DNA of 64,000 nucleotides from Pseudomonas hydrolytica (GTDB lineage Bacteria > Pseudomonadota > Gammaproteobacteria > Pseudomonadales > Pseudomonadaceae). Where the stretch lies: assembly GCF_021495345.1 (NCBI RefSeq), contig NZ_CP099397.1, positions 4,154,001-4,218,000 on the forward strand, read 5' to 3'. The translations under genes and the position numbers were made by a program. Below are positions 1 to 64,000 of this stretch, one piece after another. A model generated the notes under the pieces. It ran no database searches. It was given only the letters and a program-made list of their open reading frames with translations, and was not told the DNA's origin. Position 1 is the first letter of the stretch. Each line of letters starts with the position of its first letter.

Positions 1-253
1 TGCCACCAGGCGCTGCTCCATCAGGCCGATCTGCTGCAGGCTCCACCAACCCAGGCCGCCCAGCGCGATGGCAAGCGCACCCACCAGCGCCCACAGCGGC
101 CCGGTGCTCGGCGCTCGGGCGGCCGGTGCCTTGCCACTGGCGGCTCTGGAGCTGCGCGGCGCCGGCTCGTCACGCGGCTCGGCGAAATCCTCGCGGCGCT
201 CGGGGGTCAGGCTGGGCAGGTTGTCGAGCTCGTCGTTGGCATCATTGCGCATG
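1..253 (-). CDS. Hypothetical single-span membrane protein, N-terminal part
   Basis: The gene starts at the ATG on 253 and runs off the left edge, leaving 84 residues. A charged, Pro/Ala/Arg-rich cytoplasmic head (about residues 1-45, beginning MRNDANDELDNLPSL) precedes one strong membrane helix (about residues 48-68, LWALVGALAIALGGLGWW), and the remainder would be periplasmic or coiled. This looks like an N-in, single-span anchor protein. I do not recognise the family, and the functional part lies outside the window. It is divergent from the small gene at 601, with about 350 bases between them. Confidence 0.6.
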
Positions 254-415
254 GTTGAACCTATGGTTGAAACGGAATAAGCGAAGGTGCCGCGCAGTAT
301 ACCGATTCGCCATCAGCCGATCAGCGCCGCGCCAAGCAGGTGCGCCGCGCACCGACGAAGGGCGCGACAGGGCCATCGACCCGCCTGCAGCCCGCCAGTT
401 CCGCGAAATTTGAAC

Positions 416-431
416 TGGTACGCACTTTGCT
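416..431 (+). promoter_or_regulatory. Sigma54 (-24/-12) promoter
   Basis: TGGTACG-CACT-TTGCT matches the sigma54 consensus TGGCACG-N4-TTGCW with one mismatch. The invariant GG (417-418) and GC (429-430) are exactly ten bases apart. Transcription would start near 443 and give a leader of about 158 nt before the gene at 601. No enhancer site was identified in 254-415; I see nothing else definite in that part of the gap. Confidence 0.6.
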
Positions 432-548
432 TTTTACCCTGTCGTGGACAGCTCATCGCGCGTCGCCCACAAGCCAGCAGGCGGCCTGAAAGTTCTGCAT
501 CGCACCGACAGGTGTACCAGCCCGGGAACAGGCTGGCTCGGTTACGGA

Positions 549-562
549 GGGCGAGGACGCCC
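549..562 (+). promoter_or_regulatory. GGA-loop hairpin in leader (RsmA/CsrA-like site)
   Basis: GGGCG-AGGA-CGCCC forms a 5-bp GC stem presenting GGA in a tetraloop, the classic shape bound by RsmA/CsrA. A further GGA lies just upstream (546-548), and the G-rich Shine-Dalgarno (about 585-592) contains another. Multiple GGA sites including the ribosome site suggest post-transcriptional repression of the gene at 601. This is inference from motif shape only. Confidence 0.35.
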
Positions 563-600
563 GAACCCGTGACTCTTCAACCAACAGGGGGGAAGTGGCA

Positions 601-888
601 ATGGAACTGAACAAAGAAGTCCTGGATTGCATGAAAACGCTGCGCCGTCGCCTGCGCGAGGAACTGGCGGTGGATATCCGCCTGAGCCAGCCCGACGCCG
701 TCAGCGCCATGCTCGATGGCAGCCTCAAGTCCAATGACGAGGAAACCCGCCGCGTCGGCCGGCGCCTGGCGGAACTGTCCGACCAGCCACAACGCCTGAC
801 CGCCACCCCGCTGGCCGCGGTGGAACTGCCGGTAGCCCCGCAGACCGGCTCGGTGCGCATCTATCGCGGTCAGCGCATCTACGCCTGA
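601..888 (+). CDS. Conserved small hypothetical protein
   Basis: The ATG at 601 is preceded by a strong AGGGGGG ribosome site 9-15 bases upstream; an in-frame GTG at 595 is too close to it. The product is 95 aa, soluble and charged, with an amphipathic N-terminal half (MELNKEVLDCMKTLRRRLRE) and a C-terminal tail ending RIYRGQRIYA. There is no signal peptide or membrane segment. The family is not recognised. A sigma54-type promoter and a GGA hairpin in the leader suggest control by nitrogen or another sigma54 activator and by RsmA. The stop overlaps the tail of the convergent epimerase gene by 10 bases. Confidence 0.7.
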   Translation: MELNKEVLDCMKTLRRRLREELAVDIRLSQPDAVSAMLDGSLKSNDEETRRVGRRLAELSDQPQRLTATPLAAVELPVAPQTGSVRIYRGQRIYA

Positions 889-1877
889 GCCCCCATCTGC
901 GCCTGCCACCAGGTGCAGAACTCATCCAGTGCGTCCCACAGGCTGGCCCTGGGCTCGTAGTCGAGAAATTCGCGGGCGCGGTCGATGTTCAGCGAGAAAT
1001 CCTTGGCCATCACCGCCACGCTCAGGCGCAGCAGGCTCGGTTCCGGGCGCCCGGGCAGCAGCCGGCATACGCCTTCGTTGACACAGGCCGCCGCGTAGGC
1101 CAGCGGATACGGCACATGGCGAGTCACCGGCGGCAACTGCAGCCGCCGCAGCACGTAGTTGACCACATCCCACAGCGGCACCGGAGCGCCGTTGCTGATG
1201 TTGTACACCTGCCCCAGCGCCGGGCCGGCGGCCAGCAACGCGCTGAACAGCGCATCGTTGAGGTTGTGCACGCTGGTGAAGTCGACCTTGTTCAGACCGT
1301 TGCCGATGATCGCCAGGCGCCCCTTGCGCTGCATGGCGATCAGCCGCGGGAAGATGCTGGTATCGCCGGCGCCGGTGACGAAGCGCGGGCGCAGGGCGAT
1401 GACCTCCAGGCCGAACTCCTGCGCGGCGAACACCTGCTGCTCGGCCAGGTACTTGGTCTTGCCGTAATGATTGGAGAAGCGTTTGGGCACCTGCCCTTCG
1501 CGGATATCGACGTGGGAACGGCCGTCGAAGTAGATCGACGGTGACGACAGGTGCACCAGGCGCCGCACCTTCTGCTTCAGACAGGCGTCGATGACGTTCT
1601 CGGTCACCGTCACGTTGCCCTGATGGAAATGCGCGTAGTCGCCCCAGACACCCACCGCGCCAGCGCAGTGCACCACCATCTCGACATCCTGGCACAGGGC
1701 CTGGACCAGTTCGGGATCGGCCAGATCGCCCTGGACGAACTCGGCGCCGCGTTTGATCAGGTGCTGCACACCCTCGGCACGTCGCCCGTTGACCCGCACC
1801 GCCAGGCCTTGCTCGAGGGCGAAACGGGCGAAACGCCCACCGATGAAACCGCTCGCGCCGGTGACCAGAATCTTCAT
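879..1877 (-). CDS. NAD(P)-dependent epimerase/3-beta-HSD family (extended SDR)
   Basis: The product is 332 aa, starting at the ATG on 1877 (MKILVTGASGFIGG) behind a GGGGATGGCGG ribosome site; an upstream in-frame ATG at 1973 lacks this support. It has the extended-SDR Rossmann motif TGASGFIG at residues 6-13, an NAD acidic region after beta-strand 3 (GDLAD), and the catalytic YxxxK (NHYGKTKYLAEQ). The C-terminal substrate domain resembles 3-beta-hydroxysteroid dehydrogenase/isomerase-type epimerases. The substrate cannot be read from sequence. It is a single gene, flanked on its upstream side by a REP pair at 2001-2124. Confidence 0.85.
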   Translation of the reverse strand: MKILVTGASGFIGGRFARFALEQGLAVRVNGRRAEGVQHLIKRGAEFVQGDLADPELVQALCQDVEMVVHCAGAVGVWGDYAHFHQGNVTVTENVIDACLKQKVRRLVHLSSPSIYFDGRSHVDIREGQVPKRFSNHYGKTKYLAEQQVFAAQEFGLEVIALRPRFVTGAGDTSIFPRLIAMQRKGRLAIIGNGLNKVDFTSVHNLNDALFSALLAAGPALGQVYNISNGAPVPLWDVVNYVLRRLQLPPVTRHVPYPLAYAAACVNEGVCRLLPGRPEPSLLRLSVAVMAKDFSLNIDRAREFLDYEPRASLWDALDEFCTWWQAQMGAQA

Positions 1878-2000
1878 CCGCCATCCCCTGCATGGATTCT
1901 TGTAATTGCCGCACTTTAGCAGCGCCACCCCGGCTGCGCGCTGTCGGCGGCGGCCAGAACGACGACCCGGCAAGCCTCAGCCGCCCGGGTGCATGAACTC

Positions 2001-2124
2001 GTAGGGTGCGCCGTGCGCACCAGCCCATCGCGGGACACCCCTCTTCATCCAGCGCCTGTAATCAATCCAAGCCAGTTTCTTGCGTCACATCACCCTGCAG
2101 TTGGTGCGCACGGCGCACCCTACG
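2001..2124. repeat. Inverted pair of REP-like palindromes
   Basis: The element GTAGGGTGCGCCGTGCGCAC begins at 2001, and its inverted copy (GTGCGCACGGCGCACCCTAC) ends at 2124, with about 80 bases between. This head-to-head arrangement is typical of REP/BIME elements. The same palindrome recurs at 16545, seven times in 20285-20693, and at 58488. The right copy supplies the stop codon of argP (CTA at 2120-2122 on the plus strand). Confidence 0.8.
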
Positions 2125-3013
2125 GCGCCTGCACCAGCGCGCCGCCGGCTGCGCGGCGCAGGTGCTCGGTAAGCCCGGCCAGCAGTTCACCGCCATTGCG
2201 CCAGTGATGCCAGTACAAAGGCACGTCGATAAAGCGCTCGGGCACCAGCTCCACCAACCTGCCGCTGGCCAGTGCGTCACGCACCTGCAGTTCCGGCACC
2301 AGGCCCCAGCCCAGGCCGCCTTCGGTCAGGCGCACGAAGCCTTCGGAGGAAGGACACAGGTGATAGGCGAAGCCACCGGTCACCCCCAGGCCGGCCAGGT
2401 AGCGATGCTGCAACTGATCGTCCGGGCCGAAGACGATGGCCGGCGCCCGCGCCAGCGCCTCGGCCGTGACCCCGGCAGCAAAATGTCGGGCGACGAAGCT
2501 TGGGCTGGCCAGTGCGCGGTAGCGCATCGCCCCCAGGGCGACGCTGCGCGCGCCGGCTACCGGGCGCTCGGCGGCGCACACGCAGCCAGCCACCTCGCCG
2601 GCGCGCATGCGCTTGAGGCCGACCTCCTGGTCCTCCACCACCAGCGCCATCAGCACCTGCCGGGTCGCGCAGAACTCCGCCGTCGCCAGCGCCCACCAGG
2701 TGGCCAGGCTGTCGGCGTTGATGGCGATGCGCAGACGCTCGGGCAGCGCCTGTTCATCCAGCCCCGGCACCTGTCCCTGCAGATCGCGTTCGAGCAGGCG
2801 CACCTGCTGCACATGGTTGAGCAGACGCCGACCGATTTCGGTGGGCGCCGGCGGCGTCGCGCGCACCAGCACCGGCTGGCCGACCCGCGCTTCGAGCAGC
2901 TTGATGCGCTGCGACACCGCCGACTGCGACAGGCCCAGCACCTGCGCCGCACGCTCGAAACCGGCCTGCTCCACCACTGCCGCCAGGGCGGCTAGCAATT
3001 TGTAATCGAACAA
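2120..3013 (-). CDS. argP: LysR-family regulator ArgP (LysG)
   Basis: The product is 297 aa, the usual ArgP length. The start is TTG at 3013 (reads MFDYKLLAAL), seven bases after an AGGA ribosome site. An N-terminal winged helix-turn-helix (residues about 4-60, AAQVLGLSQSAVSQRIKLLE) is followed by the periplasmic-binding-like effector domain. ArgP/LysG proteins sense lysine and arginine and activate the LysE/ArgO exporter, and this gene is divergent from exactly such an exporter across a 95-bp promoter region. An ATCGA-ACA-ATCGA repeat lies at the start codon and could be part of its binding site (inference). Confidence 0.88.
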   Translation of the reverse strand: MFDYKLLAALAAVVEQAGFERAAQVLGLSQSAVSQRIKLLEARVGQPVLVRATPPAPTEIGRRLLNHVQQVRLLERDLQGQVPGLDEQALPERLRIAINADSLATWWALATAEFCATRQVLMALVVEDQEVGLKRMRAGEVAGCVCAAERPVAGARSVALGAMRYRALASPSFVARHFAAGVTAEALARAPAIVFGPDDQLQHRYLAGLGVTGGFAYHLCPSSEGFVRLTEGGLGWGLVPELQVRDALASGRLVELVPERFIDVPLYWHHWRNGGELLAGLTEHLRRAAGGALVQAP

Positions 3014-3108
3014 TCGATTTTCCTAATGAGCGATCAGCATTATTTGTTTCTCTTATACACCCGTGCGCCGCAGACTCGCCAGCATCCACCTCACCTCTGG
3101 AGCTCAAG

Positions 3109-3522
3109 ATGGCCGGCGAAACCGATCTCTCACGCTTGCTGCAAAGCATGACGCCGCAGCTCAACCCCGGGCAGTACGTGTTCTGCTGCGTCGCCGCAGA
3201 CCTTGACTGCAGCGCCCTGCACCCCATCGCCAGCCTGCGCGAAGCCGAGGGCCTGAGCCTGGTGCTGCCGCGCGAGGTCGCCGACGCCCATGGCTTGCGC
3301 TACGACTACGTCGCCGCGTGGATCACCCTGCAGGTGCATTCGTCGCTGGCGGCCGTGGGCCTGACCGCCTCCTTCTCCGCCGCCCTCGCGCAGGCTGGGG
3401 TGAGTTGCAACGTGGTTGCCGGCTTCCACCACGACCATATCTTCGTGCCCATCGAGCGCGCCGAACGAGCGCTCTCCACCCTGCGCGCCCTGTCGGCCGC
3501 CGCCTTGCCGGAGCCCGTGTGA
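3109..3522 (+). CDS. ACT-domain protein (ACT_7 type) upstream of the exporter
   Basis: The product is 137 aa, with ATG after a GGAG ribosome site. The fold pattern is of the duplicated ACT-like small ligand-binding proteins (YVFCCVAADLD at about residues 23-33, FHHDHIFVPIERAERAL near the C-terminus). Such proteins bind amino acids and are commonly encoded next to LysE exporters. The stop TGA overlaps the exporter ATG by one base, so the two are translationally coupled. A role in sensing or buffering basic amino acids beside ArgP is inference. Confidence 0.7.
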   Translation: MAGETDLSRLLQSMTPQLNPGQYVFCCVAADLDCSALHPIASLREAEGLSLVLPREVADAHGLRYDYVAAWITLQVHSSLAAVGLTASFSAALAQAGVSCNVVAGFHHDHIFVPIERAERALSTLRALSAAALPEPV

Positions 3523-4124
3523 TGTGGCAGAGCTACAGCAACGGCCTGCTGGTCGCCATCGGCCTGATCATGGCCATCGGCGCGCAGAACGCCTTCGTCC
3601 TGGCGCAGAGCCTGCGCCGCGAACATCACATCCCGGTAGCGGCGCTGTGCATTCTCTGCGACGCCGTGCTGGTGGCGGCCGGCGTGTTCGGCCTGGCTAC
3701 CCTGCTGACGCAGAGCCCGACACTGCTGGCCATCGCCCGCTGGGGCGGCGCTGCGTTTCTGCTCTGGTATGGCAGCCAGGCGCTGCTGCGCGCTGCGCGC
3801 CCGCAATCGCTGCAGGCGGCCGGCAGCGAACCGCGCTCCTTGCGCGCAGTGATGCTCGCAGCGCTGGCAGTGACCCTGCTCAACCCGCACGTCTACCTGG
3901 ATACCGTGCTGCTGATCGGCTCGCTGGGCGCCCAGCAAGCCGAACCCGGCGCCTATGCCGCCGGCGCCGCCAGCGCTTCCTTTCTCTGGTTCAGCGCCCT
4001 GGCGCTCGGCGCGGCATGGCTAGCGCCCTGGCTGGCCAGGCCGGTGACCTGGCGGCTGATCGATCTGGGCGTGGCGGCGATGATGTTCGCGGTGGCGGCG
4101 CAGCTGATTCTGGGTGCGCTGTAA
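3522..4124 (+). CDS. argO: LysE/ArgO family basic amino-acid exporter
   Basis: The product is 200 aa with about six hydrophobic segments, starting MWQSYSNGLLVAIGLIMAIG. The LysE family hallmark IGAQNAFVLAQSLRR follows at residues 16-30, and NPHVYLDTVLLIGS is in the second half. It exports arginine or lysine from the cytoplasm. It is coupled to the ACT gene (1-base overlap) and divergent from argP, the arrangement known for argP-argO/lysG-lysE. Export is relevant here because the window also carries systems that would import and release arginine. Substrate choice between Lys and Arg is not visible. Confidence 0.88.
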   Translation: MWQSYSNGLLVAIGLIMAIGAQNAFVLAQSLRREHHIPVAALCILCDAVLVAAGVFGLATLLTQSPTLLAIARWGGAAFLLWYGSQALLRAARPQSLQAAGSEPRSLRAVMLAALAVTLLNPHVYLDTVLLIGSLGAQQAEPGAYAAGAASASFLWFSALALGAAWLAPWLARPVTWRLIDLGVAAMMFAVAAQLILGAL

Positions 4125-4160
4125 TGTTCTCAGTCGAGCATAATGCGTCTGGCCCATTAC

Positions 4161-4300
4161 GGGCGCCTCTAGCAACGTAAGCGAGGCAGCCAGCGCAAGG
4201 CAAAAACAGGCGAAAAAGCGCAGTTTACGAGTTGTAAATGAGCATTTTGAGCCTGTTTTTAACGCCGCGATGGCAACGCAGGTAGTTGTTAGAGGTGCCC
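4161..4300. mobile_element. 140-bp MITE-like element
   Basis: Terminal inverted repeats GGGCGCCTCTAGCAAC (4161-4176) and, inverted, GGGCACCTCTAACAAC (4300-4285) match at 14 of 16 positions. A TTAC direct repeat immediately flanks both ends (4157-4160, 4301-4304), as a 4-bp target duplication would. The interior is AT-rich and contains an inner inverted repeat (AAAAACAGGC near 4202, GCCTGTTTTT near 4252). There is no coding capacity. It sits directly in front of the LysR gene at 4318 and would carry part of its leader or promoter. Confidence 0.75.
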
Positions 4301-4317
4301 TTACGCCAGGAGCAACA

Positions 4318-5274
4318 ATGGATACCCTGCATGGCATGCGCGTGTTCGTTCAGGTGGTCGAGCGCGGCAGCTTCACCGCCGCAGCCCAGGCGCTGGATCT
4401 GTCTACCGCACAGGTGTCACGGCTGATTGCCGATCTGGAGCAACATCTCGAGGCACGCCTGCTGCAGCGCACCACGCGGCGCCTGGCCCTGACCGAAACC
4501 GGCGAGCGCTATCTGGAGCGCTGCCGGCAGATTCTCGGCCAGGTCGAGGAAGCCGATGCCGAGGCGCGCGGTGCTCACCGCACGCCCAGTGGACGCCTGC
4601 GCGTGCACACCATGACCGGCCTCGGCCTGCAGCACATCACCCCGCTGATCGCCCGCTACGCCGAGCGTTATCCACAGGTGGTGGTGGAACTCACCCTGGC
4701 GCAGCGCACGCCGGATCTGCTCGAAGATGGCCATGACGTGACCATCGCCTTCGCCCGCGACCTGCCGGATTCGCAACTCGTCGCACAGCGTCTCGGCCCG
4801 GTGTACAGCGTGCTTTGCGCCGCTCCCAGCTATCTGGCCGGACATGGCGTTCCGCAACGGCCCAGCGACCTGCAGCAGCATCGCTACCTGCGCCTGACCG
4901 ACCCGCTGTACCGCGGTCAGTGGGATTTCGGTGACGAACAGCTCGACGCCCTGCCGGCCGAGTGCTTTCAGGTCAATGTCGCCGAAGCGCTGGTCAAGGC
5001 GGCGCAGGCAGGCATGGGCTTCTGCCTGCTGCCCTCGTTCGTCGCCAGCCAGCCGCTGCGTGAAGGACGCCTGCTGCGCATCCTGCCGCAGCACCGCCTG
5101 CGTGCGCTGAACATCTATGCGATGTATCCGTCGCGGCGCTTTCTCGATGCCAAGACGCGCACCTGGGTGGAGTTTCTCAAGGCCGAACTGCCGCCACTGT
5201 TACGGGGGGACGAAGCGGTGCTGGACGATGAGCGATATTGGGCGACACCCGACGGATTGTTGCGCGAAAGGTAA
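4318..5274 (+). CDS. LysR-family transcriptional regulator
   Basis: The product is 318 aa from the ATG at 4318 (MDTLHGMRVFVQVVERGSF). An upstream in-frame ATG at 4270 lies inside the MITE and is not favoured. The N-terminal HTH (residues about 17-40, FTAAAQALDLSTAQVSRLIA) and the substrate-binding domain are typical of the CrgA/DsdC-like group that autoregulates or controls oxidoreductases. No divergent partner exists, because argO and the MITE lie upstream, so its target is unknown. A C-terminal extension (DDERYWATPDGLLRER) is slightly longer than most relatives. Confidence 0.88.
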   Translation: MDTLHGMRVFVQVVERGSFTAAAQALDLSTAQVSRLIADLEQHLEARLLQRTTRRLALTETGERYLERCRQILGQVEEADAEARGAHRTPSGRLRVHTMTGLGLQHITPLIARYAERYPQVVVELTLAQRTPDLLEDGHDVTIAFARDLPDSQLVAQRLGPVYSVLCAAPSYLAGHGVPQRPSDLQQHRYLRLTDPLYRGQWDFGDEQLDALPAECFQVNVAEALVKAAQAGMGFCLLPSFVASQPLREGRLLRILPQHRLRALNIYAMYPSRRFLDAKTRTWVEFLKAELPPLLRGDEAVLDDERYWATPDGLLRER

Positions 5275-5363
5275 GAGTGATTCACCCGTATAGCGCTTTT
5301 TCGCGCCCCGATGTCTCCCTAGGATGACTTCGAACCCACGAAGAATCCCAGGAGGATCGCTCC

Positions 5364-5546
5364 ATGAAAAAACTCGCCACTGCCGCCGCCCTGTCCCTCT
5401 CCGCCCTGCTGGCGGCCCAGGCCTGCTTCGCCGAAGAATCGGCCGCTTTCGTCGCCCATCAGCAGGCCCACCAGCAACAGCCGCACGCCGAAGCTACCCA
5501 GCAAGCGCAAACCGCAAGCTCGCAGGGCTCCGGTCAGCACGGCTAA
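5364..5546 (+). CDS. Small secreted Gln/His-rich protein
   Basis: The product is 60 aa with an excellent ribosome site (AGGAGGATCGCTCC before ATG). The signal peptide MKKLATAAALSLSALLAAQA-CFA is followed by a mature part of only about 37 residues. This is rich in Gln, His, Ala and Ser (FVAHQQAHQQQPHAEATQQA), low-complexity and likely disordered. The histidines could bind metal, but nothing proves that. It is followed by a rho-independent terminator at 5593, so it is probably monocistronic. The family is not recognised beyond similar small Pseudomonas exported peptides. Confidence 0.65.
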   Translation: MKKLATAAALSLSALLAAQACFAEESAAFVAHQQAHQQQPHAEATQQAQTASSQGSGQHG

Positions 5547-5592
5547 ACCCAGGCTTACCTGGCGCCGGACGTGCTCCTGGCCGGCGTCTCTC

Positions 5593-5616
5593 GGGCCGCC
5601 AGTCCGGCCCTTTTTT
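5593..5616 (+). terminator. Rho-independent terminator
   Basis: GGGCCG (5593) pairs with CGGCCC (ending 5610), followed by six T residues (5611-5616). It ends the transcript of the small secreted protein just upstream of the DUF2790 gene. Confidence 0.8.
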
Positions 5617-5633
5617 CCCGTATCGAGGCCATC

Positions 5634-5861
5634 ATGAAACCTGTCGCCTACCTCCTGGCGCTCGCCTGCGCGACTACCCTGGCGCACGCCGAAACGCCCG
5701 AGCACTACCACTACGGCATGCACCTGGACATCGCCAAGGTCATCAGCCAGACCCTGCCGCAAGGCTGCGAAGCAGGTGAAGCCCGCATGGTCTACCTGGA
5801 CTCCAAGGGCGAGCAGCACACGCTGATCTACCAGCGCATCGGCGAAGACTGCCGCTACTGA
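5634..5861 (+). CDS. DUF2790-family periplasmic protein
   Basis: The product is 75 aa from the ATG at 5634 (MKPVAYLLALACATTLAHAE), with a clear signal peptide cut after AHA. The mature ~57-residue domain (YHYGMHLDIAKVISQ, CEAGEARMVYLDSKG) has the DUF2790 pattern: two cysteines (in GCEAG and EDCRY) and a YLDSxG turn. This family is common in Pseudomonas, and several members respond to copper or stress. Its function is not established. It is isolated from its upstream neighbour by a terminator, and its 3' end faces the lipocalin pseudogene. Confidence 0.75.
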   Translation: MKPVAYLLALACATTLAHAETPEHYHYGMHLDIAKVISQTLPQGCEAGEARMVYLDSKGEQHTLIYQRIGEDCRY

Positions 5862-5888
5862 CCACCTCAAGCACCATACACCCTGGAT

Positions 5889-6303
5889 TTACCTGGCCCG
5901 CATGAACTTACCATCCGGGTGCGTGAAGGTCTCGTACATCCGCTCGCCCTCGACCCTCAACTGCAGCTCCTGTGTCGTGCGCACACCACCAACCCAGTTG
6001 GGAAAGGTGGCGCCCTCCAACCGGTTACCAGCAAAACGCTCCTGCTCGTCGACGCTGTAACTGCCAAAGAAGCCGGCGCTCGACGCCATGGCGCGGCGAC
6101 TCTCCTGGTCGCTGCCACTACCGCACGCTTCGGATTCAAACCGCGGCATATCGCCATCGGTCAAACCCTCGACGAAGTGCATGTCAGGCCAGCATGCCTT
6201 GCGGGTTTCCGCCATACGGCCGCCCGATCTTGCCGTCCGCTTCCTGCTGTGCCGAGACCATGCGCCATGCCCCGGCGCCGCTGCAGGCTCTCATCGGCAT
6301 CAT
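5889..6303 (-). pseudogene. Frameshifted lipocalin-like protein
   Basis: Reading from the ATG at 6303, one frame gives MMPMRACSGAGAWRMVSAQQ and continues through the lipocalin-like G-x-W-x-M-V-S start and RPYGGNPQGMLA, then stops near 6194. The remainder of the domain (MHFVEGL, SYSVDEQE, FPNWVGGVRTTQE, MYETFTHPDGK) continues in another frame to the stop at 5889. The break falls between GMLA and MHFVE, where intact family members read through with a short YT-like link. A one- or two-base indel therefore split the gene. A sequencing error is the alternative. Confidence 0.65.
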
Positions 6304-6410
6304 TCGCGAAATCGCATGACGGGGCGACCGGCAGCCTTCTCTCTGCCGCGGTCTATCCTGACGTTAGCCCGGCAGCAGTCGCACTGAGCGCCACGCCGGT
6401 AGCACCCCTG

Positions 6411-6530
6411 GTTGCACCAAGCTGCTGCACGCCTCGCACATCTGCTTGCAGCCTTGTTGCAGCGGCGGCTCCCGAGAATTGACCTTACGTCCGTCGGGCC
6501 GTCGCTGCAATTAGGTTGCACCTGGTTGCA
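6411..6530 (+). promoter_or_regulatory. Array of GTTGCA operators upstream of putA
   Basis: The hexamer GTTGCA, known as the core recognised by the ribbon-helix-helix domain of PutA, occurs at 6411, 6456, 6515 and 6525. Three copies are within GGTTGCACC (6410, 6514, 6524), and the last two are exactly 10 bp (one helical turn) apart. The putA product encoded 140-260 bp downstream retains the ribbon-helix-helix domain, so autorepression released by proline is expected. The rest of the 6304-6673 gap shows an ordinary leader and an AGGA ribosome site before ATG 6674. Confidence 0.7.
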
Positions 6531-6673
6531 CCCAAGAGCAAAGCAGGTTTAATCTCCCGCAGCTTTTCGTTGCCCGCCCGCCAGGCGACAACGCTTCGGG
6601 CCGTCGCAGGCGACGTCAGAAACTGCTTCAGGCAGTTTTACCGTGCATAACTAACAAGTAAGTAGGACTCCCC

Positions 6674-9600
6674 ATGGCTACCACCACCCTCGGCGTAAAA
6701 CTCGACGATGCCACCCGCGAGCGCCTGAAGAAGGCCGCTGCGCAGATCGACCGTACGCCGCACTGGATGATCAAGCAGGCGATCTTCAATTATCTGGAGC
6801 AGGTCGAGAGCGGCCTGACGCCCGCCGAGCATGCCGGCCTGGCCGCTGCCGCCGGTGAGGAAGCCCTGGAGTCGCTGACCGAGCAGGGTCTGCAGGTGTT
6901 CCTCGACTTCGCCGAGAGCATCCTCCCGCAGTCGGTACTGCGCGCCGCCATCACCAGCGCCTACCGTCGCCCGGAAACCGAAGTGGTGCCGATGCTGCTG
7001 GAGCAGGCGCGCCTGAACCCGCAGCAGGCCGAGGCCTCGCAGAAGCTGGCCCTGGGCATCGCCGAGAAGCTGCGCAACCAGAAGAACGCCAGCGGCCGTC
7101 AGGGCCTGGTGCAGGGCCTGCTGCAGGAGTTCTCGCTGTCGTCGCAGGAAGGCGTGGCGCTGATGTGCCTGGCCGAAGCCCTGCTGCGCATCCCCGACAA
7201 GGCCACCCGCGACGCGCTGATCCGCGACAAGATCGCCAACGGCAACTGGAGCCAGCACCTCGGCCAGAGCCCGTCGATGTTCGTCAACGCGGCGAGCTGG
7301 GGCCTGCTGATCACCGGCAAGCTGGTGTCCACCCACAACGAGGCCGGCATGACCTCGGCGCTCAACCGCATCATCGGCAAGAGCGGCGAGCCGGTGATCC
7401 GCAAGGGCGTGGACATGGCCATGCGCCTGATGGGCGAGCAGTTCGTCACCGGCGAGACCATCGCCGAAGCCCTGGCCAATGCCGCCAACCTGGAAGCCAA
7501 GGGCTTCCGCTACTCCTATGACATGCTCGGTGAAGCCGCGCTGACCGAGGAAGATGCCAAGCGCTACCTGGCCTCCTACGAGCAGGCCATCCACGCCATC
7601 GGCAAGGCCTCGCACGGTCGTGGCATCTACGAAGGCCCGGGCATCTCGATCAAGCTCTCCGCCCTGCACCCGCGCTACAGCCGCGCCCAGTACGAGCGAG
7701 TGATGGACGAGCTGTACCCGACCCTGCTGGGCCTGACCCAGCTGGCCAAGCAGTACGACATCGGCATCAACGTCGACGCCGAGGAAGCCGACCGCCTGGA
7801 GCTGTCGCTGGATCTGCTCGAGCGCCTGTGCTTCGAGCCCTCCCTGGCCGGCTGGAACGGCATCGGTTTCGTCATCCAGGCCTACCAGAAGCGCTGCCCG
7901 TACGTGATCGACTACGTCATCGACCTGGCCAAGCGCAGCCGTCATCGCCTGATGATCCGCCTGGTCAAGGGCGCCTACTGGGACAGCGAGATCAAGCTGG
8001 CTCAGGTGAACGGCCTGGAAGGCTACCCGGTGTACACCCGCAAGCCGTACACCGACGTGTCCTACATCGCCTGCGCACGCAAGCTCCTGGCCGCGCCGGA
8101 AGCCATCTACCCGCAGTTCGCCACCCACAACGCCCATTCGCTGTCGGCCATCTACCACCTGGCCGGGCAGAACTACTACCCGGGCCAGTACGAGTTCCAG
8201 TGCCTGCACGGCATGGGCGAGCCGCTGTACGAGCAGGTGGTGGGCAAGGTCGCCGACGGCAAGCTGAACCGTCCGTGCCGCATCTACGCGCCGGTGGGCA
8301 GCCACGAAACCCTGCTGGCCTACCTGGTACGCCGCCTGCTGGAAAACGGCGCCAACACCAGCTTCGTCAACCGCATCGCCGACCACAGCATCTCGCTCAA
8401 GGATCTGGTCCTCGACCCGGTGCAGCAGGTCGAGCAGATGGCCGCGCAGGAAGGCGCCGTCGGTCTGCCGCACCCGCGCATCGCGCTGCCGCGCGACCTG
8501 TACGGCAAGGATCGAGTCAATTCTTCGGGCCTGGATCTGGCCAACGAACACCGCCTCGGCTCGCTGTCCTCGGCGCTGCTGTCCACCGTCAACCACAGCT
8601 ACCTGGCCGAGCCGATGCTCGGTTGCGATGGCGCCAACCCGGGCGAGCCGGAGCCGGTGCGCAACCCGGCCGACCATCGCGACCTGGTCGGCCACGTGCG
8701 CGAAGCCAGCGTTGCCGATGTCGACAGCGCCCTGCTCTGCGCCCTGGCCAGCGGGCAGATCTGGCAGTCCACCCTACCGGCCGAGCGCGCCGCCGTACTG
8801 GAGCGCGCCGCCGACCTGATGGAAGCCGAGCTGCAGCAGCTGATGGGCCTCTTGGTGCGCGAGTCCGGCAAGACCTTCGCCAACGCCATCGCCGAAGTGC
8901 GCGAGGCGGTGGACTTCCTGCGCTATTACGCGATCCAGGCTCGCAGCTTCGGCAACGACAGCCACCGCCCGCTGGGCCCGGTGGTGTGCATCAGCCCGTG
9001 GAACTTCCCACTGGCGATCTTCACCGGCCAGGTCTGCGCCGCGCTGGCCGCCGGCAACACCGTGCTGGCCAAGCCGGCCGAGCAGACCCCGCTGATCGCC
9101 GCCCAGGCCGTGCGCATCCTGCGCGAGGCCGGCGTGCCGGCCGGCGCCGTGCAGCTGCTGCCGGGCCGTGGCGAAACCGTCGGCGCGCGCCTGGTGGGTG
9201 ACGAGCGCGTGCGCGGGGTGATGTTCACCGGCTCCACCGAAGTGGCCGGCATCCTGGCGCGCAACATCGCCGGTCGTCTGGATGCTCAGGGCCGCACCAT
9301 CCCGCTGATCGCCGAGACCGGCGGACTCAACGCCATGATCGTCGACTCCTCGGCGCTGACCGAGCAGGTGGTGATGGACGTGGTCGCCTCTGCCTTCGAC
9401 AGCGCCGGCCAGCGCTGCTCGGCCCTGCGCGTGCTGTGCGTGCAGGACGACGTGGCCGATCGCGTGCTGACCATGCTCAAGGGCGCCATGGCCGAATACA
9501 GCCTCGGCAACCCGGAGCGCCTGAACACCGACATCGGCCCGGTGATCGACGCCGAGGCCAAGGCCGGCATCGAAACCCACATCGCCAAGCTGCGCGAAAA

Positions 9601-10609
9601 AGGCCGCAAGATCACCCAACTGGCGCGCGTCAACGGCGAGGAGATCAAACGCGGTACCTTCGTCGTGCCGACCTTGATCGAGCTGGACAGCTTCGACGAG
9701 ATGAAGCGCGAGATCTTCGGTCCGGTACTGCACGTGGTGCGCTACGCCCGTGCCGATCTGGGCAAGCTGCTGCAGCAGATCAACGACAGCGGCTACGGCC
9801 TGACCCTCGGCGTGCACACCCGCATCGACGAAACCATCGCCCAGGTGGTCGGCACCGCCAAGGTCGGCAACCTGTACGTCAACCGCAACATGGTCGGCGC
9901 CGTGGTCGGCGTGCAGCCGTTTGGTGGTGAAGGTCTGTCCGGCACCGGCCCGAAAGCCGGTGGCCCGCTGTACCTCTACCGTCTGCTGTCGACCCGCCCG
10001 CAGGAAGCCGTCGCCCAGTACCTGCAACAGGCCGAGGTGCAAGCCCTGCCGGTGCCGAGCGAGCTGGACAAGGTGCGCAGTGCCTTCGCCGACTGGGCGA
10101 GCAAGCAGGAGCCAGGCATCGCCGCGCTGTTCGAGCAGTACCGCACGCTGTCGCAGAGCTACAGCAGCCACACCCTGACCGGCCCGACCGGCGAGCGCAA
10201 CAGCTACAGCCTGCTGCCGCGCGAGCGCGTGCTCAACCTGGCCGACGAGCGCAGCGACCTGCTGGCCCAACTGGCCGCCACCCTGGCGGTGGGCAGCAAG
10301 GCGATCTGGCTGGAGAGCCAGCGCGCACTGCATGCCGAACTGCCGAAAGAGGTGCAGAAGCACATCCAGCTGGTGGCCGACTGGAACAGCATCGACGTGG
10401 AGCTGGACGCCATCCTGCACCACGGCGATTCCGACCAGCTGCGCGCGGTCAGCGAGCAGGCGGCGCAGCGCAAGGGCGCCATCGTCGGCGTGCACGGGCT
10501 GAACAAGGGCGAAACCGACATCCCGCTGGAGCGCCTGCTGATCGAACACGCCCTGAGCGTCAACACCGCAGCCGCCGGCGGTAACGCCAGTCTGATGACC
10601 ATCGGCTGA
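6674..10609 (+). CDS. putA: Trifunctional proline dehydrogenase / P5C dehydrogenase / repressor PutA
   Basis: The product is 1311 aa, typical of trifunctional PutA. Residues 3-45 (TTTLGVKLDDATRERLKKAA) are the ribbon-helix-helix DNA-binding domain. An arm and the FAD-binding proline dehydrogenase barrel follow to about 560 (ISIKLSALHPRYS, RLVKGAYWDSEIK, FQCLHGMGEPLYEQ). The glutamate-semialdehyde dehydrogenase domain has catalytic Glu881 (IAETGG) and Cys915 (AGQRCSALR), and the C-terminal aldehyde-dehydrogenase-like domain runs to the end. It oxidises proline to glutamate at the membrane and acts as its own repressor in the cytoplasm. GTTGCA operators lie upstream. No putP permease is adjacent. 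Confidence 0.97.
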   Translation: MATTTLGVKLDDATRERLKKAAAQIDRTPHWMIKQAIFNYLEQVESGLTPAEHAGLAAAAGEEALESLTEQGLQVFLDFAESILPQSVLRAAITSAYRRPETEVVPMLLEQARLNPQQAEASQKLALGIAEKLRNQKNASGRQGLVQGLLQEFSLSSQEGVALMCLAEALLRIPDKATRDALIRDKIANGNWSQHLGQSPSMFVNAASWGLLITGKLVSTHNEAGMTSALNRIIGKSGEPVIRKGVDMAMRLMGEQFVTGETIAEALANAANLEAKGFRYSYDMLGEAALTEEDAKRYLASYEQAIHAIGKASHGRGIYEGPGISIKLSALHPRYSRAQYERVMDELYPTLLGLTQLAKQYDIGINVDAEEADRLELSLDLLERLCFEPSLAGWNGIGFVIQAYQKRCPYVIDYVIDLAKRSRHRLMIRLVKGAYWDSEIKLAQVNGLEGYPVYTRKPYTDVSYIACARKLLAAPEAIYPQFATHNAHSLSAIYHLAGQNYYPGQYEFQCLHGMGEPLYEQVVGKVADGKLNRPCRIYAPVGSHETLLAYLVRRLLENGANTSFVNRIADHSISLKDLVLDPVQQVEQMAAQEGAVGLPHPRIALPRDLYGKDRVNSSGLDLANEHRLGSLSSALLSTVNHSYLAEPMLGCDGANPGEPEPVRNPADHRDLVGHVREASVADVDSALLCALASGQIWQSTLPAERAAVLERAADLMEAELQQLMGLLVRESGKTFANAIAEVREAVDFLRYYAIQARSFGNDSHRPLGPVVCISPWNFPLAIFTGQVCAALAAGNTVLAKPAEQTPLIAAQAVRILREAGVPAGAVQLLPGRGETVGARLVGDERVRGVMFTGSTEVAGILARNIAGRLDAQGRTIPLIAETGGLNAMIVDSSALTEQVVMDVVASAFDSAGQRCSALRVLCVQDDVADRVLTMLKGAMAEYSLGNPERLNTDIGPVIDAEAKAGIETHIAKLREKGRKITQLARVNGEEIKRGTFVVPTLIELDSFDEMKREIFGPVLHVVRYARADLGKLLQQINDSGYGLTLGVHTRIDETIAQVVGTAKVGNLYVNRNMVGAVVGVQPFGGEGLSGTGPKAGGPLYLYRLLSTRPQEAVAQYLQQAEVQALPVPSELDKVRSAFADWASKQEPGIAALFEQYRTLSQSYSSHTLTGPTGERNSYSLLPRERVLNLADERSDLLAQLAATLAVGSKAIWLESQRALHAELPKEVQKHIQLVADWNSIDVELDAILHHGDSDQLRAVSEQAAQRKGAIVGVHGLNKGETDIPLERLLIEHALSVNTAAAGGNASLMTIG

Positions 10610-10616
10610 GACTTTC

Positions 10617-10669
10617 GACCGTCACAGGTCGGAAACGCCGTGGAAAGCTGGCTGAAAGCTTTCCACGGC
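10617..10669 (+). terminator. Two hairpins downstream of putA (probable terminator/3' stabiliser)
   Basis: CGACC-GTCACA-GGTCG (10617-10632) is followed by a perfect 12-bp stem, GCCGTGGAAAGC (10637) with GCTTTCCACGGC (ending 10669). No T-run follows, so this is either a rho-assisted end or an mRNA-stabilising structure. The remaining 10670-10985 shows no convincing gene; short frames there have no family signature or ribosome site. Confidence 0.5.
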
Positions 10670-10988
10670 ATGCTGCACCCACACGGCGCGACTGCCTGCA
10701 GGGGCTACCCGCCCGGCGCCGTGTTTCCATCTCCCGGCCTCATGGCCTGCGTCAGCCTACCCGGCAGACGCTCCGAGCGGGGTCAACCGCCCCGCTTGGC
10801 CCTCCTCCCCCGCCCTTCGAAATTTTCGCTTCGCTTTCCTTGCAGAGCAGCGGAACGCTGACTAGCGTTTCAACACTCCGGTGCTTCTGAAAGGCCCGGC
10901 ATAGAGCCGCTCCCTGGCTTCTCGGGTGCGCCTGATTGATTGCAAATTGCCAGTAGGAATGTGCGTTTGCGCAACAATTAGCAGCCTA

Positions 10989-11002
10989 TTGATGTAGGTC
11001 AT
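10989..11002 (+). promoter_or_regulatory. ANR/FNR-like box in arcD promoter
   Basis: TTGAT-GTAG-GTCAT matches the ANR/FNR consensus TTGAT-N4-RTCAA with one mismatch in the right half-site. With the box centred near -41.5, a start near 11037 and a -10 around TCAATA (11026-11031) would be expected. ANR control of arcDABC is established in P. aeruginosa, which fits the oxygen-limited use of arginine. Confidence 0.6.
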
Positions 11003-11064
11003 GACTGCTGCCGCTCCAAACGCGCTCAATACCATCGTCACTTCCCGACATGGAGGTAATTGAG

Positions 11065-12492
11065 ATGTCCGACTCGTCACAAAAACTGCGCCTGGCTGCA
11101 CTGGTCGCCCTGGTCGTCGGCTCCATGGTCGGCGGCGGTATCTTCTCCCTGCCGCAGAACATCGCCGCCAGCGCCAGCGCCGGCGCCACGCTGATCGGCT
11201 GGTTGATCACCGGGGTGGGCATGCTGACCCTGGCCTTCGTGTTCCAGACCCTGGCCAACCGCAAGCCCGAACTCGACGGCGGGGTCTACGCCTACGCCAA
11301 GGCCGGCTTCGGCGACTACATGGGTTTCTCCTCGGCCTGGGGCTACTGGATCAGCGCCTGGATCGGCAACGTCAGCTACATGGTGCTGCTGTTCTCCACC
11401 CTGGGTTACTTCTTCCCCGTGTTCGGCGAGGGCAACACCCTGCCGGCGGTGATCTGCGCCTCGGTGCTGCTCTGGCTGCTGCACTTTCTGGTGCTGCGCG
11501 GAATCAAGGAGGCGGCCTTTATCAACACGGTGACCACGGTGGCGAAGATGCTGCCGCTGGCACTGTTCATCGTGATCGCCGCCATCGCCTTCAAGCTGGA
11601 CGTGTTCACCTCGGACTTCTGGGGCCGCGGCAACCCCGAGCTGGGCAGCGTGATGGATCAGGTGCGCAATATGATGCTGGTCACCGTCTGGGTGTTCATC
11701 GGCATTGAGGGTGCGAGCATCTTCTCTGCCCGCGCCGAGAAACGCAGCGACGTCGGCAAGGCCACGGTGATCGGTTTCGTCGGCGTGCTCCTGCTGCTGG
11801 TGCTGGTCAACGTGCTGAGCCAGGGCATCATGGCCCAGGCCGAGCTGGCCGGGCTGAAGAACCCGTCGATGGCCGGGGTGCTGGAACAGGTGGTCGGCCC
11901 CTGGGGCGCGCAACTGATCGCCATCGGCCTGATCGTCTCGCTGGCCGGGGCCCTGCTGTCCTGGACCCTGCTGTGCGCCGAGATCCTCTTCGCCAGCGCC
12001 CGCGACCACACCATGCCGGAGTTCCTGCGCAAGGAGAACGCCAATCAGGTGCCGGCCAATGCACTGTGGCTGTCCAACGGGCTGATCCAGCTGTTTCTGA
12101 TCATCACCCTGTTCAACGCCTCCACCTACCTGAGCCTGCTGTACCTGGCCACCTCGATGATCCTGGTGCCCTACTTCTGGTCCAGCGCCTATGCGCTGCT
12201 GCTGGCGGTGCGCGGCGAGACCTATGAGAGCGCCGCCAGCGAACGCAGCAAGGATCTGCTGATCGCCCTGGTTTCCACCCTCTATGCCATCTGGCTGGTT
12301 TACGCCGCTGGCATCCAGTACCTGCTGCTGTCCGCTCTGCTCTACGCCCCCGGCGCGATCCTGTTCGCCAAGGCCAAGCGCGAGCTGGGCCAGCCCATCT
12401 TCACCGGCGTCGAAAAGCTCATTTTCCTCGCCGTGCTGATAGGTGCCGCCATTGCCGCCTACGGGCTGTATGACGGTTTCCTGACTCTCTAG
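11065..12492 (+). CDS. arcD: Arginine/ornithine antiporter ArcD
   Basis: The product is 475 aa from the ATG at 11065 ([20 protein letters not shown]), preceded by GGAGG 9-13 bases upstream; the ATG at 11050 overlaps that site. It is an APC-superfamily transporter with about 12-13 membrane helices. The N-terminal [14 protein letters not shown] motif (about residues 20-33) is conserved in this family. It exchanges external arginine for internal ornithine, costing no energy, and is the first gene of arcDABC. arcA follows 16 bases downstream. The operon is presumably driven by ANR and arginine. Confidence 0.95.
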
Positions 12493-12508
12493 CGAGAAGG
12501 AGTTCGAC

Positions 12509-13759
12509 ATGTCCAAGAAAGCCCTAGGCGTTCATTCCGAAGCCGGCAAACTGCACAAGGTGATGGTCTGTTCGCCAGGCCTGGCTCACCTGCGCCTGAC
12601 CCCGAACAACTGCGACGAACTGCTGTTCGACGACGTGATCTGGGTGTCCCAGGCCAAGCGCGACCATTTCGACTTCATGACCAAGATGCGCGAGCGCGGT
12701 ATCGAGGTGGTGGAGATGCACAACCTGCTGGAAGAGACCGTGCGCGACCCGCAAGCGCTGAAGTGGATTCTCGACCGCAAGATCACCCCCAACAGCGTGG
12801 GACTCGGCCTGCAGGGCGAGGTGCGCTCCTTCATCGAGGGCCTGGAGCCACGACGTATCGCCGAATTCCTGATCGGCGGCGTGTCCGGTGCCGACCTGGC
12901 CAAACACAAGGATTCCGAGGCGGCGAAGATGTTCAATGCCTACCTGGGTGAATCCAGCTTCATCTTCCCGCCGCTGCCCAACACCCAGTTCACCCGTGAC
13001 ACCACCTGCTGGATCTACGGCGGCGTCACCCTCAACCCGATGTACTGGCCGGCGCGCCGTCAGGAGACCCTGCTCACCTCGGCCATCTACAAGTTCCACC
13101 CGGACTTCGCCGGCGAGCAGTTCGAAATCTGGTACGGCGACCCGGACCAGGACCATGGCGCAGCGACGCTGGAAGGCGGCGACGTGATGCCCATCGGCAA
13201 CGGCACCGTGCTGATCGGCATGGGCGAGCGCACCTCGCACCAGGCCATCGGCCAGGTGGCGCGCGCCCTGTTCGCCAAGGGCGCGGCGCAGCGGGTGGTG
13301 GTGGCCGGGCTGGGCAAATCGCGCGCGGCGATGCACCTGGACACCGTGTTCAGCTTCTGCGACCGCGACCTGGTCACCATCTTCCCCGAAGTGGCCAACT
13401 CCATCGTGCCCTTCAGCCTGCGCCCGGACGAGAGCCGTCCCGGCGGCATCGACGTGCGCCGTGAGGACAAGTCCTTCCTCGACGTGGTCGCCGAATCGCT
13501 CAACCTGCCGAAGCTGCGCGTGGTGGAAACCGGCGGCGATGCCTACGAGGCCGAACGCGAGCAATGGGACGACGGCAACAACGTGGTCTGCCTGGAGCCG
13601 GGCGTGGTGGTCGGTTACGACCGCAACACCTACACCAATACGCTGCTGCGCAAGGCCGGTGTGGAAGTCATCACCATCAGCGCCAGCGAACTGGGCCGTG
13701 GCCGTGGCGGCGGCCACTGCATGACCTGCCCGATCATCCGCGACCCGATCGATTACTGA
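12509..13759 (+). CDS. arcA: Arginine deiminase
   Basis: The product is 416 aa (P. aeruginosa ADI is 418). It hydrolyses arginine to citrulline and ammonia, the first step of the cytoplasmic ADI pathway. The guanidino-modifying signatures are present: [24 protein letters not shown], and the nucleophile Cys404 in [10 protein letters not shown] near the C-terminus. The ribosome site GAGAAGGAG precedes ATG. It is the second gene of arcDABC, and the hairpin at 13770-13792 after it probably stabilises an arcDA message. Confidence 0.97.
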
Positions 13760-13769
13760 ACAAGCCAGC

Positions 13770-13792
13770 CCCGGCGGTGATCCGCCGCCGGG
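13770..13792 (+). other. Intercistronic hairpin arcA-arcB
   Basis: CCCGGCGG-TGATCCG-CCGCCGGG forms an 8-bp GC-only stem between arcA and arcB, with no strong T-run. It fits the known processed, differentially abundant arc transcripts of P. aeruginosa, where arcA-containing RNA accumulates. Processing at this site is inference. Confidence 0.5.
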
Positions 13793-13825
13793 CCCGTTTC
13801 AAGCTGCCCACAAGGAGAGAGAACC

Positions 13826-14836
13826 ATGGCTTTCAACATGCACAACCGTAACCTGCTCAGCCTGATGCACCACAGCACCCGTGAGCTGCGTTACCTGCTC
13901 GACCTCTCGCGCGACCTCAAGCGCGCCAAGTACACCGGCACCGAGCAGCAGCACCTCAAGCGCAAGAACATCGCGCTGATCTTCGAGAAGACCTCCACCC
14001 GCACCCGCTGCGCCTTCGAGGTCGCCGCCTATGACCAGGGCGCCAACGTCACCTACATCGACCCGGGCTCCTCGCAGATCGGCCACAAGGAATCGATGAA
14101 GGACACCGCCCGCGTGCTCGGACGCATGTACGACGCCATCGAATACCGCGGCTTCAAGCAGGAGATCGTCGAGGAACTGGCCACCTACGCCGGCGTGCCG
14201 GTGTTCAACGGCCTGACCGACGAATACCACCCGACGCAGATGCTCGCCGACGTGCTGACCATGCGCGAGCACAGCGACAAGCCGCTGCACGAGATCAGCT
14301 ACGCCTACCTGGGCGACGCGCGCAACAACATGGGCAACTCGCTGCTGCTGATCGGTGCCAAGCTCGGCATGGACGTGCGCATCGCCGCGCCCAAGGCACT
14401 GTGGCCGAGCGACGAGCATGTCGCCGCCTGCAAGAAGTTCGCCGAGGAAAGCGGTGCGCGCATCACCCTCACCGAGGACGCCAAGGAAGCGGTCAAGGGC
14501 GTCGACTTCGTCCACACCGACGTCTGGGTATCCATGGGCGAGCCGGTGGAGGCCTGGGGTGAGCGCATCAAGGAGCTGCTGCCCTATCAGGTCAACATGG
14601 ACATCATGAAGGCCACCGGCAACCCGCGAGCCAAGTTCATGCACTGCCTGCCGGCCTTCCACAACAGCGAGACCAAGGTCGGCAAGCAGATCGCCGAACA
14701 GTATCCGCACCTGAAGAACGGTATCGAGGTCACCGAGGACGTGTTCGAGTCGCCCTACAACATCGCCTTCGAGCAGGCGGAAAACCGCATGCACACGATC
14801 AAGGCGATCCTCGTCTCGACCCTGGCGGATATCTAG
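13826..14836 (+). CDS. arcB: Catabolic ornithine carbamoyltransferase
   Basis: The product is 336 aa. It phosphorolyses citrulline to ornithine and carbamoyl phosphate in the ADI pathway. The carbamoyl-phosphate loop STRTR is at residues 57-61, HPTQ is at about 133-136, and the ornithine/Cys motif HCLPAFHN is near residue 272. Length and the [14 protein letters not shown] start are those of the dodecameric catabolic enzyme rather than shorter anabolic ArgF. AAGGAGAGA provides the ribosome site. The gap to arcC (146 bases) is unusually long and filled with repeats. Confidence 0.95.
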
Positions 14837-14842
14837 GTTCAC

Positions 14843-14970
14843 GTAGCCCGGATGTCATCCGGGGATGGGCTTGTCTCCCCTCTCCCATTCATGGGAGAGG
14901 GGCTGGGGGGAGAGGGTCTGGCCGGCGACGCCAGCCCCAGACCACAGCCCCCGGATTCAATCCGAGCGAC
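14843..14970. repeat. REP-like repeats inserted between arcB and arcC
   Basis: Three pieces are present. CCCGGATGTCATCCGGG is a perfect palindrome (14847-14863). CTCCCCTCTCCC-ATTCAT-GGGAGAGGGG (14875-14902) is followed by CTGGGGGGAGAGGGT. CCCGGATTCAATCCGAG follows near 14951. The same families occur at 58263-58487 and 63508-63600. They lie within an operon, so they form RNA structures inside the arc message. Confidence 0.75.
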
Positions 14971-14982
14971 AAGGAGAACACC

Positions 14983-15909
14983 ATGCGACTCGTCATTGCC
15001 CTGGGCGGCAACGCCCTGTTACGCCGCGGCGAAGCCATGACCGCGGAAAATCAACGAGAGAACGTGCGCATCGCCTGCGAGCAGATCGCCAAGGTGGCGC
15101 CCGGCAACGAACTGGTGATTGCCCACGGCAACGGCCCGCAGGTCGGCCTGCTGGCCCTGCAGGGCAACGCCTATGACGCGGCCAACCCCTACCCACTGGA
15201 CGTGCTCGGTGCCGAGACCGAAGGCATGATCGGCTACATGATCGAACAGGAGCTGGGCAACCTGCTGCCGTTCGAAGTGCCGTTCGCCACCATCCTCACC
15301 CAGGTCGAAGTGGACAGCGGCGACCCGGCGTTCAAGAAACCGACCAAACCCATCGGCCCGGTCTATGCCAAGGAGGAAGCCGAGCGCCTGGCCGCCGAGA
15401 AGGGCTGGAACATCGCTCCGGACGGCGACAAGTTCCGCCGTGTGGTGGCCAGCCCCAGGCCGCAGCGCATCTTCGAGATCCGCCCGATCAAGTGGCTGCT
15501 GGAGAAGGGCAGCGTGGTGATCTGCGCCGGTGGCGGCGGTATACCCACCATGTACGACGGCAAGAAGCTGCGCGGCGTCGAAGCGGTGATCGACAAGGAC
15601 CTGTGCTCGGCGCTGCTGGCCGAACAGCTCAACGCCGACCTGCTGGTAATCGCCACCGATGTGGATGCCGCCTATGTCGAGTGGGGCAAGCCCGGGCAGA
15701 AATCCATCGCCGCCGCCCACCCGGACGAGATGGACAAGCTCGGCTTCGCCGCCGGCTCCATGGGACCGAAGGTACAGGCCGCCTGCGAGTTCGCGCGCAA
15801 TACCGGCAGCACCGCGGTGATCGGCTCGCTGGAGAACATCGAGGCCATCGTGCAAGGCAGCTCCGGTACCCGCATCGGTCTGGACACCGAGGGCATTATT
15901 TACCGCTGA
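14983..15909 (+). CDS. arcC: Carbamate kinase
   Basis: The product is 308 aa. It makes ATP from carbamoyl phosphate and ADP, the energy-yielding last step of the ADI pathway. The N-terminal [11 protein letters not shown] (about residues 6-16) and [13 protein letters not shown] are amino-acid-kinase/carbamate-kinase signatures; [11 protein letters not shown] and [11 protein letters not shown] complete the fold. AAGGAG lies 7-12 bases before ATG. It closes arcDABC and is followed by a GC-rich hairpin terminator at 15915. Confidence 0.96.
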
Positions 15910-15914
15910 TCAGG

Positions 15915-15940
15915 GGCGGGGCCGCGGCCCCGCCGTTTTC
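15915..15940 (+). terminator. Terminator of the arc operon
   Basis: A perfect 20-bp palindrome, GGCGGGGCCG/CGGCCCCGCC (15915-15934), is followed by GTTTTC. The T-run is short but the stem is very stable. Confidence 0.65.
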
Positions 15941-15957
15941 TCGCAGGAGCACCGACG

Positions 15958-16323
15958 ATGTTCACCCCAGGCCATCTGCATCGCGACAACCTCGACCGCC
16001 CGGAGGGCCTGCGCCTGGCGCCGCCCTTCTCCGTCGACTTCTACTACGAGATTCGCCAGGACCCGGTCCAGGGCCCCATGCTGCACATGCGTCTGGTCGG
16101 CGAGGTGAGCGGTCGGCATTTCGACGAGGAGTTCGAGCTGCACCGCGACGTCGCCTTCAACTTCGCCAGCGTGGCCAGCCGCGTCGCCGCCCGCCATGGC
16201 CTGCCGCCCAATGCCAGCCCGGTGATGCGCGGCCACGATGAATACGACAAGGTGTTCGCCGACATTCGCAGCAAGCTGCACGCCAGACCGGGCGAGCCGG
16301 TCAATCTCGACCACGTGCTCTGA
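15958..16323 (+). CDS. DUF5064-like conserved hypothetical protein
   Basis: The product is 121 aa, with GCAGGAG upstream of the ATG. It starts MFTPGHLHRDNL and has the alternating beta pattern FSVDFYYEIRQDP ... LHMRLVGEVSGRHFDEEF, then a helical C-terminus. I recognise it as the small Pseudomonas family annotated DUF5064, often found near arc and acetyl-CoA genes. There is no signal peptide or catalytic signature. Its function is unknown, and it may be read through from the arc operon at low level. Confidence 0.7.
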   Translation: MFTPGHLHRDNLDRPEGLRLAPPFSVDFYYEIRQDPVQGPMLHMRLVGEVSGRHFDEEFELHRDVAFNFASVASRVAARHGLPPNASPVMRGHDEYDKVFADIRSKLHARPGEPVNLDHVL

Positions 16324-16394
16324 CAAGGGGTGCACCGCGCACCGATACCAAAGGCTCTGTCTGCGTTAAGTGTTGGGAGTGGGTGCAAAGGCCC

Positions 16395-16566
16395 GTAGGG
16401 TGGGCTTCAGCCCACCAGCGGTGGTTGGCGTGGGCTAGAGCGGATCGCCGCCCGGCCCACCCTGCAAGGCTCACGAGCCTTCCTTGGAACCCTAGCAACA
16501 GCTAACAGGGACATAGCCATACCAAAAGCACCGCTGGAGATGCCGGTGCGCACGGCGCACCCTACG
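16395..16566. repeat. REP-like repeats between DUF5064 and lpd3
   Basis: GTAGGGTGGGCTTCAGCCCACC-type inverted repeats run 16395-16466, ending GCCCACCCTGC. A second element, GTGCGCACGGCGCACCCTAC, ends at 16566 and is the palindrome also found at 2001-2124. They fill most of the 250-base gap between the convergent genes; nothing else is visible there. Confidence 0.75.
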
Positions 16567-16573
16567 GGTCCTC

Positions 16574-17974
16574 TCAGGCCTGCATGGTCCAGCCATGCAC
16601 ACCCATGGCCGCCTGACGTCCGGCCTCCGAGCGGGTCGGGTGCGGATGGCAGGTCAGCGCGATGTCCTCGGCCGAAGCGGAGAACTCCATGGCCACGCAG
16701 TATTCGCCGATCAGCTCGCCGACGCTCGGGCCGATCATGTGCACGCCGAGAATCTGGTCGGTATTGGCGTCGGCGAGAATCTTCACGAAGCCATCGGTCT
16801 CGTGGTTGATCTTCGCCCGGCTGTTGGCCGTGAAGGGGAACTTGCCCACCTTGTAGGCGCGGCCTTCGGCCTTCAGCTCCTCCTCGCCCTTGCCGACGCT
16901 GGCCACCTCCGGGCGGGTGTAGATCACTCCGGGGATCACCCCGTAGTTGACCTCGGCGGCGTGCCCGGCGATGCGTTCGATGCAGGCCACCGCCTCGTCC
17001 TCGGCCTTGTGCGCCAGCATCGGCCCGGAGGTGACGTCGCCGATCACCCACACGTCGGGCACGCCGCTCTGGTGCTTGTCGTTGCCGAGCATACCGCGCT
17101 TGTCGGTGCTCAGACCGACGCTCTCCAACCCGAGCCCTTTGGTGTAGGGACGCCGACCGATGGCCACCAGCACGTAATCAGCCTCCAGTGTCTCGCTCGC
17201 CCCACCTGCGGCCGGCTCCAGCGTCAGGGTCACACTGGACTTGCCGGTCTTGGCGCCGGTGACCTTGGTGCCCAGCTTGAAGCTCATGCCCTGCTTGCCC
17301 AGGGTGCGCTGCAGGGTCTTGGCGGTCTCGCCGTCCAGACCGGGACAGATGCGCTCGAGGTATTCCACCACGGTGACCTGGCTGCCCAGACGGCGCCACA
17401 CCGAGCCCAACTCCAGGCCGATCACCCCGGCACCGATCACCACCAGATGCCTGGGCACCTCGGGCAGCGACAGCGCGCCAGTGGAATCGAGAACGCGTAC
17501 GTTGTCGATCTCCACACCCGGCAGCGGGGTCGGCTCCGAGCCGCTGGCGATGACGATGTTCTGCGTCTCCAGCAGGCGCTCGCCGCCCTCGTGCAGCTTG
17601 ACCTGCACCCGCCCCGGCCCGTCGATGCGCGCCCAGCCCTTGACCCACTCCACCTTGTTCTTGCGAAACAGGAACTCCACACCCTTGGTCAGCGCTTCGA
17701 CGCTGGCGGCCTTCTGCTTCATCATCTGCGCCAGATTCAGCGACGGTGTGACCTCCACGCCCAGCGCGCTGAGCTCGCCGCCGGCCGCCGCCTCGTACAG
17801 TTCGGAGGCATGCAGCAGGGCCTTGGACGGCATGCAGCCGACGTTCAGGCAGGTGCCGCCAAGGGTCTCGCGGCCCTCCACGCAGGCCACCTTCAGGCCC
17901 AGTTGACCGGCGCGGATGGCGGCGTTGTAGCCGCCGGGGCCGGCACCAATGATGACCACGTCGTAGCTGCTCAT
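16574..17974 (-). CDS. lpd3: Dihydrolipoyl dehydrogenase (Lpd3 type)
   Basis: The product is 466 aa. It is an FAD-dependent class I disulfide reductase: FAD motif IIGAGPGGYNAA (residues 8-19), redox disulfide in GGTCLNVGCMPSK, NAD motif VIGAGVIGLELG, and the catalytic His-Glu pair HPHPTRSEA near the C-terminus. It oxidises dihydrolipoamide for 2-oxoacid dehydrogenase or glycine-cleavage complexes. No E1/E2 genes adjoin it. It resembles the third, stand-alone Pseudomonas isoenzyme. Its ATG overlaps the stop of the upstream MFS gene by 4 bases, so they form one transcript. Confidence 0.9.
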   Translation of the reverse strand: MSSYDVVIIGAGPGGYNAAIRAGQLGLKVACVEGRETLGGTCLNVGCMPSKALLHASELYEAAAGGELSALGVEVTPSLNLAQMMKQKAASVEALTKGVEFLFRKNKVEWVKGWARIDGPGRVQVKLHEGGERLLETQNIVIASGSEPTPLPGVEIDNVRVLDSTGALSLPEVPRHLVVIGAGVIGLELGSVWRRLGSQVTVVEYLERICPGLDGETAKTLQRTLGKQGMSFKLGTKVTGAKTGKSSVTLTLEPAAGGASETLEADYVLVAIGRRPYTKGLGLESVGLSTDKRGMLGNDKHQSGVPDVWVIGDVTSGPMLAHKAEDEAVACIERIAGHAAEVNYGVIPGVIYTRPEVASVGKGEEELKAEGRAYKVGKFPFTANSRAKINHETDGFVKILADANTDQILGVHMIGPSVGELIGEYCVAMEFSASAEDIALTCHPHPTRSEAGRQAAMGVHGWTMQA

Positions 17975-19170
17975 GAAGAGACTCTCCTCGCTTCGGGGAT
18001 TGGAATCGGGCGCGCACGCAGCAGATGGAAGCCGGCAAACGCCAGCGCGGCGAACAGGGCATGCAAGGCAACCATAGGCCAGGCCGAACCGTCCTGCAGC
18101 CAGGTCAGCAGCAAACCGCCAAGGGTCGCCCCGGCCATCTGCGCAAAGCCCATCAGCCCGGCCGCCAATCCGGCGCGCTGCGGGTTGGGGATCACCGCGC
18201 CGGCCACCGCCGCCGGCAGGACCATGCCGCCGCCTAGGGTGACCAGCATCTGCGGCAGCGACAGGCCGAGCAGCGACAGGCCAAACAGCAGATAGATCGC
18301 CAGGGTCAGGAAGGCGCCGGTCAGCACCAGCGCCACACCGATGGCCACCACCCGCCGTGGCCCCAGCCGCTGCACGTTGCGCAGGGTGAACAGGGCGCCG
18401 CCGAGCAGGCCGGAAACGATGGCCGCGAAAGTCATGCCGTACTGCGCAGCCGTCAGGCCGAGCAGGCCGATATAGACCGCCGAGGAGCCGGCCACCACGA
18501 CGAACATGGCACCGTAGGTGGCGGCGATGGTCAGCCCCAGAGCCCGGCAGCTGCGCAGCAGATCGCGGTAATCGCCCGCCAGGCGACTCAGCCGCCCGGC
18601 CTGTGGGTCGCGCTGCACATGGCTCTCGCGATAGCCGCCGAGCACTGCCAGCAGGGCCACGCTACCGACCACCAGGCTGGCCACCAGCGGCGCGCGCCAG
18701 CCGCCGTATTGGGTCAGCAGGCCGCCGAGCAGCGGCGACAGGACGATGGCGGTGAACATCCCCAGCACCGTCAGCGCCAGGGCCGGACCCGCCTCGGCCT
18801 GCCACACGTCACGCACGATGGCGCGCGCCAGCACCAGCGCAGCACAGGCGCCGAAGCCCTGCAGCACGCGGGCGGCGATCAGCATCTGGATGTTCTCCGC
18901 CAGCAGCATGCCCAGGCTCGCCAGCAGGTACAGCGACAACCCGGCCAGCAGCACCGGGCGCCGACCGAGGCGATCGGACAACGGCCCGAAGAACAGTTGG
19001 CCGAGGCCGAAGGCGGCGACGAACAGCGTCAGCGCCAGCAGGCTGCTGCCGGGTACCGCATGCAGCCCCCGCTCCAGGGCGCCGAGGGCGGGAATCAGCA
19101 ACTGCGTGGAGATTTCCCCCAGCGCGGTGAGCAGCATCAGGATCAAAAGCAGCAGGCGGGACGGGCGCAT
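17971..19170 (-). CDS. MFS transporter, Bcr/CflA drug-efflux type
   Basis: The product is 399 aa with 12 predicted helices. The motif-A-like loop FFGPLSDRLGRRPVLLAG (about residues 60-77) and the motif-C region are typical of the DHA1 Bcr/CflA subgroup. It probably exports small drugs or metabolites with protons from the inner membrane. It is divergent from the truncated thioesterase; the gap contains two palindromes resembling those before the TetR and SDR genes, so TetR control is likely. It is translationally coupled to lpd3. Confidence 0.85.
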   Translation of the reverse strand: MRPSRLLLLILMLLTALGEISTQLLIPALGALERGLHAVPGSSLLALTLFVAAFGLGQLFFGPLSDRLGRRPVLLAGLSLYLLASLGMLLAENIQMLIAARVLQGFGACAALVLARAIVRDVWQAEAGPALALTVLGMFTAIVLSPLLGGLLTQYGGWRAPLVASLVVGSVALLAVLGGYRESHVQRDPQAGRLSRLAGDYRDLLRSCRALGLTIAATYGAMFVVVAGSSAVYIGLLGLTAAQYGMTFAAIVSGLLGGALFTLRNVQRLGPRRVVAIGVALVLTGAFLTLAIYLLFGLSLLGLSLPQMLVTLGGGMVLPAAVAGAVIPNPQRAGLAAGLMGFAQMAGATLGGLLLTWLQDGSAWPMVALHALFAALAFAGFHLLRARPIPIPEARRVSS

Positions 19171-19194
19171 GGTGGGTTTCCGGTATCGGCCATT

Positions 19195-19236
19195 TATATT
19201 TCGACCATAATATGAAACATTAGATGTCGTCCATCA
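19195..19236. promoter_or_regulatory. Candidate TetR operators, MFS/thioesterase divergent promoter
   Basis: Site 1, TATATTTCGACCATAATATG (19195-19214), shares 14 of 20 bases with TAGATTACGGTCATAATCTT before the SDR (21536). Site 2, AGATGTCGTCCATCAT (19222-19236), resembles AGATGACAGCCAACATCT before the tetR gene and TATATGACTACCTTCATATA before the SDR. Shared sites in three promoters next to a TetR gene argue for one regulator. Binding is inference. Confidence 0.5.
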
Positions 19237-19254
19237 TAAAAACTGGAGCCTCCG

Positions 19255-19668
19255 ATGAACGAGCACAACCGTGATACCCGCCTGGCCGCCTGGATCGCAG
19301 AGGAACAGGCCGCGCGCGACCGACTCGCCGCCCCGGGCACCCTGGCCCTGGCGGAAGTGGCTGGCATGGCGCCGCTGGATTTCTTCGACGCCATCGGCCG
19401 CGGCGAACTGCCCAGCCCGCCCTTCGGCCAATTGCTGGATTTCGTGCCGCTGCAATGGTCCCGCGGTCGCTTCGTCTTCCAGGGCACGCCGGACGGTCGC
19501 CACTACAACCCGCTGGGCAGCGTGCACGGTGGCTATATCGCCACCCTGCTCGACTCCTGCATGGGTTGCGCGGTGCACACCCTGCTCAAGCCCGGCCAGG
19601 GCTACACCACCTGCCTGATCCTCGACATGAACGGCACGCGCCAGAACCGCGAGGTGGGTGTAAGATGA
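19255..19668 (+). pseudogene. Truncated PaaI-type hotdog thioesterase
   Basis: The product is 137 aa. The hotdog thioesterase core is clear up to residue 120 (HYNPLGSVHGGYIATLLDS, the active-site helix, then GYTT). After TT, where relatives continue with a LELKVNYLR strand and about 40 more residues, this one switches to CLILDMNGTRQNREVGVR and stops. The last strands of the fold are therefore missing, most simply through a deletion that joined it to unrelated DNA just before tetR. It could still be expressed from the divergent promoter, but activity is doubtful. Confidence 0.6.
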
Positions 19669-19680
19669 CAGCCAACATCT
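19663..19680. promoter_or_regulatory. Candidate autoregulatory TetR operator
   Basis: AGATG-ACAGCCAA-CATCT has perfect 5-bp arms. It overlaps the thioesterase stop codon and ends 20 bases before the tetR ATG. It shares AGATG-x-C-x2-CC with the candidate site at 19222. Confidence 0.45.
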
Positions 19681-19699
19681 GAATCATCCGGAGCATGGC

Positions 19700-20266
19700 A
19701 TGCGCTATTCGGAAGACCACAAGGCCAAGACCCACCAACGCATCATCGACGAGGCCGCGCTGCGTTTTCGCCGCGACGGCATCGGCGCCACCGGCCTGCA
19801 GCCGCTGATGAAGGCCCTGGGCCTGACCCACGGCGGCTTCTACGCCCACTTCAAGTCCAAGGACGATCTGGTGGAGACCGCCCTGCGCCACGCCGCAGAG
19901 GAGCTCACCGCCACCAGCGAGGCCCTAGCCAAGGATGCCGAGGAGCCGCTGACGCGCTTTATCGCCAGCTACCTGTCCAGCGCGCACCGTGCCAACCCGG
20001 GCGCAGGCTGCCCGTTGCCGACCATGTCGGCCGAGCTGGGCCAGCGTGGCGAAGCCAGCGAAATCACCGATGCGTTGATCCGCGACCGCCTGGCATTGAT
20101 CGAAGAGAACCTTCCGGGAGATGACGCCGCCGAGCAGAGCGTGCTGCTGCTTTCGGCCATGGTCGGCGCCCTGCTGCTGTCGCGCAGCGTCAAGGACCCC
20201 GAGCTGTCCGACCGCCTGCTCAAGACCACCCGCCGCCGGTTGATCGAACAGGCGCAGGGCCGATAA
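19700..20266 (+). CDS. TetR/AcrR-family regulator
   Basis: The product is 188 aa. N-terminal HTH: IIDEAALRFRRDGIGATGLQ ... LMKALGLTHGGFYAHFKSKDDL (residues about 13-55). The GGFYAHF recognition-helix end is typical of the YxaF/LmrA-like TetR group. The C-terminal effector domain (CPLPTMSAELG) contains one Cys that, in related regulators of quinone or electrophile responses, may sense reactive compounds; this is inference. Similar palindromes precede the MFS pump, this gene and the SDR at 20702, suggesting it represses all three. Confidence 0.88.
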   Translation: MRYSEDHKAKTHQRIIDEAALRFRRDGIGATGLQPLMKALGLTHGGFYAHFKSKDDLVETALRHAAEELTATSEALAKDAEEPLTRFIASYLSSAHRANPGAGCPLPTMSAELGQRGEASEITDALIRDRLALIEENLPGDDAAEQSVLLLSAMVGALLLSRSVKDPELSDRLLKTTRRRLIEQAQGR

Positions 20267-20284
20267 CGGCCAGACAGGCGGGGC

Positions 20285-20693
20285 GTACAGCGCACCCTAC
20301 GTTACTCCCCGTAGGGTGCGCTGTGCGCACCAGCCTTCCCCATGAGCCCAGGCGGGCTTCCTGGCCATTCGAAGATCAGCGCCGCCCTCGGTGCGCACGG
20401 CGCACCCTACGCGTTCGGCGACGACCTGAGCGTAGGGTGTCGCGGGGCCGCCTAGGCTGTGCGCACCAGCTTCCCACACGAGCCCAGGCGGGTTTCGTGG
20501 CCATTCGAAGAGCAGCGCCACCCGCGGTGCGCGCGGCGCACCCTACGCGTTCGGCGACGACCTGACCGTAGGGTGTCGCGGGGCCGCCTAGGCTGTGCGC
20601 ACCAGCTTTCCACACGAGCCCAGGCGGGCTTTCTGGCCATTCGAAGACCAGCGCCACCCGCGGTGCGCACGGCGCACCCAACGCCTCGGCGCC
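20285..20693. repeat. 136-bp tandem repeat made of REP palindromes
   Basis: A unit beginning GTGCGCACCAGC starts at 20323, 20459 and 20595, an exact 136-bp period; the third unit is partial (to 20693). Each unit holds a conserved core (GAGCCCAGGCGGG ... TGGCCATTCGAAGA) flanked by the GTGCGCACGGCGCACC palindrome and by a longer GTAGGGTGTCGCGGGGCCGC form. Seven palindrome copies are present in all, alternating in orientation. Open frames through it are repeat artefacts. It fills the 435-bp gap between the convergent tetR and SDR genes. Confidence 0.85.
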
Positions 20694-20701
20694 CGTCCCG
20701 A

Positions 20702-21496
20702 TCACTTGTAACGCGCCGCCGCCTGGTTGCGCGACAGGTTCGGCAACAATGCCTCGCGGGCGGTGACGAAGGCGTTCCAGTCGGCGGCATCCGGCAGCGA
20801 GGGTATGGTCACCAGTTCGCCCTGATCGAAGCCGGCCAGCGCCGCGTCGACCATCTCGCCCACTTCCATGATCATCGACGGCGGCAGCGCCGAGGCGTCG
20901 GTGCCGCTGCGCTCCCAGATCTCGGTGCGGGTCACGCCCGGCATCACCGCCTGCAGCTGCACGCCCGAACCACGCAGTTCGCCAGCCAGGGTCTGGGTCA
21001 GGCTCAGCACATAGGCCTTGGTCGCGCTGTAGACGGCGTTGAACATTTCCGGCGCCAGCGCCACCACCGAGCCGAGGTTGATGATGCCGCCCCGCCCCGC
21101 CGCGGAGAAGTTGGCCGCAGCCGCAGCCGCCAGGTGGGTCAGTGCCACCACGTTGAGCTGGATCATCGCCTCGGCCTGCTCCAGATCGGCGTCGGCCAGC
21201 TTGCCGTTCATCGCCACGCCCGCGTTGTTCACCAGCAAGCCGATACCGGCATCCTCACGCAGGCGTTGCGCGACCTTGAGGATGTCGGCCTTCTGCGTCA
21301 GGTCGGCCGGCAGCACCTCGACGGCGACGCCATATTCGCCGCCCAGGCGCTCGGCCAGGGCCTGCAGGCGCTGGGCATCGCGCGCCACCAGCAGGAGGTC
21401 ATGACCACGCCGGGCCAGGCGCTCGGCGTAGGTGGCGCCGATGCCTGACGAGGCGCCGGTGATCAGGGCGGTAGCGGGCTTGCTTGCAGTGCTCAT
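20702..21496 (-). CDS. Short-chain dehydrogenase/reductase
   Basis: The product is 264 aa, a classical SDR. The NADP-binding motif TGASSGIG (residues 13-20), NNAG, catalytic Ser in LGSVVAL and YSATK (Tyr-x3-Lys) are all present. The Rossmann site followed by LVARD suggests NADP preference. Its substrate is unknown. It sits alone, convergent with tetR across the tandem repeat, and its promoter carries two palindromes (21536 and 21563) resembling those of the MFS/TetR region. Induction by the TetR ligand, perhaps a reactive carbonyl, is inference. Confidence 0.88.
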   Translation of the reverse strand: MSTASKPATALITGASSGIGATYAERLARRGHDLLLVARDAQRLQALAERLGGEYGVAVEVLPADLTQKADILKVAQRLREDAGIGLLVNNAGVAMNGKLADADLEQAEAMIQLNVVALTHLAAAAAANFSAAGRGGIINLGSVVALAPEMFNAVYSATKAYVLSLTQTLAGELRGSGVQLQAVMPGVTRTEIWERSGTDASALPPSMIMEVGEMVDAALAGFDQGELVTIPSLPDAADWNAFVTAREALLPNLSRNQAAARYK

Positions 21497-21535
21497 GGAA
21501 GTCTCCGGGAAAGGGATAAAAGTGGGCGATCCAGT

Positions 21536-21582
21536 TAGATTACGGTCATAATCTTAACCACTTATATGACTACCTTCATATA
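21536..21582 (-). promoter_or_regulatory. Two palindromes in the SDR promoter (candidate TetR operators)
   Basis: TAGATTACGGTCATAATCTT (21536-21555) contains AGATTA/TAATCT arms. TATATGA-CTACCT-TCATATA (21563-21582) is a perfect inverted repeat with 7-bp arms. Both lie 40-86 bases upstream of the SDR ATG, in an AT-rich patch unlike the surroundings. Confidence 0.6.
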
Positions 21583-21639
21583 GCTTCGTCAAGCACTTTG
21601 CGCAGCGACCGTCTGGCGGGAAAGGTTCGTACGGGAGTC

Positions 21640-21708
21640 GCAAAGAAGCCGCGCGCAGCACTGCGCGCGGCCTGACAGCGGCGCTGCCTGGGCAGGAGCA
21701 GGCAGCGC
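21640..21708 (-). terminator. Tandem hairpins downstream of the cphE-like gene
   Basis: GCGCTGCCT/AGGCAGCGC (21681-21708) and the perfect 11-bp stem GCCGCGCGCAG/CTGCGCGCGGC (21648-21671) are followed on the minus strand by TTCTTT. They end the minus-strand cyanophycinase transcript. Confidence 0.65.
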
Positions 21709-21723
21709 GAGGGAGGCACTTTC

Positions 21724-22980
21724 TCAGTTGGGGCGCATATCCACGCGCAGACGCAGATAGGAGGTCAGGCGCTTGCCGTTGATAACCCCCTGATAGCCGT
21801 GACTGTCGAAGGTGGTGCTCTTGATCAGGTCGACGCGGAAACGCGGATTGCTTTCGTAAGTGCGGCCCAGGGTGCTGGTCGAGCGGCTGTCGAACAGGTC
21901 GGTGCTGACCTTGACGAACTCGCGCGGGTTGCGTCGGCCGTTGGCACCGCTGTTGTTCGGGCTGCTGAAGATGTCGCCGGTGGCGGTCATCGCCGAGCTG
22001 TAGTACTCGCGCCCACGCAGGCTGGTCTTGCCGCTGGCGATCACGAATTGCTGATTGGCCGGGCGGTAGCGGTCGCCGGCGGTCAGGTAGCTGGCCAGCA
22101 CGTCGTAGAGGGCGTAGCTGCTGCCGGTGCCACGCTGCTTGTTGCGCAGGTCGAAGATGAACACGCCGTTGCTGCCGAGCACTTCCATCTCCACCTGGCC
22201 GAGGCTGGGGTTCTGCTGCACCAGCAGCGCGGTGTCCTCGTCGACGCCGTAGGCGAACGGCACGTTGGTGTAGTCGGCCAGGCGCACGATGCGCCCCTGA
22301 CGGCCGCGCTCGCTGAAATGGGTGTCGAGCAGGCCGTGGCTGAAGAAGCCGAAACCGCCCTGCATGTCGTAGGACAGGTCATCACCGCCCGGGGTGGTGT
22401 AGACGCCGTAGCGCAGAGCGGGATAGCTCTCGCCGCCGGTGATCATCGGCCCGCCGACCATGATCGCGGTTCCCGCACTGCTGCCGGCGAGCACGGCGCC
22501 GGCAGCGTGCCGGGCGCGAATCGCGGCCAGTGCCGGCGTGTCGGCGCGCGTTGCGGTCTGCAGCGTCTGGGTCAGGCGCGCCTGGTCGCCGCCGCCGAAG
22601 AAGAAGCCGGTCATGCCGTTGATCTGCGCGATCACCTGCGGGTTGCTGTTGTTGCCGATGCTGTCCAGGTCGATGGGGATCCACTGGGCATCCTGGGCGC
22701 CGTAGGTCTTCAGCAGCTGCGCGTAGAACTCGCCATTGGACTTGGAGTTGCGCGCGTTGGCCGTGCCGGCGTCGGGGTCCTGGCTCGGTGGAATCGAGGC
22801 GGCGGTGATCACGCCGATGCGCGCCTGACTGCCGCCGGCCAGCTGCACCAGACGTTGGTAGATGACCGCGTTGTCGTCCTTGAGCCCGCCGCCCACCAGC
22901 AGCAGCGGGCCGGCCGCCAGGGCCGGCAGCGGTAACAGAAGAGCCAGCATGAGGGTGTAACGAATAACCGATCCGATCAT
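21724..22980 (-). CDS. cphE: Secreted cyanophycinase, CphE-like (peptidase family S51)
   Basis: The product is 418 aa, the same length I recall for extracellular CphE of P. anguilliseptica. A signal peptide (residues 1-22, LPLPALA-AG) exports it. The S51 fold is marked by GFFFGGGDQARL (125-136), the nucleophile elbow AGSSAG with Ser168 as probable nucleophile, candidate Glu184 (GGES) and His221 (LLDTHFSERGRQGR, the cyanophycinase motif). It should cut cyanophycin outside the cell to beta-Asp-Arg dipeptides. It lies at the end of the minus-strand arm of the cyanophycin locus, after a solute-binding protein and the OprD porin. GGAG ribosome site before ATG. Confidence 0.88.
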   Translation of the reverse strand: MIGSVIRYTLMLALLLPLPALAAGPLLLVGGGLKDDNAVIYQRLVQLAGGSQARIGVITAASIPPSQDPDAGTANARNSKSNGEFYAQLLKTYGAQDAQWIPIDLDSIGNNSNPQVIAQINGMTGFFFGGGDQARLTQTLQTATRADTPALAAIRARHAAGAVLAGSSAGTAIMVGGPMITGGESYPALRYGVYTTPGGDDLSYDMQGGFGFFSHGLLDTHFSERGRQGRIVRLADYTNVPFAYGVDEDTALLVQQNPSLGQVEMEVLGSNGVFIFDLRNKQRGTGSSYALYDVLASYLTAGDRYRPANQQFVIASGKTSLRGREYYSSAMTATGDIFSSPNNSGANGRRNPREFVKVSTDLFDSRSTSTLGRTYESNPRFRVDLIKSTTFDSHGYQGVINGKRLTSYLRLRVDMRPN

Positions 22981-23072
22981 TTCGATTTCTCCGCAGGTGC
23001 CGCACGGGCACGGTTGGTGACGCTGGTTGGGGAACGGTGATTGGGAGCCAGAGCGCAGTCGGCGGGCCGGCC

Positions 23073-23837
23073 TCAGTAAACGGAAAACTGTTTGAAGTAG
23101 CGTTTCTCGATGCGCTTGTGGGTGCCGTCGGCAAGGATCGCGGCCAGCGCCCGATCGAGCTGTTCGCGCAGCTCGTCGTCGCCCTTGCGCACGGCGATGC
23201 CCTGCCCCTGGCCGAAGAACTGCGGCGCCACCACGGGGCCGCCGACCTGCTCGAAGTCGCGGCCCAGTTCGGTCAGGAGGAAACCGAAGTAACCGGAAAC
23301 GGCGTCGTCGAGCACCAGATCCAGCTCGCCGCCGGCGAGCGCCCGGTAGGCCTGGGCGGCACTGGGATAGCGCAGCAGCTGCACATGCTCGGCGAAGCGG
23401 GCCTCGAGAAAGCGCTCGTAGGTGGTGCCCTGCTGCACGCCGACGCGCTTGCCGGCGATGCGCCGCGGGGTGATCAGCATCTGATTGATATGGCCCTTGC
23501 GGGCAAAGAAAAAGGCCGGGGTCTGCGCATAGCGGGCGGTGAAGTCCACCCGTTCGGCGCGCGCCGCGGTGATCGACATGGACGCCAGGATCAGGTCCGT
23601 GCGTCCCGCGTCGAGTGCCGGGATCAGGTCATCCCAGGCGAAGCGCTGCAGTTCGCATTCGCGCTGCATGCGCTGACACAGGGCATTGGCGATGTCGACG
23701 TTGAAGCCGACCAGATTGCCCTGCGCATCGAGTTCTTCGAAAGGCGGGAACTGTCCCTCCATGGCGACCCGCAACGGTCCTGCCGTGCCCGGTTGGGCGA
23801 GCAGCACAGCGAACAGACACAACAGCATGCGTAGCAT
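23073..23837 (-). CDS. Periplasmic amino-acid-type binding protein (SBP family 3)
   Basis: The product is 254 aa; a signal peptide ending near residue 19 precedes LRVAMEGQFPPFEELDAQGN, the standard start of the polar amino-acid binding fold (PBPb). VGFNVDIANALCQRM and RVDFTARY-type motifs follow. The ATG follows AAGGAG. No permease or ATPase is adjacent on this strand. It may serve the ABC transporter encoded divergently at 28776-32086 as an alternative receptor for a larger or modified cyanophycin product (inference). It lies between oprD and cphE, downstream of a terminator. Confidence 0.85.
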   Translation of the reverse strand: MLRMLLCLFAVLLAQPGTAGPLRVAMEGQFPPFEELDAQGNLVGFNVDIANALCQRMQRECELQRFAWDDLIPALDAGRTDLILASMSITAARAERVDFTARYAQTPAFFFARKGHINQMLITPRRIAGKRVGVQQGTTYERFLEARFAEHVQLLRYPSAAQAYRALAGGELDLVLDDAVSGYFGFLLTELGRDFEQVGGPVVAPQFFGQGQGIAVRKGDDELREQLDRALAAILADGTHKRIEKRYFKQFSVY

Positions 23838-23942
23838 TTCGACTCCTTGCCCGCGCGGGGCCAGGGGGTCAGGTCTCCTGGCGGAAAAGAAGGCGCCGCT
23901 GGCGACGCCTTAAGGCCAAAGGAGCGTGGGAGCTGACCTTGA

Positions 23943-23984
23943 AGAAAAAGCTCCGGACGGCCCGGGATCTGTCGCCGCCCGGAG
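23943..23984 (-). terminator. Rho-independent terminator after the porin gene
   Basis: On the minus strand CTCCGG ... CCGGAG (outer arms 23984 and 23956) is followed by CTTTTTC. A second hairpin, AAGGCG/CGCCTT with CTTTT, follows near 23890-23915. They separate the porin transcript from the binding-protein/cphE pair. Confidence 0.65.
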
Positions 23985-23991
23985 AATGCCG

Positions 23992-25332
23992 TTACAGGAT
24001 GCTCAGCGGGTACTCGATGATCAGGCGCACCTCGTCGAGGTCGTCGTCGAATGCCGTGGAGCGGTGAGTGGCGTGACGCAGACGCAGCGACAGGTCCTTG
24101 GCCGCGCCTTCCTGGAACACGTAGCGCGCTTCCAGATCGCGTTCCCAATGCTTCTCGTCGTCACCGGCCCAGCCGGCGAAGGCGCCATTCGGATCGGCCT
24201 TGGTGCCGTCGATGTCGTCGCCCTTGATGTAGCGCGCCATGAAGGTCAGGCCGGGAACGCCGTAGTGCTTCATGTTCAGGTCGTAGCGGATCTGCACCGA
24301 GCGCTCGTTGGGGGCGTTGAAGTCGGAGTACTGCACCGAGTTGGCCAGCCAGATGGAGTCGCCGCCGATGTAGTCGAAGAACTCGTCGCCACGCACCTTC
24401 TGATAGGCCAGGCTGAGCTTGTGCGCGCCGAAGCTGTAGGCACCCTTGAGCGACCAGGTCAGGGTGTCCAGCTCGCCGGCACGCGCCTCGCCCTCGTCGC
24501 GGGTCTTGTACGCCACCAGGTCGAAGTTCAGCGCCTGGCTATCGGCCAGCGGGATGTTGTAGTTCAGGTTGGCGAAGTACTGACGCCAGACGTCCTTGGC
24601 CTCGCTGGCATAGAACATCAGGCTCAGATCGTCATTGACCGCGTAGCTGAGGCCGGCGAAGTCGACGCTGCGCGCCTCCACCTCGGCGTATTCGCTGGTC
24701 ATGTCGTCATCGGAGTTGGTGGAGTTGCGGCGGTTGATCGAGGTGAAGTGGCCGGCCTCGAAGGACAGCGCGTCGAACTCGTTGCTGGAAATCTGGAAGC
24801 CGGTGGCGGTCTCCGGCAGCAGACGCGAATCGCCGGTGGCGAACACCGGTGCGGTCGGGCGCATCTCGCCGTACTTCAGCTCGGTGGAAGAGGCGCGCAT
24901 CTTCACCGCACCGCCGATCTGGCCGTAGCTGTCCGGCACCTCGGCATCGGCGGTGCGGTTGTTGCTGATCGGCAGCAGGCCGTTGCCCACGCGACCGCGG
25001 CCGGTATCGAGCTTGACGCCGCCATAGGCGAAGGCATCGGCGCCGACACCGACGGTACCCTGGGTGAAACCGGAGCTGAAGTTCAGTTGCGCACCGTGTG
25101 CCCACTCTTCGCGATAGCCATTACGCTCGTTGGCCGGCTTGGCGCGGTTGATGCCCTGGCTGTTGCTGCCGCCATGACGGTAGTCGCGGTTCATGTAGAA
25201 GTTGCGGTTGATCAGCTGCAGGCTGCTGTCCTCGATGAACCCCTTGGCTTCCTGCTGCTGACCAGCGACGGCAGCCTGCGAGGCCACGGCACCGATGGCC
25301 AGGGCGAGACAGCTGAGTTTGAGAATGTTCAT
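23992..25332 (-). CDS. OprD-family outer-membrane porin
   Basis: The product is 446 aa. A signal peptide (MNILKLSCLALAIGAVASQA) precedes the OprD-family start FIEDSSLQLINRNFYMNRDY (about residues 32-51). Repeated beta-strand patterns and a C-terminal strand ending RLIIEYPLSIL are present. OprD/OccD channels take up basic amino acids and small peptides. Here it lies between two cyanophycinase genes, so uptake of beta-Asp-Arg dipeptide is the natural proposal. The ribosome site is GGAG before ATG. Confidence 0.92.
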   Translation of the reverse strand: MNILKLSCLALAIGAVASQAAVAGQQQEAKGFIEDSSLQLINRNFYMNRDYRHGGSNSQGINRAKPANERNGYREEWAHGAQLNFSSGFTQGTVGVGADAFAYGGVKLDTGRGRVGNGLLPISNNRTADAEVPDSYGQIGGAVKMRASSTELKYGEMRPTAPVFATGDSRLLPETATGFQISSNEFDALSFEAGHFTSINRRNSTNSDDDMTSEYAEVEARSVDFAGLSYAVNDDLSLMFYASEAKDVWRQYFANLNYNIPLADSQALNFDLVAYKTRDEGEARAGELDTLTWSLKGAYSFGAHKLSLAYQKVRGDEFFDYIGGDSIWLANSVQYSDFNAPNERSVQIRYDLNMKHYGVPGLTFMARYIKGDDIDGTKADPNGAFAGWAGDDEKHWERDLEARYVFQEGAAKDLSLRLRHATHRSTAFDDDLDEVRLIIEYPLSIL

Positions 25333-25394
25333 GCCTTACTCCATTGGTTTTATTGGTATGGGTTGCCCGCAGTGCGGGCGGTGTTCGCAGCCGC

Positions 25395-25715
25395 TCAGGT
25401 GAACAGCTCGGGAACCAGATCGGCGGGGCATTCGCCGCGTTCGATGACGGCCTCGAGGCACAGCGAACTGTCCTCCAGCCAGCACACGAAGTAGCCGGCG
25501 CCGCGCCGGCGCTTGAGGCGAAACGGCCAGCGCCGCTCGCGCAGCTCGCTGCTCACCTCCAGCCGGCGCGGCAGACGAATCACCGAGAAGAAGCCGGCGC
25601 CGGTCTGCACCCGCTCCAGCACCCGCACGCTCGGTGCGGTCGCGGTCAGCGCCACCTGGGCGTTGCCCTGCAGCAGCTTGTGCAGGGCGAAGACTTCCAC
25701 TCGGTTCAATTGCAT
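25395..25715 (-). CDS. Uncharacterised 106-aa protein of the cyanophycin locus
   Basis: ATG at 25715 (MQLNRVEVFALHKLLQGNAQ) follows GGAG; the longer ATG at 25745 lacks a site. It is a soluble, basic, mixed alpha/beta protein with a very Arg-rich middle (RRLEVSSELRERRWPFRLKR, then RRGAGYFVCWLEDSSLC) and no signal peptide. The family is not recognised. Position between the SLH cyanophycinase and the porin, in the same direction, implies co-expression. It could be a small regulator or accessory factor; an adapter for basic ligand or nucleic acid is only a guess. Confidence 0.65.
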   Translation of the reverse strand: MQLNRVEVFALHKLLQGNAQVALTATAPSVRVLERVQTGAGFFSVIRLPRRLEVSSELRERRWPFRLKRRRGAGYFVCWLEDSSLCLEAVIERGECPADLVPELFT

Positions 25716-25745
25716 GGCTCGTTTCTCCGGCGCAGCCGTACCCAC

Positions 25746-25768
25746 CCCGCCTGAACGCTGCAGGCGGG
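25746..25768 (-). other. Intercistronic hairpin
   Basis: CCCGCCTG-AACGCTG-CAGGCGGG is a perfect 8-bp stem between the SLH cyanophycinase and the 106-aa gene. There is no T-run on the minus strand, so it is more likely a processing or attenuation structure than a terminator. Confidence 0.5.
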
Positions 25769-25793
25769 CTGGGGGTAGAGGTAGAAAAAGGCT

Positions 25794-27557
25794 CTAGAGG
25801 CCGATGATGCGCGCCAGGGTCTCGGCGACCTCGGCGCGCTTGACCGGCGCAGCGGGCTCGAAGCGTCCCTGGTTGGCGCTCAGCCAACCTTCGGCCACGG
25901 TCTGCGCGGCAGCCTCGGCGTTCGGCGCAGCGAGGCCGGCGACGTCCTGCAGCGCCACGGTCTTGTTCAGCGTGGTCCCGCTGAAGCGCTCGACCAGCGT
26001 CTTGCAGGCCAGCGCCCAGTCCGCGCGGCTGGCCGGCCGCTGGGCATCGAAGCGCTCGGCACCATCCATCCAGCCGTTGGAAACCACCACCTCGATATGC
26101 TCGCGCAGCGGATGCTCGGCCGGTACGTCGCTCAGCGTCGGCAGGGCCTTGAGGTTGGGCTCCGCAGCCAGGGTCATCTGCAGGGCATTGGCCAGCTCGC
26201 CGCGGGTGATCGGGCGCTCCGCCTCGAAGGCGCCCTCGGCGTTGAGGGTCATCAGGCCGCGGAAGGTCACCGCACGAATGGCGTCGCCGCGGCGGCCGTT
26301 GCCGGCATCACGCGGGGCGCCGGCGGCCGGCTCGCGCAGATCGGCGGTCACCGGACGGATGTCCAGGCGCACGCCGCTGACGCTGTAGTTGGTCTGCGAA
26401 TCGTGGAAGCGGCTGTGGGCGGCAAAGTCCGCACGCTTGCTGAACTCGAAGCGATAGCCGTAGTGGTAGCCGTTGGCCGGGTTGTAGCGGGTCATCAGCC
26501 CGAGCTGACGGCTCGCCGTGTTGTCGGCCAGGCCATAGAGCACCGCCCGGTTGATCGCCGACACGGCCGACAGGTCGGTGAGCAGGCGGTTGCCCACCAG
26601 GTACTCGTTGCCAGGCTCGATCGGCTGCTTGCCGGCATCCGGCCGGATCTCGCCCGAGGCCAGGTCGTAGCGATCGCCATGACCGAGCATGGCCAGGCGC
26701 ATGTCGTCGATGCGCGTGCCGTAGAGCCCGAAGCTCTTCTTCGCCGCGGCAGGGTCCATGATGGTCAGGTAGCCCTCGCCCAGTACCTCCAGCTCGCCAC
26801 TGGGCTTGATCCACATGGCGGTGTTGGTATCCAGACCGAAGCCCTTGCCCGGAGCCGGCTGCTCCAGCAGGTAGCTGGCCATGCGCGCCGCGCGCCCGCT
26901 GCTGGTTTCCTCGATCTTGTCGAAGTGCTGGTCGATCACGCCGGCCTTGAACAGGCCAGCGCCCCTGAGCAGGGCGGTGCCGCGTCGCCCCTCGGCAGTG
27001 GCCACGCCGAAATCCAGGGTATCCATGACCACCCCGTAGGCGGTGGGCATGCGCGCACCGAGGATGCTGGCCCCGGCGCTGGTACCGGCCACCACGCCGC
27101 CCTTGTCGTAGATCGCCTGCACGGCCTGCATGGCCAGCGACGGACTGCCGTCGGCGTTGAACAGCGCGCGGGCGATGCGCGCCTGATCACCGCCGACGAA
27201 CCACACCGCACTGGCCTCGCGCAGCGGCGCGACCACGGCAGGGTCGTTCATGGTGTCCTGATAGTTGTGGCGGTCGATGCCGACGATGCGGATGTGCTCG
27301 GCGGGCACGCCCAGGGCTTCCAGTTCGGCCTGAAAGCGCTTGCTGGAGCCCAGGCTGCCGCTGGCGGTGGGCATGATGGCGATGCGCGCCTGCTCGGCGC
27401 CGCCCGCCAGTTCGATGAGTTTCTCGTAGACCAGGCTGTTGCTGGCTCGCAGCATGCCGCCGACCGCGAGGAGATTGCCGTCGGCCAGTACCTGCTCGGC
27501 ACTGCCGCAGAGGATGAGCGCGGCGAGAAGGCCACGAAGGTTGCGCTGCTTGTTCAT
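25794..27557 (-). CDS. Secreted cyanophycinase with C-terminal S-layer-homology repeats
   Basis: The product is 587 aa. A signal peptide (residues 1-25, ending VLA-DG) leads into an S51 domain. This shows WFVGGDQARIARALF (119-133), the nucleophile elbow AGTSAGAS with probable Ser160, and IDQHFDKIEETSSGRAARM with His211. After about residue 420 come three ~55-residue S-layer-homology-like repeats (FEAERPITRGELANALQM; FDAQRPASRADWALACK; FEPAAPVKRAEVAETLARII). These would attach the enzyme to the cell surface or polymer. It heads the minus-strand arm. The ribosome site is weak. The cyanophycinase call rests on motifs and on the neighbouring CphZ. Confidence 0.82.
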   Translation of the reverse strand: MNKQRNLRGLLAALILCGSAEQVLADGNLLAVGGMLRASNSLVYEKLIELAGGAEQARIAIMPTASGSLGSSKRFQAELEALGVPAEHIRIVGIDRHNYQDTMNDPAVVAPLREASAVWFVGGDQARIARALFNADGSPSLAMQAVQAIYDKGGVVAGTSAGASILGARMPTAYGVVMDTLDFGVATAEGRRGTALLRGAGLFKAGVIDQHFDKIEETSSGRAARMASYLLEQPAPGKGFGLDTNTAMWIKPSGELEVLGEGYLTIMDPAAAKKSFGLYGTRIDDMRLAMLGHGDRYDLASGEIRPDAGKQPIEPGNEYLVGNRLLTDLSAVSAINRAVLYGLADNTASRQLGLMTRYNPANGYHYGYRFEFSKRADFAAHSRFHDSQTNYSVSGVRLDIRPVTADLREPAAGAPRDAGNGRRGDAIRAVTFRGLMTLNAEGAFEAERPITRGELANALQMTLAAEPNLKALPTLSDVPAEHPLREHIEVVVSNGWMDGAERFDAQRPASRADWALACKTLVERFSGTTLNKTVALQDVAGLAAPNAEAAAQTVAEGWLSANQGRFEPAAPVKRAEVAETLARIIGL

Positions 27558-27675
27558 TGTTATTGCTCTTATTAGAAGTCGAAAGCGGTGTGCCCTGCTC
27601 GCCGGCCAACTGAAACGGGGTGACAGCAGGCGCAGCGGGATGAAATGTTTTTTTCACTATCGAGCCACGTGAAAA

Positions 27676-27704
27676 TTTATATACCAGGCATAATCGAGGC
27701 ACAA
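27676..27704 (-). promoter_or_regulatory. Sigma70-type promoter for the minus-strand cyanophycinase arm
   Basis: On the minus strand TTGTGC (27704-27699) is followed after 17 bases by TATAAA (27681-27676), giving a start near 27669. TTTTCACGTG overlaps the predicted start, and a TGAAA-N6-TTTCA inverted repeat lies at 27641-27656 in the leader; both could be operator elements. Confidence 0.55.
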
Positions 27705-27720
27705 GCACCTCAAGCCAGGT

Positions 27721-27765
27721 TTGACAGAAATATTTCTTAAACGTAGATTCGTGAAAAAAAACACG
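27721..27765 (+). promoter_or_regulatory. Sigma70 promoter with spacer palindrome for the transporter arm
   Basis: TTGACA (27721-27726), 17 bases, TAGATT (27744-27749) is a near-ideal promoter. The perfect palindrome GAAATATTTC (27728-27737) sits in the spacer, and CGTG-A8-CACG (27750-27765) covers the start site. That is an ideal arrangement for repression, presumably by the RpiR protein at 32155. The 376-bp gap is strikingly AT-rich here. The leader to ATG 27934 is about 175 nt, with no other clear feature. Confidence 0.6.
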
Positions 27766-27933
27766 TCAAAGGTATTCATGCATCTGCCCGGGCGTTCTAC
27801 CCCATCGCCCACCGGTCAAGGCTCACAAGGCCTTGCCGGCGCCGCCTGGCAACAGTCGGCGTAACGTTCAACCAGCCGCCGCCTGTCGCGACGGAAGCTG
27901 TCTCAACCAACCGCCATCCACTGGAGTAACAAG

Positions 27934-28710
27934 ATGAACAAGATCGCTCTATTCGGCGCCCTGGCGCTGTCCACCTTCGGCACCTTCGCCGTCGCCGCCG
28001 AGCCGGCGCTGCGCATCGGTATCGAAGCGGCCTACCCGCCCTTCGCGTTCAAGACCGCCGACGGCAAGATCGCCGGCTTCGACTACGACATCGGCAACGA
28101 GCTGTGCGCGCAGATGCAGGTCAAATGCCAGTGGGTCGAGCAGGAGTTCGACGGTCTGATTCCCTCGCTCAAGGTGCGCAAGGTCGACGCCGTGCTGTCC
28201 TCCATGTCCATCACCGAAGACCGCCTGAAGTCGGTGGACTTCTCCAAGAAGTACTACCACACCCCCGGCAAGCTGGTGATGAAGGAAGACAGCCAGATCC
28301 AGGACCCGAGCGTCGACCTCAAGGACAAGAAGGTCGCCGTGCAGCGCGCCTCCACCTACGATCGCTACGCCACCGCCGAACTGACCCCGGCCGGCGTCAA
28401 CGTGGTGCGCTACGGTTCCAACAACGAAGCCTTCCTCGACCTGCTGGCAGGCCGTGTGGACGCGGTGCTGGCCGATGTGGTGAACATTGACGAGGGCTTC
28501 CTGAAAACCGACGGCGGCAAGGGTTTCGCCCTGGTCGGCCCGGACTTCAATGACCCGCGCTACTTCGGTCGCGGCGCCGGCATCGCCGTGCGCAAGGGCG
28601 ATGCCGCCACCGCCGAGAAGCTCAACGCCGCCATCGACGCCATCCGCAGCAACGGCAAGTACGCCGAGGTACAAGCCAAGTACTTCGACTACGACATCTA
28701 CGGCCGCTAA
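27934..28710 (+). CDS. Basic amino-acid/dipeptide binding protein (AotJ-like)
   Basis: The product is 258 aa, with signal peptide MNKIALFGALALSTFGTFAVA. The mature lysine/arginine/ornithine-binding fold starts LRIGIEAAYPPFAFKTADGK, with IAGFDYDIGNELCAQM and the RLKSVDFSKKYYHTP motif. It is the receptor of the ABC importer encoded by the next genes, delivering substrate from periplasm to membrane. GGAGT ribosome site. Order and content match aotJQMOP of P. aeruginosa, whose transporter is reported to use beta-Asp-Arg as well as Arg/Orn. Confidence 0.9.
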   Translation: MNKIALFGALALSTFGTFAVAAEPALRIGIEAAYPPFAFKTADGKIAGFDYDIGNELCAQMQVKCQWVEQEFDGLIPSLKVRKVDAVLSSMSITEDRLKSVDFSKKYYHTPGKLVMKEDSQIQDPSVDLKDKKVAVQRASTYDRYATAELTPAGVNVVRYGSNNEAFLDLLAGRVDAVLADVVNIDEGFLKTDGGKGFALVGPDFNDPRYFGRGAGIAVRKGDAATAEKLNAAIDAIRSNGKYAEVQAKYFDYDIYGR

Positions 28711-28775
28711 TCCGCCGCTCTCACCGGCGCCCGCCTCGGGCGCCGGCTTTCCTGCGCTCCACGAGGTTTCCCACC

Positions 28776-29465
28776 ATGCTGCAAGGCTACGGCCCGATCA
28801 TTGTCGAGGGCGCCTGGCTGACCCTGACCCTGGCTCTGTGTTCCATGGCGCTGGCCATCCTGCTCGGCCTCACCGGCGCGGCGCTGCGCCTCTCGCCACT
28901 GCGCTGGCTGGCCAATCTGGGCGACGCCTACGCCACGCTGATCCGGGGCATTCCCGACCTGGTGCTGATTCTGCTGATCTTCTACGGCGGTCAGGACCTG
29001 GTGAACCGCATCGCGCCCAGTCTGGGCTACACCGCCTACATCGACATCAACCCCTTCGTCGCCGGCGTGTTCACCATGGGCTTCATCTTCGGCGCCTACC
29101 TGTCGGAGACCTTCCGCGGCGCCTTCATGGCCATCGCGAAAGGTCAAGCGGAGGCTGGTGCGGCGTACGGCATGAGCAGCGCCCAGGTGTTCTTTCGCAT
29201 CCTGGTGCCACAGATGATCCGCTTCGCCATTCCCGGCTTCACCAACAACTGGCTGGTGCTGACCAAGGCCACCGCGCTGATCTCGGTGGTCGGCCTGCAG
29301 GACATGATGTTCAAGGCCAAGAACGCCGCCGATGCCACCCGTGAACCCTTCACGTTCTACCTCGCCGTCGCCGCCCTCTACCTGCTGCTGACCAGCGTTT
29401 CGCTGCTGGCGCTCAGGGCCGTCGAACGACGCTATTCGGTCGGCACCCGCCTGGCCGAACTCTGA
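28776..29465 (+). CDS. ABC permease, polar amino-acid type (AotQ-like)
   Basis: The product is 229 aa with about five membrane helices. It is a HisM/HisQ-family inner-membrane permease carrying the EAA loop AEAGAAYGMSSAQVFFRILV (about residues 126-145) that contacts the ATPase. It follows the binding-protein gene by 65 bases and precedes its partner permease by 11. With that partner it forms the heterodimeric channel. Confidence 0.92.
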   Translation: MLQGYGPIIVEGAWLTLTLALCSMALAILLGLTGAALRLSPLRWLANLGDAYATLIRGIPDLVLILLIFYGGQDLVNRIAPSLGYTAYIDINPFVAGVFTMGFIFGAYLSETFRGAFMAIAKGQAEAGAAYGMSSAQVFFRILVPQMIRFAIPGFTNNWLVLTKATALISVVGLQDMMFKAKNAADATREPFTFYLAVAALYLLLTSVSLLALRAVERRYSVGTRLAEL

Positions 29466-29476
29466 AGGACTGCCCC

Positions 29477-30172
29477 ATGCTCGACTTCAACCTGATCCTC
29501 TCCAGCCTGCCGCTGTATGCCAGCGGCCTGCTGGTCACCTTCGAGCTGCTGCTGATCGCCCTCGCCCTGGGCCTGCTGCTGGCTCTGCCGCTGGCCCTGA
29601 TGCGGGTATCGCGCTCGCCGCTGGTGAACTTCCCGGCCTGGCTCTATACCTATGTGATTCGCGGCACGCCGATGCTGGTGCAGCTGTTTCTGCTCTACTA
29701 CGGCCTGGCCCAGTTCGACGTCATCCGCGACAGCTTCATGTGGCCGTACTTTTCCAGCGCCACCTTCTGCGCCTGCCTGGCCTTCGCCATCAACACCAGC
29801 GCCTACACGGCGGAGATTCTGGCCGGCAGCCTCAAGGCCACACCGCCCGGCGAGATCGAGGCGGCCAGGGCCATGGGCATGTCGCGCGCTCAGCTCTACC
29901 GGCGCATCCTGCTGCCTTCGGCCATGCGCCGCGCGCTGCCGCAATACAGCAACGAGGTGATCATGATGCTGCACACCACCTCGCTGGCCTCGCTGGTGAC
30001 GCTCATCGACCTCACCGGCGCAGCCCGCACCATCAGCTCGCAGTACTACATGCCGTTCGAAGCCTTCATCACCGCCGGCCTGTTCTATCTGGTGCTGACG
30101 GTGGGCCTGGTGCGTCTGTTCAAATACGCCGAACTGCGCTGGCTGGCCCACCTGACCCCACGCAAGCATTAA
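29477..30172 (+). CDS. ABC permease, polar amino-acid type (AotM-like)
   Basis: The product is 231 aa, the second permease of the pair. Hydrophobic segments alternate with short loops; YVIRGTPMLVQLFLLYYGLA (about residues 56-75) and the EAA loop EIEAARAMGMSRAQLYRRIL are characteristic of the HisM group. The ATG follows GAAGGA. It is co-transcribed with the hydrolase gene 12 bases downstream. Confidence 0.92.
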   Translation: MLDFNLILSSLPLYASGLLVTFELLLIALALGLLLALPLALMRVSRSPLVNFPAWLYTYVIRGTPMLVQLFLLYYGLAQFDVIRDSFMWPYFSSATFCACLAFAINTSAYTAEILAGSLKATPPGEIEAARAMGMSRAQLYRRILLPSAMRRALPQYSNEVIMMLHTTSLASLVTLIDLTGAARTISSQYYMPFEAFITAGLFYLVLTVGLVRLFKYAELRWLAHLTPRKH

Positions 30173-30184
30173 CAAGGAAGCCCT

Positions 30185-31297
30185 ATGCAACGTATCGACC
30201 ACCCACTGCCCTGGAGCCCGACCGGAACCAGCCGTCACCTCAGCGTGCTGCGTTACGGCAGCGGCCCGTGCAAGGCCTACATCCAGGCCAGCCTGCATGC
30301 CGACGAGCTGCCGGGCATGCGCGTGGCGGTGGAGCTCAGGCGTCGCCTGCAGCAGCTGGAAAGCGCCGGACGCCTGACCGGCGTGATCGAGCTGGTACCG
30401 GTGGCCAACCCCATCGGCCTGAGCCAGCTGTTCCAGGCGGCGGTCCAGGGCCGCTTCGAATTCGCCAGCGGCAGAAACTTCAATCGCGACTTCGTCGATC
30501 TGGCCGCCGCGGTCGCCGCGCATGTGGAAGGCCACCTGGGCAGCGACGGGCCGAGCAACGTACGCCTGATTCGCCGCGCCATGATCGAGGCGCTGGACGC
30601 CCTGCCCGCGCCGGCCTCGGAGCTGGAAGGCATGCAGCGTCTGCTGCTGCGTCACGCCTGCGATGCCGACGTCGTGCTCGACCTGCACTGCGACTTCGAG
30701 GCCGCGGTGCACCTGTACAGCGCGCCGCAGCACTGGCAGGCGCTGCGCCCTCTGGCGGCGCGCCTGCAGGCCGGTGCGGTGCTGCTGGCCGAGGATTCCG
30801 GCGGCAGCTCGTTCGACGAGGCCTGCGCCATGCCCTGGCAGCGCCTGCGCCAGCGTTTTCCCGAAGCCGAAATTCCCCTGGCCTGCCTGGCCACCACCGT
30901 GGAGCTGGGCGGCATGGCCGACACCGAAGCCGAACGCGCGGTAGCCAGCGCCGAGGCGATTCTGGCCTTCCTCGCCGAGCAGGGACTGATCGCCGGCGAC
31001 TGGCCGGCAGCGCCGGAACGCTGCTGCGAGGCCACGCCCTTTGCCGGCGCGCAGTACGCCCTCGCCCCGCATCCGGGCGTGGTCAGCTTCTTCAAGCAGC
31101 CGGGCGAGTGGGTCGAACGCGGCGAGGCGCTGTTCGAGGTGATCGACCCCTTGAGCGAGCAGCACAGCATCGTCCGCGCCGAAACCTGCGGCGTGCTCTA
31201 TGCCCGCGAGCGCATGCGCTTCGCCCGCCCCGGCCTGTGGCTGGCCAAGGTCGCCGGGGCAACGCCCATTCGCCAGGGTCGCCTGCTCAGCGACTGA
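30185..31297 (+). CDS. cphZ: Cyanophycin dipeptide (beta-Asp-Arg) hydrolase, CphZ/AotO family (M14-like)
   Basis: The product is 370 aa of the succinylglutamate desuccinylase/aspartoacylase-like M14 group. Zinc ligands are visible as His38 and Glu41 in SLHADELPGM and His168 in VVLDLHCDF. The substrate-site motif GRNFNRDF (97-103) and probable catalytic Glu240 in TTVELGG follow, then a C-terminal beta domain (about 290-370). AotO of P. aeruginosa, in the same place inside aotJQMOP, has been shown in published work to be CphZ, splitting beta-Asp-Arg to Asp and Arg in the cytoplasm. No signal peptide agrees. AAGGA ribosome site. Annotation as succinylglutamate desuccinylase would be the common mistake. 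Confidence 0.85.
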   Translation: MQRIDHPLPWSPTGTSRHLSVLRYGSGPCKAYIQASLHADELPGMRVAVELRRRLQQLESAGRLTGVIELVPVANPIGLSQLFQAAVQGRFEFASGRNFNRDFVDLAAAVAAHVEGHLGSDGPSNVRLIRRAMIEALDALPAPASELEGMQRLLLRHACDADVVLDLHCDFEAAVHLYSAPQHWQALRPLAARLQAGAVLLAEDSGGSSFDEACAMPWQRLRQRFPEAEIPLACLATTVELGGMADTEAERAVASAEAILAFLAEQGLIAGDWPAAPERCCEATPFAGAQYALAPHPGVVSFFKQPGEWVERGEALFEVIDPLSEQHSIVRAETCGVLYARERMRFARPGLWLAKVAGATPIRQGRLLSD

Positions 31298-31321
31298 TTC
31301 ATGCCTTAAGAGAACAACAAC

Positions 31322-32086
<765 letters not shown>

Positions 32087-32154
32087 GCGAAACAGCGCAC
32101 GGCGGGCGGCTTCGGATACACTGCGCGCCATCGCCAGACCGGATCAGCCCAGCC

Positions 32155-33084
32155 ATGCCGAGCAGCTCGTCGTCTTCCGCCACCGTTTACAGCGCCCCCA
32201 TCCTGCGCAAGCTGGCCGAGGTCGCGCCACAGCTGCAGCCCTCGCTGCGCAAGGTGGCCGACTTCATCCTGCGCCATCCGCTGAAGGCCGCAACCCTGAC
32301 CATCGAAGAGCTGGCGCAGGCCACGCACACCTCGCCGGCGGCGGTCAATCGCCTGGCCAAGGCCATGGAGCTGCGCGGCTACATCAGCCTGAAGGCCGAG
32401 CTGGTCGCCACCCTGCAGGACATGGTGTCGCCGGTGGACAAGCTGCGCGACGAGCTGGCGCAGCGCCCGGACGGGGCCTTCGGCCTGCACGAACAGCTGC
32501 AGATCGCCAGCAGCAATCTCGGTGCGGCGGCCAGCAACAATGACGCCGCCGTGTTCGAGGCGGTGATCGGACGCCTGCTCGGGGCGCGCCGCATCTACAT
32601 TCTCGGCTTCGGCAACAGCGCCTACATGGCCGGCCTGGCTGCGGCCAACCTGGTGCCCTTCTGCGATGACGCCACCGCCATCAGCATGGAAGGCGGCAAC
32701 GAAAACGCCGCCTACCGCCTGGCCGCCATCACCGAGCGCGACGTGCTGCTGACCATCTCCCTGCCGCGCTATTCGCTGGACACCCTGCAGCTGGCGCGTT
32801 TTGCCCGCGAACGCGGCGCCTGCGTGCTGGCCATCACCGACTCGCCCGCCTCGCCGCTGGTGGAGATCGCCGAGTACAGCCTGTTCGCCCCCGCCGAACA
32901 CCCGGTGCTGATCAGCTCCAATGCCGCCGTGCTGGCCCTGATCGAAGCCCTGGTGGCAGGTGTCATGGCGCGCAACAAGGAGGCGGTGAGCCTGGCTCAG
33001 GAACTGACCGAGAGCGTCATGGCCTACCTGCACGTCCCGGGCACCGAGCGCGCGCCGCGTCGCCCACGCAAACGCCGCCCCTGA
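32155..33084 (+). CDS. RpiR-family transcriptional regulator
   Basis: The product is 309 aa from the ATG at 32155. An N-terminal RpiR HTH (residues about 10-85, VADFILRHPLKAATLTIEEL then THTSPAAVNRLAKAMELRGY) is followed by a SIS domain (about 125-260, ARRIYILGFGNSAYMAG). SIS domains usually bind phosphosugars but some RpiR proteins sense other ligands. In P. aeruginosa the aot operon ends with argR (AraC type); here RpiR takes that position. It is the obvious local repressor or activator of both divergent arms of the cyanophycin locus (inference). Confidence 0.87.
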   Translation: MPSSSSSSATVYSAPILRKLAEVAPQLQPSLRKVADFILRHPLKAATLTIEELAQATHTSPAAVNRLAKAMELRGYISLKAELVATLQDMVSPVDKLRDELAQRPDGAFGLHEQLQIASSNLGAAASNNDAAVFEAVIGRLLGARRIYILGFGNSAYMAGLAAANLVPFCDDATAISMEGGNENAAYRLAAITERDVLLTISLPRYSLDTLQLARFARERGACVLAITDSPASPLVEIAEYSLFAPAEHPVLISSNAAVLALIEALVAGVMARNKEAVSLAQELTESVMAYLHVPGTERAPRRPRKRRP

Positions 33085-33183
33085 GCCGCGCCGCACCGCC
33101 AGTCGAATCGCAGACAGCGGCACGGGCTTGCAGCGCCGCCACACGGATGCCAGCCTGGACGGGCCAGATGCCGGAGCGCTGCG

Positions 33184-33948
33184 ATGAGCGAAACCACCGA
33201 CAGCCAGACCGCCGAACGACTGCAGGCCCTGCACCAGCAGGGCTTCGTGCTGTTGCCCGGCGTGCTGGATGCGCCGCGCGTCGCGGCAGTGCGCGCCGCC
33301 ATCGACGCCCTGCGCCCCATCCACTGGGACTACCAGGGCAGCCTCGATCACTACAAGTGCGTGTTCAACCGCAACCCGTTCTGGCTGCCCTACCTCGACC
33401 TGCCGCCGGTGATCGAGCTGGCCGAAGCGGCGCTGGGCGACGACTGCCACGTGATCGGTCAGACCGCCTGGCGCTGTCATCCGGGCTTCGTCGGCAGCGA
33501 GCTGCATCTGGACCATCTGCCCATGGCGTTGCCACCAAGCCTGCTGGACGACCCGGCCTTCGAGCTGCCGATGCAGATCTGCACCGCCCAGCTCTACCTG
33601 AACGACATCGACGCCGAGCTCGCCCCCACCCGGGTGATTCCCGGCAGCCACCGCGCCGGACGACCGCCCGTGGCCGGCGAGCGTGACTGGCGCGGCCGCG
33701 AGCCCGAGCCGATCTTCTGCCGCGCCGGCGACCTGCTGTTCTTTCGCAGCGAGCTGTGGCATGCCGGCAGCCCCAACCTGAGCCCCACGCGCAGCCGCTA
33801 CATGCTGCAGATCCACTATGGCCGGCGCATGGTGGCGCAGAAGTTCTCGCCCTATCTCGCGTTTCGCTTCGACCCGGCGGTGCTGGCCGCCTGCACGCCG
33901 CGCCAGCGGCGCCTGCTGGGCGAACATGCCGAGGCCGAGTACGACTGA
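33184..33948 (+). CDS. Phytanoyl-CoA dioxygenase (PhyH) family protein
   Basis: The product is 254 aa, a non-haem Fe(II)/2-oxoglutarate oxygenase. The facial triad is readable as His108-x-Asp110 (ELHLDHL) and His193 (SELWHAGS), and an Arg (SPTRSRY) about 10 residues later should bind 2-oxoglutarate. The double-stranded beta-helix is complete. The substrate is unknown. It starts 100 bases after the RpiR gene in the same direction, so read-through from the cyanophycin operon is possible; a hydroxylated Asp or Arg product is speculation. No terminator was seen between them. Confidence 0.82.
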   Translation: MSETTDSQTAERLQALHQQGFVLLPGVLDAPRVAAVRAAIDALRPIHWDYQGSLDHYKCVFNRNPFWLPYLDLPPVIELAEAALGDDCHVIGQTAWRCHPGFVGSELHLDHLPMALPPSLLDDPAFELPMQICTAQLYLNDIDAELAPTRVIPGSHRAGRPPVAGERDWRGREPEPIFCRAGDLLFFRSELWHAGSPNLSPTRSRYMLQIHYGRRMVAQKFSPYLAFRFDPAVLAACTPRQRRLLGEHAEAEYD

Positions 33949-34034
33949 TCGCCGTCACGTTTGCGACCTTCGGCCAATCCCAGCCGGCCCAGCGCTGTGT
34001 TTAGCTGACCGCCATCCCCACACAAGGACGGTCG

Positions 34035-34880
34035 ATGTCGCCGCGCATACTGCTGCTCACTGCCCTGGCCATGCTGGCCTTCGCCGGCAACTCGCTGCTG
34101 TGCCGCCTGGCCCTGCGCGAGACGGCCATCGACGCCGCCAGCTTCACCGCCCTTCGCCTGGTCTCCGGCGCCCTGGTGCTATGGCTGCTGCTGCGCCTGC
34201 GCAACCCAAGGCCGGCGCTGGCGGGCAACTGGGCGGGCGCGCTGGCCCTGTTCACCTACGCCGCGGCGTTCTCCTTCGCCTACCTGCAGCTGGAAACCGG
34301 CGTGGGCGCCCTGCTGCTGTTCGGTGCCGTGCAGCTGAGCATGCTGGCCTGGGGCCTGTGGCGCGGAGAACGCCTCGGCCTTGCCGCCGCGCTGGGTACC
34401 GCCCTGGCAGCAGGCGGCCTGCTCGCCCTGTTGCTGCCAGGTGCCAGCGCACCGCCGCTGACGGCCGCGCTGCTGATGCTGCTGGCCGGTGTCGCCTGGG
34501 GTGGCTACTCGCTGCTTGGCCGTGGCCAGGGCGACGCGCTGGCGATGACCGCCGGCAACTTCCTGCGCGCCGCACCGCTGGCCGCGCCGCTGGTGCTGGC
34601 GCTGCTGCCGCAGCTGAACTGGGATGCCCCGGGCCTGCTCTACGCGCTGCTGTCCGGCGCGGTCACCTCGGGCGTCGGCTACGCCATCTGGTACAGCGCC
34701 CTGCCCGGTCTGCGCGCCAGCCAGGCTGCCACCGTCCAGCTCAGCGTGCCGATCCTGGCGGCGCTCGGCGGCAGCCTGCTGCTGGGCGAGAGCCTGACGC
34801 TGCGCCTGACGCTCAGCGCCGCCGCGGTGCTCGGCGGCATCGCCCTGGTGCTCGGCAGCCGGCAACGCGCCGGGAGCTAA
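34035..34880 (+). CDS. EamA/DMT-family transporter
   Basis: The product is 281 aa with ten hydrophobic helices in two EamA repeats (LLTALAMLAFAGNSLLCRLA at the N-terminus; TAALLMLLAGVAWGGYSLLG in the middle). It is an inner-membrane drug/metabolite transporter; the substrate is not predictable from sequence. AAGGACGG lies before the ATG. It probably belongs to a loose transcript with the PhyH gene and the lipoprotein gene. Confidence 0.85.
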   Translation: MSPRILLLTALAMLAFAGNSLLCRLALRETAIDAASFTALRLVSGALVLWLLLRLRNPRPALAGNWAGALALFTYAAAFSFAYLQLETGVGALLLFGAVQLSMLAWGLWRGERLGLAAALGTALAAGGLLALLLPGASAPPLTAALLMLLAGVAWGGYSLLGRGQGDALAMTAGNFLRAAPLAAPLVLALLPQLNWDAPGLLYALLSGAVTSGVGYAIWYSALPGLRASQAATVQLSVPILAALGGSLLLGESLTLRLTLSAAAVLGGIALVLGSRQRAGS

Positions 34881-34934
34881 AGCGGCTGACCGCGGTCTTC
34901 TATGCTGTAGTCCAATCCGCCAGGGAAGATCGCC

Positions 34935-35408
34935 ATGCCTCGCCTGCTTCGTCTGTGTTTCGTCGTCCTGCTCGCCGCTGCGCTGGGTGCCTGCGCCAGT
35001 TTCACCGAGCGCGACCCGCTGCGTATCGACCTGGTCGGCCTTGAGCCCCTGCCCGGCCAGGGCCTGGAGGTACGCTTCGCGGTCAAGCTGCGGGTGCAGA
35101 ACCCCAACGACCGTGCAGTGGACTTCAACGGCGTGGCGCTGGATCTGGAGGTCAACGGCCGGCCGCTGGCCAGCGGGGTGAGCGACCAGCGTGGCAGCGT
35201 GCCGCGTTTCGGCGAAACCCTGGTCAGCGTGCCGGTGAGCATTTCCGCCTTCTCGGCCATGCGCCAGGCCTGGGGCGCCAGCGGCTACCAGCCGGGCCAG
35301 GGCCTACCTTACGTGCTGCGCGGCAAGCTGGCCGGCGGCCTGTTCGGCACCCGCCGCTTCAGCGACAGCGGCACCCTGGACTGGCCGGAGCCGCCGCGCG
35401 GCTACTGA
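34935..35408 (+). CDS. LEA-type-2/WHy-domain lipoprotein
   Basis: The product is 157 aa. A lipobox LGAC (Cys at about residue 20) after a short hydrophobic signal predicts a lipoprotein. The rest is one WHy/LEA14 domain: GLEPLPGQGLEVRFAVKLRV, the QNPNDRAVDFNGVALDLEVN signature, and VPVSISAFS. Such proteins are linked to desiccation and cell-envelope stress. Its tail overlaps the convergent MocR gene by 7 bases. Confidence 0.85.
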   Translation: MPRLLRLCFVVLLAAALGACASFTERDPLRIDLVGLEPLPGQGLEVRFAVKLRVQNPNDRAVDFNGVALDLEVNGRPLASGVSDQRGSVPRFGETLVSVPVSISAFSAMRQAWGASGYQPGQGLPYVLRGKLAGGLFGTRRFSDSGTLDWPEPPRGY

Positions 35409-36829
35409 CAGGCCGCCTGCAGCGCCAGACGCAGCTCGTCCAGCCCGGCCTGCAGGTCGTCGAGTTCGATGCAGCCGAAACCGAACAGCAGTCCGGCCTG
35501 CGCCGGCCCCTGATAGAAGGCGGCCAGCGAATCCAGGCCAATGCTGCGGCTGCGCATCTCGCTCGCCAGCCGCTCGGGATCGACACCTGGACGCAGCAGC
35601 GCCGCCAGATGGATGCCGGCCATCGGTACTATGGGCTGCAGCCAGGTCGCCAGATCGCCCTGCAGACGCAGCAGCAGATGCTCGCGGCGCTCGGCATACA
35701 GCCGCTGCATGCGTCGGGTATGCCGGGCGAACTCGCCACGTTCCATGAAATGCGCCAGCGCCAGTTGCTGCAGGCTGTCGCCGTGCCGGTCGCCAAGCAG
35801 TTTGGCCTGCACCAGCGCCTCGTGCAGCCCGGGCGGCATCAGCAGATAGCCGACCCGCTGCTGGGGATAGAGGGTCTTGGAGAAGGTCCCCAGATAGGCC
35901 ACCAGTCCGTGACGATCCAGGCTCTGCAGCGCCTCCAGCGGCCGCCCCTGAAAGCGGAACTCGCCGTCGTAGTCGTCCTCGATGATCAGCACCCGGTGCT
36001 CGCGCGCCCACTCCAGCAACGCCAGGCGCCGCGCCAGGCTCATCGGCATGCCCAGCGGAAACTGATGCGAAGGTGTGACGTAGACCAGGCGCACGTTGGC
36101 CGGCAGCAGGTCCACGCGCAGCCCCTCGTCATCCACCGGCACGCCGATCACCTCGGCCCCGGCACTCTGGAAACAGCTGCGCGCAGGGGTGTAACCGGGT
36201 TCCTCCATGGCCACCCGATCGCCGGGCTCGAGCATCACCTGGGCCAGCAGGCTGAGGCCCTGCTGCGCGCCCTGGGTCACCAGCAGATCCTGCCAGTCGC
36301 AGCGCACCGCGCGGTTGAGCGCCAGATAGCGGGCAATGGCCTGGCGCAGCGCCGGCTGGCCCTGCACGCCGGCATAGAAGCCGCTGCCCTGGCTCATCTG
36401 GCGCAGCGCGTACTGCAGGCTGGTGCGCCAGGCAGCGAGGGGAAAGCGGCGCATGCTCACCGTGCCGCCGGCGAAGTTGTAGCGCCAGCCCTGCACCGGG
36501 CTGTCGAACGGCGCCACGGGCAGACGCCGCCAGCGCGCCGCGGGTTGCAGCAGGCTGGTGGCGGCACTGCGCGTGGGTGCGGCCGACTGCGCCAGGCTGC
36601 TGACGAAGGTGCCACTGCCGACCCGGGTGCTGGTGAAACCCTCGGCAAGCAGCTGCTCGTATGCCTCGCTGACCGTCTTGCGCGACACCTGCAGGCGCTC
36701 GGCCAGGTAGCGGCTCGGCGGCAGGCGTTCCCCCGCCTGCAGGCGGCCGCCAAGAATGGCCTCGCGCAACTGGCGATACAGCTGGGCGGCGAGGGGCTGG
36801 TCAGGGTCGATGCTCAGGTGCAGGTCCAT
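35402..36829 (-). CDS. MocR/PdxR-family regulator (GntR HTH fused to aminotransferase)
   Basis: The product is 475 aa from the ATG at 36829 (MDLHLSIDPDQPLAAQLYRQ), which follows GGAG. The GntR winged helix (residues 10-75, LPPSRYLAERLQVSRKTVSE) is followed by a class I/II aminotransferase-like domain with PLP lysine in YLGTFSKTLYPQQRVGY. These regulators use PLP and sometimes an amino compound to control transporters or PLP genes. The divergent neighbour is the AhpD-like gene at 36970, with an EamA exporter behind it; both are likely targets. Confidence 0.9.
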   Translation of the reverse strand: MDLHLSIDPDQPLAAQLYRQLREAILGGRLQAGERLPPSRYLAERLQVSRKTVSEAYEQLLAEGFTSTRVGSGTFVSSLAQSAAPTRSAATSLLQPAARWRRLPVAPFDSPVQGWRYNFAGGTVSMRRFPLAAWRTSLQYALRQMSQGSGFYAGVQGQPALRQAIARYLALNRAVRCDWQDLLVTQGAQQGLSLLAQVMLEPGDRVAMEEPGYTPARSCFQSAGAEVIGVPVDDEGLRVDLLPANVRLVYVTPSHQFPLGMPMSLARRLALLEWAREHRVLIIEDDYDGEFRFQGRPLEALQSLDRHGLVAYLGTFSKTLYPQQRVGYLLMPPGLHEALVQAKLLGDRHGDSLQQLALAHFMERGEFARHTRRMQRLYAERREHLLLRLQGDLATWLQPIVPMAGIHLAALLRPGVDPERLASEMRSRSIGLDSLAAFYQGPAQAGLLFGFGCIELDDLQAGLDELRLALQAACQ

Positions 36830-36969
36830 GTCGGGCTCCGGTGTGACGGCCCTAGCACAACAGATTGGCCTCCTGAATTTCAACGAAATTGGCTATTTCT
36901 GCAGTCCGTAGCGCCCACTACCCTGGCTGCAGTGCTCGCATGGCGCGAGCGGGATCAAGGAGACAGCTG

Positions 36970-37401
36970 ATGCGACTGAACTGGAGCAAGGCCTCGCCCC
37001 AGGCCTACAAGGCCATGCTTGGCCTGGAAGCGGTGCTCGAACAGAGCGGCCTCGAACTGCCCCTGCTGGAGCTGGTGCGTCTGCGCGCCTCGCAGCTCAA
37101 CGGCTGCGCCTACTGCGTGCAGATGCATGCCAATGACGCCCGTCGCGGTGGCGCCAGCGAGGCGCGTCTGCAGACGGTTTGCGTGTGGCGCGAAAGCGCG
37201 CACTTCACCGCTCGCGAACGAGCGGCATTGGCCTGGACCGAGAGCCTCACCCGCCTCAGCAGCCAGCACCCGAGCGACGCCGAATATGCCGAGCTGGGTG
37301 AGCATTTCGACGACGCCGAGATCGCCAACCTGACCCTGGCGGTGGCCACCATCAACGCCTGGAACCGCTTCGGCGTCGGTTTCGCACTCAAGGCCGAATG
37401 A
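36970..37401 (+). CDS. AhpD-like / carboxymuconolactone decarboxylase family protein
   Basis: The product is 143 aa from the ATG at 36970 (MRLNWSKASPQAYKAMLGLE) behind AAGGAGA. The all-helical CMD fold carries the AhpD redox motif Cys46-AY-Cys49 (NGCAYCVQMHANDARR). This suggests a peroxidase-associated disulfide reductase rather than a decarboxylase. It is divergent from the MocR regulator, an arrangement often seen in Pseudomonas. Its stop overlaps the longest possible start of the next gene by 4 bases. Confidence 0.85.
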   Translation: MRLNWSKASPQAYKAMLGLEAVLEQSGLELPLLELVRLRASQLNGCAYCVQMHANDARRGGASEARLQTVCVWRESAHFTARERAALAWTESLTRLSSQHPSDAEYAELGEHFDDAEIANLTLAVATINAWNRFGVGFALKAE

Positions 37402-37424
37402 CTCATCAGGCAAGGATGCACAGC

Positions 37425-38378
37425 ATGCCCGCGGCACTCGCCTACACCTGCCTGGCCCTGTCGATGCTGCTGGTCGGCGGCAACATCGCCGTCGGCAAGG
37501 CGATACTCGATGAGCTGCCGGTGTTTCTCTTCGCCCTGCTGCGTTTCGCCATCGCCTGCCTGGTGCTGGCCCCCGGCATGCTGCTGCCCGCCGTACGGCG
37601 GCAACTGGATCGCCAGGCGGCGGGCGGCCTGTTCCTGCAGGCGTTCTTCGGCTGCTTCCTGTTCAGCCTGTTCATCCTCCACGGGGTACGGCTGACCTCG
37701 GCCACCAGTGCCGGCATCGTGCTGAGCATCACCCCCAGCCTGGTGGCGTTGCTGGCGTGGCTGCTGCTGGGCGAACGCATCGCCGCGCGCAACAGCCTGG
37801 CCATCGGCCTGGCGATAGCCGGCATGGCCTTGCTCAATCTGCTCGAGAGCAGCCAGGGCGGCAGCGCCAGCCTGCTGGGCAACGCACTGGTGCTGGGGGC
37901 GGTGCTGTCCGAGGCGCTGTTCGCCATCTACTCGCGGCGCCTGTCGCTGAGCCTGCATCCCTGGGCCATGGCCTTTGGCGTCAATCTGGCGGGGCTGCTG
38001 CTGTTTCTGCCGCTGGCCTGGCCACAGGCGATGAGCTTCGACTGGCAGGCCCCGAGTTCCACCACCTGGCAGCTGCTGGGCTTCTACAGCCTCAGCGCCA
38101 GCGTGCTGTCGTTCCTGCTGTGGTACACCGGCATCAGCCGGGTAGCGGCCAATGTCGCCGGCCTGTTCATCGGCCTGATGCCGCTGAGCGCGGCGCTGGT
38201 AGGGGTATTCGCACTGGGCGAGCGCTTCGCCGCCAGCCACGCCCTGGGCATGGTGCTGGTGCTCGGCGCGATTGCGCTGGGTGCGTGGCCGGGGCGGCGC
38301 CCGTCCGGGTCAGCGATGGGAAGTCGGTTGCAGGCGCGCCAGGACAGCGCGCCCGTTGCGGACACCCCGGGCCGCTGA
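37425..38378 (+). CDS. EamA/DMT-family transporter
   Basis: The product is about 317 aa from the ATG at 37425 (MPAALAYTCLALSMLLVGGN), placed 8 bases after AAGGA; ATG 37398, overlapping the previous stop, is the alternative. Ten helices in two EamA repeats are followed by a polar tail. It is an inner-membrane metabolite exporter of unknown substrate, co-transcribed with the AhpD-like gene and probably under the divergent MocR regulator. Confidence 0.85.
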   Translation: MPAALAYTCLALSMLLVGGNIAVGKAILDELPVFLFALLRFAIACLVLAPGMLLPAVRRQLDRQAAGGLFLQAFFGCFLFSLFILHGVRLTSATSAGIVLSITPSLVALLAWLLLGERIAARNSLAIGLAIAGMALLNLLESSQGGSASLLGNALVLGAVLSEALFAIYSRRLSLSLHPWAMAFGVNLAGLLLFLPLAWPQAMSFDWQAPSSTTWQLLGFYSLSASVLSFLLWYTGISRVAANVAGLFIGLMPLSAALVGVFALGERFAASHALGMVLVLGAIALGAWPGRRPSGSAMGSRLQARQDSAPVADTPGR

Positions 38379-38406
38379 ATCAGCAGTCCCGGACGCCCTG
38401 CGCCGC

Positions 38407-39186
38407 TCAGCCGTGTTCGGCTACGCGGCGGCGGCAGGCTTCGCCGAAGGCCTGGAAGATCTTCACCGAATCCGGGTTGCTCGCCGCCTGCCATTCCGGG
38501 TGCCATTGCACGGCGAACAGGAACGGCGACAGGCTGGGGGCGTGAATGGCCTCGATCAGGCCGTCCTCGGCGCTGGCCAGCACCTCGAGGCCCTGGCCCA
38601 GATTGCGGATGGCCTGGCCATGCAGGGAATTCACGCGAATCTCCGGCTGGCCGAGCAACTCGGCGAACCAGCTGCCGGGCACCGGGTAAACCGCGTGGCG
38701 CGGTGCGTACTGCACCTCCACCGGGTCGTCCGGGTTTTCCCGATGGTCGTTGTAGCCGGGCTCGGCATAGACCTTCTGGAAGATGTCGCCGCCCAGGGCC
38801 ACGTTGATCTCCTGCATGCCGCGGCAGATGCCGAAGATCGGCAGGCCACGGGCGATGGCCGCGCGGATCAGCGGCAGGTCGAACAGGTCGCGATCGCGAT
38901 CCTGGCCCTTGTTCGGGGTTTCGTTCTCCTGGCCGTAGAGCGCCGGATCGATGTTGCTGCCGGCACCGGTCAGGTACACGCCGTCGGCCATGTCCAGATA
39001 CTGCTCGAGGTCATCCGTACCGCAGCAGGTGGGTACCAGCACCGGCACGCAACCGGAGAGCTCGACCAGAGGGCGGATGTATTTGTGGGTCATTACCTGA
39101 TAGTCGTGGCCCTTGCGCTCCTGAGCGCCCATGGACATCAACACGACGGGTTTGCGAGGGGTATTGCGGATCTTGTTGTCGGACAT
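38407..39186 (-). CDS. puuD: Gamma-glutamyl-gamma-aminobutyrate hydrolase family (PuuD/PauD)
   Basis: The product is 259 aa, a class I glutamine-amidotransferase-like C26 peptidase. The nucleophile is Cys121 in IFGICRGMQEINV, and the catalytic His is in AVQWHPEW near the C-terminus. VYLTGAGSNIDPALYG is typical of PuuD. It hydrolyses gamma-glutamyl-GABA in putrescine catabolism. No other pau/puu genes are adjacent, so the physiological substrate could differ. It has its own ~470-bp upstream region. Confidence 0.82.
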   Translation of the reverse strand: MSDNKIRNTPRKPVVLMSMGAQERKGHDYQVMTHKYIRPLVELSGCVPVLVPTCCGTDDLEQYLDMADGVYLTGAGSNIDPALYGQENETPNKGQDRDRDLFDLPLIRAAIARGLPIFGICRGMQEINVALGGDIFQKVYAEPGYNDHRENPDDPVEVQYAPRHAVYPVPGSWFAELLGQPEIRVNSLHGQAIRNLGQGLEVLASAEDGLIEAIHAPSLSPFLFAVQWHPEWQAASNPDSVKIFQAFGEACRRRVAEHG

Positions 39187-39654
39187 ACGTCACCTTGGGA
39201 CAGGCCGGGCCTGTCGTTGCTGTGCAGACCCGTGGCCAGCAGAACGTCGCTGCTGCCGCACTTGAGGCCTGTTTGGCTAACCCCGTGCACCGCAGCTCCT
39301 CCTGAGCCAGGGTGCCGCCTTCCGACGGCGGCTCGAACCGGGTCAGCTCCATCCAGAGAGGGGCCGCAGCAGGGCTGCCCGTTACCCGGTTCGGCAACGG
39401 AATCTGCTGCCAGTCTGCCCGAGCCGTAAAATATGTCAAACAAATAAGCAGGGTTTCGTTAAACAAACTTGCCGCACCGCTCAGCCTATAACCCCATGAA
39501 ACGGCGCACACAGCGGACAGGGCGGCATAAGCGCCCCGCCTGAAAGTCCAATATTTTTAACAATGCAGACCGGCATCCCTCACGGCAGCGCGGGCGGCCG
39601 AGGATAAAACCCTATACACTATGCGGTTTCTTAAAACGTCACCGAGGACACCCC
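39187..39654. other. 468-bp divergent intergenic region
   Basis: The region lies between puuD (minus) and yjdM (plus). An AT-rich stretch (39428-39475, containing AAATATGTCAAACAAATAAG and TTAAACAAACTTG) is a likely promoter/operator area for puuD. A CCCTATACACTATG segment near 39610 could be the -10 region for yjdM. No gene, hairpin terminator or known RNA was recognised. Confidence 0.4.
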
Positions 39655-39996
39655 TTGAGCACCCTGCCACCCTGCCCCAAGTGCAACTCCGAATACACCT
39701 ACCAGGACGGCGACCAGCTGGTCTGCCCCGAATGCGCCCATGAGTGGCAAGCCGGCGACGGCACCGAAGCAGCCGACGAAAGCCGTGTGATCAAGGACTC
39801 GGTGGGCAATGCGCTGCAGGACGGCGACAGCGTGACCGTGATCAAGGACCTCAAGGTCAAGGGCTCGTCGCTGGTGGTCAAGGTTGGCACCAAGGTGAAG
39901 AACATCCGCCTGGTGGATGGCGATCACGACATCGACTGCAAGATCGATGGCATCGGCGCGATGAAGCTCAAGTCGGAGTTCGTGCGCAAGGTCTGA
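39655..39996 (+). CDS. yjdM: PhnA/YjdM-family zinc-ribbon protein
   Basis: The product is 113 aa starting at TTG 39655 (GAGGACACCCC upstream). An N-terminal zinc ribbon with Cys7, Cys10, Cys24 and Cys27 is followed by the PhnA domain ([40 protein letters not shown]). Although named after alkylphosphonate genes, the family is not part of the phosphonate pathway and its function is unclear. It is short, conserved in length and independent of its neighbours. Confidence 0.92.
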
Positions 39997-40075
39997 CTCG
40001 CAAAGGGCGCATGCGGCCCCACACCCTCACGGAACTTGGCTAGCCTGAACACAGGCCATTCACGAGGGAACCGCC

Positions 40076-40801
40076 ATGCGCCATCTGCTGCTCGCTCTGC
40101 TGCTGTCGACTACAACGCTGCCTGCCGCGCAACCCTGGCGGGTGGTGGGCGACGAACAGTTCGCGCCCTACAGCTTCGTCACCGACGCGGACGACACGCC
40201 GCACGGCCTGGACGTGGAACTGGTCGATGCGGTGCTGCGCGAGGCCGGGGTCGCCTACGAAATCCGCCTCTACCCCTGGGAACGGGTCAAGCGCATGCTC
40301 GATCGCGGCGAGGTGCAGATGGCCTTTCAGTTCGCCGGCACCCCGCAGCGTCAGGAACAGTACGAGCTGGTCGGCCCGCTGCGCAGCGGCTCGACCGTGT
40401 TCATGACCACCGCCAAGACCGCCATCAGCGACTGGCAGACGCTGGACGATTTCGCCCCCTATGTCATCGGCCAGGTCCGCGGCTATGTCTACGAAGAGCA
40501 CTTCGACCGCGCCGACCTGGCGCGCGACACCAGCGCGCAGAATCCGCGCCAGCTGGTCTCGATGCTGCTGGCCGGCCGCATCGACATCATCGTCGGCGAC
40601 CGCGTGCAGCTGCAGTATTTCGTGCATGAGCAGCGCGCCCAGGATCAGGTGCGCATCCTGCCTCGCCCGCTGATCCAGATGCCGCGCTTCGTCGCCTTCG
40701 CCAAGGGCGACATCGAACGTGCCCGGCAATTCTCCGAGGCGCTGGTACGCCTGCGCAATGCCGGCAAGCTGGATGAAATCCAGCAGCGCTGGGCGCCGTG
40801 A
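40076..40801 (+). CDS. Periplasmic substrate-binding protein (SBP family 3)
   Basis: The product is 241 aa, with signal peptide MRHLLLALLLSTTTLPAAQP. The binding fold runs from WRVVGDEQFAPYSFV to the end, with HGLDVELVDAVLREAGV and VQMAFQFAGTPQRQEQYELV. No transporter genes adjoin it. It belongs to the orphan amino-acid-like binding proteins that often serve as sensors or feed unlinked permeases. Confidence 0.85.
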   Translation: MRHLLLALLLSTTTLPAAQPWRVVGDEQFAPYSFVTDADDTPHGLDVELVDAVLREAGVAYEIRLYPWERVKRMLDRGEVQMAFQFAGTPQRQEQYELVGPLRSGSTVFMTTAKTAISDWQTLDDFAPYVIGQVRGYVYEEHFDRADLARDTSAQNPRQLVSMLLAGRIDIIVGDRVQLQYFVHEQRAQDQVRILPRPLIQMPRFVAFAKGDIERARQFSEALVRLRNAGKLDEIQQRWAP

Positions 40802-40807
40802 GCGCCG

Positions 40808-41578
40808 CTACTGCACCGGCAGGAAGTTCAGCAGGAACAGGCTCTGCGCATAATTGGCCCCCATGCGTCGATAGCGTTCTTCCAGCACGTGGGTGAGCAG
40901 GTCCAGACGCGCCACCATCTTGCCGAACTCCACCGCATAGCTGAGGTTGCTGCCCTGCTCGGACACTTCGTTGGAGAGCAGCAGCGGCTGGCCACTGGCG
41001 TCGCGGCGCTGGCCGAGCATCCAGGCGGCCTTTTCCAGATTGCGCGCGGCATTGTGGATGAACTGCGCATTGAAGCTGTCGGTCAGGTAGAACTCGGTGC
41101 GCCCGCCATGCGCCGTCACCAGCATGCTGCCGATGGCATAGGTGAAGGCCGCCACCCGGTCGCCCTGAAAGCCCGGGCTCAGGGCGTAGTCGAGCGCGGC
41201 GACGTCGCGCCGGCCGCCCAGGGTCGGCCAGTCCAGGTTGTGTTCGATGGCATGCTGGATGGCGCGCTCGGCGGCGGCGCTGTCGGGGTGCGCATTCTTG
41301 CGCCATTCGCGCGGGTTGCGCTGGTACAGCTTGTTCATCAGCCGGTACAGGCTGTTGAGGTTGTTGCGCATGGCCAGGGTGGCCATGCGGTCCACGTCGG
41401 TCTGCAGCAGCTCGGCCGGTTTCACCGGGCTGCGCGTATGCAGGATCGAGTCGTTGTCCAGGCGACCGCTGCAACCGCCGATCAGCAGGAGCAAAGCCAG
41501 CCCGGGCAAGCACCGTTGCCAATACGCAACCGCCTTCGCTTGCCCGCCCCAGACGGCAGGCCCAGGCCTCGCTCCCAT
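40808..41578 (-). CDS. Conserved Pseudomonas lipoprotein, function unknown
   Basis: The product is 256 aa. The N-terminal signal has a lipobox LLIGGCSG (Cys at about residue 36). The mature protein is helical (ELLQTDVDRMATLAMRNNL, FIHNAARNLEKAAWMLGQRR), with a GSMLVTAHGGRTEFYLTDSF segment. No enzyme motif is recognised. It has a GGGAG ribosome site. It is convergent with the binding protein at 40076, the stop codons being 6 bases apart. Confidence 0.8.
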   Translation of the reverse strand: MGARPGPAVWGGQAKAVAYWQRCLPGLALLLLIGGCSGRLDNDSILHTRSPVKPAELLQTDVDRMATLAMRNNLNSLYRLMNKLYQRNPREWRKNAHPDSAAAERAIQHAIEHNLDWPTLGGRRDVAALDYALSPGFQGDRVAAFTYAIGSMLVTAHGGRTEFYLTDSFNAQFIHNAARNLEKAAWMLGQRRDASGQPLLLSNEVSEQGSNLSYAVEFGKMVARLDLLTHVLEERYRRMGANYAQSLFLLNFLPVQ

Positions 41579-41709
41579 CCTCTGGCTCCCTGGCTAGCCC
41601 GGGCCGGATTGGCGCGGGCATCACTCAGAAGCTCAGTAAAGCGCAAAATTTCCATCTGGCCCGTGCGGCAACGCATGAAAGCACCATCCGCCGCCGCGAC
41701 CGGGCCGAC

Positions 41710-43041
41710 TCAGGCCGGGCTCGCCGCCCACTGCTCCAGACGCGTCACGCTCTCGCGGTAGGGTTTCAGGCTCTTGGCCAACAGGATGATGGACATCAGC
41801 ACCGCCAGGGTGGTGACGATCAGCAGCGAATAGCGCAGCGCGTTGTCGTCGGCGAAGACGAAGTCGGTGACCAGGGCCACGGCGGTCGGGCCTATTCCCA
41901 GGCCGATCAGGGTGATGACGAACAGGTAGATGGCCGAGGCCTGGCCGCGCATCGAGTTGGGCATGATCTCCTGGATCGCCGCCGGCGCCACGCCGAACGG
42001 CATGCTCAGGCAGAACACCGTGGGCGCCAGCAGCACGCTGGCCCACAGGGCGCTGTCCATCAGCGGGAACAGCAGCACCAGCGGCAGCGCGGCCAGGGCA
42101 GCGTAGAGACCGACGCGCATGTTCGCATCGCTGCGCCCGCGCTTGGCCATCCAGTCGGCCAGACGCCCGCCGAAGACGATGCCCAGGCAGCCGAACACCG
42201 CGACGATGCAGCCATAGACGATGCCCACCTGGCCGGCGTCCCACCCGTAGGTGCGGATGTAGAAGGTCGGCACCCAGGCGGCGCTGCCGTAGCCGGCGAA
42301 GGCCAGGCCGGCGAAACCGAAGTTGTGCAGCAGCACGGTGCGGCGGTTGGCGCGAATGTAGCGCCCCACTTCGCTGAGCGGTACCGCCACGCCGGCACCG
42401 GCGCCGCGGCGCGCGGGCTCCTTGACCGCCAGCATGAGCAGGGTGAAGAGCACGCCGGCGACGCCGAGAATCAGGAAGATCAGCTGCCAGGGACGCACTT
42501 CACCCAGCACCGGCAGGGTCACGTCGCCCTGCGCCGAGGCGAACTGGATGACCAGCCCACCGACCAGGAAGGCCAGCCCCGAGCCCAGGTAGACGCCCAT
42601 GGAATAGACGCTGATGGCCGTGGCCCGGCGCTCGGCGGGAAAGCTGTCGGCGATCAGCGAATAGGCAGCCGGCGACAGCGCCGCCTCGCCCACACCGACG
42701 CCGATGCGGCAGAGCAGGAACTGCCAGTACATCTTGGCCATGCCGCAAGCGGCGGTGGCGGCGCTCCAGAACAGGATGCCCACGGCAATCAGCCCGCGCC
42801 GGCTGCGGGTGTCGGCGACGCGGCCAAGGGGAATGCCGCAGACGGTGTAGAACAGGGCGAAGGACAGGCCCATCAGCAGGCTCATCTGCGTGTCGCTGAT
42901 CATCAGGTCGCGGCGGATGGGCTCGACCAGCAGGTTGAGAATCTGCCGATCGACGAAGGACAGCACGTAGGCCACCATCAGGATGGCGACAGTGACCCAG
43001 GCGCGGGCACTGGAGGGATAGCCGTTATTGTTGTTATGCAC
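41710..43041 (-). CDS. MFS transporter, Spinster-like
   Basis: The product is 443 aa if started at GTG 43041, seven bases after GAGGAG; the ATG at 43059 lies upstream of that site. Twelve helices; helix 1 carries LSFVDRQILNLLVEPIRRDL, the Spinster/Spns-type start, and CGIPLGRVADTRSRRGLIAV is motif A. It probably transports carboxylates or lipids; the substrate is unknown. It follows hemH in the same direction, separated by a hairpin, as I recall for P. aeruginosa. Confidence 0.85.
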   Translation of the reverse strand: MHNNNNGYPSSARAWVTVAILMVAYVLSFVDRQILNLLVEPIRRDLMISDTQMSLLMGLSFALFYTVCGIPLGRVADTRSRRGLIAVGILFWSAATAACGMAKMYWQFLLCRIGVGVGEAALSPAAYSLIADSFPAERRATAISVYSMGVYLGSGLAFLVGGLVIQFASAQGDVTLPVLGEVRPWQLIFLILGVAGVLFTLLMLAVKEPARRGAGAGVAVPLSEVGRYIRANRRTVLLHNFGFAGLAFAGYGSAAWVPTFYIRTYGWDAGQVGIVYGCIVAVFGCLGIVFGGRLADWMAKRGRSDANMRVGLYAALAALPLVLLFPLMDSALWASVLLAPTVFCLSMPFGVAPAAIQEIMPNSMRGQASAIYLFVITLIGLGIGPTAVALVTDFVFADDNALRYSLLIVTTLAVLMSIILLAKSLKPYRESVTRLEQWAASPA

Positions 43042-43148
43042 GGACGCTCTCCTCGGCACCGCTGACGCGGTGCGCGGCGGTTGAAAGTGGCGTCAGCTTA
43101 GGACGATATAAACGGCGCTGAGTATCGCTCGAAGGTGTTATCAGGCGG

Positions 43149-43193
43149 GCGAATGCTTCATACCCGCCGCAGCGAATGCTTCACCACGGCGGG
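43149..43193. repeat. Direct repeat and hairpin downstream of hemH
   Basis: GCGAATGCTTCA occurs at 43149-43160 and again at 43172-43183 (period 23). CCCGCCG (43163) and CGGCGGG (43187) form a 7-bp stem around the second copy. It lies between hemH and the MFS gene and is probably a transcript-end or processing structure; it lacks a T-run. Confidence 0.4.
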
Positions 43194-43205
43194 CAGAGGC
43201 ATGCA

Positions 43206-44228
43206 TCAGAGGGCTTGCGGCGCCCGCTCGCAGAGGACCTTGAGTGCCGCCACCCAGTCCGGGTGGTCGTTCAGGCAGGGCACCAGCTGCAGGCTCTCGC
43301 CACCGGCCTCGACGAACTGCTCGCGGCCGCGGTCGCCGATCTCCTCCAGGGTCTCGATGCAATCGGCGACGAAGGCCGGGCACATCACCAGCAGCTTCTT
43401 CACCCCCTGCGCGGCGAGTTCGTCGAGGCGGGTCTCGGTGTAGGGCTCGATCCACTTGGCGCGCCCCAGACGCGACTGGAAGCTCACCGACCACTGCTCC
43501 GGGCGCAGGCCCATGCGCTCGGCGAACAGCTCGGCGCTGCGCAGGCACTGCGCGCGGTAACAGGTGGCGAGCACCGCAGGTGAGGCGGTGCGGCAGCAGT
43601 CGTCGCCCTTCAGGCAATGGCCGCTGGGGTCGAGCTTGTGCAGGTGGCGCTCCGGCAGGCCATGAAAGCTCAGCAACAGGTGGTCGAAGCCCTGCTCCAG
43701 ATAGGGCTTGGCACTGGCCACCAGGGCATCGAGGTATTCCGGCTGGTCGTAGAACGGCGGCAGGACGGAGAAGCGCAGGTTCAGGCCGCGCTCACGCACC
43801 ACGCGCTTGGCCTCCTCGATCACCGTGGTGGTGGTGCTGTCGGCGAACTGCGGGTAGAGCGGCGCCAGGGTCACCTGGCGAATGCCCTGGTCGGCCAGGC
43901 GTTGCAGGGTCGCCTCGATGGACGGCTCGCCATAACGCATGGCCAGCTCCACCGGGCCGTGCGACCAATGCGCCTTCATCGCCTCCTGCAGGCGGCGGCT
44001 GAGCACCACCAGCGGCGAGCCTTCATCCCACCAGATCGAGGCATAGGCATGCGCCGACGCTGCCGGACGCTTGATCAGGATCAGCGACACCAGCAGGCGG
44101 CGCAGCGGCCACGGCAGATCGATCACGTAGGGATCCATCAGGAACTGATTGAGGTAACGGCGGACATCGGCTACTTCGGTGGACGCGGGCGAACCCAGGT
44201 TAACCAGCAACAATGCGTGATCGGTCAT
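43206..44228 (-). CDS. hemH: Ferrochelatase
   Basis: The product is 340 aa. It inserts ferrous iron into protoporphyrin IX, the last step of haem synthesis. VNLGSPAST at the start, the [11 protein letters not shown] motif with the metal-site His, and [16 protein letters not shown] are ferrochelatase signatures. A cysteine cluster ([10 protein letters not shown] ... ATCYRAQCL) resembles the internal [2Fe-2S] ligand pattern seen in some bacterial ferrochelatases; whether a cluster forms is not shown. The ATG follows AGGA, 12 bases after the yfcH stop, so the two are co-transcribed. Confidence 0.95.
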
Positions 44229-44240
44229 GCGAAATCCTAG

Positions 44241-45143
44241 TCAGGGGTGGCCCAGCAGATCGGCCAGGGCCACATCCAGATGGGTGAAGCGGAAACTGAA
44301 ACCGGCCTCGAGCAGACGCTTCGGCACGGCGCGCTGGCCGCCAAGCAGCAGCTCGGACAACTCGCCAAGACCGGCACGCAGGGCGAACGCCGGCACCGGC
44401 AGAATGGCCGGCCGGCTCAACGCCTGGCCCAGCGCCTTGGTGAACTCGGCGTTGCGCACCGGCAACGGCGCGCACGCATTATAGGGACCCTGGGCGGCCT
44501 CCTGCTGCAAGAGAAAATCCATCAGGCCGATTTGGTCGGCGATATGGATCCACGGCATCCACTGCCGGCCGTCGCCGAGACGCCCGCCCAGCCCGAGCCG
44601 GAACGGCAGCAGCAGACGCTTGAGCATGCCGCCGTCCGCGCTCAGCACCAGACCGGTACGCACCAGCACCACGCGCATACCCAGCTCCTCGGCGCGTTGT
44701 GCAGTTTCTTCCCAGGCGCCGCACAGCTGCGCGGCGAAATCGTCGGTGACCTGCGGCGTGTCCTCGTGCAGCTCACGCTCGCCGCCATCACCGTACCAGC
44801 CCACCGCCGAGCCCGACAGCAACAGCGCCGGACGCTGCTCGCGGCTCTTGAGCCAGTTCAGCAGCTGCTCGGTCAGGCCGATGCGGCTGGCCCACAGCAG
44901 CGCCTTGCGCTTGCTGCTCCAGGGGCGGTCGGCGATGGGCGCACCGGCCAGGTTGACCACCGCATCGAGCGGCTCCTCGGCCAGCTCCTCGAGCCGCCCG
45001 ATCCCCCGCACCGTAGGCCCACACAGGCCGGCTACCTTGCCCGGCTCACGGCTCCAGACCGTCAGGCGATGGCCGTGCTCGACCCAGTGCGCGCAAAGCG
45101 CACGCCCAATCAGGCCGGTACCGCCGGTCAGTAGGATATGCAT
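44241..45143 (-). CDS. yfcH: TIGR01777-family NAD-dependent epimerase (YfcH-like)
   Basis: The product is 300 aa from the ATG at 45143 (MHILLTGGTGLIGRALCAHW). Rossmann motif TGGTGLIG, then VVNLAGAPIADRPWSSKRK and LLSGSAVGWYGDGGE are diagnostic of the YfcH/TIGR01777 family. A C-terminal DUF1731 region (KRLLEAGFSFRFTHLDVALA) completes it. Its function is unknown; it is cytoplasmic. It is upstream of hemH and divergent from the flavoprotein gene at 45347, with a TGTACA/TGTATA box pair between them. Confidence 0.9.
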   Translation of the reverse strand: MHILLTGGTGLIGRALCAHWVEHGHRLTVWSREPGKVAGLCGPTVRGIGRLEELAEEPLDAVVNLAGAPIADRPWSSKRKALLWASRIGLTEQLLNWLKSREQRPALLLSGSAVGWYGDGGERELHEDTPQVTDDFAAQLCGAWEETAQRAEELGMRVVLVRTGLVLSADGGMLKRLLLPFRLGLGGRLGDGRQWMPWIHIADQIGLMDFLLQQEAAQGPYNACAPLPVRNAEFTKALGQALSRPAILPVPAFALRAGLGELSELLLGGQRAVPKRLLEAGFSFRFTHLDVALADLLGHP

Positions 45144-45271
45144 GGCATCGTCCTCGCATGGCAATTGATGAGACTTCACCTTTAGTCTGGTTTATGACAG
45201 GCATACGTGCCTTTATCGAACGCCGCGTTTGTCCTAAACCTAAAGAAAGAGGGAGCGCCGCTCACGACAGC

Positions 45272-46560
<1,289 letters not shown>

Positions 46561-46712
46561 GCACGTCTGCGCCGGCCCTGCTCTGCGCGCTCTGAGGTTC
46601 ATCCCACCCCTTTCTCCGCCATAGCCCATCGCCTCCACCCTGCGGACGCGATGCGTCGCCTCGCGGCCGGTCGCAGGCAAAATCTCGCACCGAACAAAAG
46701 CGATACCAGACC

Positions 46713-46786
46713 TGTACAAATCATTTGACTTGTACAGCTACACACCTATGATGGACTGAAATTGTACATGCACCAACAAATGTACA
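46713..46786 (+). promoter_or_regulatory. Promoter of the photolyase operon with four TGTACA boxes
   Basis: TGTACA occurs at 46713, 46731, 46763 and 46781: two pairs, each with a 12-base spacer. A sigma70 promoter TTGACT (46725-46730), 16 bases, TATGAT (46747-46752) is embedded between them. A LitR-like MerR protein encoded in the operon would cover the promoter and repress it. Published LitR sites in P. putida also use TGTACA-type half-sites. The 46561-46712 stretch upstream shows nothing. Confidence 0.65.
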
Positions 46787-46805
46787 AGTTCATCGAGGTC
46801 GAACC

Positions 46806-47756
46806 ATGCCTGCGAACAAAGCCAAACTGGGCATCAGTGCCTGCCTGCTGGGCGCCGAGGTACGCTACAACGGCGGTCACAAGCTGTCGCGGCTGTGCAG
46901 CCGCAGCCTGGCCGAGCATTTCGATTTCGTCGCGGTCTGCCCGGAAGTCGGCATCGGCATGTCGGTGCCACGCGAGCCGATCCGCCTGGTAGGCGACCCG
47001 CAGGCGCCGCGCGCCGTCGGCACGGTCGATCGCTCGCGCGATGTCACCGATGCCCTGGCCGCCTACGGCGAGCGCATGGCCGCGGAGCTGCAGGGCATCA
47101 GCGGCTTCATCTTCATGCAGCAGTCGCCGTCCTGCGGCCTGGAGCGGGTCAAGGTCTACCAGGACGGCGGCCGGCCCAGCGAGCCGGGGCGCGGCATCTT
47201 CGCCGCCGCCTTCTGCGCCCGCCACCCCGATCTGCCCGTCGAGGAAGACGGCCGCCTCAACGACCCGGTGCTGCGAGAGAACTTCATCACCCGCGTCTAT
47301 GCCCATGCCGAGTGGCAGCAACTGCTGCAGCAGGGCCTCAGCCGCCACGCGCTGATCGCCTTCCACTCACGCTACAAGTACCTGCTGATGGCCACCGACC
47401 CGGTGCGCTACAAGACGCTCGGCCGCCTGCTCGGCGAGCTGCACCAGCATGACCTGGCCGAACTGGCGCCGCGCTATTTCAGCGAGCTGATGAGCGCGCT
47501 GAAGAAGTGCGCCACCCGCGGCACCCACAGCAACGTGCTGCAGCACCTGAGCGGCTATCTCAAGCATGCGCTGTCCGCCGACGACAAACGGGAAATGCAG
47601 CAGCTGATCGGTCAGTACCGCCAGGGCATCGTGCCGCTGGTGGTGCCGCTGACCCTGCTCAAGCATCACTTCCGCCGCCATCCGCATCGCTACATCGCCG
47701 AACAGGCGTACCTGCAGCCGCATCCGGAACCACTCAGCCTGCGCAACGCCCTGTAA
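46806..47756 (+). CDS. DUF523 + DUF1722 (YbgA) fusion protein
   Basis: The product is 316 aa. Residues 7-150 are DUF523 (LGISACLLGAEVRYNGGHKL; CPEVGIGMSVPREPIRLVGD; QQSPSCGLERVKVY), which carries conserved Cys residues now associated with [4Fe-4S] thiouracil desulfurase-type proteins. Residues about 170-310 are DUF1722 (YbgA: HSRYKYLLMATDPVRYKTLG). E. coli ybgA is also next to the photolyase gene. It is the first gene of the operon, and its stop overlaps the regulator's ATG by one base. Confidence 0.88.
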   Translation: MPANKAKLGISACLLGAEVRYNGGHKLSRLCSRSLAEHFDFVAVCPEVGIGMSVPREPIRLVGDPQAPRAVGTVDRSRDVTDALAAYGERMAAELQGISGFIFMQQSPSCGLERVKVYQDGGRPSEPGRGIFAAAFCARHPDLPVEEDGRLNDPVLRENFITRVYAHAEWQQLLQQGLSRHALIAFHSRYKYLLMATDPVRYKTLGRLLGELHQHDLAELAPRYFSELMSALKKCATRGTHSNVLQHLSGYLKHALSADDKREMQQLIGQYRQGIVPLVVPLTLLKHHFRRHPHRYIAEQAYLQPHPEPLSLRNAL

Positions 47757-48718
47757 TGCCCATGACGACCGAAAGCATGGCCGGCGAAGAAGCCGGCAAC
47801 GACTACCGGCAGATCCTCGACCAGGGCTACCTGCCCATCCGCGAGGTGGCGCGCAGCACCGGCATCAATGCCGTCACCCTGCGCGCTTGGGAACGCCGCT
47901 ACGGCCTGATCGTGCCGTACCGCACGCCCAAGGGGCACCGCCTCTACTCACCGGCCAACCTCGAGCGCATCCACGCCATCCTCGCCTGGCTGGCGCGGGG
48001 CGTGGCGGTGGGCCAGGTCAAGGCCCTGCTCGACCACGGCCATACGCCGCAGGCGCCGAGCACCGACAACTGGAGCCGCCAGCGCAACGAGCTGCTGGAG
48101 TGCATCACCGAGCTCAACGAGCGGCGTCTGGACGAGCGCTTCAATGCCGCGCTGGCGCTGTATCCGGCCAGCACCCTGGCCGAACAGCTGCTCTGGCCGC
48201 TGTTCGGCGATCTGCGCCAGCGCTGGCAGGGCCAGTTCGGTGCACGGCTGGAGCAGGTGTTCTTCTTCTCCTGGCTGCGCAGCAAGCTGGCCACCCGCAT
48301 CTACCACGGCAACCGTCAGCTCGGCGGGGCGCCGCTGCTGCTGATCAACCTCGGCGAGGCGCCGATGGAGCCGGGGCTGTGGCTCAGCGCCTGGCTGGCC
48401 AGCGCCAGCGATTGCCCGGTGGAGGTGTTCGACTGGCCGCTGCCGCCTGGCGAACTGCTGACCGCCGTCGAGCAGATCGCCCCGCGCGCGCTGCTGCTGT
48501 ACGCCGAGCAGACGCTGGACGGCGCTCTGCTGCGCCGCCACCTGCCACGCCTGGCCGCACAGAGCCCGGTACCGGTGCTGATCGCCGGCCCGTCGGCCCA
48601 CATTCACCGCGACGCGTTGGCCGACCTGCAGTCGGCGGTCGACCCGCTCGCCGCGCACGCCTGGCTGCAGCGTCACGGCCTGCTCGGCGCCCGAGAGGTA
48701 AACTCATGCAGCAACTGA
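47756..48718 (+). CDS. litR: MerR-family regulator, LitR/CarH-like (class II)
   Basis: The product is 320 aa. The MerR winged HTH is at residues 22-90 (YLPIREVARSTGINAVTLRA, RRYGLIVPYRTPKGHRLYSP). The C-terminal part has the helix-bundle/Rossmann layout of B12-dependent photoreceptors, but I do not see the E/DxH-type B12 ligand motif, as in class II LitR proteins of pseudomonads, which rely on separate LOV photosensors. Likely target: TGTACA pairs in its own operon promoter and before 45347. It overlaps the photolyase ATG by 13 bases. Confidence 0.8.
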   Translation: MPMTTESMAGEEAGNDYRQILDQGYLPIREVARSTGINAVTLRAWERRYGLIVPYRTPKGHRLYSPANLERIHAILAWLARGVAVGQVKALLDHGHTPQAPSTDNWSRQRNELLECITELNERRLDERFNAALALYPASTLAEQLLWPLFGDLRQRWQGQFGARLEQVFFFSWLRSKLATRIYHGNRQLGGAPLLLINLGEAPMEPGLWLSAWLASASDCPVEVFDWPLPPGELLTAVEQIAPRALLLYAEQTLDGALLRRHLPRLAAQSPVPVLIAGPSAHIHRDALADLQSAVDPLAAHAWLQRHGLLGAREVNSCSN

Positions 48719-50139
48719 TGTGGTTCCGCAGCGACCTGCGGATCGATGACAACACCGCGCTGAGCCAGGCCATGAGCAGGGGCTCGACCATAGCGCTGTA
48801 CCTGGTCACCCCCGGCCAGTGGCAGCGCCATGACGATGCCCCGTGCAAGGTCGACTTCTGGCTGCGCAACCTGGCCCAGCTGAGCCGGGCGCTGGCCGCC
48901 CTCAACGTGCCGTTGCTGATTCGTCAGTGCGAGGACTGGAACCAGGCGCCGGCCGTGATCGCCGAGGTCTGCCACCAGCACAACGTCTGCGCGGTGCATG
49001 CCAACGAGGAGTACGGCATCAACGAAAGCCTGCGCGACCGCTGCGTGGCCGCCTACCTGGCCCAGCAGGACATCGCCTGGCACAGCCATCTCGACCAGCT
49101 GCTGTTCAAGCCCGGCAGCATCCTGACCCGCTCCGGCGGCTACTTCCAGGTCTACAGCCAGTTCCGCAAGGTCTGCTACGAGCACCTGCACATGGCCCTG
49201 CCCGGCCGGGTCGCCCGGCCCGTGGCGCAGGCGCCCACGCCCCTCGCCAGCGACGCGATTCCCCAGGCCGTGGACGGCTTCGCGATGCCCAGCGAGCAGC
49301 TGCGCAGCCTCTGGCCGGCCGGCGAAGAGGCCGCCCGCCAGCGCCTGGAGCGCTTCGCCGACGAGCAGATCGGCTACTACAAGGATGAACGCGACTTCCC
49401 CGCGCTGCCCGGCACCAGCCAGCTGTCGCCCTACCTGGCAGCCGGCGTGCTGTCGCCGCGTCAATGCCTGCACGCCGCACTGGCCGCCAACCGCGGCGAG
49501 TTCGACAGCGGCAATGCGGGCGTCGTCACCTGGGTCAACGAACTGCTCTGGCGCGAGTTCTACAAGCACATCCTGGTGGGCTACCCGCGCGTCTCGCGGC
49601 ATCGCGCCTTCCGCCCGGAAACCGAGGCCGTGGCCTGGCGCCGCGCGCCCGAGGAACTGGCCGCCTGGCAGCAGGGCCGCACCGGCCTGCCGATCATCGA
49701 TGCCGCCATGCGCCAGCTGCTCGAGACCGGCTGGATGCACAACCGCCTGCGCATGATCGTCGCTATGTTCCTGACCAAGAACCTGCTGATCGACTGGCGC
49801 GAGGGCGAGCGCTTCTTCATGCGCCACCTGATCGACGGCGACCTGGCGGCGAACAATGGCGGCTGGCAGTGGAGCGCCTCCACCGGTACCGATGCGGCGC
49901 CCTACTTCCGCATCTTCAACCCCATCAGCCAGTCGCAGAAGTTCGACCCCGAGGGACGCTTCATCCGCCACTGGCTGCCGGAGCTGGCCGGCCTGAACAA
50001 GCGCGACATCCATGACCCGGCCAGCCTCGGCGGGCTGTTCGCCCCGGCCGGCTATCCACGGCCGATCGTCGATCTGTCGCGCTCGCGCGAACGCGCCCTG
50101 GCGGCGTTCAGAAACCTCGGCCAGGAGGTGCCCGCATGA
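48706..50139 (+). CDS. phrB: Deoxyribodipyrimidine photolyase
   Basis: The product is 477 aa. It repairs cyclobutane pyrimidine dimers with blue/near-UV light. The N-terminal antenna domain (MWFRSDLRIDDNTALSQAM) is followed by the FAD domain with NELLWREFYKHILVGYPRVS, GRTGLPIIDAAMRQLLETGW-MHNR and LIDGDLAANNGGWQWSASTG. The ATG at 48706 has GAGAGG just upstream and lies inside the litR end. The next gene overlaps by 4 bases. Confidence 0.96.
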   Translation: MQQLMWFRSDLRIDDNTALSQAMSRGSTIALYLVTPGQWQRHDDAPCKVDFWLRNLAQLSRALAALNVPLLIRQCEDWNQAPAVIAEVCHQHNVCAVHANEEYGINESLRDRCVAAYLAQQDIAWHSHLDQLLFKPGSILTRSGGYFQVYSQFRKVCYEHLHMALPGRVARPVAQAPTPLASDAIPQAVDGFAMPSEQLRSLWPAGEEAARQRLERFADEQIGYYKDERDFPALPGTSQLSPYLAAGVLSPRQCLHAALAANRGEFDSGNAGVVTWVNELLWREFYKHILVGYPRVSRHRAFRPETEAVAWRRAPEELAAWQQGRTGLPIIDAAMRQLLETGWMHNRLRMIVAMFLTKNLLIDWREGERFFMRHLIDGDLAANNGGWQWSASTGTDAAPYFRIFNPISQSQKFDPEGRFIRHWLPELAGLNKRDIHDPASLGGLFAPAGYPRPIVDLSRSRERALAAFRNLGQEVPA

Positions 50140-50558
50140 GCGACTTCCTGGCCAGCTTCGCCACGCGCTTCGCCGCGCTGAACAAGGACAACCTCGAGTT
50201 GCTCGGCGAGCTGTACAGCGACGACGTGCTGTTTCGCGATCCGCTGCATGAGGTGCACGGCCTCACCGCCGTGCGCCGCTACTTCGCCGAGCTGTACGCC
50301 AATGTCGAGGCGCTGCGCTTCGAGTTCCACGGTTACGACCAGGTGGCGGAAGGCGAAGGCTACCTACGCTGGACCATGCGCTACCGCCATCCGCGTCTGC
50401 GCGGCGGCGCCGAGATCGCGGTGGAGGGTTGCTCGCACCTGCTCTGGCGCGACCGCGTCTATCGGCACCGCGACTACTTCGACGCCGGTGCCCTGCTCTA
50501 CGAGCACCTGCCCGTACTCGGCAGCGTGATCGCCTGGCTGAAACGGAGGCTGGCATGA
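50136..50558 (+). CDS. NTF2-like (SnoaL) protein
   Basis: The product is 140 aa. The cone-shaped NTF2/SnoaL fold is suggested by FAALNKDNLELLGELYSDDV, FRDPLHEVHGLTAVRRYFAE and the C-terminal strands VEGCSHLLWRDRVYRHRDYF. It may bind or modify a small hydrophobic substrate, or act as a subunit of a neighbouring enzyme. It overlaps both neighbours (ATGA), the mark of one translationally coupled operon. Confidence 0.82.
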   Translation: MSDFLASFATRFAALNKDNLELLGELYSDDVLFRDPLHEVHGLTAVRRYFAELYANVEALRFEFHGYDQVAEGEGYLRWTMRYRHPRLRGGAEIAVEGCSHLLWRDRVYRHRDYFDAGALLYEHLPVLGSVIAWLKRRLA

Positions 50559-51310
50559 AACGTATCTGGCTGACCGGCGCCAGCAGCGGCATCGGTGCCG
50601 CACTGGCGGAAGAACTGCTGCGCGCCGGCCACCGCCTGGCGCTCAGCGCGCGCAGCAGCGGCCCGCTGCAGGCGTTCGCCGCCCGCTATGGCGAGCGGGT
50701 GCTGGTGGCCCCGGGCGACCTGACCGACGCCGAGCAGGTGCGCGCCATCGGCGAGCGCATCGAGCAGGTGTGGGGCGCCCTGGATTGCGTGATCCTCAAT
50801 GCCGGCACCTGCGAGTACGTCGAGGTGCGCCAGTTCGAGGCCGCGATGATCGAGCGGGTGATGCGCGCCAACCTGTTCTCCGCCGGCTACTGCATCGAGG
50901 CCGCCCTGCCCCTGCTGCGCCGCGGCGAAGGCCCGCATCTGGTCGGCGTCGGCAGCTCGGTGACCTTCATGCCGCTGCCCCGTGCCGAAGCCTACGGCGC
51001 CTCCAAGGCAGCCATGCGCTACCTGCTGCAGACCCTGCGCATCGACCTGGCGGCCGAGGGCATCGACGTTACCCTGGTCAGCCCCGGTTTCGTCGACACG
51101 CCGCTGACGCAGAAGAACGACTTCCCCATGCCCATGCGCTGGCCGGTGGAGCGCGCCGCACGGTACATCGCCGAACGCCTGGACAAGCGCCCGCACGAAA
51201 TCGCCTTCCCTACTCCCTTCATCGCCGTACTGAAACTGCTCGGCAGCCTGCCCAGCAGGCTGCAACTGGCCATCGGCCGTCGCCTGGCGCGTAACGAGGA
51301 CACTCCATGA
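50555..51310 (+). CDS. Short-chain dehydrogenase/reductase
   Basis: The product is 251 aa from ATG 50555. Classical SDR: TGASSGIGAALAEEL (residues 7-21), NAG in LNAGTCEY, Ser in VGSSVTFMPL and YGASK. The substrate is probably a lipid or long-chain compound, judging from the fatty-acid-modifying genes downstream (inference). It overlaps both neighbours by 4 bases. Confidence 0.88.
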   Translation: MKRIWLTGASSGIGAALAEELLRAGHRLALSARSSGPLQAFAARYGERVLVAPGDLTDAEQVRAIGERIEQVWGALDCVILNAGTCEYVEVRQFEAAMIERVMRANLFSAGYCIEAALPLLRRGEGPHLVGVGSSVTFMPLPRAEAYGASKAAMRYLLQTLRIDLAAEGIDVTLVSPGFVDTPLTQKNDFPMPMRWPVERAARYIAERLDKRPHEIAFPTPFIAVLKLLGSLPSRLQLAIGRRLARNEDTP

Positions 51311-52554
51311 AGATCGCCATCATCGGCAGCGGCATCGCCGGGCTCACCTGCGCCTACCTGCTCAATCGCAAGCACGACATCCAGGTGTTCGAGGCCAGCG
51401 ACTGGGTCGGCGGCCATACCCACACCGTGGACGTCGAGGTGAATGGCCAGCGCTACGCCATCGACACCGGTTTCATCGTGTTCAACGACTGGACCTACCC
51501 CAACTTCATCCGCCTGCTGGAACAGATCGGGGTCGGCTACAAGCCCACCGAGATGAGCTTCTCGGTCAGCGATCCGGCCAGCGGCGTGGAGTACAACGGG
51601 CACAGCCTCAATACCCTGTTCGCCCAGCGCAGCAACCTGCTGTCGCCGGCCTTCTGGGGCATGCTGCGCGACATCCTGCGCTTCAACCGCGAAACCCAGG
51701 ACGACCTCGCCAGCGGGCGCATCGGCAGCGATCTGACGCTGGGCGCGTACCTGGAGCGCAACGGCTACGGGCGCCGCTTCATCGAGCATTACGTGGTGCC
51801 GATGGGCTCGGCCATCTGGTCGATGTCGCTGCAGGACATGCTCGGGTTTCCCCTGCAGTTCTTCGTGCGCTTCTGCAAGAACCACGGCCTGCTGTCGGTC
51901 AACGACCGGCCGCAATGGCAGGTGATCGAAGGTGGCTCGCGCAGCTACGTGGCGCCGCTGAGTGCCAGCTTCGCCGAACGCATCCGCCTGAACTGCCCGG
52001 TGACGCGAGTCGAGCGTGACCAGAGTGGGGTGACGCTGCACAGCGCCGCCGGCAGCGAACGCTTCGACAAGGTGGTGTTTGCCTGCCACAGCGATCAGGC
52101 CCTGGCCCTGCTGGACAAGCCCAGCCAGGACGAGCAGGACATCCTCGGCGCCCTGCCCTACGCCGACAACGACGTGGTGCTGCACACCGACACGCGCCTG
52201 CTGCCGAGCCGCAAGCTGGCCTGGGCCAGCTGGAACTATCGCCTCGGCGGTCCCAGCAGCCAGCCGGCCGCGGTCACCTACAACATGAACATCCTGCAGG
52301 GCATCGCGGCGGATACCACCTTCTGCGTCAGCCTCAACCAGACCGCCGCCATCGACCCGAGCAAGATTCTCGCGCGCTTCCAGTATGCCCATCCGCAATA
52401 CAGCCTGGCCGGCACCGCCGCCCAGGCGCGCTGGGAAGAATTGCTCGGCGCCCAGCACAGCTACTACTGCGGCGCCTACTGGGCCAACGGCTTTCACGAG
52501 GACGGGGTGATCAGTGCGCTGCGCGTGGCCCGCGCCTTCGGTGAGGCGCTGTGA
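51307..52554 (+). CDS. FAD-dependent amine-oxidase-like protein
   Basis: The product is 415 aa. FAD motif KIAIIGSGIAGLTCAYLL (residues 2-19) and second motif VFEASDWVGGHTHTVDVEV. Body signatures MGSAIWSMSLQDMLGFPLQF and GGSRSYVAPL are typical of the flavin oxidoreductases paired with DUF1365 and cyclopropane-synthase genes. A role in desaturating or oxidising membrane fatty acyl chains is inferred from this conserved trio. It overlaps the SDR by 4 bases and DUF1365 by one. Confidence 0.87.
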   Translation: MKIAIIGSGIAGLTCAYLLNRKHDIQVFEASDWVGGHTHTVDVEVNGQRYAIDTGFIVFNDWTYPNFIRLLEQIGVGYKPTEMSFSVSDPASGVEYNGHSLNTLFAQRSNLLSPAFWGMLRDILRFNRETQDDLASGRIGSDLTLGAYLERNGYGRRFIEHYVVPMGSAIWSMSLQDMLGFPLQFFVRFCKNHGLLSVNDRPQWQVIEGGSRSYVAPLSASFAERIRLNCPVTRVERDQSGVTLHSAAGSERFDKVVFACHSDQALALLDKPSQDEQDILGALPYADNDVVLHTDTRLLPSRKLAWASWNYRLGGPSSQPAAVTYNMNILQGIAADTTFCVSLNQTAAIDPSKILARFQYAHPQYSLAGTAAQARWEELLGAQHSYYCGAYWANGFHEDGVISALRVARAFGEAL

Positions 52555-53354
52555 TGCACAGCGCCCTGTACAGCGGCTGGGTGCAGCATCGCCGCTTCGC
52601 CCCGCGCGCCCATGCCTTTCGCTATCGCATGGGTCTGTTGTACCTCGACCTGAGCGAACAGGCGCAGCTGTTCGCCCTCTCCAAGCTGGCCGGCGCCGGC
52701 CGCTTCGCGCCATTCGCCTTCCGTGAAACCGACTACCTGCCCGAGTCCACCCGCCAGGGCATGGCGCTGCACGAGGCCGTGCGCAATCGGGTAGAGCAGG
52801 CACTGGGCACGCGCCCGCAAGGTCGCATCTGCGTGCTGACGCAGCCGCGCAGCTGGGGCCTGGCCTTCAACCCGGTGAGCATCTTCTACTGTCACGACGC
52901 CGCAGAGCGCCTGGTGGCCATCCTCTGCGAAGTCAGCAATACGCCATGGCGCGAGCGTTATCACTACGTGCTGCCGGCCGATGGTGAGGGGCGCCACCAG
53001 GTCAGCGTGGACAAGGCCTTCCACGTTTCGCCCTTTCTGCCGCGTGAGCTGGAGTACCGCATGAGCTTCAGCGCGGTGGGCGAACGCCTCGGCGTGCACA
53101 TGGCCGACTGGCAGGGTGCGACCAAGCTGTTCGACGCCAGCCTCAGCCTGCACCGCCAGCCTCTGGATCGCGCCAGCCTGCACCGCTATCTGCTCAGCTT
53201 TCCCTGGATGACCGGCAAGACCCTGGCGGCCATCTACTGGCAGGCGCTGCGCCTGCTGTTCAAGCGCATACCGATCTTCGACCACTCCCCCGCGGAAGGC
53301 AGCTTCCGCGTTGCCCGCCCGCACGTGAAGGACTCGCCCCATGAAGAGCTCTAG
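52554..53354 (+). CDS. DUF1365 family protein
   Basis: The product is 266 aa from ATG 52554 (a GTG one codon earlier is possible). DUF1365 signatures: LYSGWVQHRRFAPRAHAFRY at the start, PRSWGLAFNPVSIFYCHD in the centre, and KAFHVSPFLPRELEYRMSF. Its function is unknown, but the gene almost always sits between a flavin oxidoreductase and a cyclopropane synthase. It overlaps cfa by 14 bases. Confidence 0.9.
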   Translation: MHSALYSGWVQHRRFAPRAHAFRYRMGLLYLDLSEQAQLFALSKLAGAGRFAPFAFRETDYLPESTRQGMALHEAVRNRVEQALGTRPQGRICVLTQPRSWGLAFNPVSIFYCHDAAERLVAILCEVSNTPWRERYHYVLPADGEGRHQVSVDKAFHVSPFLPRELEYRMSFSAVGERLGVHMADWQGATKLFDASLSLHRQPLDRASLHRYLLSFPWMTGKTLAAIYWQALRLLFKRIPIFDHSPAEGSFRVARPHVKDSPHEEL

Positions 53355-54615
53355 TCTGACCCCCACCAGAAGCCTGGTACGCAGTGGCAACGGCATTGGT
53401 GCCAGCCTGCTGCGGCGTGCCGTCCTGCGCCAGCTGGAAAACCTGCACCACGGCCAGCTGCTGATTCAGGAAGGCAGCGAAACTCTGCATTTCGGCACGC
53501 CGCAGAGCGAGCTGCGTGCCGAGATCAGGGTGAACGACCCGGCCGTCTGGGGCCTGGTGGCCGGCAATGGCTCCATCGGCGCGGGCGAGGCCTATATCCA
53601 CGGCTACTGGAGCACGCCGGAGCTGACCGCGGTAATCCGCGTGTTCGTTGCCAACCTCGATGTGCTGGACGCCATGGAAGGCGGCCTGGCCCGCCTCGGC
53701 CGCCCGCTGATTCGCGGCCTGCACTGGCTCAACCGCAACACGCGCCAGGGCTCGCGGCGCAACATCGCCGCTCACTACGATCTGGGCAACGAGCTGTTCG
53801 AGCAGTTTCTCGACCCCACCATGATGTACTCGGCGGCCATGTTCCGCGGCGCGGACGACAGCCTGGAGCAGGCGCAGCTCAACAAGCTCGAACGCATCTG
53901 CCAGAAGCTCGACCTCAAGCCCACCGACCACCTGCTGGAGATCGGCACCGGCTGGGGCAGCATGGCCATCCATGCCGCCACCCGCTACGGCTGCCGGGTG
54001 ACCACCACCACACTGTCGCGCGAGCAGCACGCGCATACCCACAAGCGCATCCGCGAGCTGGGCCTGGAAGACCGCATCACCCTGCTGCTGGAGGACTATC
54101 GCGACCTCGAGGGTCAGTACGACAAGCTGGTCTCCATCGAAATGATCGAGGCGGTCGGCCACCGCTTCCTGCCCACCTATTTCCAGCAGTGCGCGCGCCT
54201 GCTCAAGCCCCAGGGGCTGATGCTGCTGCAGGCCATCACCATCCGCGATCAGCGCTACGAGCAGGCGTGCAGGTCGGTGGACTTCATCCAGCGCTACATC
54301 TTCCCCGGCGGCGCGCTGCCCTCGGTGCACAAGATGCTGGAAGTGGTGACCCGGCATACCGACCTCAACCTGCACCACATGGAGGACTTCGGTCTGCACT
54401 ACGCGCGCACCCTGCGCCAGTGGCACGACAACCTGCGCAACGCCAGGCAGCGTCTGGAGCAGCTGGGCTACGACGATTACTTCTACCGGCTATGGGAGTT
54501 CTACCTGTGCTATTGCGAGGGAGGCTTCCTCGAACGCACCATTGGCACCGCCCAACTGCTGCTGGCCAAGCCGGCGGCTCGCCCTGCTCCCCTGTTAGGA
54601 AACTTCGATGCCTAA
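53341..54615 (+). CDS. cfa: Cyclopropane-fatty-acyl-phospholipid synthase family methyltransferase
   Basis: The product is 424 aa. The SAM-binding motif LLEIGTGWGSMAIHAATRYG (about residues 199-218) and the signature GVHEHT-equivalent region SIEMIEAVGHRFLPTYFQQC place it in the CFA family. N-terminal lipid-binding domain about 1-140. It transfers methyl or methylene from SAM to unsaturated acyl chains at the membrane. With the flavoprotein and DUF1365 it could make methylated or further oxidised (for example furan-type) fatty acids rather than plain cyclopropane; this is inference. Confidence 0.9.
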   Translation: MKSSSLTPTRSLVRSGNGIGASLLRRAVLRQLENLHHGQLLIQEGSETLHFGTPQSELRAEIRVNDPAVWGLVAGNGSIGAGEAYIHGYWSTPELTAVIRVFVANLDVLDAMEGGLARLGRPLIRGLHWLNRNTRQGSRRNIAAHYDLGNELFEQFLDPTMMYSAAMFRGADDSLEQAQLNKLERICQKLDLKPTDHLLEIGTGWGSMAIHAATRYGCRVTTTTLSREQHAHTHKRIRELGLEDRITLLLEDYRDLEGQYDKLVSIEMIEAVGHRFLPTYFQQCARLLKPQGLMLLQAITIRDQRYEQACRSVDFIQRYIFPGGALPSVHKMLEVVTRHTDLNLHHMEDFGLHYARTLRQWHDNLRNARQRLEQLGYDDYFYRLWEFYLCYCEGGFLERTIGTAQLLLAKPAARPAPLLGNFDA

Positions 54616-55132
54616 GCTGATCGCCAATGCCCTCCTGTTCCAGCTCGGCTGGCTGATCTGCGTGTTTGCCGGCGACAGCCTGTGGCTGCTGCCGGTGGCG
54701 GCGATCGTTGCCGTGCACCTGCTGTGGGTCAGTAGCTGGGCGGCCGAGGGCAAGCTGCTGCTCAGCGTGTTTCTCGCCGGTAGCGCGCTGGACAGCTTCC
54801 TGCTCAACCTCGGCGTGTTCGATTTCGGCGAGCCGCGCCAGCTGATCCCGCTGTGGCTGGCCCTGCTCTGGCTGCTGCTGGCCACCACCCTGAATCATTG
54901 CCTGGCCTGGACCGCGCAGCCCTGGTGGCGCGGCAGCCTGCTCGGCGCCGTCGCCGCGCCACTGGCCTACTACGGTGGCGCGCAGATCGCCGGGGTCACC
55001 CTGCCGCTCGGCACCTGGCCGACCCTGGCCATTCTGGCCGCGGTCTGGGCGGTGGTGATGCCGGTGCTGCACGGCTTCGCCAAGCTGTATCGCGCGCAGT
55101 ACGAACAGCGCCTGCGCCTGCAGCAGAGGTGA
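54608..55132 (+). CDS. DUF2878 integral membrane protein
   Basis: The product is 174 aa, with five or six membrane helices (LIANALLFQLGWLICVFAGD, then repeated Leu/Ala-rich spans). DUF2878 proteins commonly end cfa/DUF1365 operons; their function is unknown. The gene overlaps cfa by 8 bases and ends the operon, followed by a strong bidirectional terminator. Confidence 0.87.
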   Translation: MPKLIANALLFQLGWLICVFAGDSLWLLPVAAIVAVHLLWVSSWAAEGKLLLSVFLAGSALDSFLLNLGVFDFGEPRQLIPLWLALLWLLLATTLNHCLAWTAQPWWRGSLLGAVAAPLAYYGGAQIAGVTLPLGTWPTLAILAAVWAVVMPVLHGFAKLYRAQYEQRLRLQQR

Positions 55133-55165
55133 TGCCAGCGTCGCCGGGCTGACGAACGCCGAACG

Positions 55166-55198
55166 AAAAAGGCCGGGCATCGCTGCCCGGCCTTTTTT
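55166..55198. terminator. Bidirectional rho-independent terminator
   Basis: AAAAAGGCCGGGCA-TCGC-TGCCCGGCCTTTTT is a near-perfect stem with A and T tails. It serves both the DUF2878-ending operon and the convergent pagL gene. Confidence 0.93.
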
Positions 55199-55213
55199 GT
55201 CTGCCGAAACGGA

Positions 55214-55729
55214 TCAGAAACTGGTGCGGTAGTGCAGGGTGTACGCTTCGGCACCGTCGTTGGGGTTCTTCAGGCCGGCGTTGGAATAGTGCACGGCGCG
55301 CAGGCCGATCTCCTGGCCAGCGAAACGCAGGCCGACGCCGATGCGATCCTCGAACTGGAACGAAGAGCCCAGTTTGTTGCTTTCCAGCTCGGTGCTGGAG
55401 AAGGCGGCAACACCGATGCCCGCTTCGATGTACGGGCGCACGTTCTGCCCGGCGAATTCGTAGACGAACACCGGGGAGAACGACAGGCTGTGGTTGCTCG
55501 CCGTCTCGTCACCGTCCCAGTAGGTATACCCCAGGTCCCAATAACCGGTGAGGCGGCCATAGCTGCTCTGCAGCCAGCTGCTGTCCCAGTCCCACTGAGC
55601 CCCCAGGCGATACACCATGGTGGAATCGCCGCTCTGGCCGATGGCAGCGGTCACGTCCGCAGCCTGTACTGCCCCCAACTGCCCCACGGTCAAAGCTGCA
55701 AAGGCAGCCACAGCGCATAGCTTCTTCAT
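55214..55729 (-). CDS. pagL: Lipid A 3-O-deacylase
   Basis: The product is 171 aa, with a signal peptide of about 23 residues ending VQA-AD. An eight-stranded outer-membrane barrel ends in Phe. The PagL active-site motif is present as His147 and Ser149 in RAVHYSNAGLKNPNDG. It removes the 3-position acyl chain from lipid A in the outer membrane, modulating envelope permeability. It has its own promoter region (55730-55831, AT-rich) and is separated from murI. Confidence 0.92.
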   Translation of the reverse strand: MKKLCAVAAFAALTVGQLGAVQAADVTAAIGQSGDSTMVYRLGAQWDWDSSWLQSSYGRLTGYWDLGYTYWDGDETASNHSLSFSPVFVYEFAGQNVRPYIEAGIGVAAFSSTELESNKLGSSFQFEDRIGVGLRFAGQEIGLRAVHYSNAGLKNPNDGAEAYTLHYRTSF

Positions 55730-55831
55730 GAACTATTCCTTCTCGAGAAGTGAGCTTGAACGAGTGTTCCAGATTGCAATCATAGAGACCGCTGTTGTTA
55801 GCAAAGGTCCCAATAAAACTAGTTCGCATAT

Positions 55832-56623
55832 TTAAAATACGTGAACTTGCGCCTGTTCGCCCAGTAGCAGCGGCAATACCGCCTGCATGCGCTGTATATC
55901 GCCACTGCTCCAGTAGCGGGTCGCCTGCGCCGGCGGCGTGGCCAGCAGCTCGTGCTGCCCGAGCAGGCGCTGCAACTGGCGCGCCACCGCCGCACCGGTG
56001 TCGATCAGGCTCACCGAGTCCGGCACCAGGCTGTGCAGCAGCGGCTTGAGGAAGGGGTAATGGGTGCACCCCAGAATGAGCGTGTCGCAGCCCTCGGCCA
56101 GCAGCGGCTCGACATAGCCCTGCAGCAGCTCGCGGGTGGCCGGCGCCTGCAGCGCACCAGCCTCGATGCACTCCACCAACCCCGGGCAAGGCTGGGTGAT
56201 CACTCGCACGTCGCTGGCGAAACGGTCGAGCAGCGCGGCGAACTTGGCGCTTTTCAAGGTACCGGTGGTGGCCAGCACCCCGACCACGCCGCTGCGCGTC
56301 GCCGCCGCCGCCGGTTTTACCGCCGGCTCCATGCCGACGATGGGCAACTGCGGATAACGCTCGCGCAGCTCGGCAGCCGCCGCCGCGGTGGCGGTATTGC
56401 AGGCCAGCACCAGCGCCTTGGCGCCCTGCGCCAGCAGGTGCTCGGTGATCAGCACGCAGCGCTCGCGAATGTACTCCGCGCTCTTCTCGCCATAGGGCAC
56501 GTGGCCGCTGTCGGCGACATAGAGCAGCGACTCATTGGGCAGCAGCTGGCGAATCTCGCGCAGCACCGACAGGCCGCCGACCCCCGAATCGAAAACGCCG
56601 ACCGGCGCCTGCGACTGATTCAT
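55832..56623 (-). CDS. murI: Glutamate racemase
   Basis: The product is 263 aa. It converts L- to D-glutamate for peptidoglycan. Catalytic cysteines Cys75 (VLACNTATA) and Cys186 (LGCTHYPFL) and the N-terminal [16 protein letters not shown] are intact. It is the last gene of the minus-strand run hemA-prfA-prmC-moeB-murI, 33 bases after moeB. Confidence 0.96.
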
Positions 56624-56656
56624 TTCAAATCATCCCCACGACTACGCAGCCTTTCC

Positions 56657-57418
56657 TTAGCGCCCACCGCACACCTCGCAGACTGGGTCGCGCTTGACCC
56701 GCAACTCGCGAAAGCGCGTACCCAGCGCATCGATCAGCAGCAGGCGCCCCACCAGCGGCTCGCCGAAACCGGCCAGCAGCTTGAGTGCCTCCAGCGCCTG
56801 CAGGCTGCCCACCAGGCCCACCAGCGGGCCGACCACGCCGGCCTCGCTGCAGGTCAGCTCGGCTTCGCTGCCATGACCGTACAAGCAGTGATAGCAGGGG
56901 CTGGCGGCGTTGCGCGGATCGAACACCGAGAGCTGCCCCTCAAGGCGAATCGCCGCGCCGGATACCAGCGGCTTGCCGGCTGCGACGCAAGCAGCGTTGA
57001 CCGCCTCGCGGGTGGAAAAGTTGTCCGAGCAGTCCAGCACCAGATCGACGCCACTCACCGCGGCGGCCAGCGAGTCGGCGTCCAGCGCCTGACGATGCGG
57101 CACCAGCGTGATCTGCGGGTTGATCGCGGCCAGGCGCGCCATGGCCGAGTCCACCTTGGCCTGGCCAACGCTGGCGGTGTCGTGGGCGATCTGCCGCTGC
57201 AGGTTGGTCAGGTCCACCGTATCGAAGTCGGCCAGGTGCAGCTCGCCGACTCCGGCCGCGGCCAGGTACAGCGCCACCGGCGAGCCGAGACCGCCCATGC
57301 CGACGATCAGCACGCGGCCGTGTTTCAGGCGCAACTGGCCGTCCACATCGATCTGTTTCAGCAGGATCTGCCGGCTGTAGCGCAGCAGTTCGTCATCGCT
57401 CAGCATATCGTCACTCAT
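56657..57418 (-). CDS. moeB: Molybdopterin-synthase adenylyltransferase MoeB
   Basis: The product is 253 aa from the ATG at 57418 (MSDDMLSDDELLRYSRQILL). E1-like ATP site GMGGLGSPVALYLAAAGVGE, catalytic-region DCSDNFSTREAVN, and zinc Cys pairs CYHC and CEVC are present. It adenylates the C-terminus of MoaD or a related sulfur carrier (ThiF-like activity possible). There is no rhodanese domain. Its start overlaps prmC by 8 bases. Confidence 0.9.
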   Translation of the reverse strand: MSDDMLSDDELLRYSRQILLKQIDVDGQLRLKHGRVLIVGMGGLGSPVALYLAAAGVGELHLADFDTVDLTNLQRQIAHDTASVGQAKVDSAMARLAAINPQITLVPHRQALDADSLAAAVSGVDLVLDCSDNFSTREAVNAACVAAGKPLVSGAAIRLEGQLSVFDPRNAASPCYHCLYGHGSEAELTCSEAGVVGPLVGLVGSLQALEALKLLAGFGEPLVGRLLLIDALGTRFRELRVKRDPVCEVCGGR

Positions 57419-58244
57419 GGTCGAAACGTCCCAGACTGATGCGCTCATGGCCGCCCAGGTCACGCCGGCTGTGCACCTCGGCGAAGCCGGCGGCGGCAAC
57501 TAGCCCGCGCACCGCCTCGGCCTGGTCGAAACCGTGCTCCAGCAGCAACCAGCCCCCCGTCAGCAGGTGCGCCGGCGCGGCCTGGATGATGGCACGAATG
57601 TCATCCAACCCGTCGCTGCCGGCCACCAGGGCACTGCTCGGCTCGAAGCGCACGTCGCCTTCGTTCAGGTGGCGGTCGTCGGCGCGGATATAGGGCGGGT
57701 TGCTCAGAATCAGACCGTAGCGCTGCCCGCTCAGGGCAGAGAACCAATGGCTATGCACGAACGCAGCGTTGTCCAGTTGCAGGCGCTGACGGTTGCGCTC
57801 TGCCAGGGCCACGGCGTCCTCGACGCGGTCCACGCCGGTCACCTGCCAGGTCGGACGTTCGCTGGCCAGGGCCAGGGCGATGGCGCCGGTGCCGGTGCCC
57901 AGGTCCAGCACGGTCAAAGGTGTCGCCGGCAGCAGCTCGAGCGCGGTTTCCACCAGCAGCTCGGTGTCAGGGCGCGGGATCAGGGTATGCGGCGCCACCT
58001 CCAGCTCCAGGCTCCAGAAACCCTGGTGGCCGAGGATATAGGCCACCGGTTCGCCCTGACGGCGACGCATTAGATTCGCCTGGAATAGCGCCTGCTGCTC
58101 ATCATCCAGCTCGCGCTCCGGCCAGGTGCGCAGGTAGCTGCGCGGTTTGCCCAGCGCGGCCGCCAGCAGCAACTCGGCGTCCAGCCGCGGGGTGGGCGAG
58201 TCGGGCAGGTCGGCGTTGTCGAGCAGGGATTCGATGGTGGCCAT
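57411..58244 (-). CDS. prmC: Release-factor glutamine methyltransferase PrmC
   Basis: The product is 277 aa. It methylates the Gln of the GGQ loop of release factors 1 and 2. SAM site VLDLGTGTGAIALALASERP and the substrate motif NPPYI (LILSNPPYIRADD) are present. It sits downstream of prfA, its substrate's gene, as in most proteobacteria, but here separated by a 290-bp repeat-filled gap. Confidence 0.95.
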   Translation of the reverse strand: MATIESLLDNADLPDSPTPRLDAELLLAAALGKPRSYLRTWPERELDDEQQALFQANLMRRRQGEPVAYILGHQGFWSLELEVAPHTLIPRPDTELLVETALELLPATPLTVLDLGTGTGAIALALASERPTWQVTGVDRVEDAVALAERNRQRLQLDNAAFVHSHWFSALSGQRYGLILSNPPYIRADDRHLNEGDVRFEPSSALVAGSDGLDDIRAIIQAAPAHLLTGGWLLLEHGFDQAEAVRGLVAAAGFAEVHSRRDLGGHERISLGRFDHE

Positions 58245-58262
58245 GGTTCATCCTGACTGCTT

Positions 58263-58509
58263 TTCTCCCCTCTCCCGCTTGCGGGGCTTGAGCGGAAATA
58301 GCGAAGCATCGCTTCGCCCGCTCAAGCGCCCTGAGCTCTGCGAGGGGCTGGGGCGCAGAGCGGGGGCCGGGGGAGAGGGTGTGCCGTTGCGCCCCCTCTC
58401 CCTAACCCTCTCCCCGAGGGGAGAGGGGACTGTTCGGCGCTACGTTGGCGCTTGCTGTCAGCTCTTCCCGGATTACATCCGGGCTACGGTGCGCACGGCG
58501 CACCCTACG
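58263..58509. repeat. Composite repeat block between prfA and prmC
   Basis: CTCCCCTCTCCC-type repeats (58263-58282, 58371-58428, including CCCTCTCCCCGAGGGGAGAGGG) flank a long palindrome, GCTTGAGCGG ... CCGCTCAAGC (58287-58326), with an inner AGCGAAGC hairpin. CCCGGATTACATCCGGG (58467-58483) then abuts the GTGCGCACGGCGCACC palindrome (58488-58509). Three repeat families are thus nested in one gap inside an operon. Confidence 0.8.
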
Positions 58510-58536
58510 CGGCGCGAGCCATGCGCACCGCGGCAA

Positions 58537-59619
58537 TCAATCGCCCAGCGCCGCCAGCTGGTCGGCCTGGTACTCGGCCAGCAACGGCTCGATCACTGCC
58601 TCCACGCCGCCGGCCATGACTTCGCTCAGCGAATACAGGGTCAGGTTGATGCGGTGATCGGTGACCCGGCCCTGCGGGAAGTTGTAGGTGCGGATGCGCT
58701 CGGAGCGATCGCCCGAGCCCACCAGCAGCTTGCGCGTCTCGGAGATTTCCTTGTGCGCCGCCGCTTCCTGCTGGTCCTGCAGCTTGGCCGCCAGCCAGGC
58801 CATGGCCTTGGCGCGGTTCTTGTGCTGCGAGCGTTCTTCCTGGCATTCCACCACGGTCCCGGTGGGAATGTGGGTGATGCGGATCGCCGAGTCGGTGGTG
58901 TTGACGTGCTGGCCGCCAGCGCCGGAGCTGCGGTAGGTATCGACGCGCAGATCGGCCGGGTTGATCTCGATGGCGGCCTGCTCATCCGGCTCCGGCAGCA
59001 CCGCCACGGTGCAGGCGGAGGTATGGATGCGGCCCTGGGATTCGGTTTCCGGCACGCGCTGCACGCGATGGGCGCCGGACTCGAACTTGAGCTTGGCGTA
59101 GACGTTCTCACCCTCGACGCGAGCGATGACCTCCTTGAAGCCGCCGTGCTCGCCCTCGTTGGCCGACAGCACCTCGACGCGCCAACCCTGCTTCTCGGCG
59201 TAGCGCGAGTACATGCGGAACAGGTCGCCGGAGAAGATCGCCGCCTCGTCGCCGCCGGTGCCGGCGCGCACTTCCAGGTAGACGTTGCGGCCGTCGTTGG
59301 GGTCCTTGGGCAGCAGCATGCGCTGCAGCTTGTCTTCCAGGGTGGTCAGCGCTTCCTTGGCCTGGGCCACTTCTTCTTCGGCCATCTCGCGCAGGTCCGG
59401 GTCGCTTTCCTTGAGCAGCGCCTGGGCCCCTTCGAGGTCGCTCTGCACCTTGCGCAGCTCGCGGAAGGTGGCGATCACCGGCTCGATCTCGGCGTATTCC
59501 TTGGAATAGGCGCGAAACTGGGTCTGCTTGGAGATCACCTCGGCATCGCCAAGCAGCGCCGTGAGTTCCTCGAAGCGGTCGCTGAGGTTGTCCAGCTTGT
59601 TCAACAGTGAAGCTTTCAT
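58537..59619 (-). CDS. prfA: Peptide chain release factor 1
   Basis: The product is 360 aa, the standard RF1 length. GGQ motif in [20 protein letters not shown] (about residues 230-249), preceded by the [20 protein letters not shown] region. It recognises UAA/UAG and triggers peptide release. Its ATG overlaps the hemA stop by 4 bases, so it is coupled to hemA as in other gamma-proteobacteria. Confidence 0.97.
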
Positions 59620-60896
59620 TGCAGACCCTTGTCCTGCGGCGCGCCCTCGTCGAGGGCGAATAATTCCTGGGCCAGGCTGAGCGCGTCGATGCGCCCCTCG
59701 GCGGTGAGTTTCTTCATGCGCACGCTGGGCGCATGCAGCAGCTTGTTGGTCAGGCCGCGGGCCAGTTGCGCCAGTACGTCTTCGGCATTGGCACCGTTGA
59801 CCAGCATGCGCTGGGCCTTGGCCAGTTCCTCGTCGCGCAGCCGCTCGGCCTGCTGGCGGTAGGCCTTGAGCACGTCGACCGCGGCCAGCTCGCGCAGGCG
59901 CTGCATGAAATCTTCGGTGCCGGCGGCCACCAGCTCCTCGGCGGCCTGCGCCGCGCCCTGGCGGCTCTTGAGGTTTTCCTCGATGACTTCGTGCAGGTCA
60001 TCGACGGTATAGAGATAGACGTCATCCAGCTCGCCCACCTGTGGCTCGATATCGCGCGGCACGGCGATGTCGACCATGAAGATCGGCTTGTGCTTGCGCT
60101 TTTTCAGCGCACTTTCCACCGCGCCCTTGCCGAGAATCGGCAGTTGGCTGGCAGTGGAGCTGATGACGATGTCACTGTGCGCCAATTCGTCGGGAATGTC
60201 CGAGAGCAGCACGGCATGAGCGCCGAACTGCTCGGCCAGCTGACTGGCGCGCTCCAGGGTACGGTTGGCGACGACGATGCGCTTGATGCCCTGATCGTGC
60301 AGGTGACGCGCCACCAGGCTGATGGTTTCGCCGGCGCCGATCAGCAGCGCCTGGCTGCGGTGCAGGTCGGCGAAGATCTGCTTGGCCAGGCTGACCGCGG
60401 CGAAGGCCACGGAAACCGGGTTCTCGCCGATGGCGGTGTCGGTGCGCACGGTCTTGGCGGTACTGAAGGTGGCCTGGAACAGCCGGCCGAGCAGCGGGCC
60501 GACGGTGCCGGCCTCACGCGCCACGGCATAGGCGGACTTGAGCTGGCCGAGAATCTGCGGCTCGCCGAGCACCATGGAATCCAGACCACAGGCCACGCGC
60601 ATCATATGGCGCACCGCGTCCTGCTCGCTGTGCACGTAGGCACAGGCGCGCAGCTCGTCCAGGCTCAGGCGGTGATAGTCGGCCAGCCACTTGAGCACTT
60701 CGTCGCTGCTCAGCTGGTCCTGTTCCAGGTACAGCTCGCTGCGATTGCAGGTGGAGAGGATCGCCGCTTCGCGACTGGGGGTGAGCCGGCACAGCTGCTG
60801 CAACGCCTCGACCAGCTGCTCCGGGGTGAAGGCAACGCGCTCGCGCACCTCTACCGAGGCGGTCTTGTGGTTGATACCGAGGGCGATAAAGGCCAT
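59616..60896 (-). CDS. hemA: Glutamyl-tRNA reductase
   Basis: The product is 426 aa from the ATG at 60896 ([20 protein letters not shown]). Nucleophile Cys50 in [16 protein letters not shown]-binding [17 protein letters not shown], and a C-terminal dimerisation helix region are present. It reduces Glu-tRNA to glutamate-1-semialdehyde, the first committed step of tetrapyrrole synthesis. It is divergent from the TPR gene with a 209-bp shared upstream region and leads the hemA-prfA transcript. Confidence 0.97.
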
Positions 60897-61105
60897 GCAG
60901 GGTCGCTGAGGGGCAGTACGGAAGCCGGCAATTGTCCTACTTCGCCCCGGCGAGAACAACTCCCGCGACCTATTGTCCCAATAGACGGTTCGCCGCATCG
61001 TCCTGGCCTGTGGGCTTGCTCCGAGGCTTGTGTCATGATGCCGCGAACGTCGCAGGGCAGGCGCCTACCTGGCCGCCGCCCGGAAATAACGCAGCACAAG
61101 GCACT

Positions 61106-62833
61106 ATGAACAGACCCCTCGCGCTAGTCACCGCACTCGCCTTCCTCAGCGGCTGCCAAACCTTCGCCCCCAGCGAGCCGGACGGTACGCCGCCGGTGCA
61201 GGAAGCCGACCAGACCACCCAACTGGAACCGAGCGAATACGGCTCGTTCAGCCAGGAAACCCTGTTCGCCCTGCTCACCGCCGAACTGGCCGGGCAGCGC
61301 AACCGCTTCGACATCGCCCTCGGCAACTACGTGCAGCAGGCCCAGGCCACCGGCGATGCCGGTGTCGCCGAGCGCGCCTTCCGCATCGCCGAATACCTCG
61401 GTGCCGAACAGGCAGCGCTGGACACCGCGCTGATCTGGGCCGAGAACGCGCCGAGCAACATCGACGCGCAGCGCGCCGCCGCCGTGCAGTTGGCCCGTGC
61501 CAGTCGCTATGACGAATCCATGGTGTTCATGGAAAGCGTGCTCAAGCGCCAGGGCGACACCCATTTCGATTTCCTCGCACTGTCCGCCGCGGAAACCGAC
61601 CCGGACACCCGCGCCGGCCTGCTGCAAGGGTTCGACCGCCTGCTGACCAAGCACCCGGACAACAGCCAGCTGCTGTTCGGCAAGGCCATTCTGCTGCAGC
61701 AGGACGGCCGCGCCGAAGAGGCCCTGGAGCTGCTCGAAGCGCAACCGGCCAGCCAGACCGAGGTGTCGCCGCTGCTGCTGCGCGCACGCCTGCTGCAAAG
61801 CCTGAAACGTGGCGACGAAGCCCTGCCCCTGCTGCAGAAAGGCATTCGCAAACACCCGGACGACAAGCGCCTGCGCCTGACCTACGCCCGCCTGCTGGTC
61901 GAGCAGGACCGTCTCGACGACGCCAAGGGCGAGTTCTCCAAACTGGTGCAGGAAAACCCCAACGACGACGACCTGCGTTTCTCCCTGGCCCTGGTGTGCC
62001 TGGAGGCCGAGGCCTGGGAAGAGGCCATCGTCTACCTGGAAGAACTGATCGAGCGCCGCAGCCACGTCGACGCCGCGCATTTCAACCTCGGCCGCGCCTA
62101 CGAGGCGCTGGAAGACATCAACAGTGCGCTGCAGGAATACAGCCTGGTCGGCCCGAGCAACGATTACCTGCCAGCCCAGCAGCGCCAGGCCGAACTGCTG
62201 CTGCGCCAGCAGCGTACCGAGGAAGCCCGCGCACGTCTGGCCAAAGCCCGCGATGCCCAGCCCGACTACGCCATCCAGCTGTACCTGATCGAGGCCGAAG
62301 GCCTGAGCAACAGGCGCCAGATCGAACCGGCCTGGAGCGCGATCAACCAGGGCCTGGAACAGTTCCCCAACGACCTGAACCTGCTCTATACCCGCGCCAT
62401 GCTGGCGGAAAAACGCGACGATCTGGGCCAGCTGGAAACCGATCTGCGCTACATCCTCGAGCGCGAGCCGGACCACGCCATGGCGCTGAACGCGCTGGGC
62501 TATACCCTGGCCGACCGCACCACGCGCTACGAGGAAGCCCGTGAACTGATCGAAAAGGCGCACCAGCTTAGCCCGCAGGACCCGGCCATTCTCGACAGCC
62601 TGGGTTGGGTCAACTACCGCCTGGGCAACCTGGAAGAAGCCGAGCGCCTGCTGCGCCAGGCCCTGGAGAAATTCCCCGACCATGAGGTGGCGGCCCACCT
62701 CGGCGAGGTGCTCTGGGCCCAGGGCAAGCAGCGCGAAGCCCGCCGCGTCTGGCGCGACGCCCTCGCCGAAACGCCCGACAGCACCATTCTGCGCGACACG
62801 CTGTTGCGCCTGACCGGCTCCGAGACCCTTTGA
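61106..62833 (+). CDS. TPR-repeat lipoprotein
   Basis: The product is 575 aa from the ATG at 61106; signal and lipobox FLSGCQ (Cys at about residue 17). It has at least ten tetratricopeptide repeats ([80 protein letters not shown]). It is an envelope scaffold protein of the type encoded between hemA and lolB throughout Pseudomonas. Its stop overlaps the lolB ATG by one base, suggesting a shared role in lipoprotein or outer-membrane assembly (inference). Confidence 0.93.
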
Positions 62834-63447
62834 TGCTTCGTCACCTCCTAGTTTTCAGTCTCATCGCCCTGCTCGCCGGTTGCGCCGGCCTTACCTCGCG
62901 CGAAGCGCTGGAAGGCCAGGGCAACCCCGCCCAGTGGCAAGTCCACAAACAGCAGATCAGCCAGCTCGACGGCTGGCAGATCAACGGCAAGATCGGCATT
63001 CGCGCCCCGCAGGACTCCGGCAGCGCCACCCTGTTCTGGCTGCAGCGTCAGGACTACTACGACATTCGCCTCTCCGGCCCGCTCGGAGGCGGTGCCGCCC
63101 GCCTGACCGGCCGTCCCGGCGACATCCTGCTGGAAGTGTCCAACCGCGGCCGCTTCAAGGCCGAGTCCCCGGAGGCCCTGCTGCGCGAGCAACTGCGCCT
63201 GGACCTGCCGGTGTCCAACCTGCTCTGGTGGATTCGCGGCCTGCCCGCCCCCGACAGCCGCAGCCGCCTGACCCTCGACGCCGACAGCCACCTGGCGCGC
63301 CTGGAGCAGGACGGCTGGCAGGTGGAGTACCAGCGCTATGTCGAACAGAACGGCTACGCCCTGCCGGAGCGCCTGAAGCTCTATGGCCAGGACCTGGAAG
63401 TGACCCTGGTGATCAAAGACTGGCAGCCGCGTCAGTTGGGGCAGTAG
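62833..63447 (+). CDS. lolB: Outer-membrane lipoprotein receptor LolB
   Basis: The product is 204 aa from ATG 62833 ([20 protein letters not shown]), itself a lipoprotein with lipobox LAGC. The LolB fold is marked by [20 protein letters not shown] and [20 protein letters not shown]. It accepts lipoproteins from LolA and inserts them into the outer membrane. It is translationally coupled to the TPR gene; ispE follows after a repeat-filled 246-bp gap. Confidence 0.95.
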
Positions 63448-63507
63448 GCCGGATTCAACCCGGGAAAGACGCCTCGATGCCGCTCACCTAGGGACATACG
63501 CGCCCTG

Positions 63508-63600
63508 CTCCCCTCTCCCATTTATGGGAGAGGGGTTGGGGGAGAGGGTCAAACACTCCGCGCCACTGAAAGCCCCCTCTCCCCAAAGGGGCGAGGGGAT
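63508..63600. repeat. CTCCCCTCTCCC-family repeat between lolB and ispE
   Basis: CTCCCCTCTCCC-ATTTAT-GGGAGAGGGG (63508-63535) is followed by TTGGGGGAGAGGGT. A second half-element, CCCCCTCTCCCC-AAAG-GGGCGAGGGG, ends near 63599. The first part is nearly identical to the arcB-arcC copy at 14875. Confidence 0.8.
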
Positions 63601-63693
63601 TGATTGCGCTTGGCAGACGATTATGTGAAAAGCATTACCCCCTACAACACCCGGATTTCATCACGGCTACGAACGCCCACCAACGACATCGCC

Positions 63694-64000
63694 ATGACCA
63701 GCACCGCCGTTCCCGCCCACGCCGAACTGATCCTGCCCGCCCCGGCCAAGCTCAACCTGATGCTGCATATCCTTGGCCGCCGTGCCGATGGCTATCACCA
63801 GCTGCAGACCCTGTTCCAGTTCCTCGACCACGGCGACGAGCTCGGCTTCAGCGTTCGCCAGGACGGCGAGATTCGCCTGCATACACCCATCGACGGCATA
63901 CCGCACGACAGCAACCTGATCGTGCGCGCGGCCAAAAGACTGCAGGAAGCGTCCGGCACAGCACTGGGCGCCGATATCTGGCTGGACAAGCGCCTGCCCA
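63694..64000 (+). CDS. ispE: 4-diphosphocytidyl-2-C-methyl-D-erythritol kinase, N-terminal part
   Basis: The gene starts at ATG 63694 and runs off the right edge after 102 codons. [20 protein letters not shown] and [12 protein letters not shown] are the IspE start with the substrate-binding Lys-Leu-Asn. It is a GHMP kinase of the non-mevalonate isoprenoid pathway. Position after lolB is conserved in Pseudomonas. Confidence 0.94.

Follow-up and report, generated by a model that had tools for sequence, protein, structure and literature searches.

A block of genes at positions 21724–33084 of the window—the whole analysed stretch of 64,000 nucleotides from Pseudomonas hydrolytica—raises the question of whether one bacterium may hold, side by side, the means to cut cyanophycin outside the cell, to import the resulting dipeptide and to hydrolyse it. 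A sequence-only reading had proposed such a locus, naming four genes on the minus strand and a divergent six-gene operon on the plus strand. Every named gene proved real, with strand and order as claimed, although the list had overlooked a conserved gene for a 106-aa protein as well as the dyads of the promoter region. The complete set of features is as follows:

21724–22980, minus: CphE-type extracellular cyanophycinase (family S51), 418 aa, predicted from TIGR02069, structure matches and kept motifs
23073–23837, minus: second family-3 solute-binding protein (SBP2), LAO type (PF00497)
23992–25332, minus: OprD-family outer-membrane porin (PF03573, E 6.9e-154)
25395–25715, minus: small 106-aa protein with a predicted compact alpha/beta fold and no database family (conservation, structure model)
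25794–27557, minus: S51-SLH protein, 587 aa, with an S51 domain, a middle region and then an S-layer-homology (SLH) region (PF03575, PF00395)
27651–27675, no strand: site B, candidate RpiR operator on the side of the S51-SLH gene, a conserved and perfect dyad TTTTCA-N13-TGAAAA
27722–27769, no strand: site A, candidate RpiR operator on the side of the SBP gene, an imperfect dyad of 48 bp (TTGAC...TTTTCA...GAAAT...TGTCA)
27934–28710, plus: family-3 solute-binding protein (SBP1, AotJ-like), presumed binder of beta-Asp-Arg/Arg (TIGR01096, 266.1 bits, over the cut-off of 256.35)
28776–29465, plus: ABC permease, AotQ-like (PF00528)
29477–30172, plus: ABC permease, AotM-like (PF00528)
30185–31297, plus: CphZ/AotO-type metallo-hydrolase of AstE/AspA fold, predicted beta-Asp-Arg hydrolase (match to 8EIN)
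31322–32086, plus: ABC ATPase, AotP/HisP-like (NF007908, 426.8 bits, under the cut-off of 466)
32155–33084, plus: RpiR-family regulator with HTH_6 and SIS domains (PF01418 and PF01380, over cut-off)

Conservation of the locus

The grouping of these genes is not due to chance, because the S51-SLH gene occurs in 20 named contigs and its neighbours recur there. Outside the genus, its spread was taken from an exact-word scan of genome contigs, which distant relatives would escape; the 20 loci come from Pseudomonas, from two MAGs named Gammaproteobacteria (L033 and L043, the latter locus being cut off by the contig end) and from Vogesella (L045). The loci compared are related, and their counts are therefore not independent. 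The genes for CphE and SBP2 are absent from three of the 20, those for OprD and the 106-aa protein from two, while the permeases and the ATPase are absent from eight of the 19 loci with sufficiently long contigs, so that the locus is not self-sufficient everywhere. That another transporter stands in for the permeases inside the loci without them was not borne out in L038 and L042, where the flanking ORFs, inspected by eye, look unrelated (one encodes a PAS protein); each of these two genomes has one aotQ-like permease (E ≤ 1e-60) outside the locus. The PhyH gene at 33184–33948 was also rejected as a member of the system, a relative at E ≤ 1e-8 being present in none of 35 loci.

Judged by eye, the N-termini of CphE, the S51-SLH protein, the porin and the two SBPs resemble signal peptides. 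The porin assignment stands on its Pfam match, SBP2 scores under the TIGR01096 cut-off (211.2 against 256.35 bits), and no permease is found in SBP2's own row of genes. The 106-aa protein, present in six of 119 genomes of the genus and in 18 of the 20 named relatives of the locus, yields a structure model with a pLDDT of 88.6; no Pfam family scored over its cut-off, NCBIfam gave no match and the best match of a fold search against the PDB had an E-value of 0.16. Relatives of this protein are also encoded at two other places, beside oxidoreductase genes of opine-oxidase look and without cyanophycin genes. Finally, no cyanophycin synthetase was found over the cut-off in the host genome (20 partial matches, the best with 202.3 against 850 bits), so that the polymer most likely comes from outside the cell.

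The two S51 proteins

The proposal of two S51 cyanophycinases is supported for the 418-aa protein. With 129.2 bits it exceeds the curated TIGR02069 cyanophycinase cut-off of 126.6, it matches the structures 3en0, 7uqw and 7uqv, and it keeps the Gln, Ser, Asp/Thr/His, R.R..R and Glu motifs. Following the residue roles given for CphEal in PMC3235067, the Ser-His-Glu triad and the Gln, Asp and three Arg residues of the pocket are all present. The catalytic Glu is kept in 21/21 CphE rows of an alignment in which these and the 25 S51-SLH rows include the same-DNA pairs L012/L028 and L013/L035. On these grounds the protein is assigned as a CphE-type cyanophycinase, its cutting activity being predicted.

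The same proposal fares differently for the 587-aa protein. It is a member of the broadly defined peptidase S51 family (PF03575, 37.2 bits against a gathering score of 23.9), and its SLH region (PF00395, 28.2 against 20.8) matches, by both profile and fold, the Sap SLH structures 3pyw and 6bt4. However, it stays below the TIGR02069 cut-off (104.9 against 126.6 bits), and in 25/25 rows the catalytic Glu of the DE[DN]T motif is replaced by Thr (Thr244; DTNT) and one pocket Arg is missing. Its best match among solved structures, in sequence profile and fold alike, is the pseudo-CphB from Pseudobacteroides cellulosolvens (7uqv), a protein of 275 residues that retains the Glu in a DEDT motif and has no SLH region, whereas the S51-SLH protein has the Thr and the SLH region. 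Because of these two features, the notion that both S51 proteins are cyanophycinases is unproven, and the S51-SLH protein is, as judged from its residues, not a standard one.

It might still be a true second cyanophycinase that cuts at the envelope by means of another acid—a peptidase-E-like Asp or an invariant Glu near the insert—and we give this reading somewhat less than an even chance. In its favour, Ser160, His211, Gln125, Asp209, Arg222 and Arg225 are retained, and Asp179, Asp182, Glu216 and Glu217 are invariant in a 13-row alignment. Moreover, the S51-SLH protein is the sole S51 relative matched by the CphE query in four genomes (G049 and those of L041, L044 and L045), in three of which it still adjoins CphZ and RpiR, so that it may work alone there. 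The uniform loss of the acid Glu and of the pocket Arg, together with the score under the curated cut-off, speaks against it, and the structure model (mean pLDDT 66.8) falls below 50 over the active-site stretch, residues 160–224, and is too weak to reveal a replacement acid. Most likely, the S51-SLH protein is an envelope-held partner, which would bind the polymer, pre-process it or itself cut it via an altered active site.

The aot-like operon, its regulator and the promoter dyads

The M14-type protein of the plus strand had been read as a hydrolase of the CphZ/AotO type in an aot-like operon, which is borne out by its match to 8EIN (E 9.9e-77, residues 8–364, nearly the whole length), by its motifs and by conserved linkage. 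The title of this entry is succinylglutamate desuccinylase; we take it, like 8EIP, to be a CphZ structure, and where 8EIP carries Ala in place of a Glu, the protein from the window has the Glu. The motifs HADE and DLHCD and a later Glu, presumably metal/catalytic, are kept in 37/37 rows, and the protein is the only CphZ match in the host genome. PMC10206079 describes proteins annotated as M14 or as the succinylglutamate desuccinylase/aspartoacylase family as beta-Asp-Arg/Lys dipeptidases. The protein is thus best assigned to the CphZ type, with a predicted specificity for beta-Asp-Arg; the specificities of the SBPs and of the porin are likewise presumed.

The genes of the window operon follow the order SBP-Q-M-O-P, which we take to be that of the aot operon of P. 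aeruginosa, and the same SBP-permease-permease-hydrolase-ATPase order is seen in ArgR-type operons (L016 and others). The likeness to CphZ/AotO thus covers both the protein and its gene order, whereas the window differs in having RpiR for ArgR and an attached divergent depolymerase operon; its last gene encodes RpiR and not, as in aot operons, ArgR (of the AraC type). The host has another operon at 1.76 Mb, arranged as SBP-Q-M-ATPase-ArgR without CphZ (aotO), and its permease shares 87% identity with the AotQ-like permease at 28776–29465. In the SBP tree, the RpiR-linked copies lie on one side and the ArgR-linked ones apart (100/99), the repeats L028, L052, L053, L054, L056 and L057 and matches below 45% identity having been omitted from the trees. 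The best reading of these relationships is that an aot-type operon was duplicated, exchanged its regulator and became linked to an operon for extracellular depolymerisation.

Within the genus, CphZ-like proteins are found in 109 of the 119 genomes (92 of them close), and S51-SLH proteins in five, in each case with a CphZ gene no more than 3 kb away. CphE is present in four genomes, all among these five, the raw count of five including a cross-match to the S51-SLH protein in G049. The locus might, alternatively, serve mainly for the uptake of arginine or arginine conjugates, the S51 proteins acting on a different substrate, for example other isoaspartyl or basic peptides. Such a role would suit the close kinship of the transporter parts to general Lys/Arg/Orn systems, the opine-oxidase-like surroundings of the 106-aa relatives mentioned above and the fact that 13 of the 18 RpiR-type operons occur in genomes without S51-SLH. 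We consider it quite unlikely, given that CphE lies over the cyanophycinase cut-off with its pocket residues, that characterised Pseudomonas CphE proteins cut cyanophycin (PMC3235067) and that, according to PMC10206079, the CphZ family is specific for beta-Asp-Arg/Lys.

Both RpiR domains of the claimed regulator score over their cut-offs, and the gene (E ≤ 1e-90) occurs in 18 of the 119 genomes, in 18/18 cases at a distance of no more than 1 kb from a CphZ gene; it is predicted to be the local regulator of both operons. A dyad of the form TTTCA-N13/14-TGAAA is perfect in the promoter region of 31/34 RpiR loci and of 0/9 ArgR-type aot loci, the repeats L001, L003–L006, L028, L035, L053, L054 and L058 having been omitted, as were loci lacking an SBP1 match of at least 60%. 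It precedes the SBP gene in 20/21 loci with RpiR and S51 and in 11/13 RpiR-only loci, nine of these 11 having been fetched only after the motif was defined. In 19 of the 20 perfect S51 loci, its centre is 267–383 bases from the SBP start, i.e. on the S51-SLH side. There, site B of the window adjoins a conserved TATATAA-like element and is the single perfect copy in the host genome of 5.29 Mb; the scan for a genome-wide RpiR regulon added seven dyads with one mismatch, against three for the reversed pattern, one stretch (L076) holding two of the seven. Site A takes the position that the dyad has in RpiR-only operons, its window copy being two mismatches off the core motif. It is overlapped by a sigma-70-like match at 27721–27749 (plus), which is no evidence alone (one found against 0.9 in shuffles).

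The dyads could belong to another regulator, or to promoter-linked sequence kept for other reasons, with RpiR not controlling these operons. AT-rich promoter DNA such as that beside site B can look palindromic, site A is imperfect, and 9/100 shuffles of the window yield the core motif when two mismatches are allowed. This alternative is nevertheless rather unlikely: the dyad tracks the RpiR gene whether or not S51 genes are present, it is missing from ArgR-type operons whose other genes are much the same, and 200 block shuffles per upstream region produce a perfect dyad at a rate of 0.5% or less. The ligands of RpiR-family regulators are usually sugar phosphates, and the locus offers no obvious ligand of that kind.

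Proposed function and relation to known systems

It is probable that the locus is a scavenging system for exogenous cyanophycin. The secreted CphE, most likely with the S51-SLH protein as a partner, would degrade extracellular polymer to beta-Asp-Arg; OprD would pass the dipeptide through the outer membrane; one or both SBPs would deliver it to the AotQMP-type ABC transporter; and the cytoplasmic CphZ would hydrolyse it to Asp and Arg. RpiR, sitting on the dyads of the divergent promoter, would most likely keep both operons repressed as long as no pathway-derived inducer is present, and the transporter half would be a relative—in the host genome, a duplicate—of the arginine (aot) operon, with ArgR swapped for RpiR. 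We infer all these biochemical and regulatory steps from what was observed of the gene set and its conservation, of the residue patterns and dyads, and of the linkage across whole genomes.

The earlier suggestion that such a combination had not been described as one system is partly upheld, several of its parts being described already. The CphZ hydrolase family was reportedly presented by Sharon et al. in PNAS in 2023. Cyanophycin utilisation loci with a cyanophycinase, a dipeptidase and a transporter are described for another phylum in PMC10206079, and the extracellular CphE of Pseudomonas in PMC3235067. Our search of the literature for a cyanophycinase with S-layer homology, with RpiR or with a porin in Pseudomonas found no such locus, most subscription journals lying outside its coverage. 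The CphE proteins of P. anguilliseptica BI and P. alcaligenes DIP1 resemble that of the window in length class (the CphEal gene has 1260 bp), in the signal-peptide-like start and in the Ser/His/Glu and Gln/Asp/Thr/Arg pocket, the likeness being drawn from described features (PMC3235067); the words 'operon' and 'porin' are absent from the main text of that paper, whereas the CphE of the window sits with OprD. The locus of the Bacteroidetes strain L21-Spi-D4 (Ben Hania et al. 2017, as presented in PMC10206079) shares a cyanophycinase, an isoaspartyl dipeptidase and a transporter for scavenging, but its dipeptidase is IadA, whereas the window has CphZ and, in addition, OprD, two SBPs, the S51-SLH protein, the 106-aa protein and RpiR. 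Cyanophycin scavenging, very probably the task of the present locus, is thus a known idea; particular to this locus are the regulator with the predicted DNA switch, the unusual enzyme-like S51-SLH protein and the 106-aa protein.

More speculatively, the S51-SLH protein may found a distinct, envelope-held Gram-negative S51 group without the catalytic Glu, capturing cyanophycin granules via its SLH region or cutting at an altered site. Together with the 106-aa protein and the RpiR/dyad switch, it would then make up a dedicated polymer-capture machine derived from an arginine-operon copy in which the regulator was exchanged, and from a dipeptidase gene that travels. Most Pseudomonas would have only the dipeptide-eating half and live on what degraders release.

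The long-known extracellular cyanophycinase of Pseudomonas is now tied to a complete proposed route of uptake and hydrolysis under one predicted switch, and testable roles arise for an S51 protein that lacks the customary acid as well as for the conserved 106-aa gene. The counts given above suggest a split of the genus into a few polymer cutters and many members with a CphZ-like protein.

The divergent gene rows and their encoded proteins

The annotation of the window, together with domain searches, places two divergent gene rows at 21724-33084. The genes named in the sequence-only reading are all present in this arrangement, the only one overlooked being that of a small protein of 106 residues, which was found on comparing the loci.

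Genes of the locus (window positions)
21724-22980, leftward: CphE, a CphE-type cyanophycinase of 418 residues
23073-23837, leftward: binding protein (SBP2)
23992-25332, leftward: OprD
25395-25715, leftward: small protein of 106 residues
25794-27557, leftward: S51-SLH, an S51 protein with an S-layer-homology region
27934-33084, rightward: binding protein (SBP1), two permeases, AstE/AspA-fold hydrolase, ATPase and RpiR regulator

With 0.639-0.708, these genes are close in GC content to the window mean (0.668), and the composition therefore shows no sign of recent import. A MocR-like regulator is encoded at 35402-36883 on the minus strand (439.1 bits vs. the curated PdxR cut-off of 320).

Concerning the two S51 proteins, homology supports the proposed role as a cyanophycin-cleaving enzyme for CphE, but less so for S51-SLH. 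CphE passes the curated cyanophycinase model TIGR02069 with 129.2 bits (cut-off 126.6) and, in the alignment, carries all the residues given for CphEal in the excerpt of PMC3235067—the Ser/His/Glu triad, Gln, Asp, Thr and three Arg—the catalytic Glu being kept in 21 of 21 rows. S51-SLH reaches 104.9 bits, i.e. below the same cut-off; when a 13-member profile of its relatives was aligned with 3en0 and 7uqv, and in a count over 25 rows, it was seen that the Ser, the His, the Gln, the Asp and two of the Arg are kept, that the position of the catalytic Glu is occupied by Thr (DTNT in 25/25 rows) and that one pocket Arg is replaced by Ser or Thr behind a five-residue insert. Its C-terminal region matches the Bacillus Sap SLH structures by both profile and fold. 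S51-SLH may serve in polymer binding, in pre-processing or in cutting by means of another acid; a purely accessory role is counted against by four genomes (G049 and those of loci L041, L044 and L045), in which it is the sole S51 match of the CphE query.

The hydrolase of the rightward row matches 8EIN (E 9.9e-77, residues 8-364) and has Glu at the position at which 8EIP differs from 8EIN by a Glu-to-Ala change. Both entries carry the name succinylglutamate desuccinylase; we take them to be structures of CphZ, and CphZ to be AotO, a link made also in the sequence-only reading. The name CphZ is in use in the excerpt of PMC12661447.

As for the small protein, its structure was predicted with a pLDDT of 88.6, and family and fold searches found no known family or fold. 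Outside the locus, the searched data contain distant relatives in two places:

9276-9617 of L064 (genome G042): small-protein relative
9001-9339 of L077 (plasmid pMPC6-328K): small-protein relative

Both lie directly behind a binding-protein gene and near genes for an FAD-dependent oxidoreductase, a (2Fe-2S) protein and RidA (annotated on the plasmid, judged by eye in G042), a neighbourhood that is presumably opine-oxidase-like. The small protein may serve arginine-conjugate uptake.

Dyads of the divergent promoter region

Two dyads, both candidate RpiR operators, are found in the divergent region. Site B, at 27651-27675, reads TTTTCA-N13-TGAAAA without mismatch; no other perfect copy was found in the genome, and in the window it is the sole match at up to two mismatches (expected 0.11; at least one in 9 of 100 shuffles). 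Site A, at 27722-27769, is an imperfect dyad that overlaps with a promoter-like match, the latter not being above chance alone. The motif TTTCA-N13/14-TGAAA, defined on the window and the initial loci, was then tested up to 600 bases upstream of SBP1. Among related, and thus not independent, loci, the perfect dyad occurs in 20 of 21 with both RpiR and S51-SLH, the remaining one having one mismatch, and in 11 of 13 with RpiR only (9/11 for those fetched after the motif had been defined), L066 and L067 having a similar but altered element; within the same 600 bases it was found in none of nine ArgR-linked loci, nor in the one locus with neither regulator. Its distance from the SBP start is 59-177 bases in RpiR-only loci; in 19 of the 20 S51 loci with a perfect dyad, this dyad is the site on the S51-SLH side, at 267-383 bases. 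In L045, from Vogesella indigofera, no dyad was seen between RpiR and S51-SLH. Since the dyads overlap promoter-like elements, the predicted control by RpiR is suggested to be repression.

The RpiR-only loci (L020, L021, L065-L075) are aot-type operons of 13 genomes without S51-SLH, predicted to be dipeptide-only scavenging operons. In G000, two one-mismatch copies of the dyad about 5 kb apart (C1:3100391 and C1:3105664) are possible further targets or chance matches.

Gene content and distribution

Scanning named genome contigs for S51-SLH yielded 20 loci. RpiR was found in 19 of them (the exception, L043, is truncated at a contig end). Eighteen loci each have the small gene, OprD and SBP1, 17 each have CphE, SBP2 and CphZ, and 11 have the permeases with the ATPase. 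In eight loci, the permeases are missing despite a sufficiently long contig. An aotQ-like permease, sought genome-wide for six of these (E<=1e-60), was found once, outside the locus, in the genomes of L035 (as G118), L038, L042 and L046 (75-76% identity), twice in that of L044 (82% and 50%) and once in that of L045 (56%). Where a permease-less locus does have SBP1, this protein would need to work with a different transporter, the housekeeping one being the simplest candidate. In L045, S51-SLH is accompanied by an RpiR gene (57%) next to it and by a gene for an NlpA-type lipoprotein, and the locus lacks CphE, OprD, CphZ and SBP1; V. indigofera has a CphZ-like gene (49%) in an aot-like operon elsewhere (L055).

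Within 119 genomes of the genus, drawn evenly from a larger group, S51-SLH is present in five, four of them with a full-length CphE (the raw tally of five counts a cross-match in G049), and the small protein in six, i.e. the same five and, more weakly, G042. CphZ-like proteins are found in 109 (E<=0.001): in 92 the match reaches at least 1e-116, in 16 it is around 1e-85 to 1e-96 and represents a second type at greater distance, and in G093 it does not go beyond 1.3e-4. RpiR occurs in 18 (E<=1e-90), five with S51-SLH and 13 without, and by gene places always less than 1 kb from a CphZ gene (18/18). Dividing the genus into cutters and eaters needs caution, because the lack of cphB does not exclude depolymerisation, according to the excerpt of PMC10687191, which cites work on P. 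aeruginosa.

Relation to the ordinary aot operon

The host has another operon at 1.76 Mb (L047, C1:1752000-1770000), consisting of a binding protein, two permeases, an ATPase and an AraC-type regulator, the last 89% identical to that of L016. We take this regulator to be ArgR. No CphZ (aotO) gene lies between permease and ATPase there, and the window copy is the sole CphZ match of the host genome. Across 13 S51-SLH genomes, copies of at least 60% identity are located in the S51-SLH locus only in six (G000, G014, G063, G118, G121, G125), both inside and outside in five (G049, G119, G120, G123, G126) and outside only in G122 (ArgR-type operon L050); Vogesella G124 has none at this threshold (best 49%).

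In the SBP tree, the RpiR-linked SBP1 (24 rows) are separated from the ArgR-linked ones (support 100/99). The PermQ tree of AotQ-like permeases has the ArgR-linked rows on one side of a branch (100/98), the RpiR-linked rows forming no single group. The grouping in the CphZ tree does not match the regulator labels: the window's own group (seven copies) shares an unresolved fork with copies linked to ArgR, and 14 other S51-linked copies cluster with two RpiR-only ones (93/98). It is fair to infer that the hydrolase gene was exchanged between the two operon types.

The locus had been thought not to be described as one system. Its kind is already in print, as the excerpts of PMC10206079 (cyanophycin utilisation loci and CphZ-type hydrolases) and PMC3235067 (CphE) document; among the matches listed in the literature searched, there is no published description of this gene combination. 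What is new is the full gene set in which S51-SLH and the small protein are combined with RpiR and the dyads.
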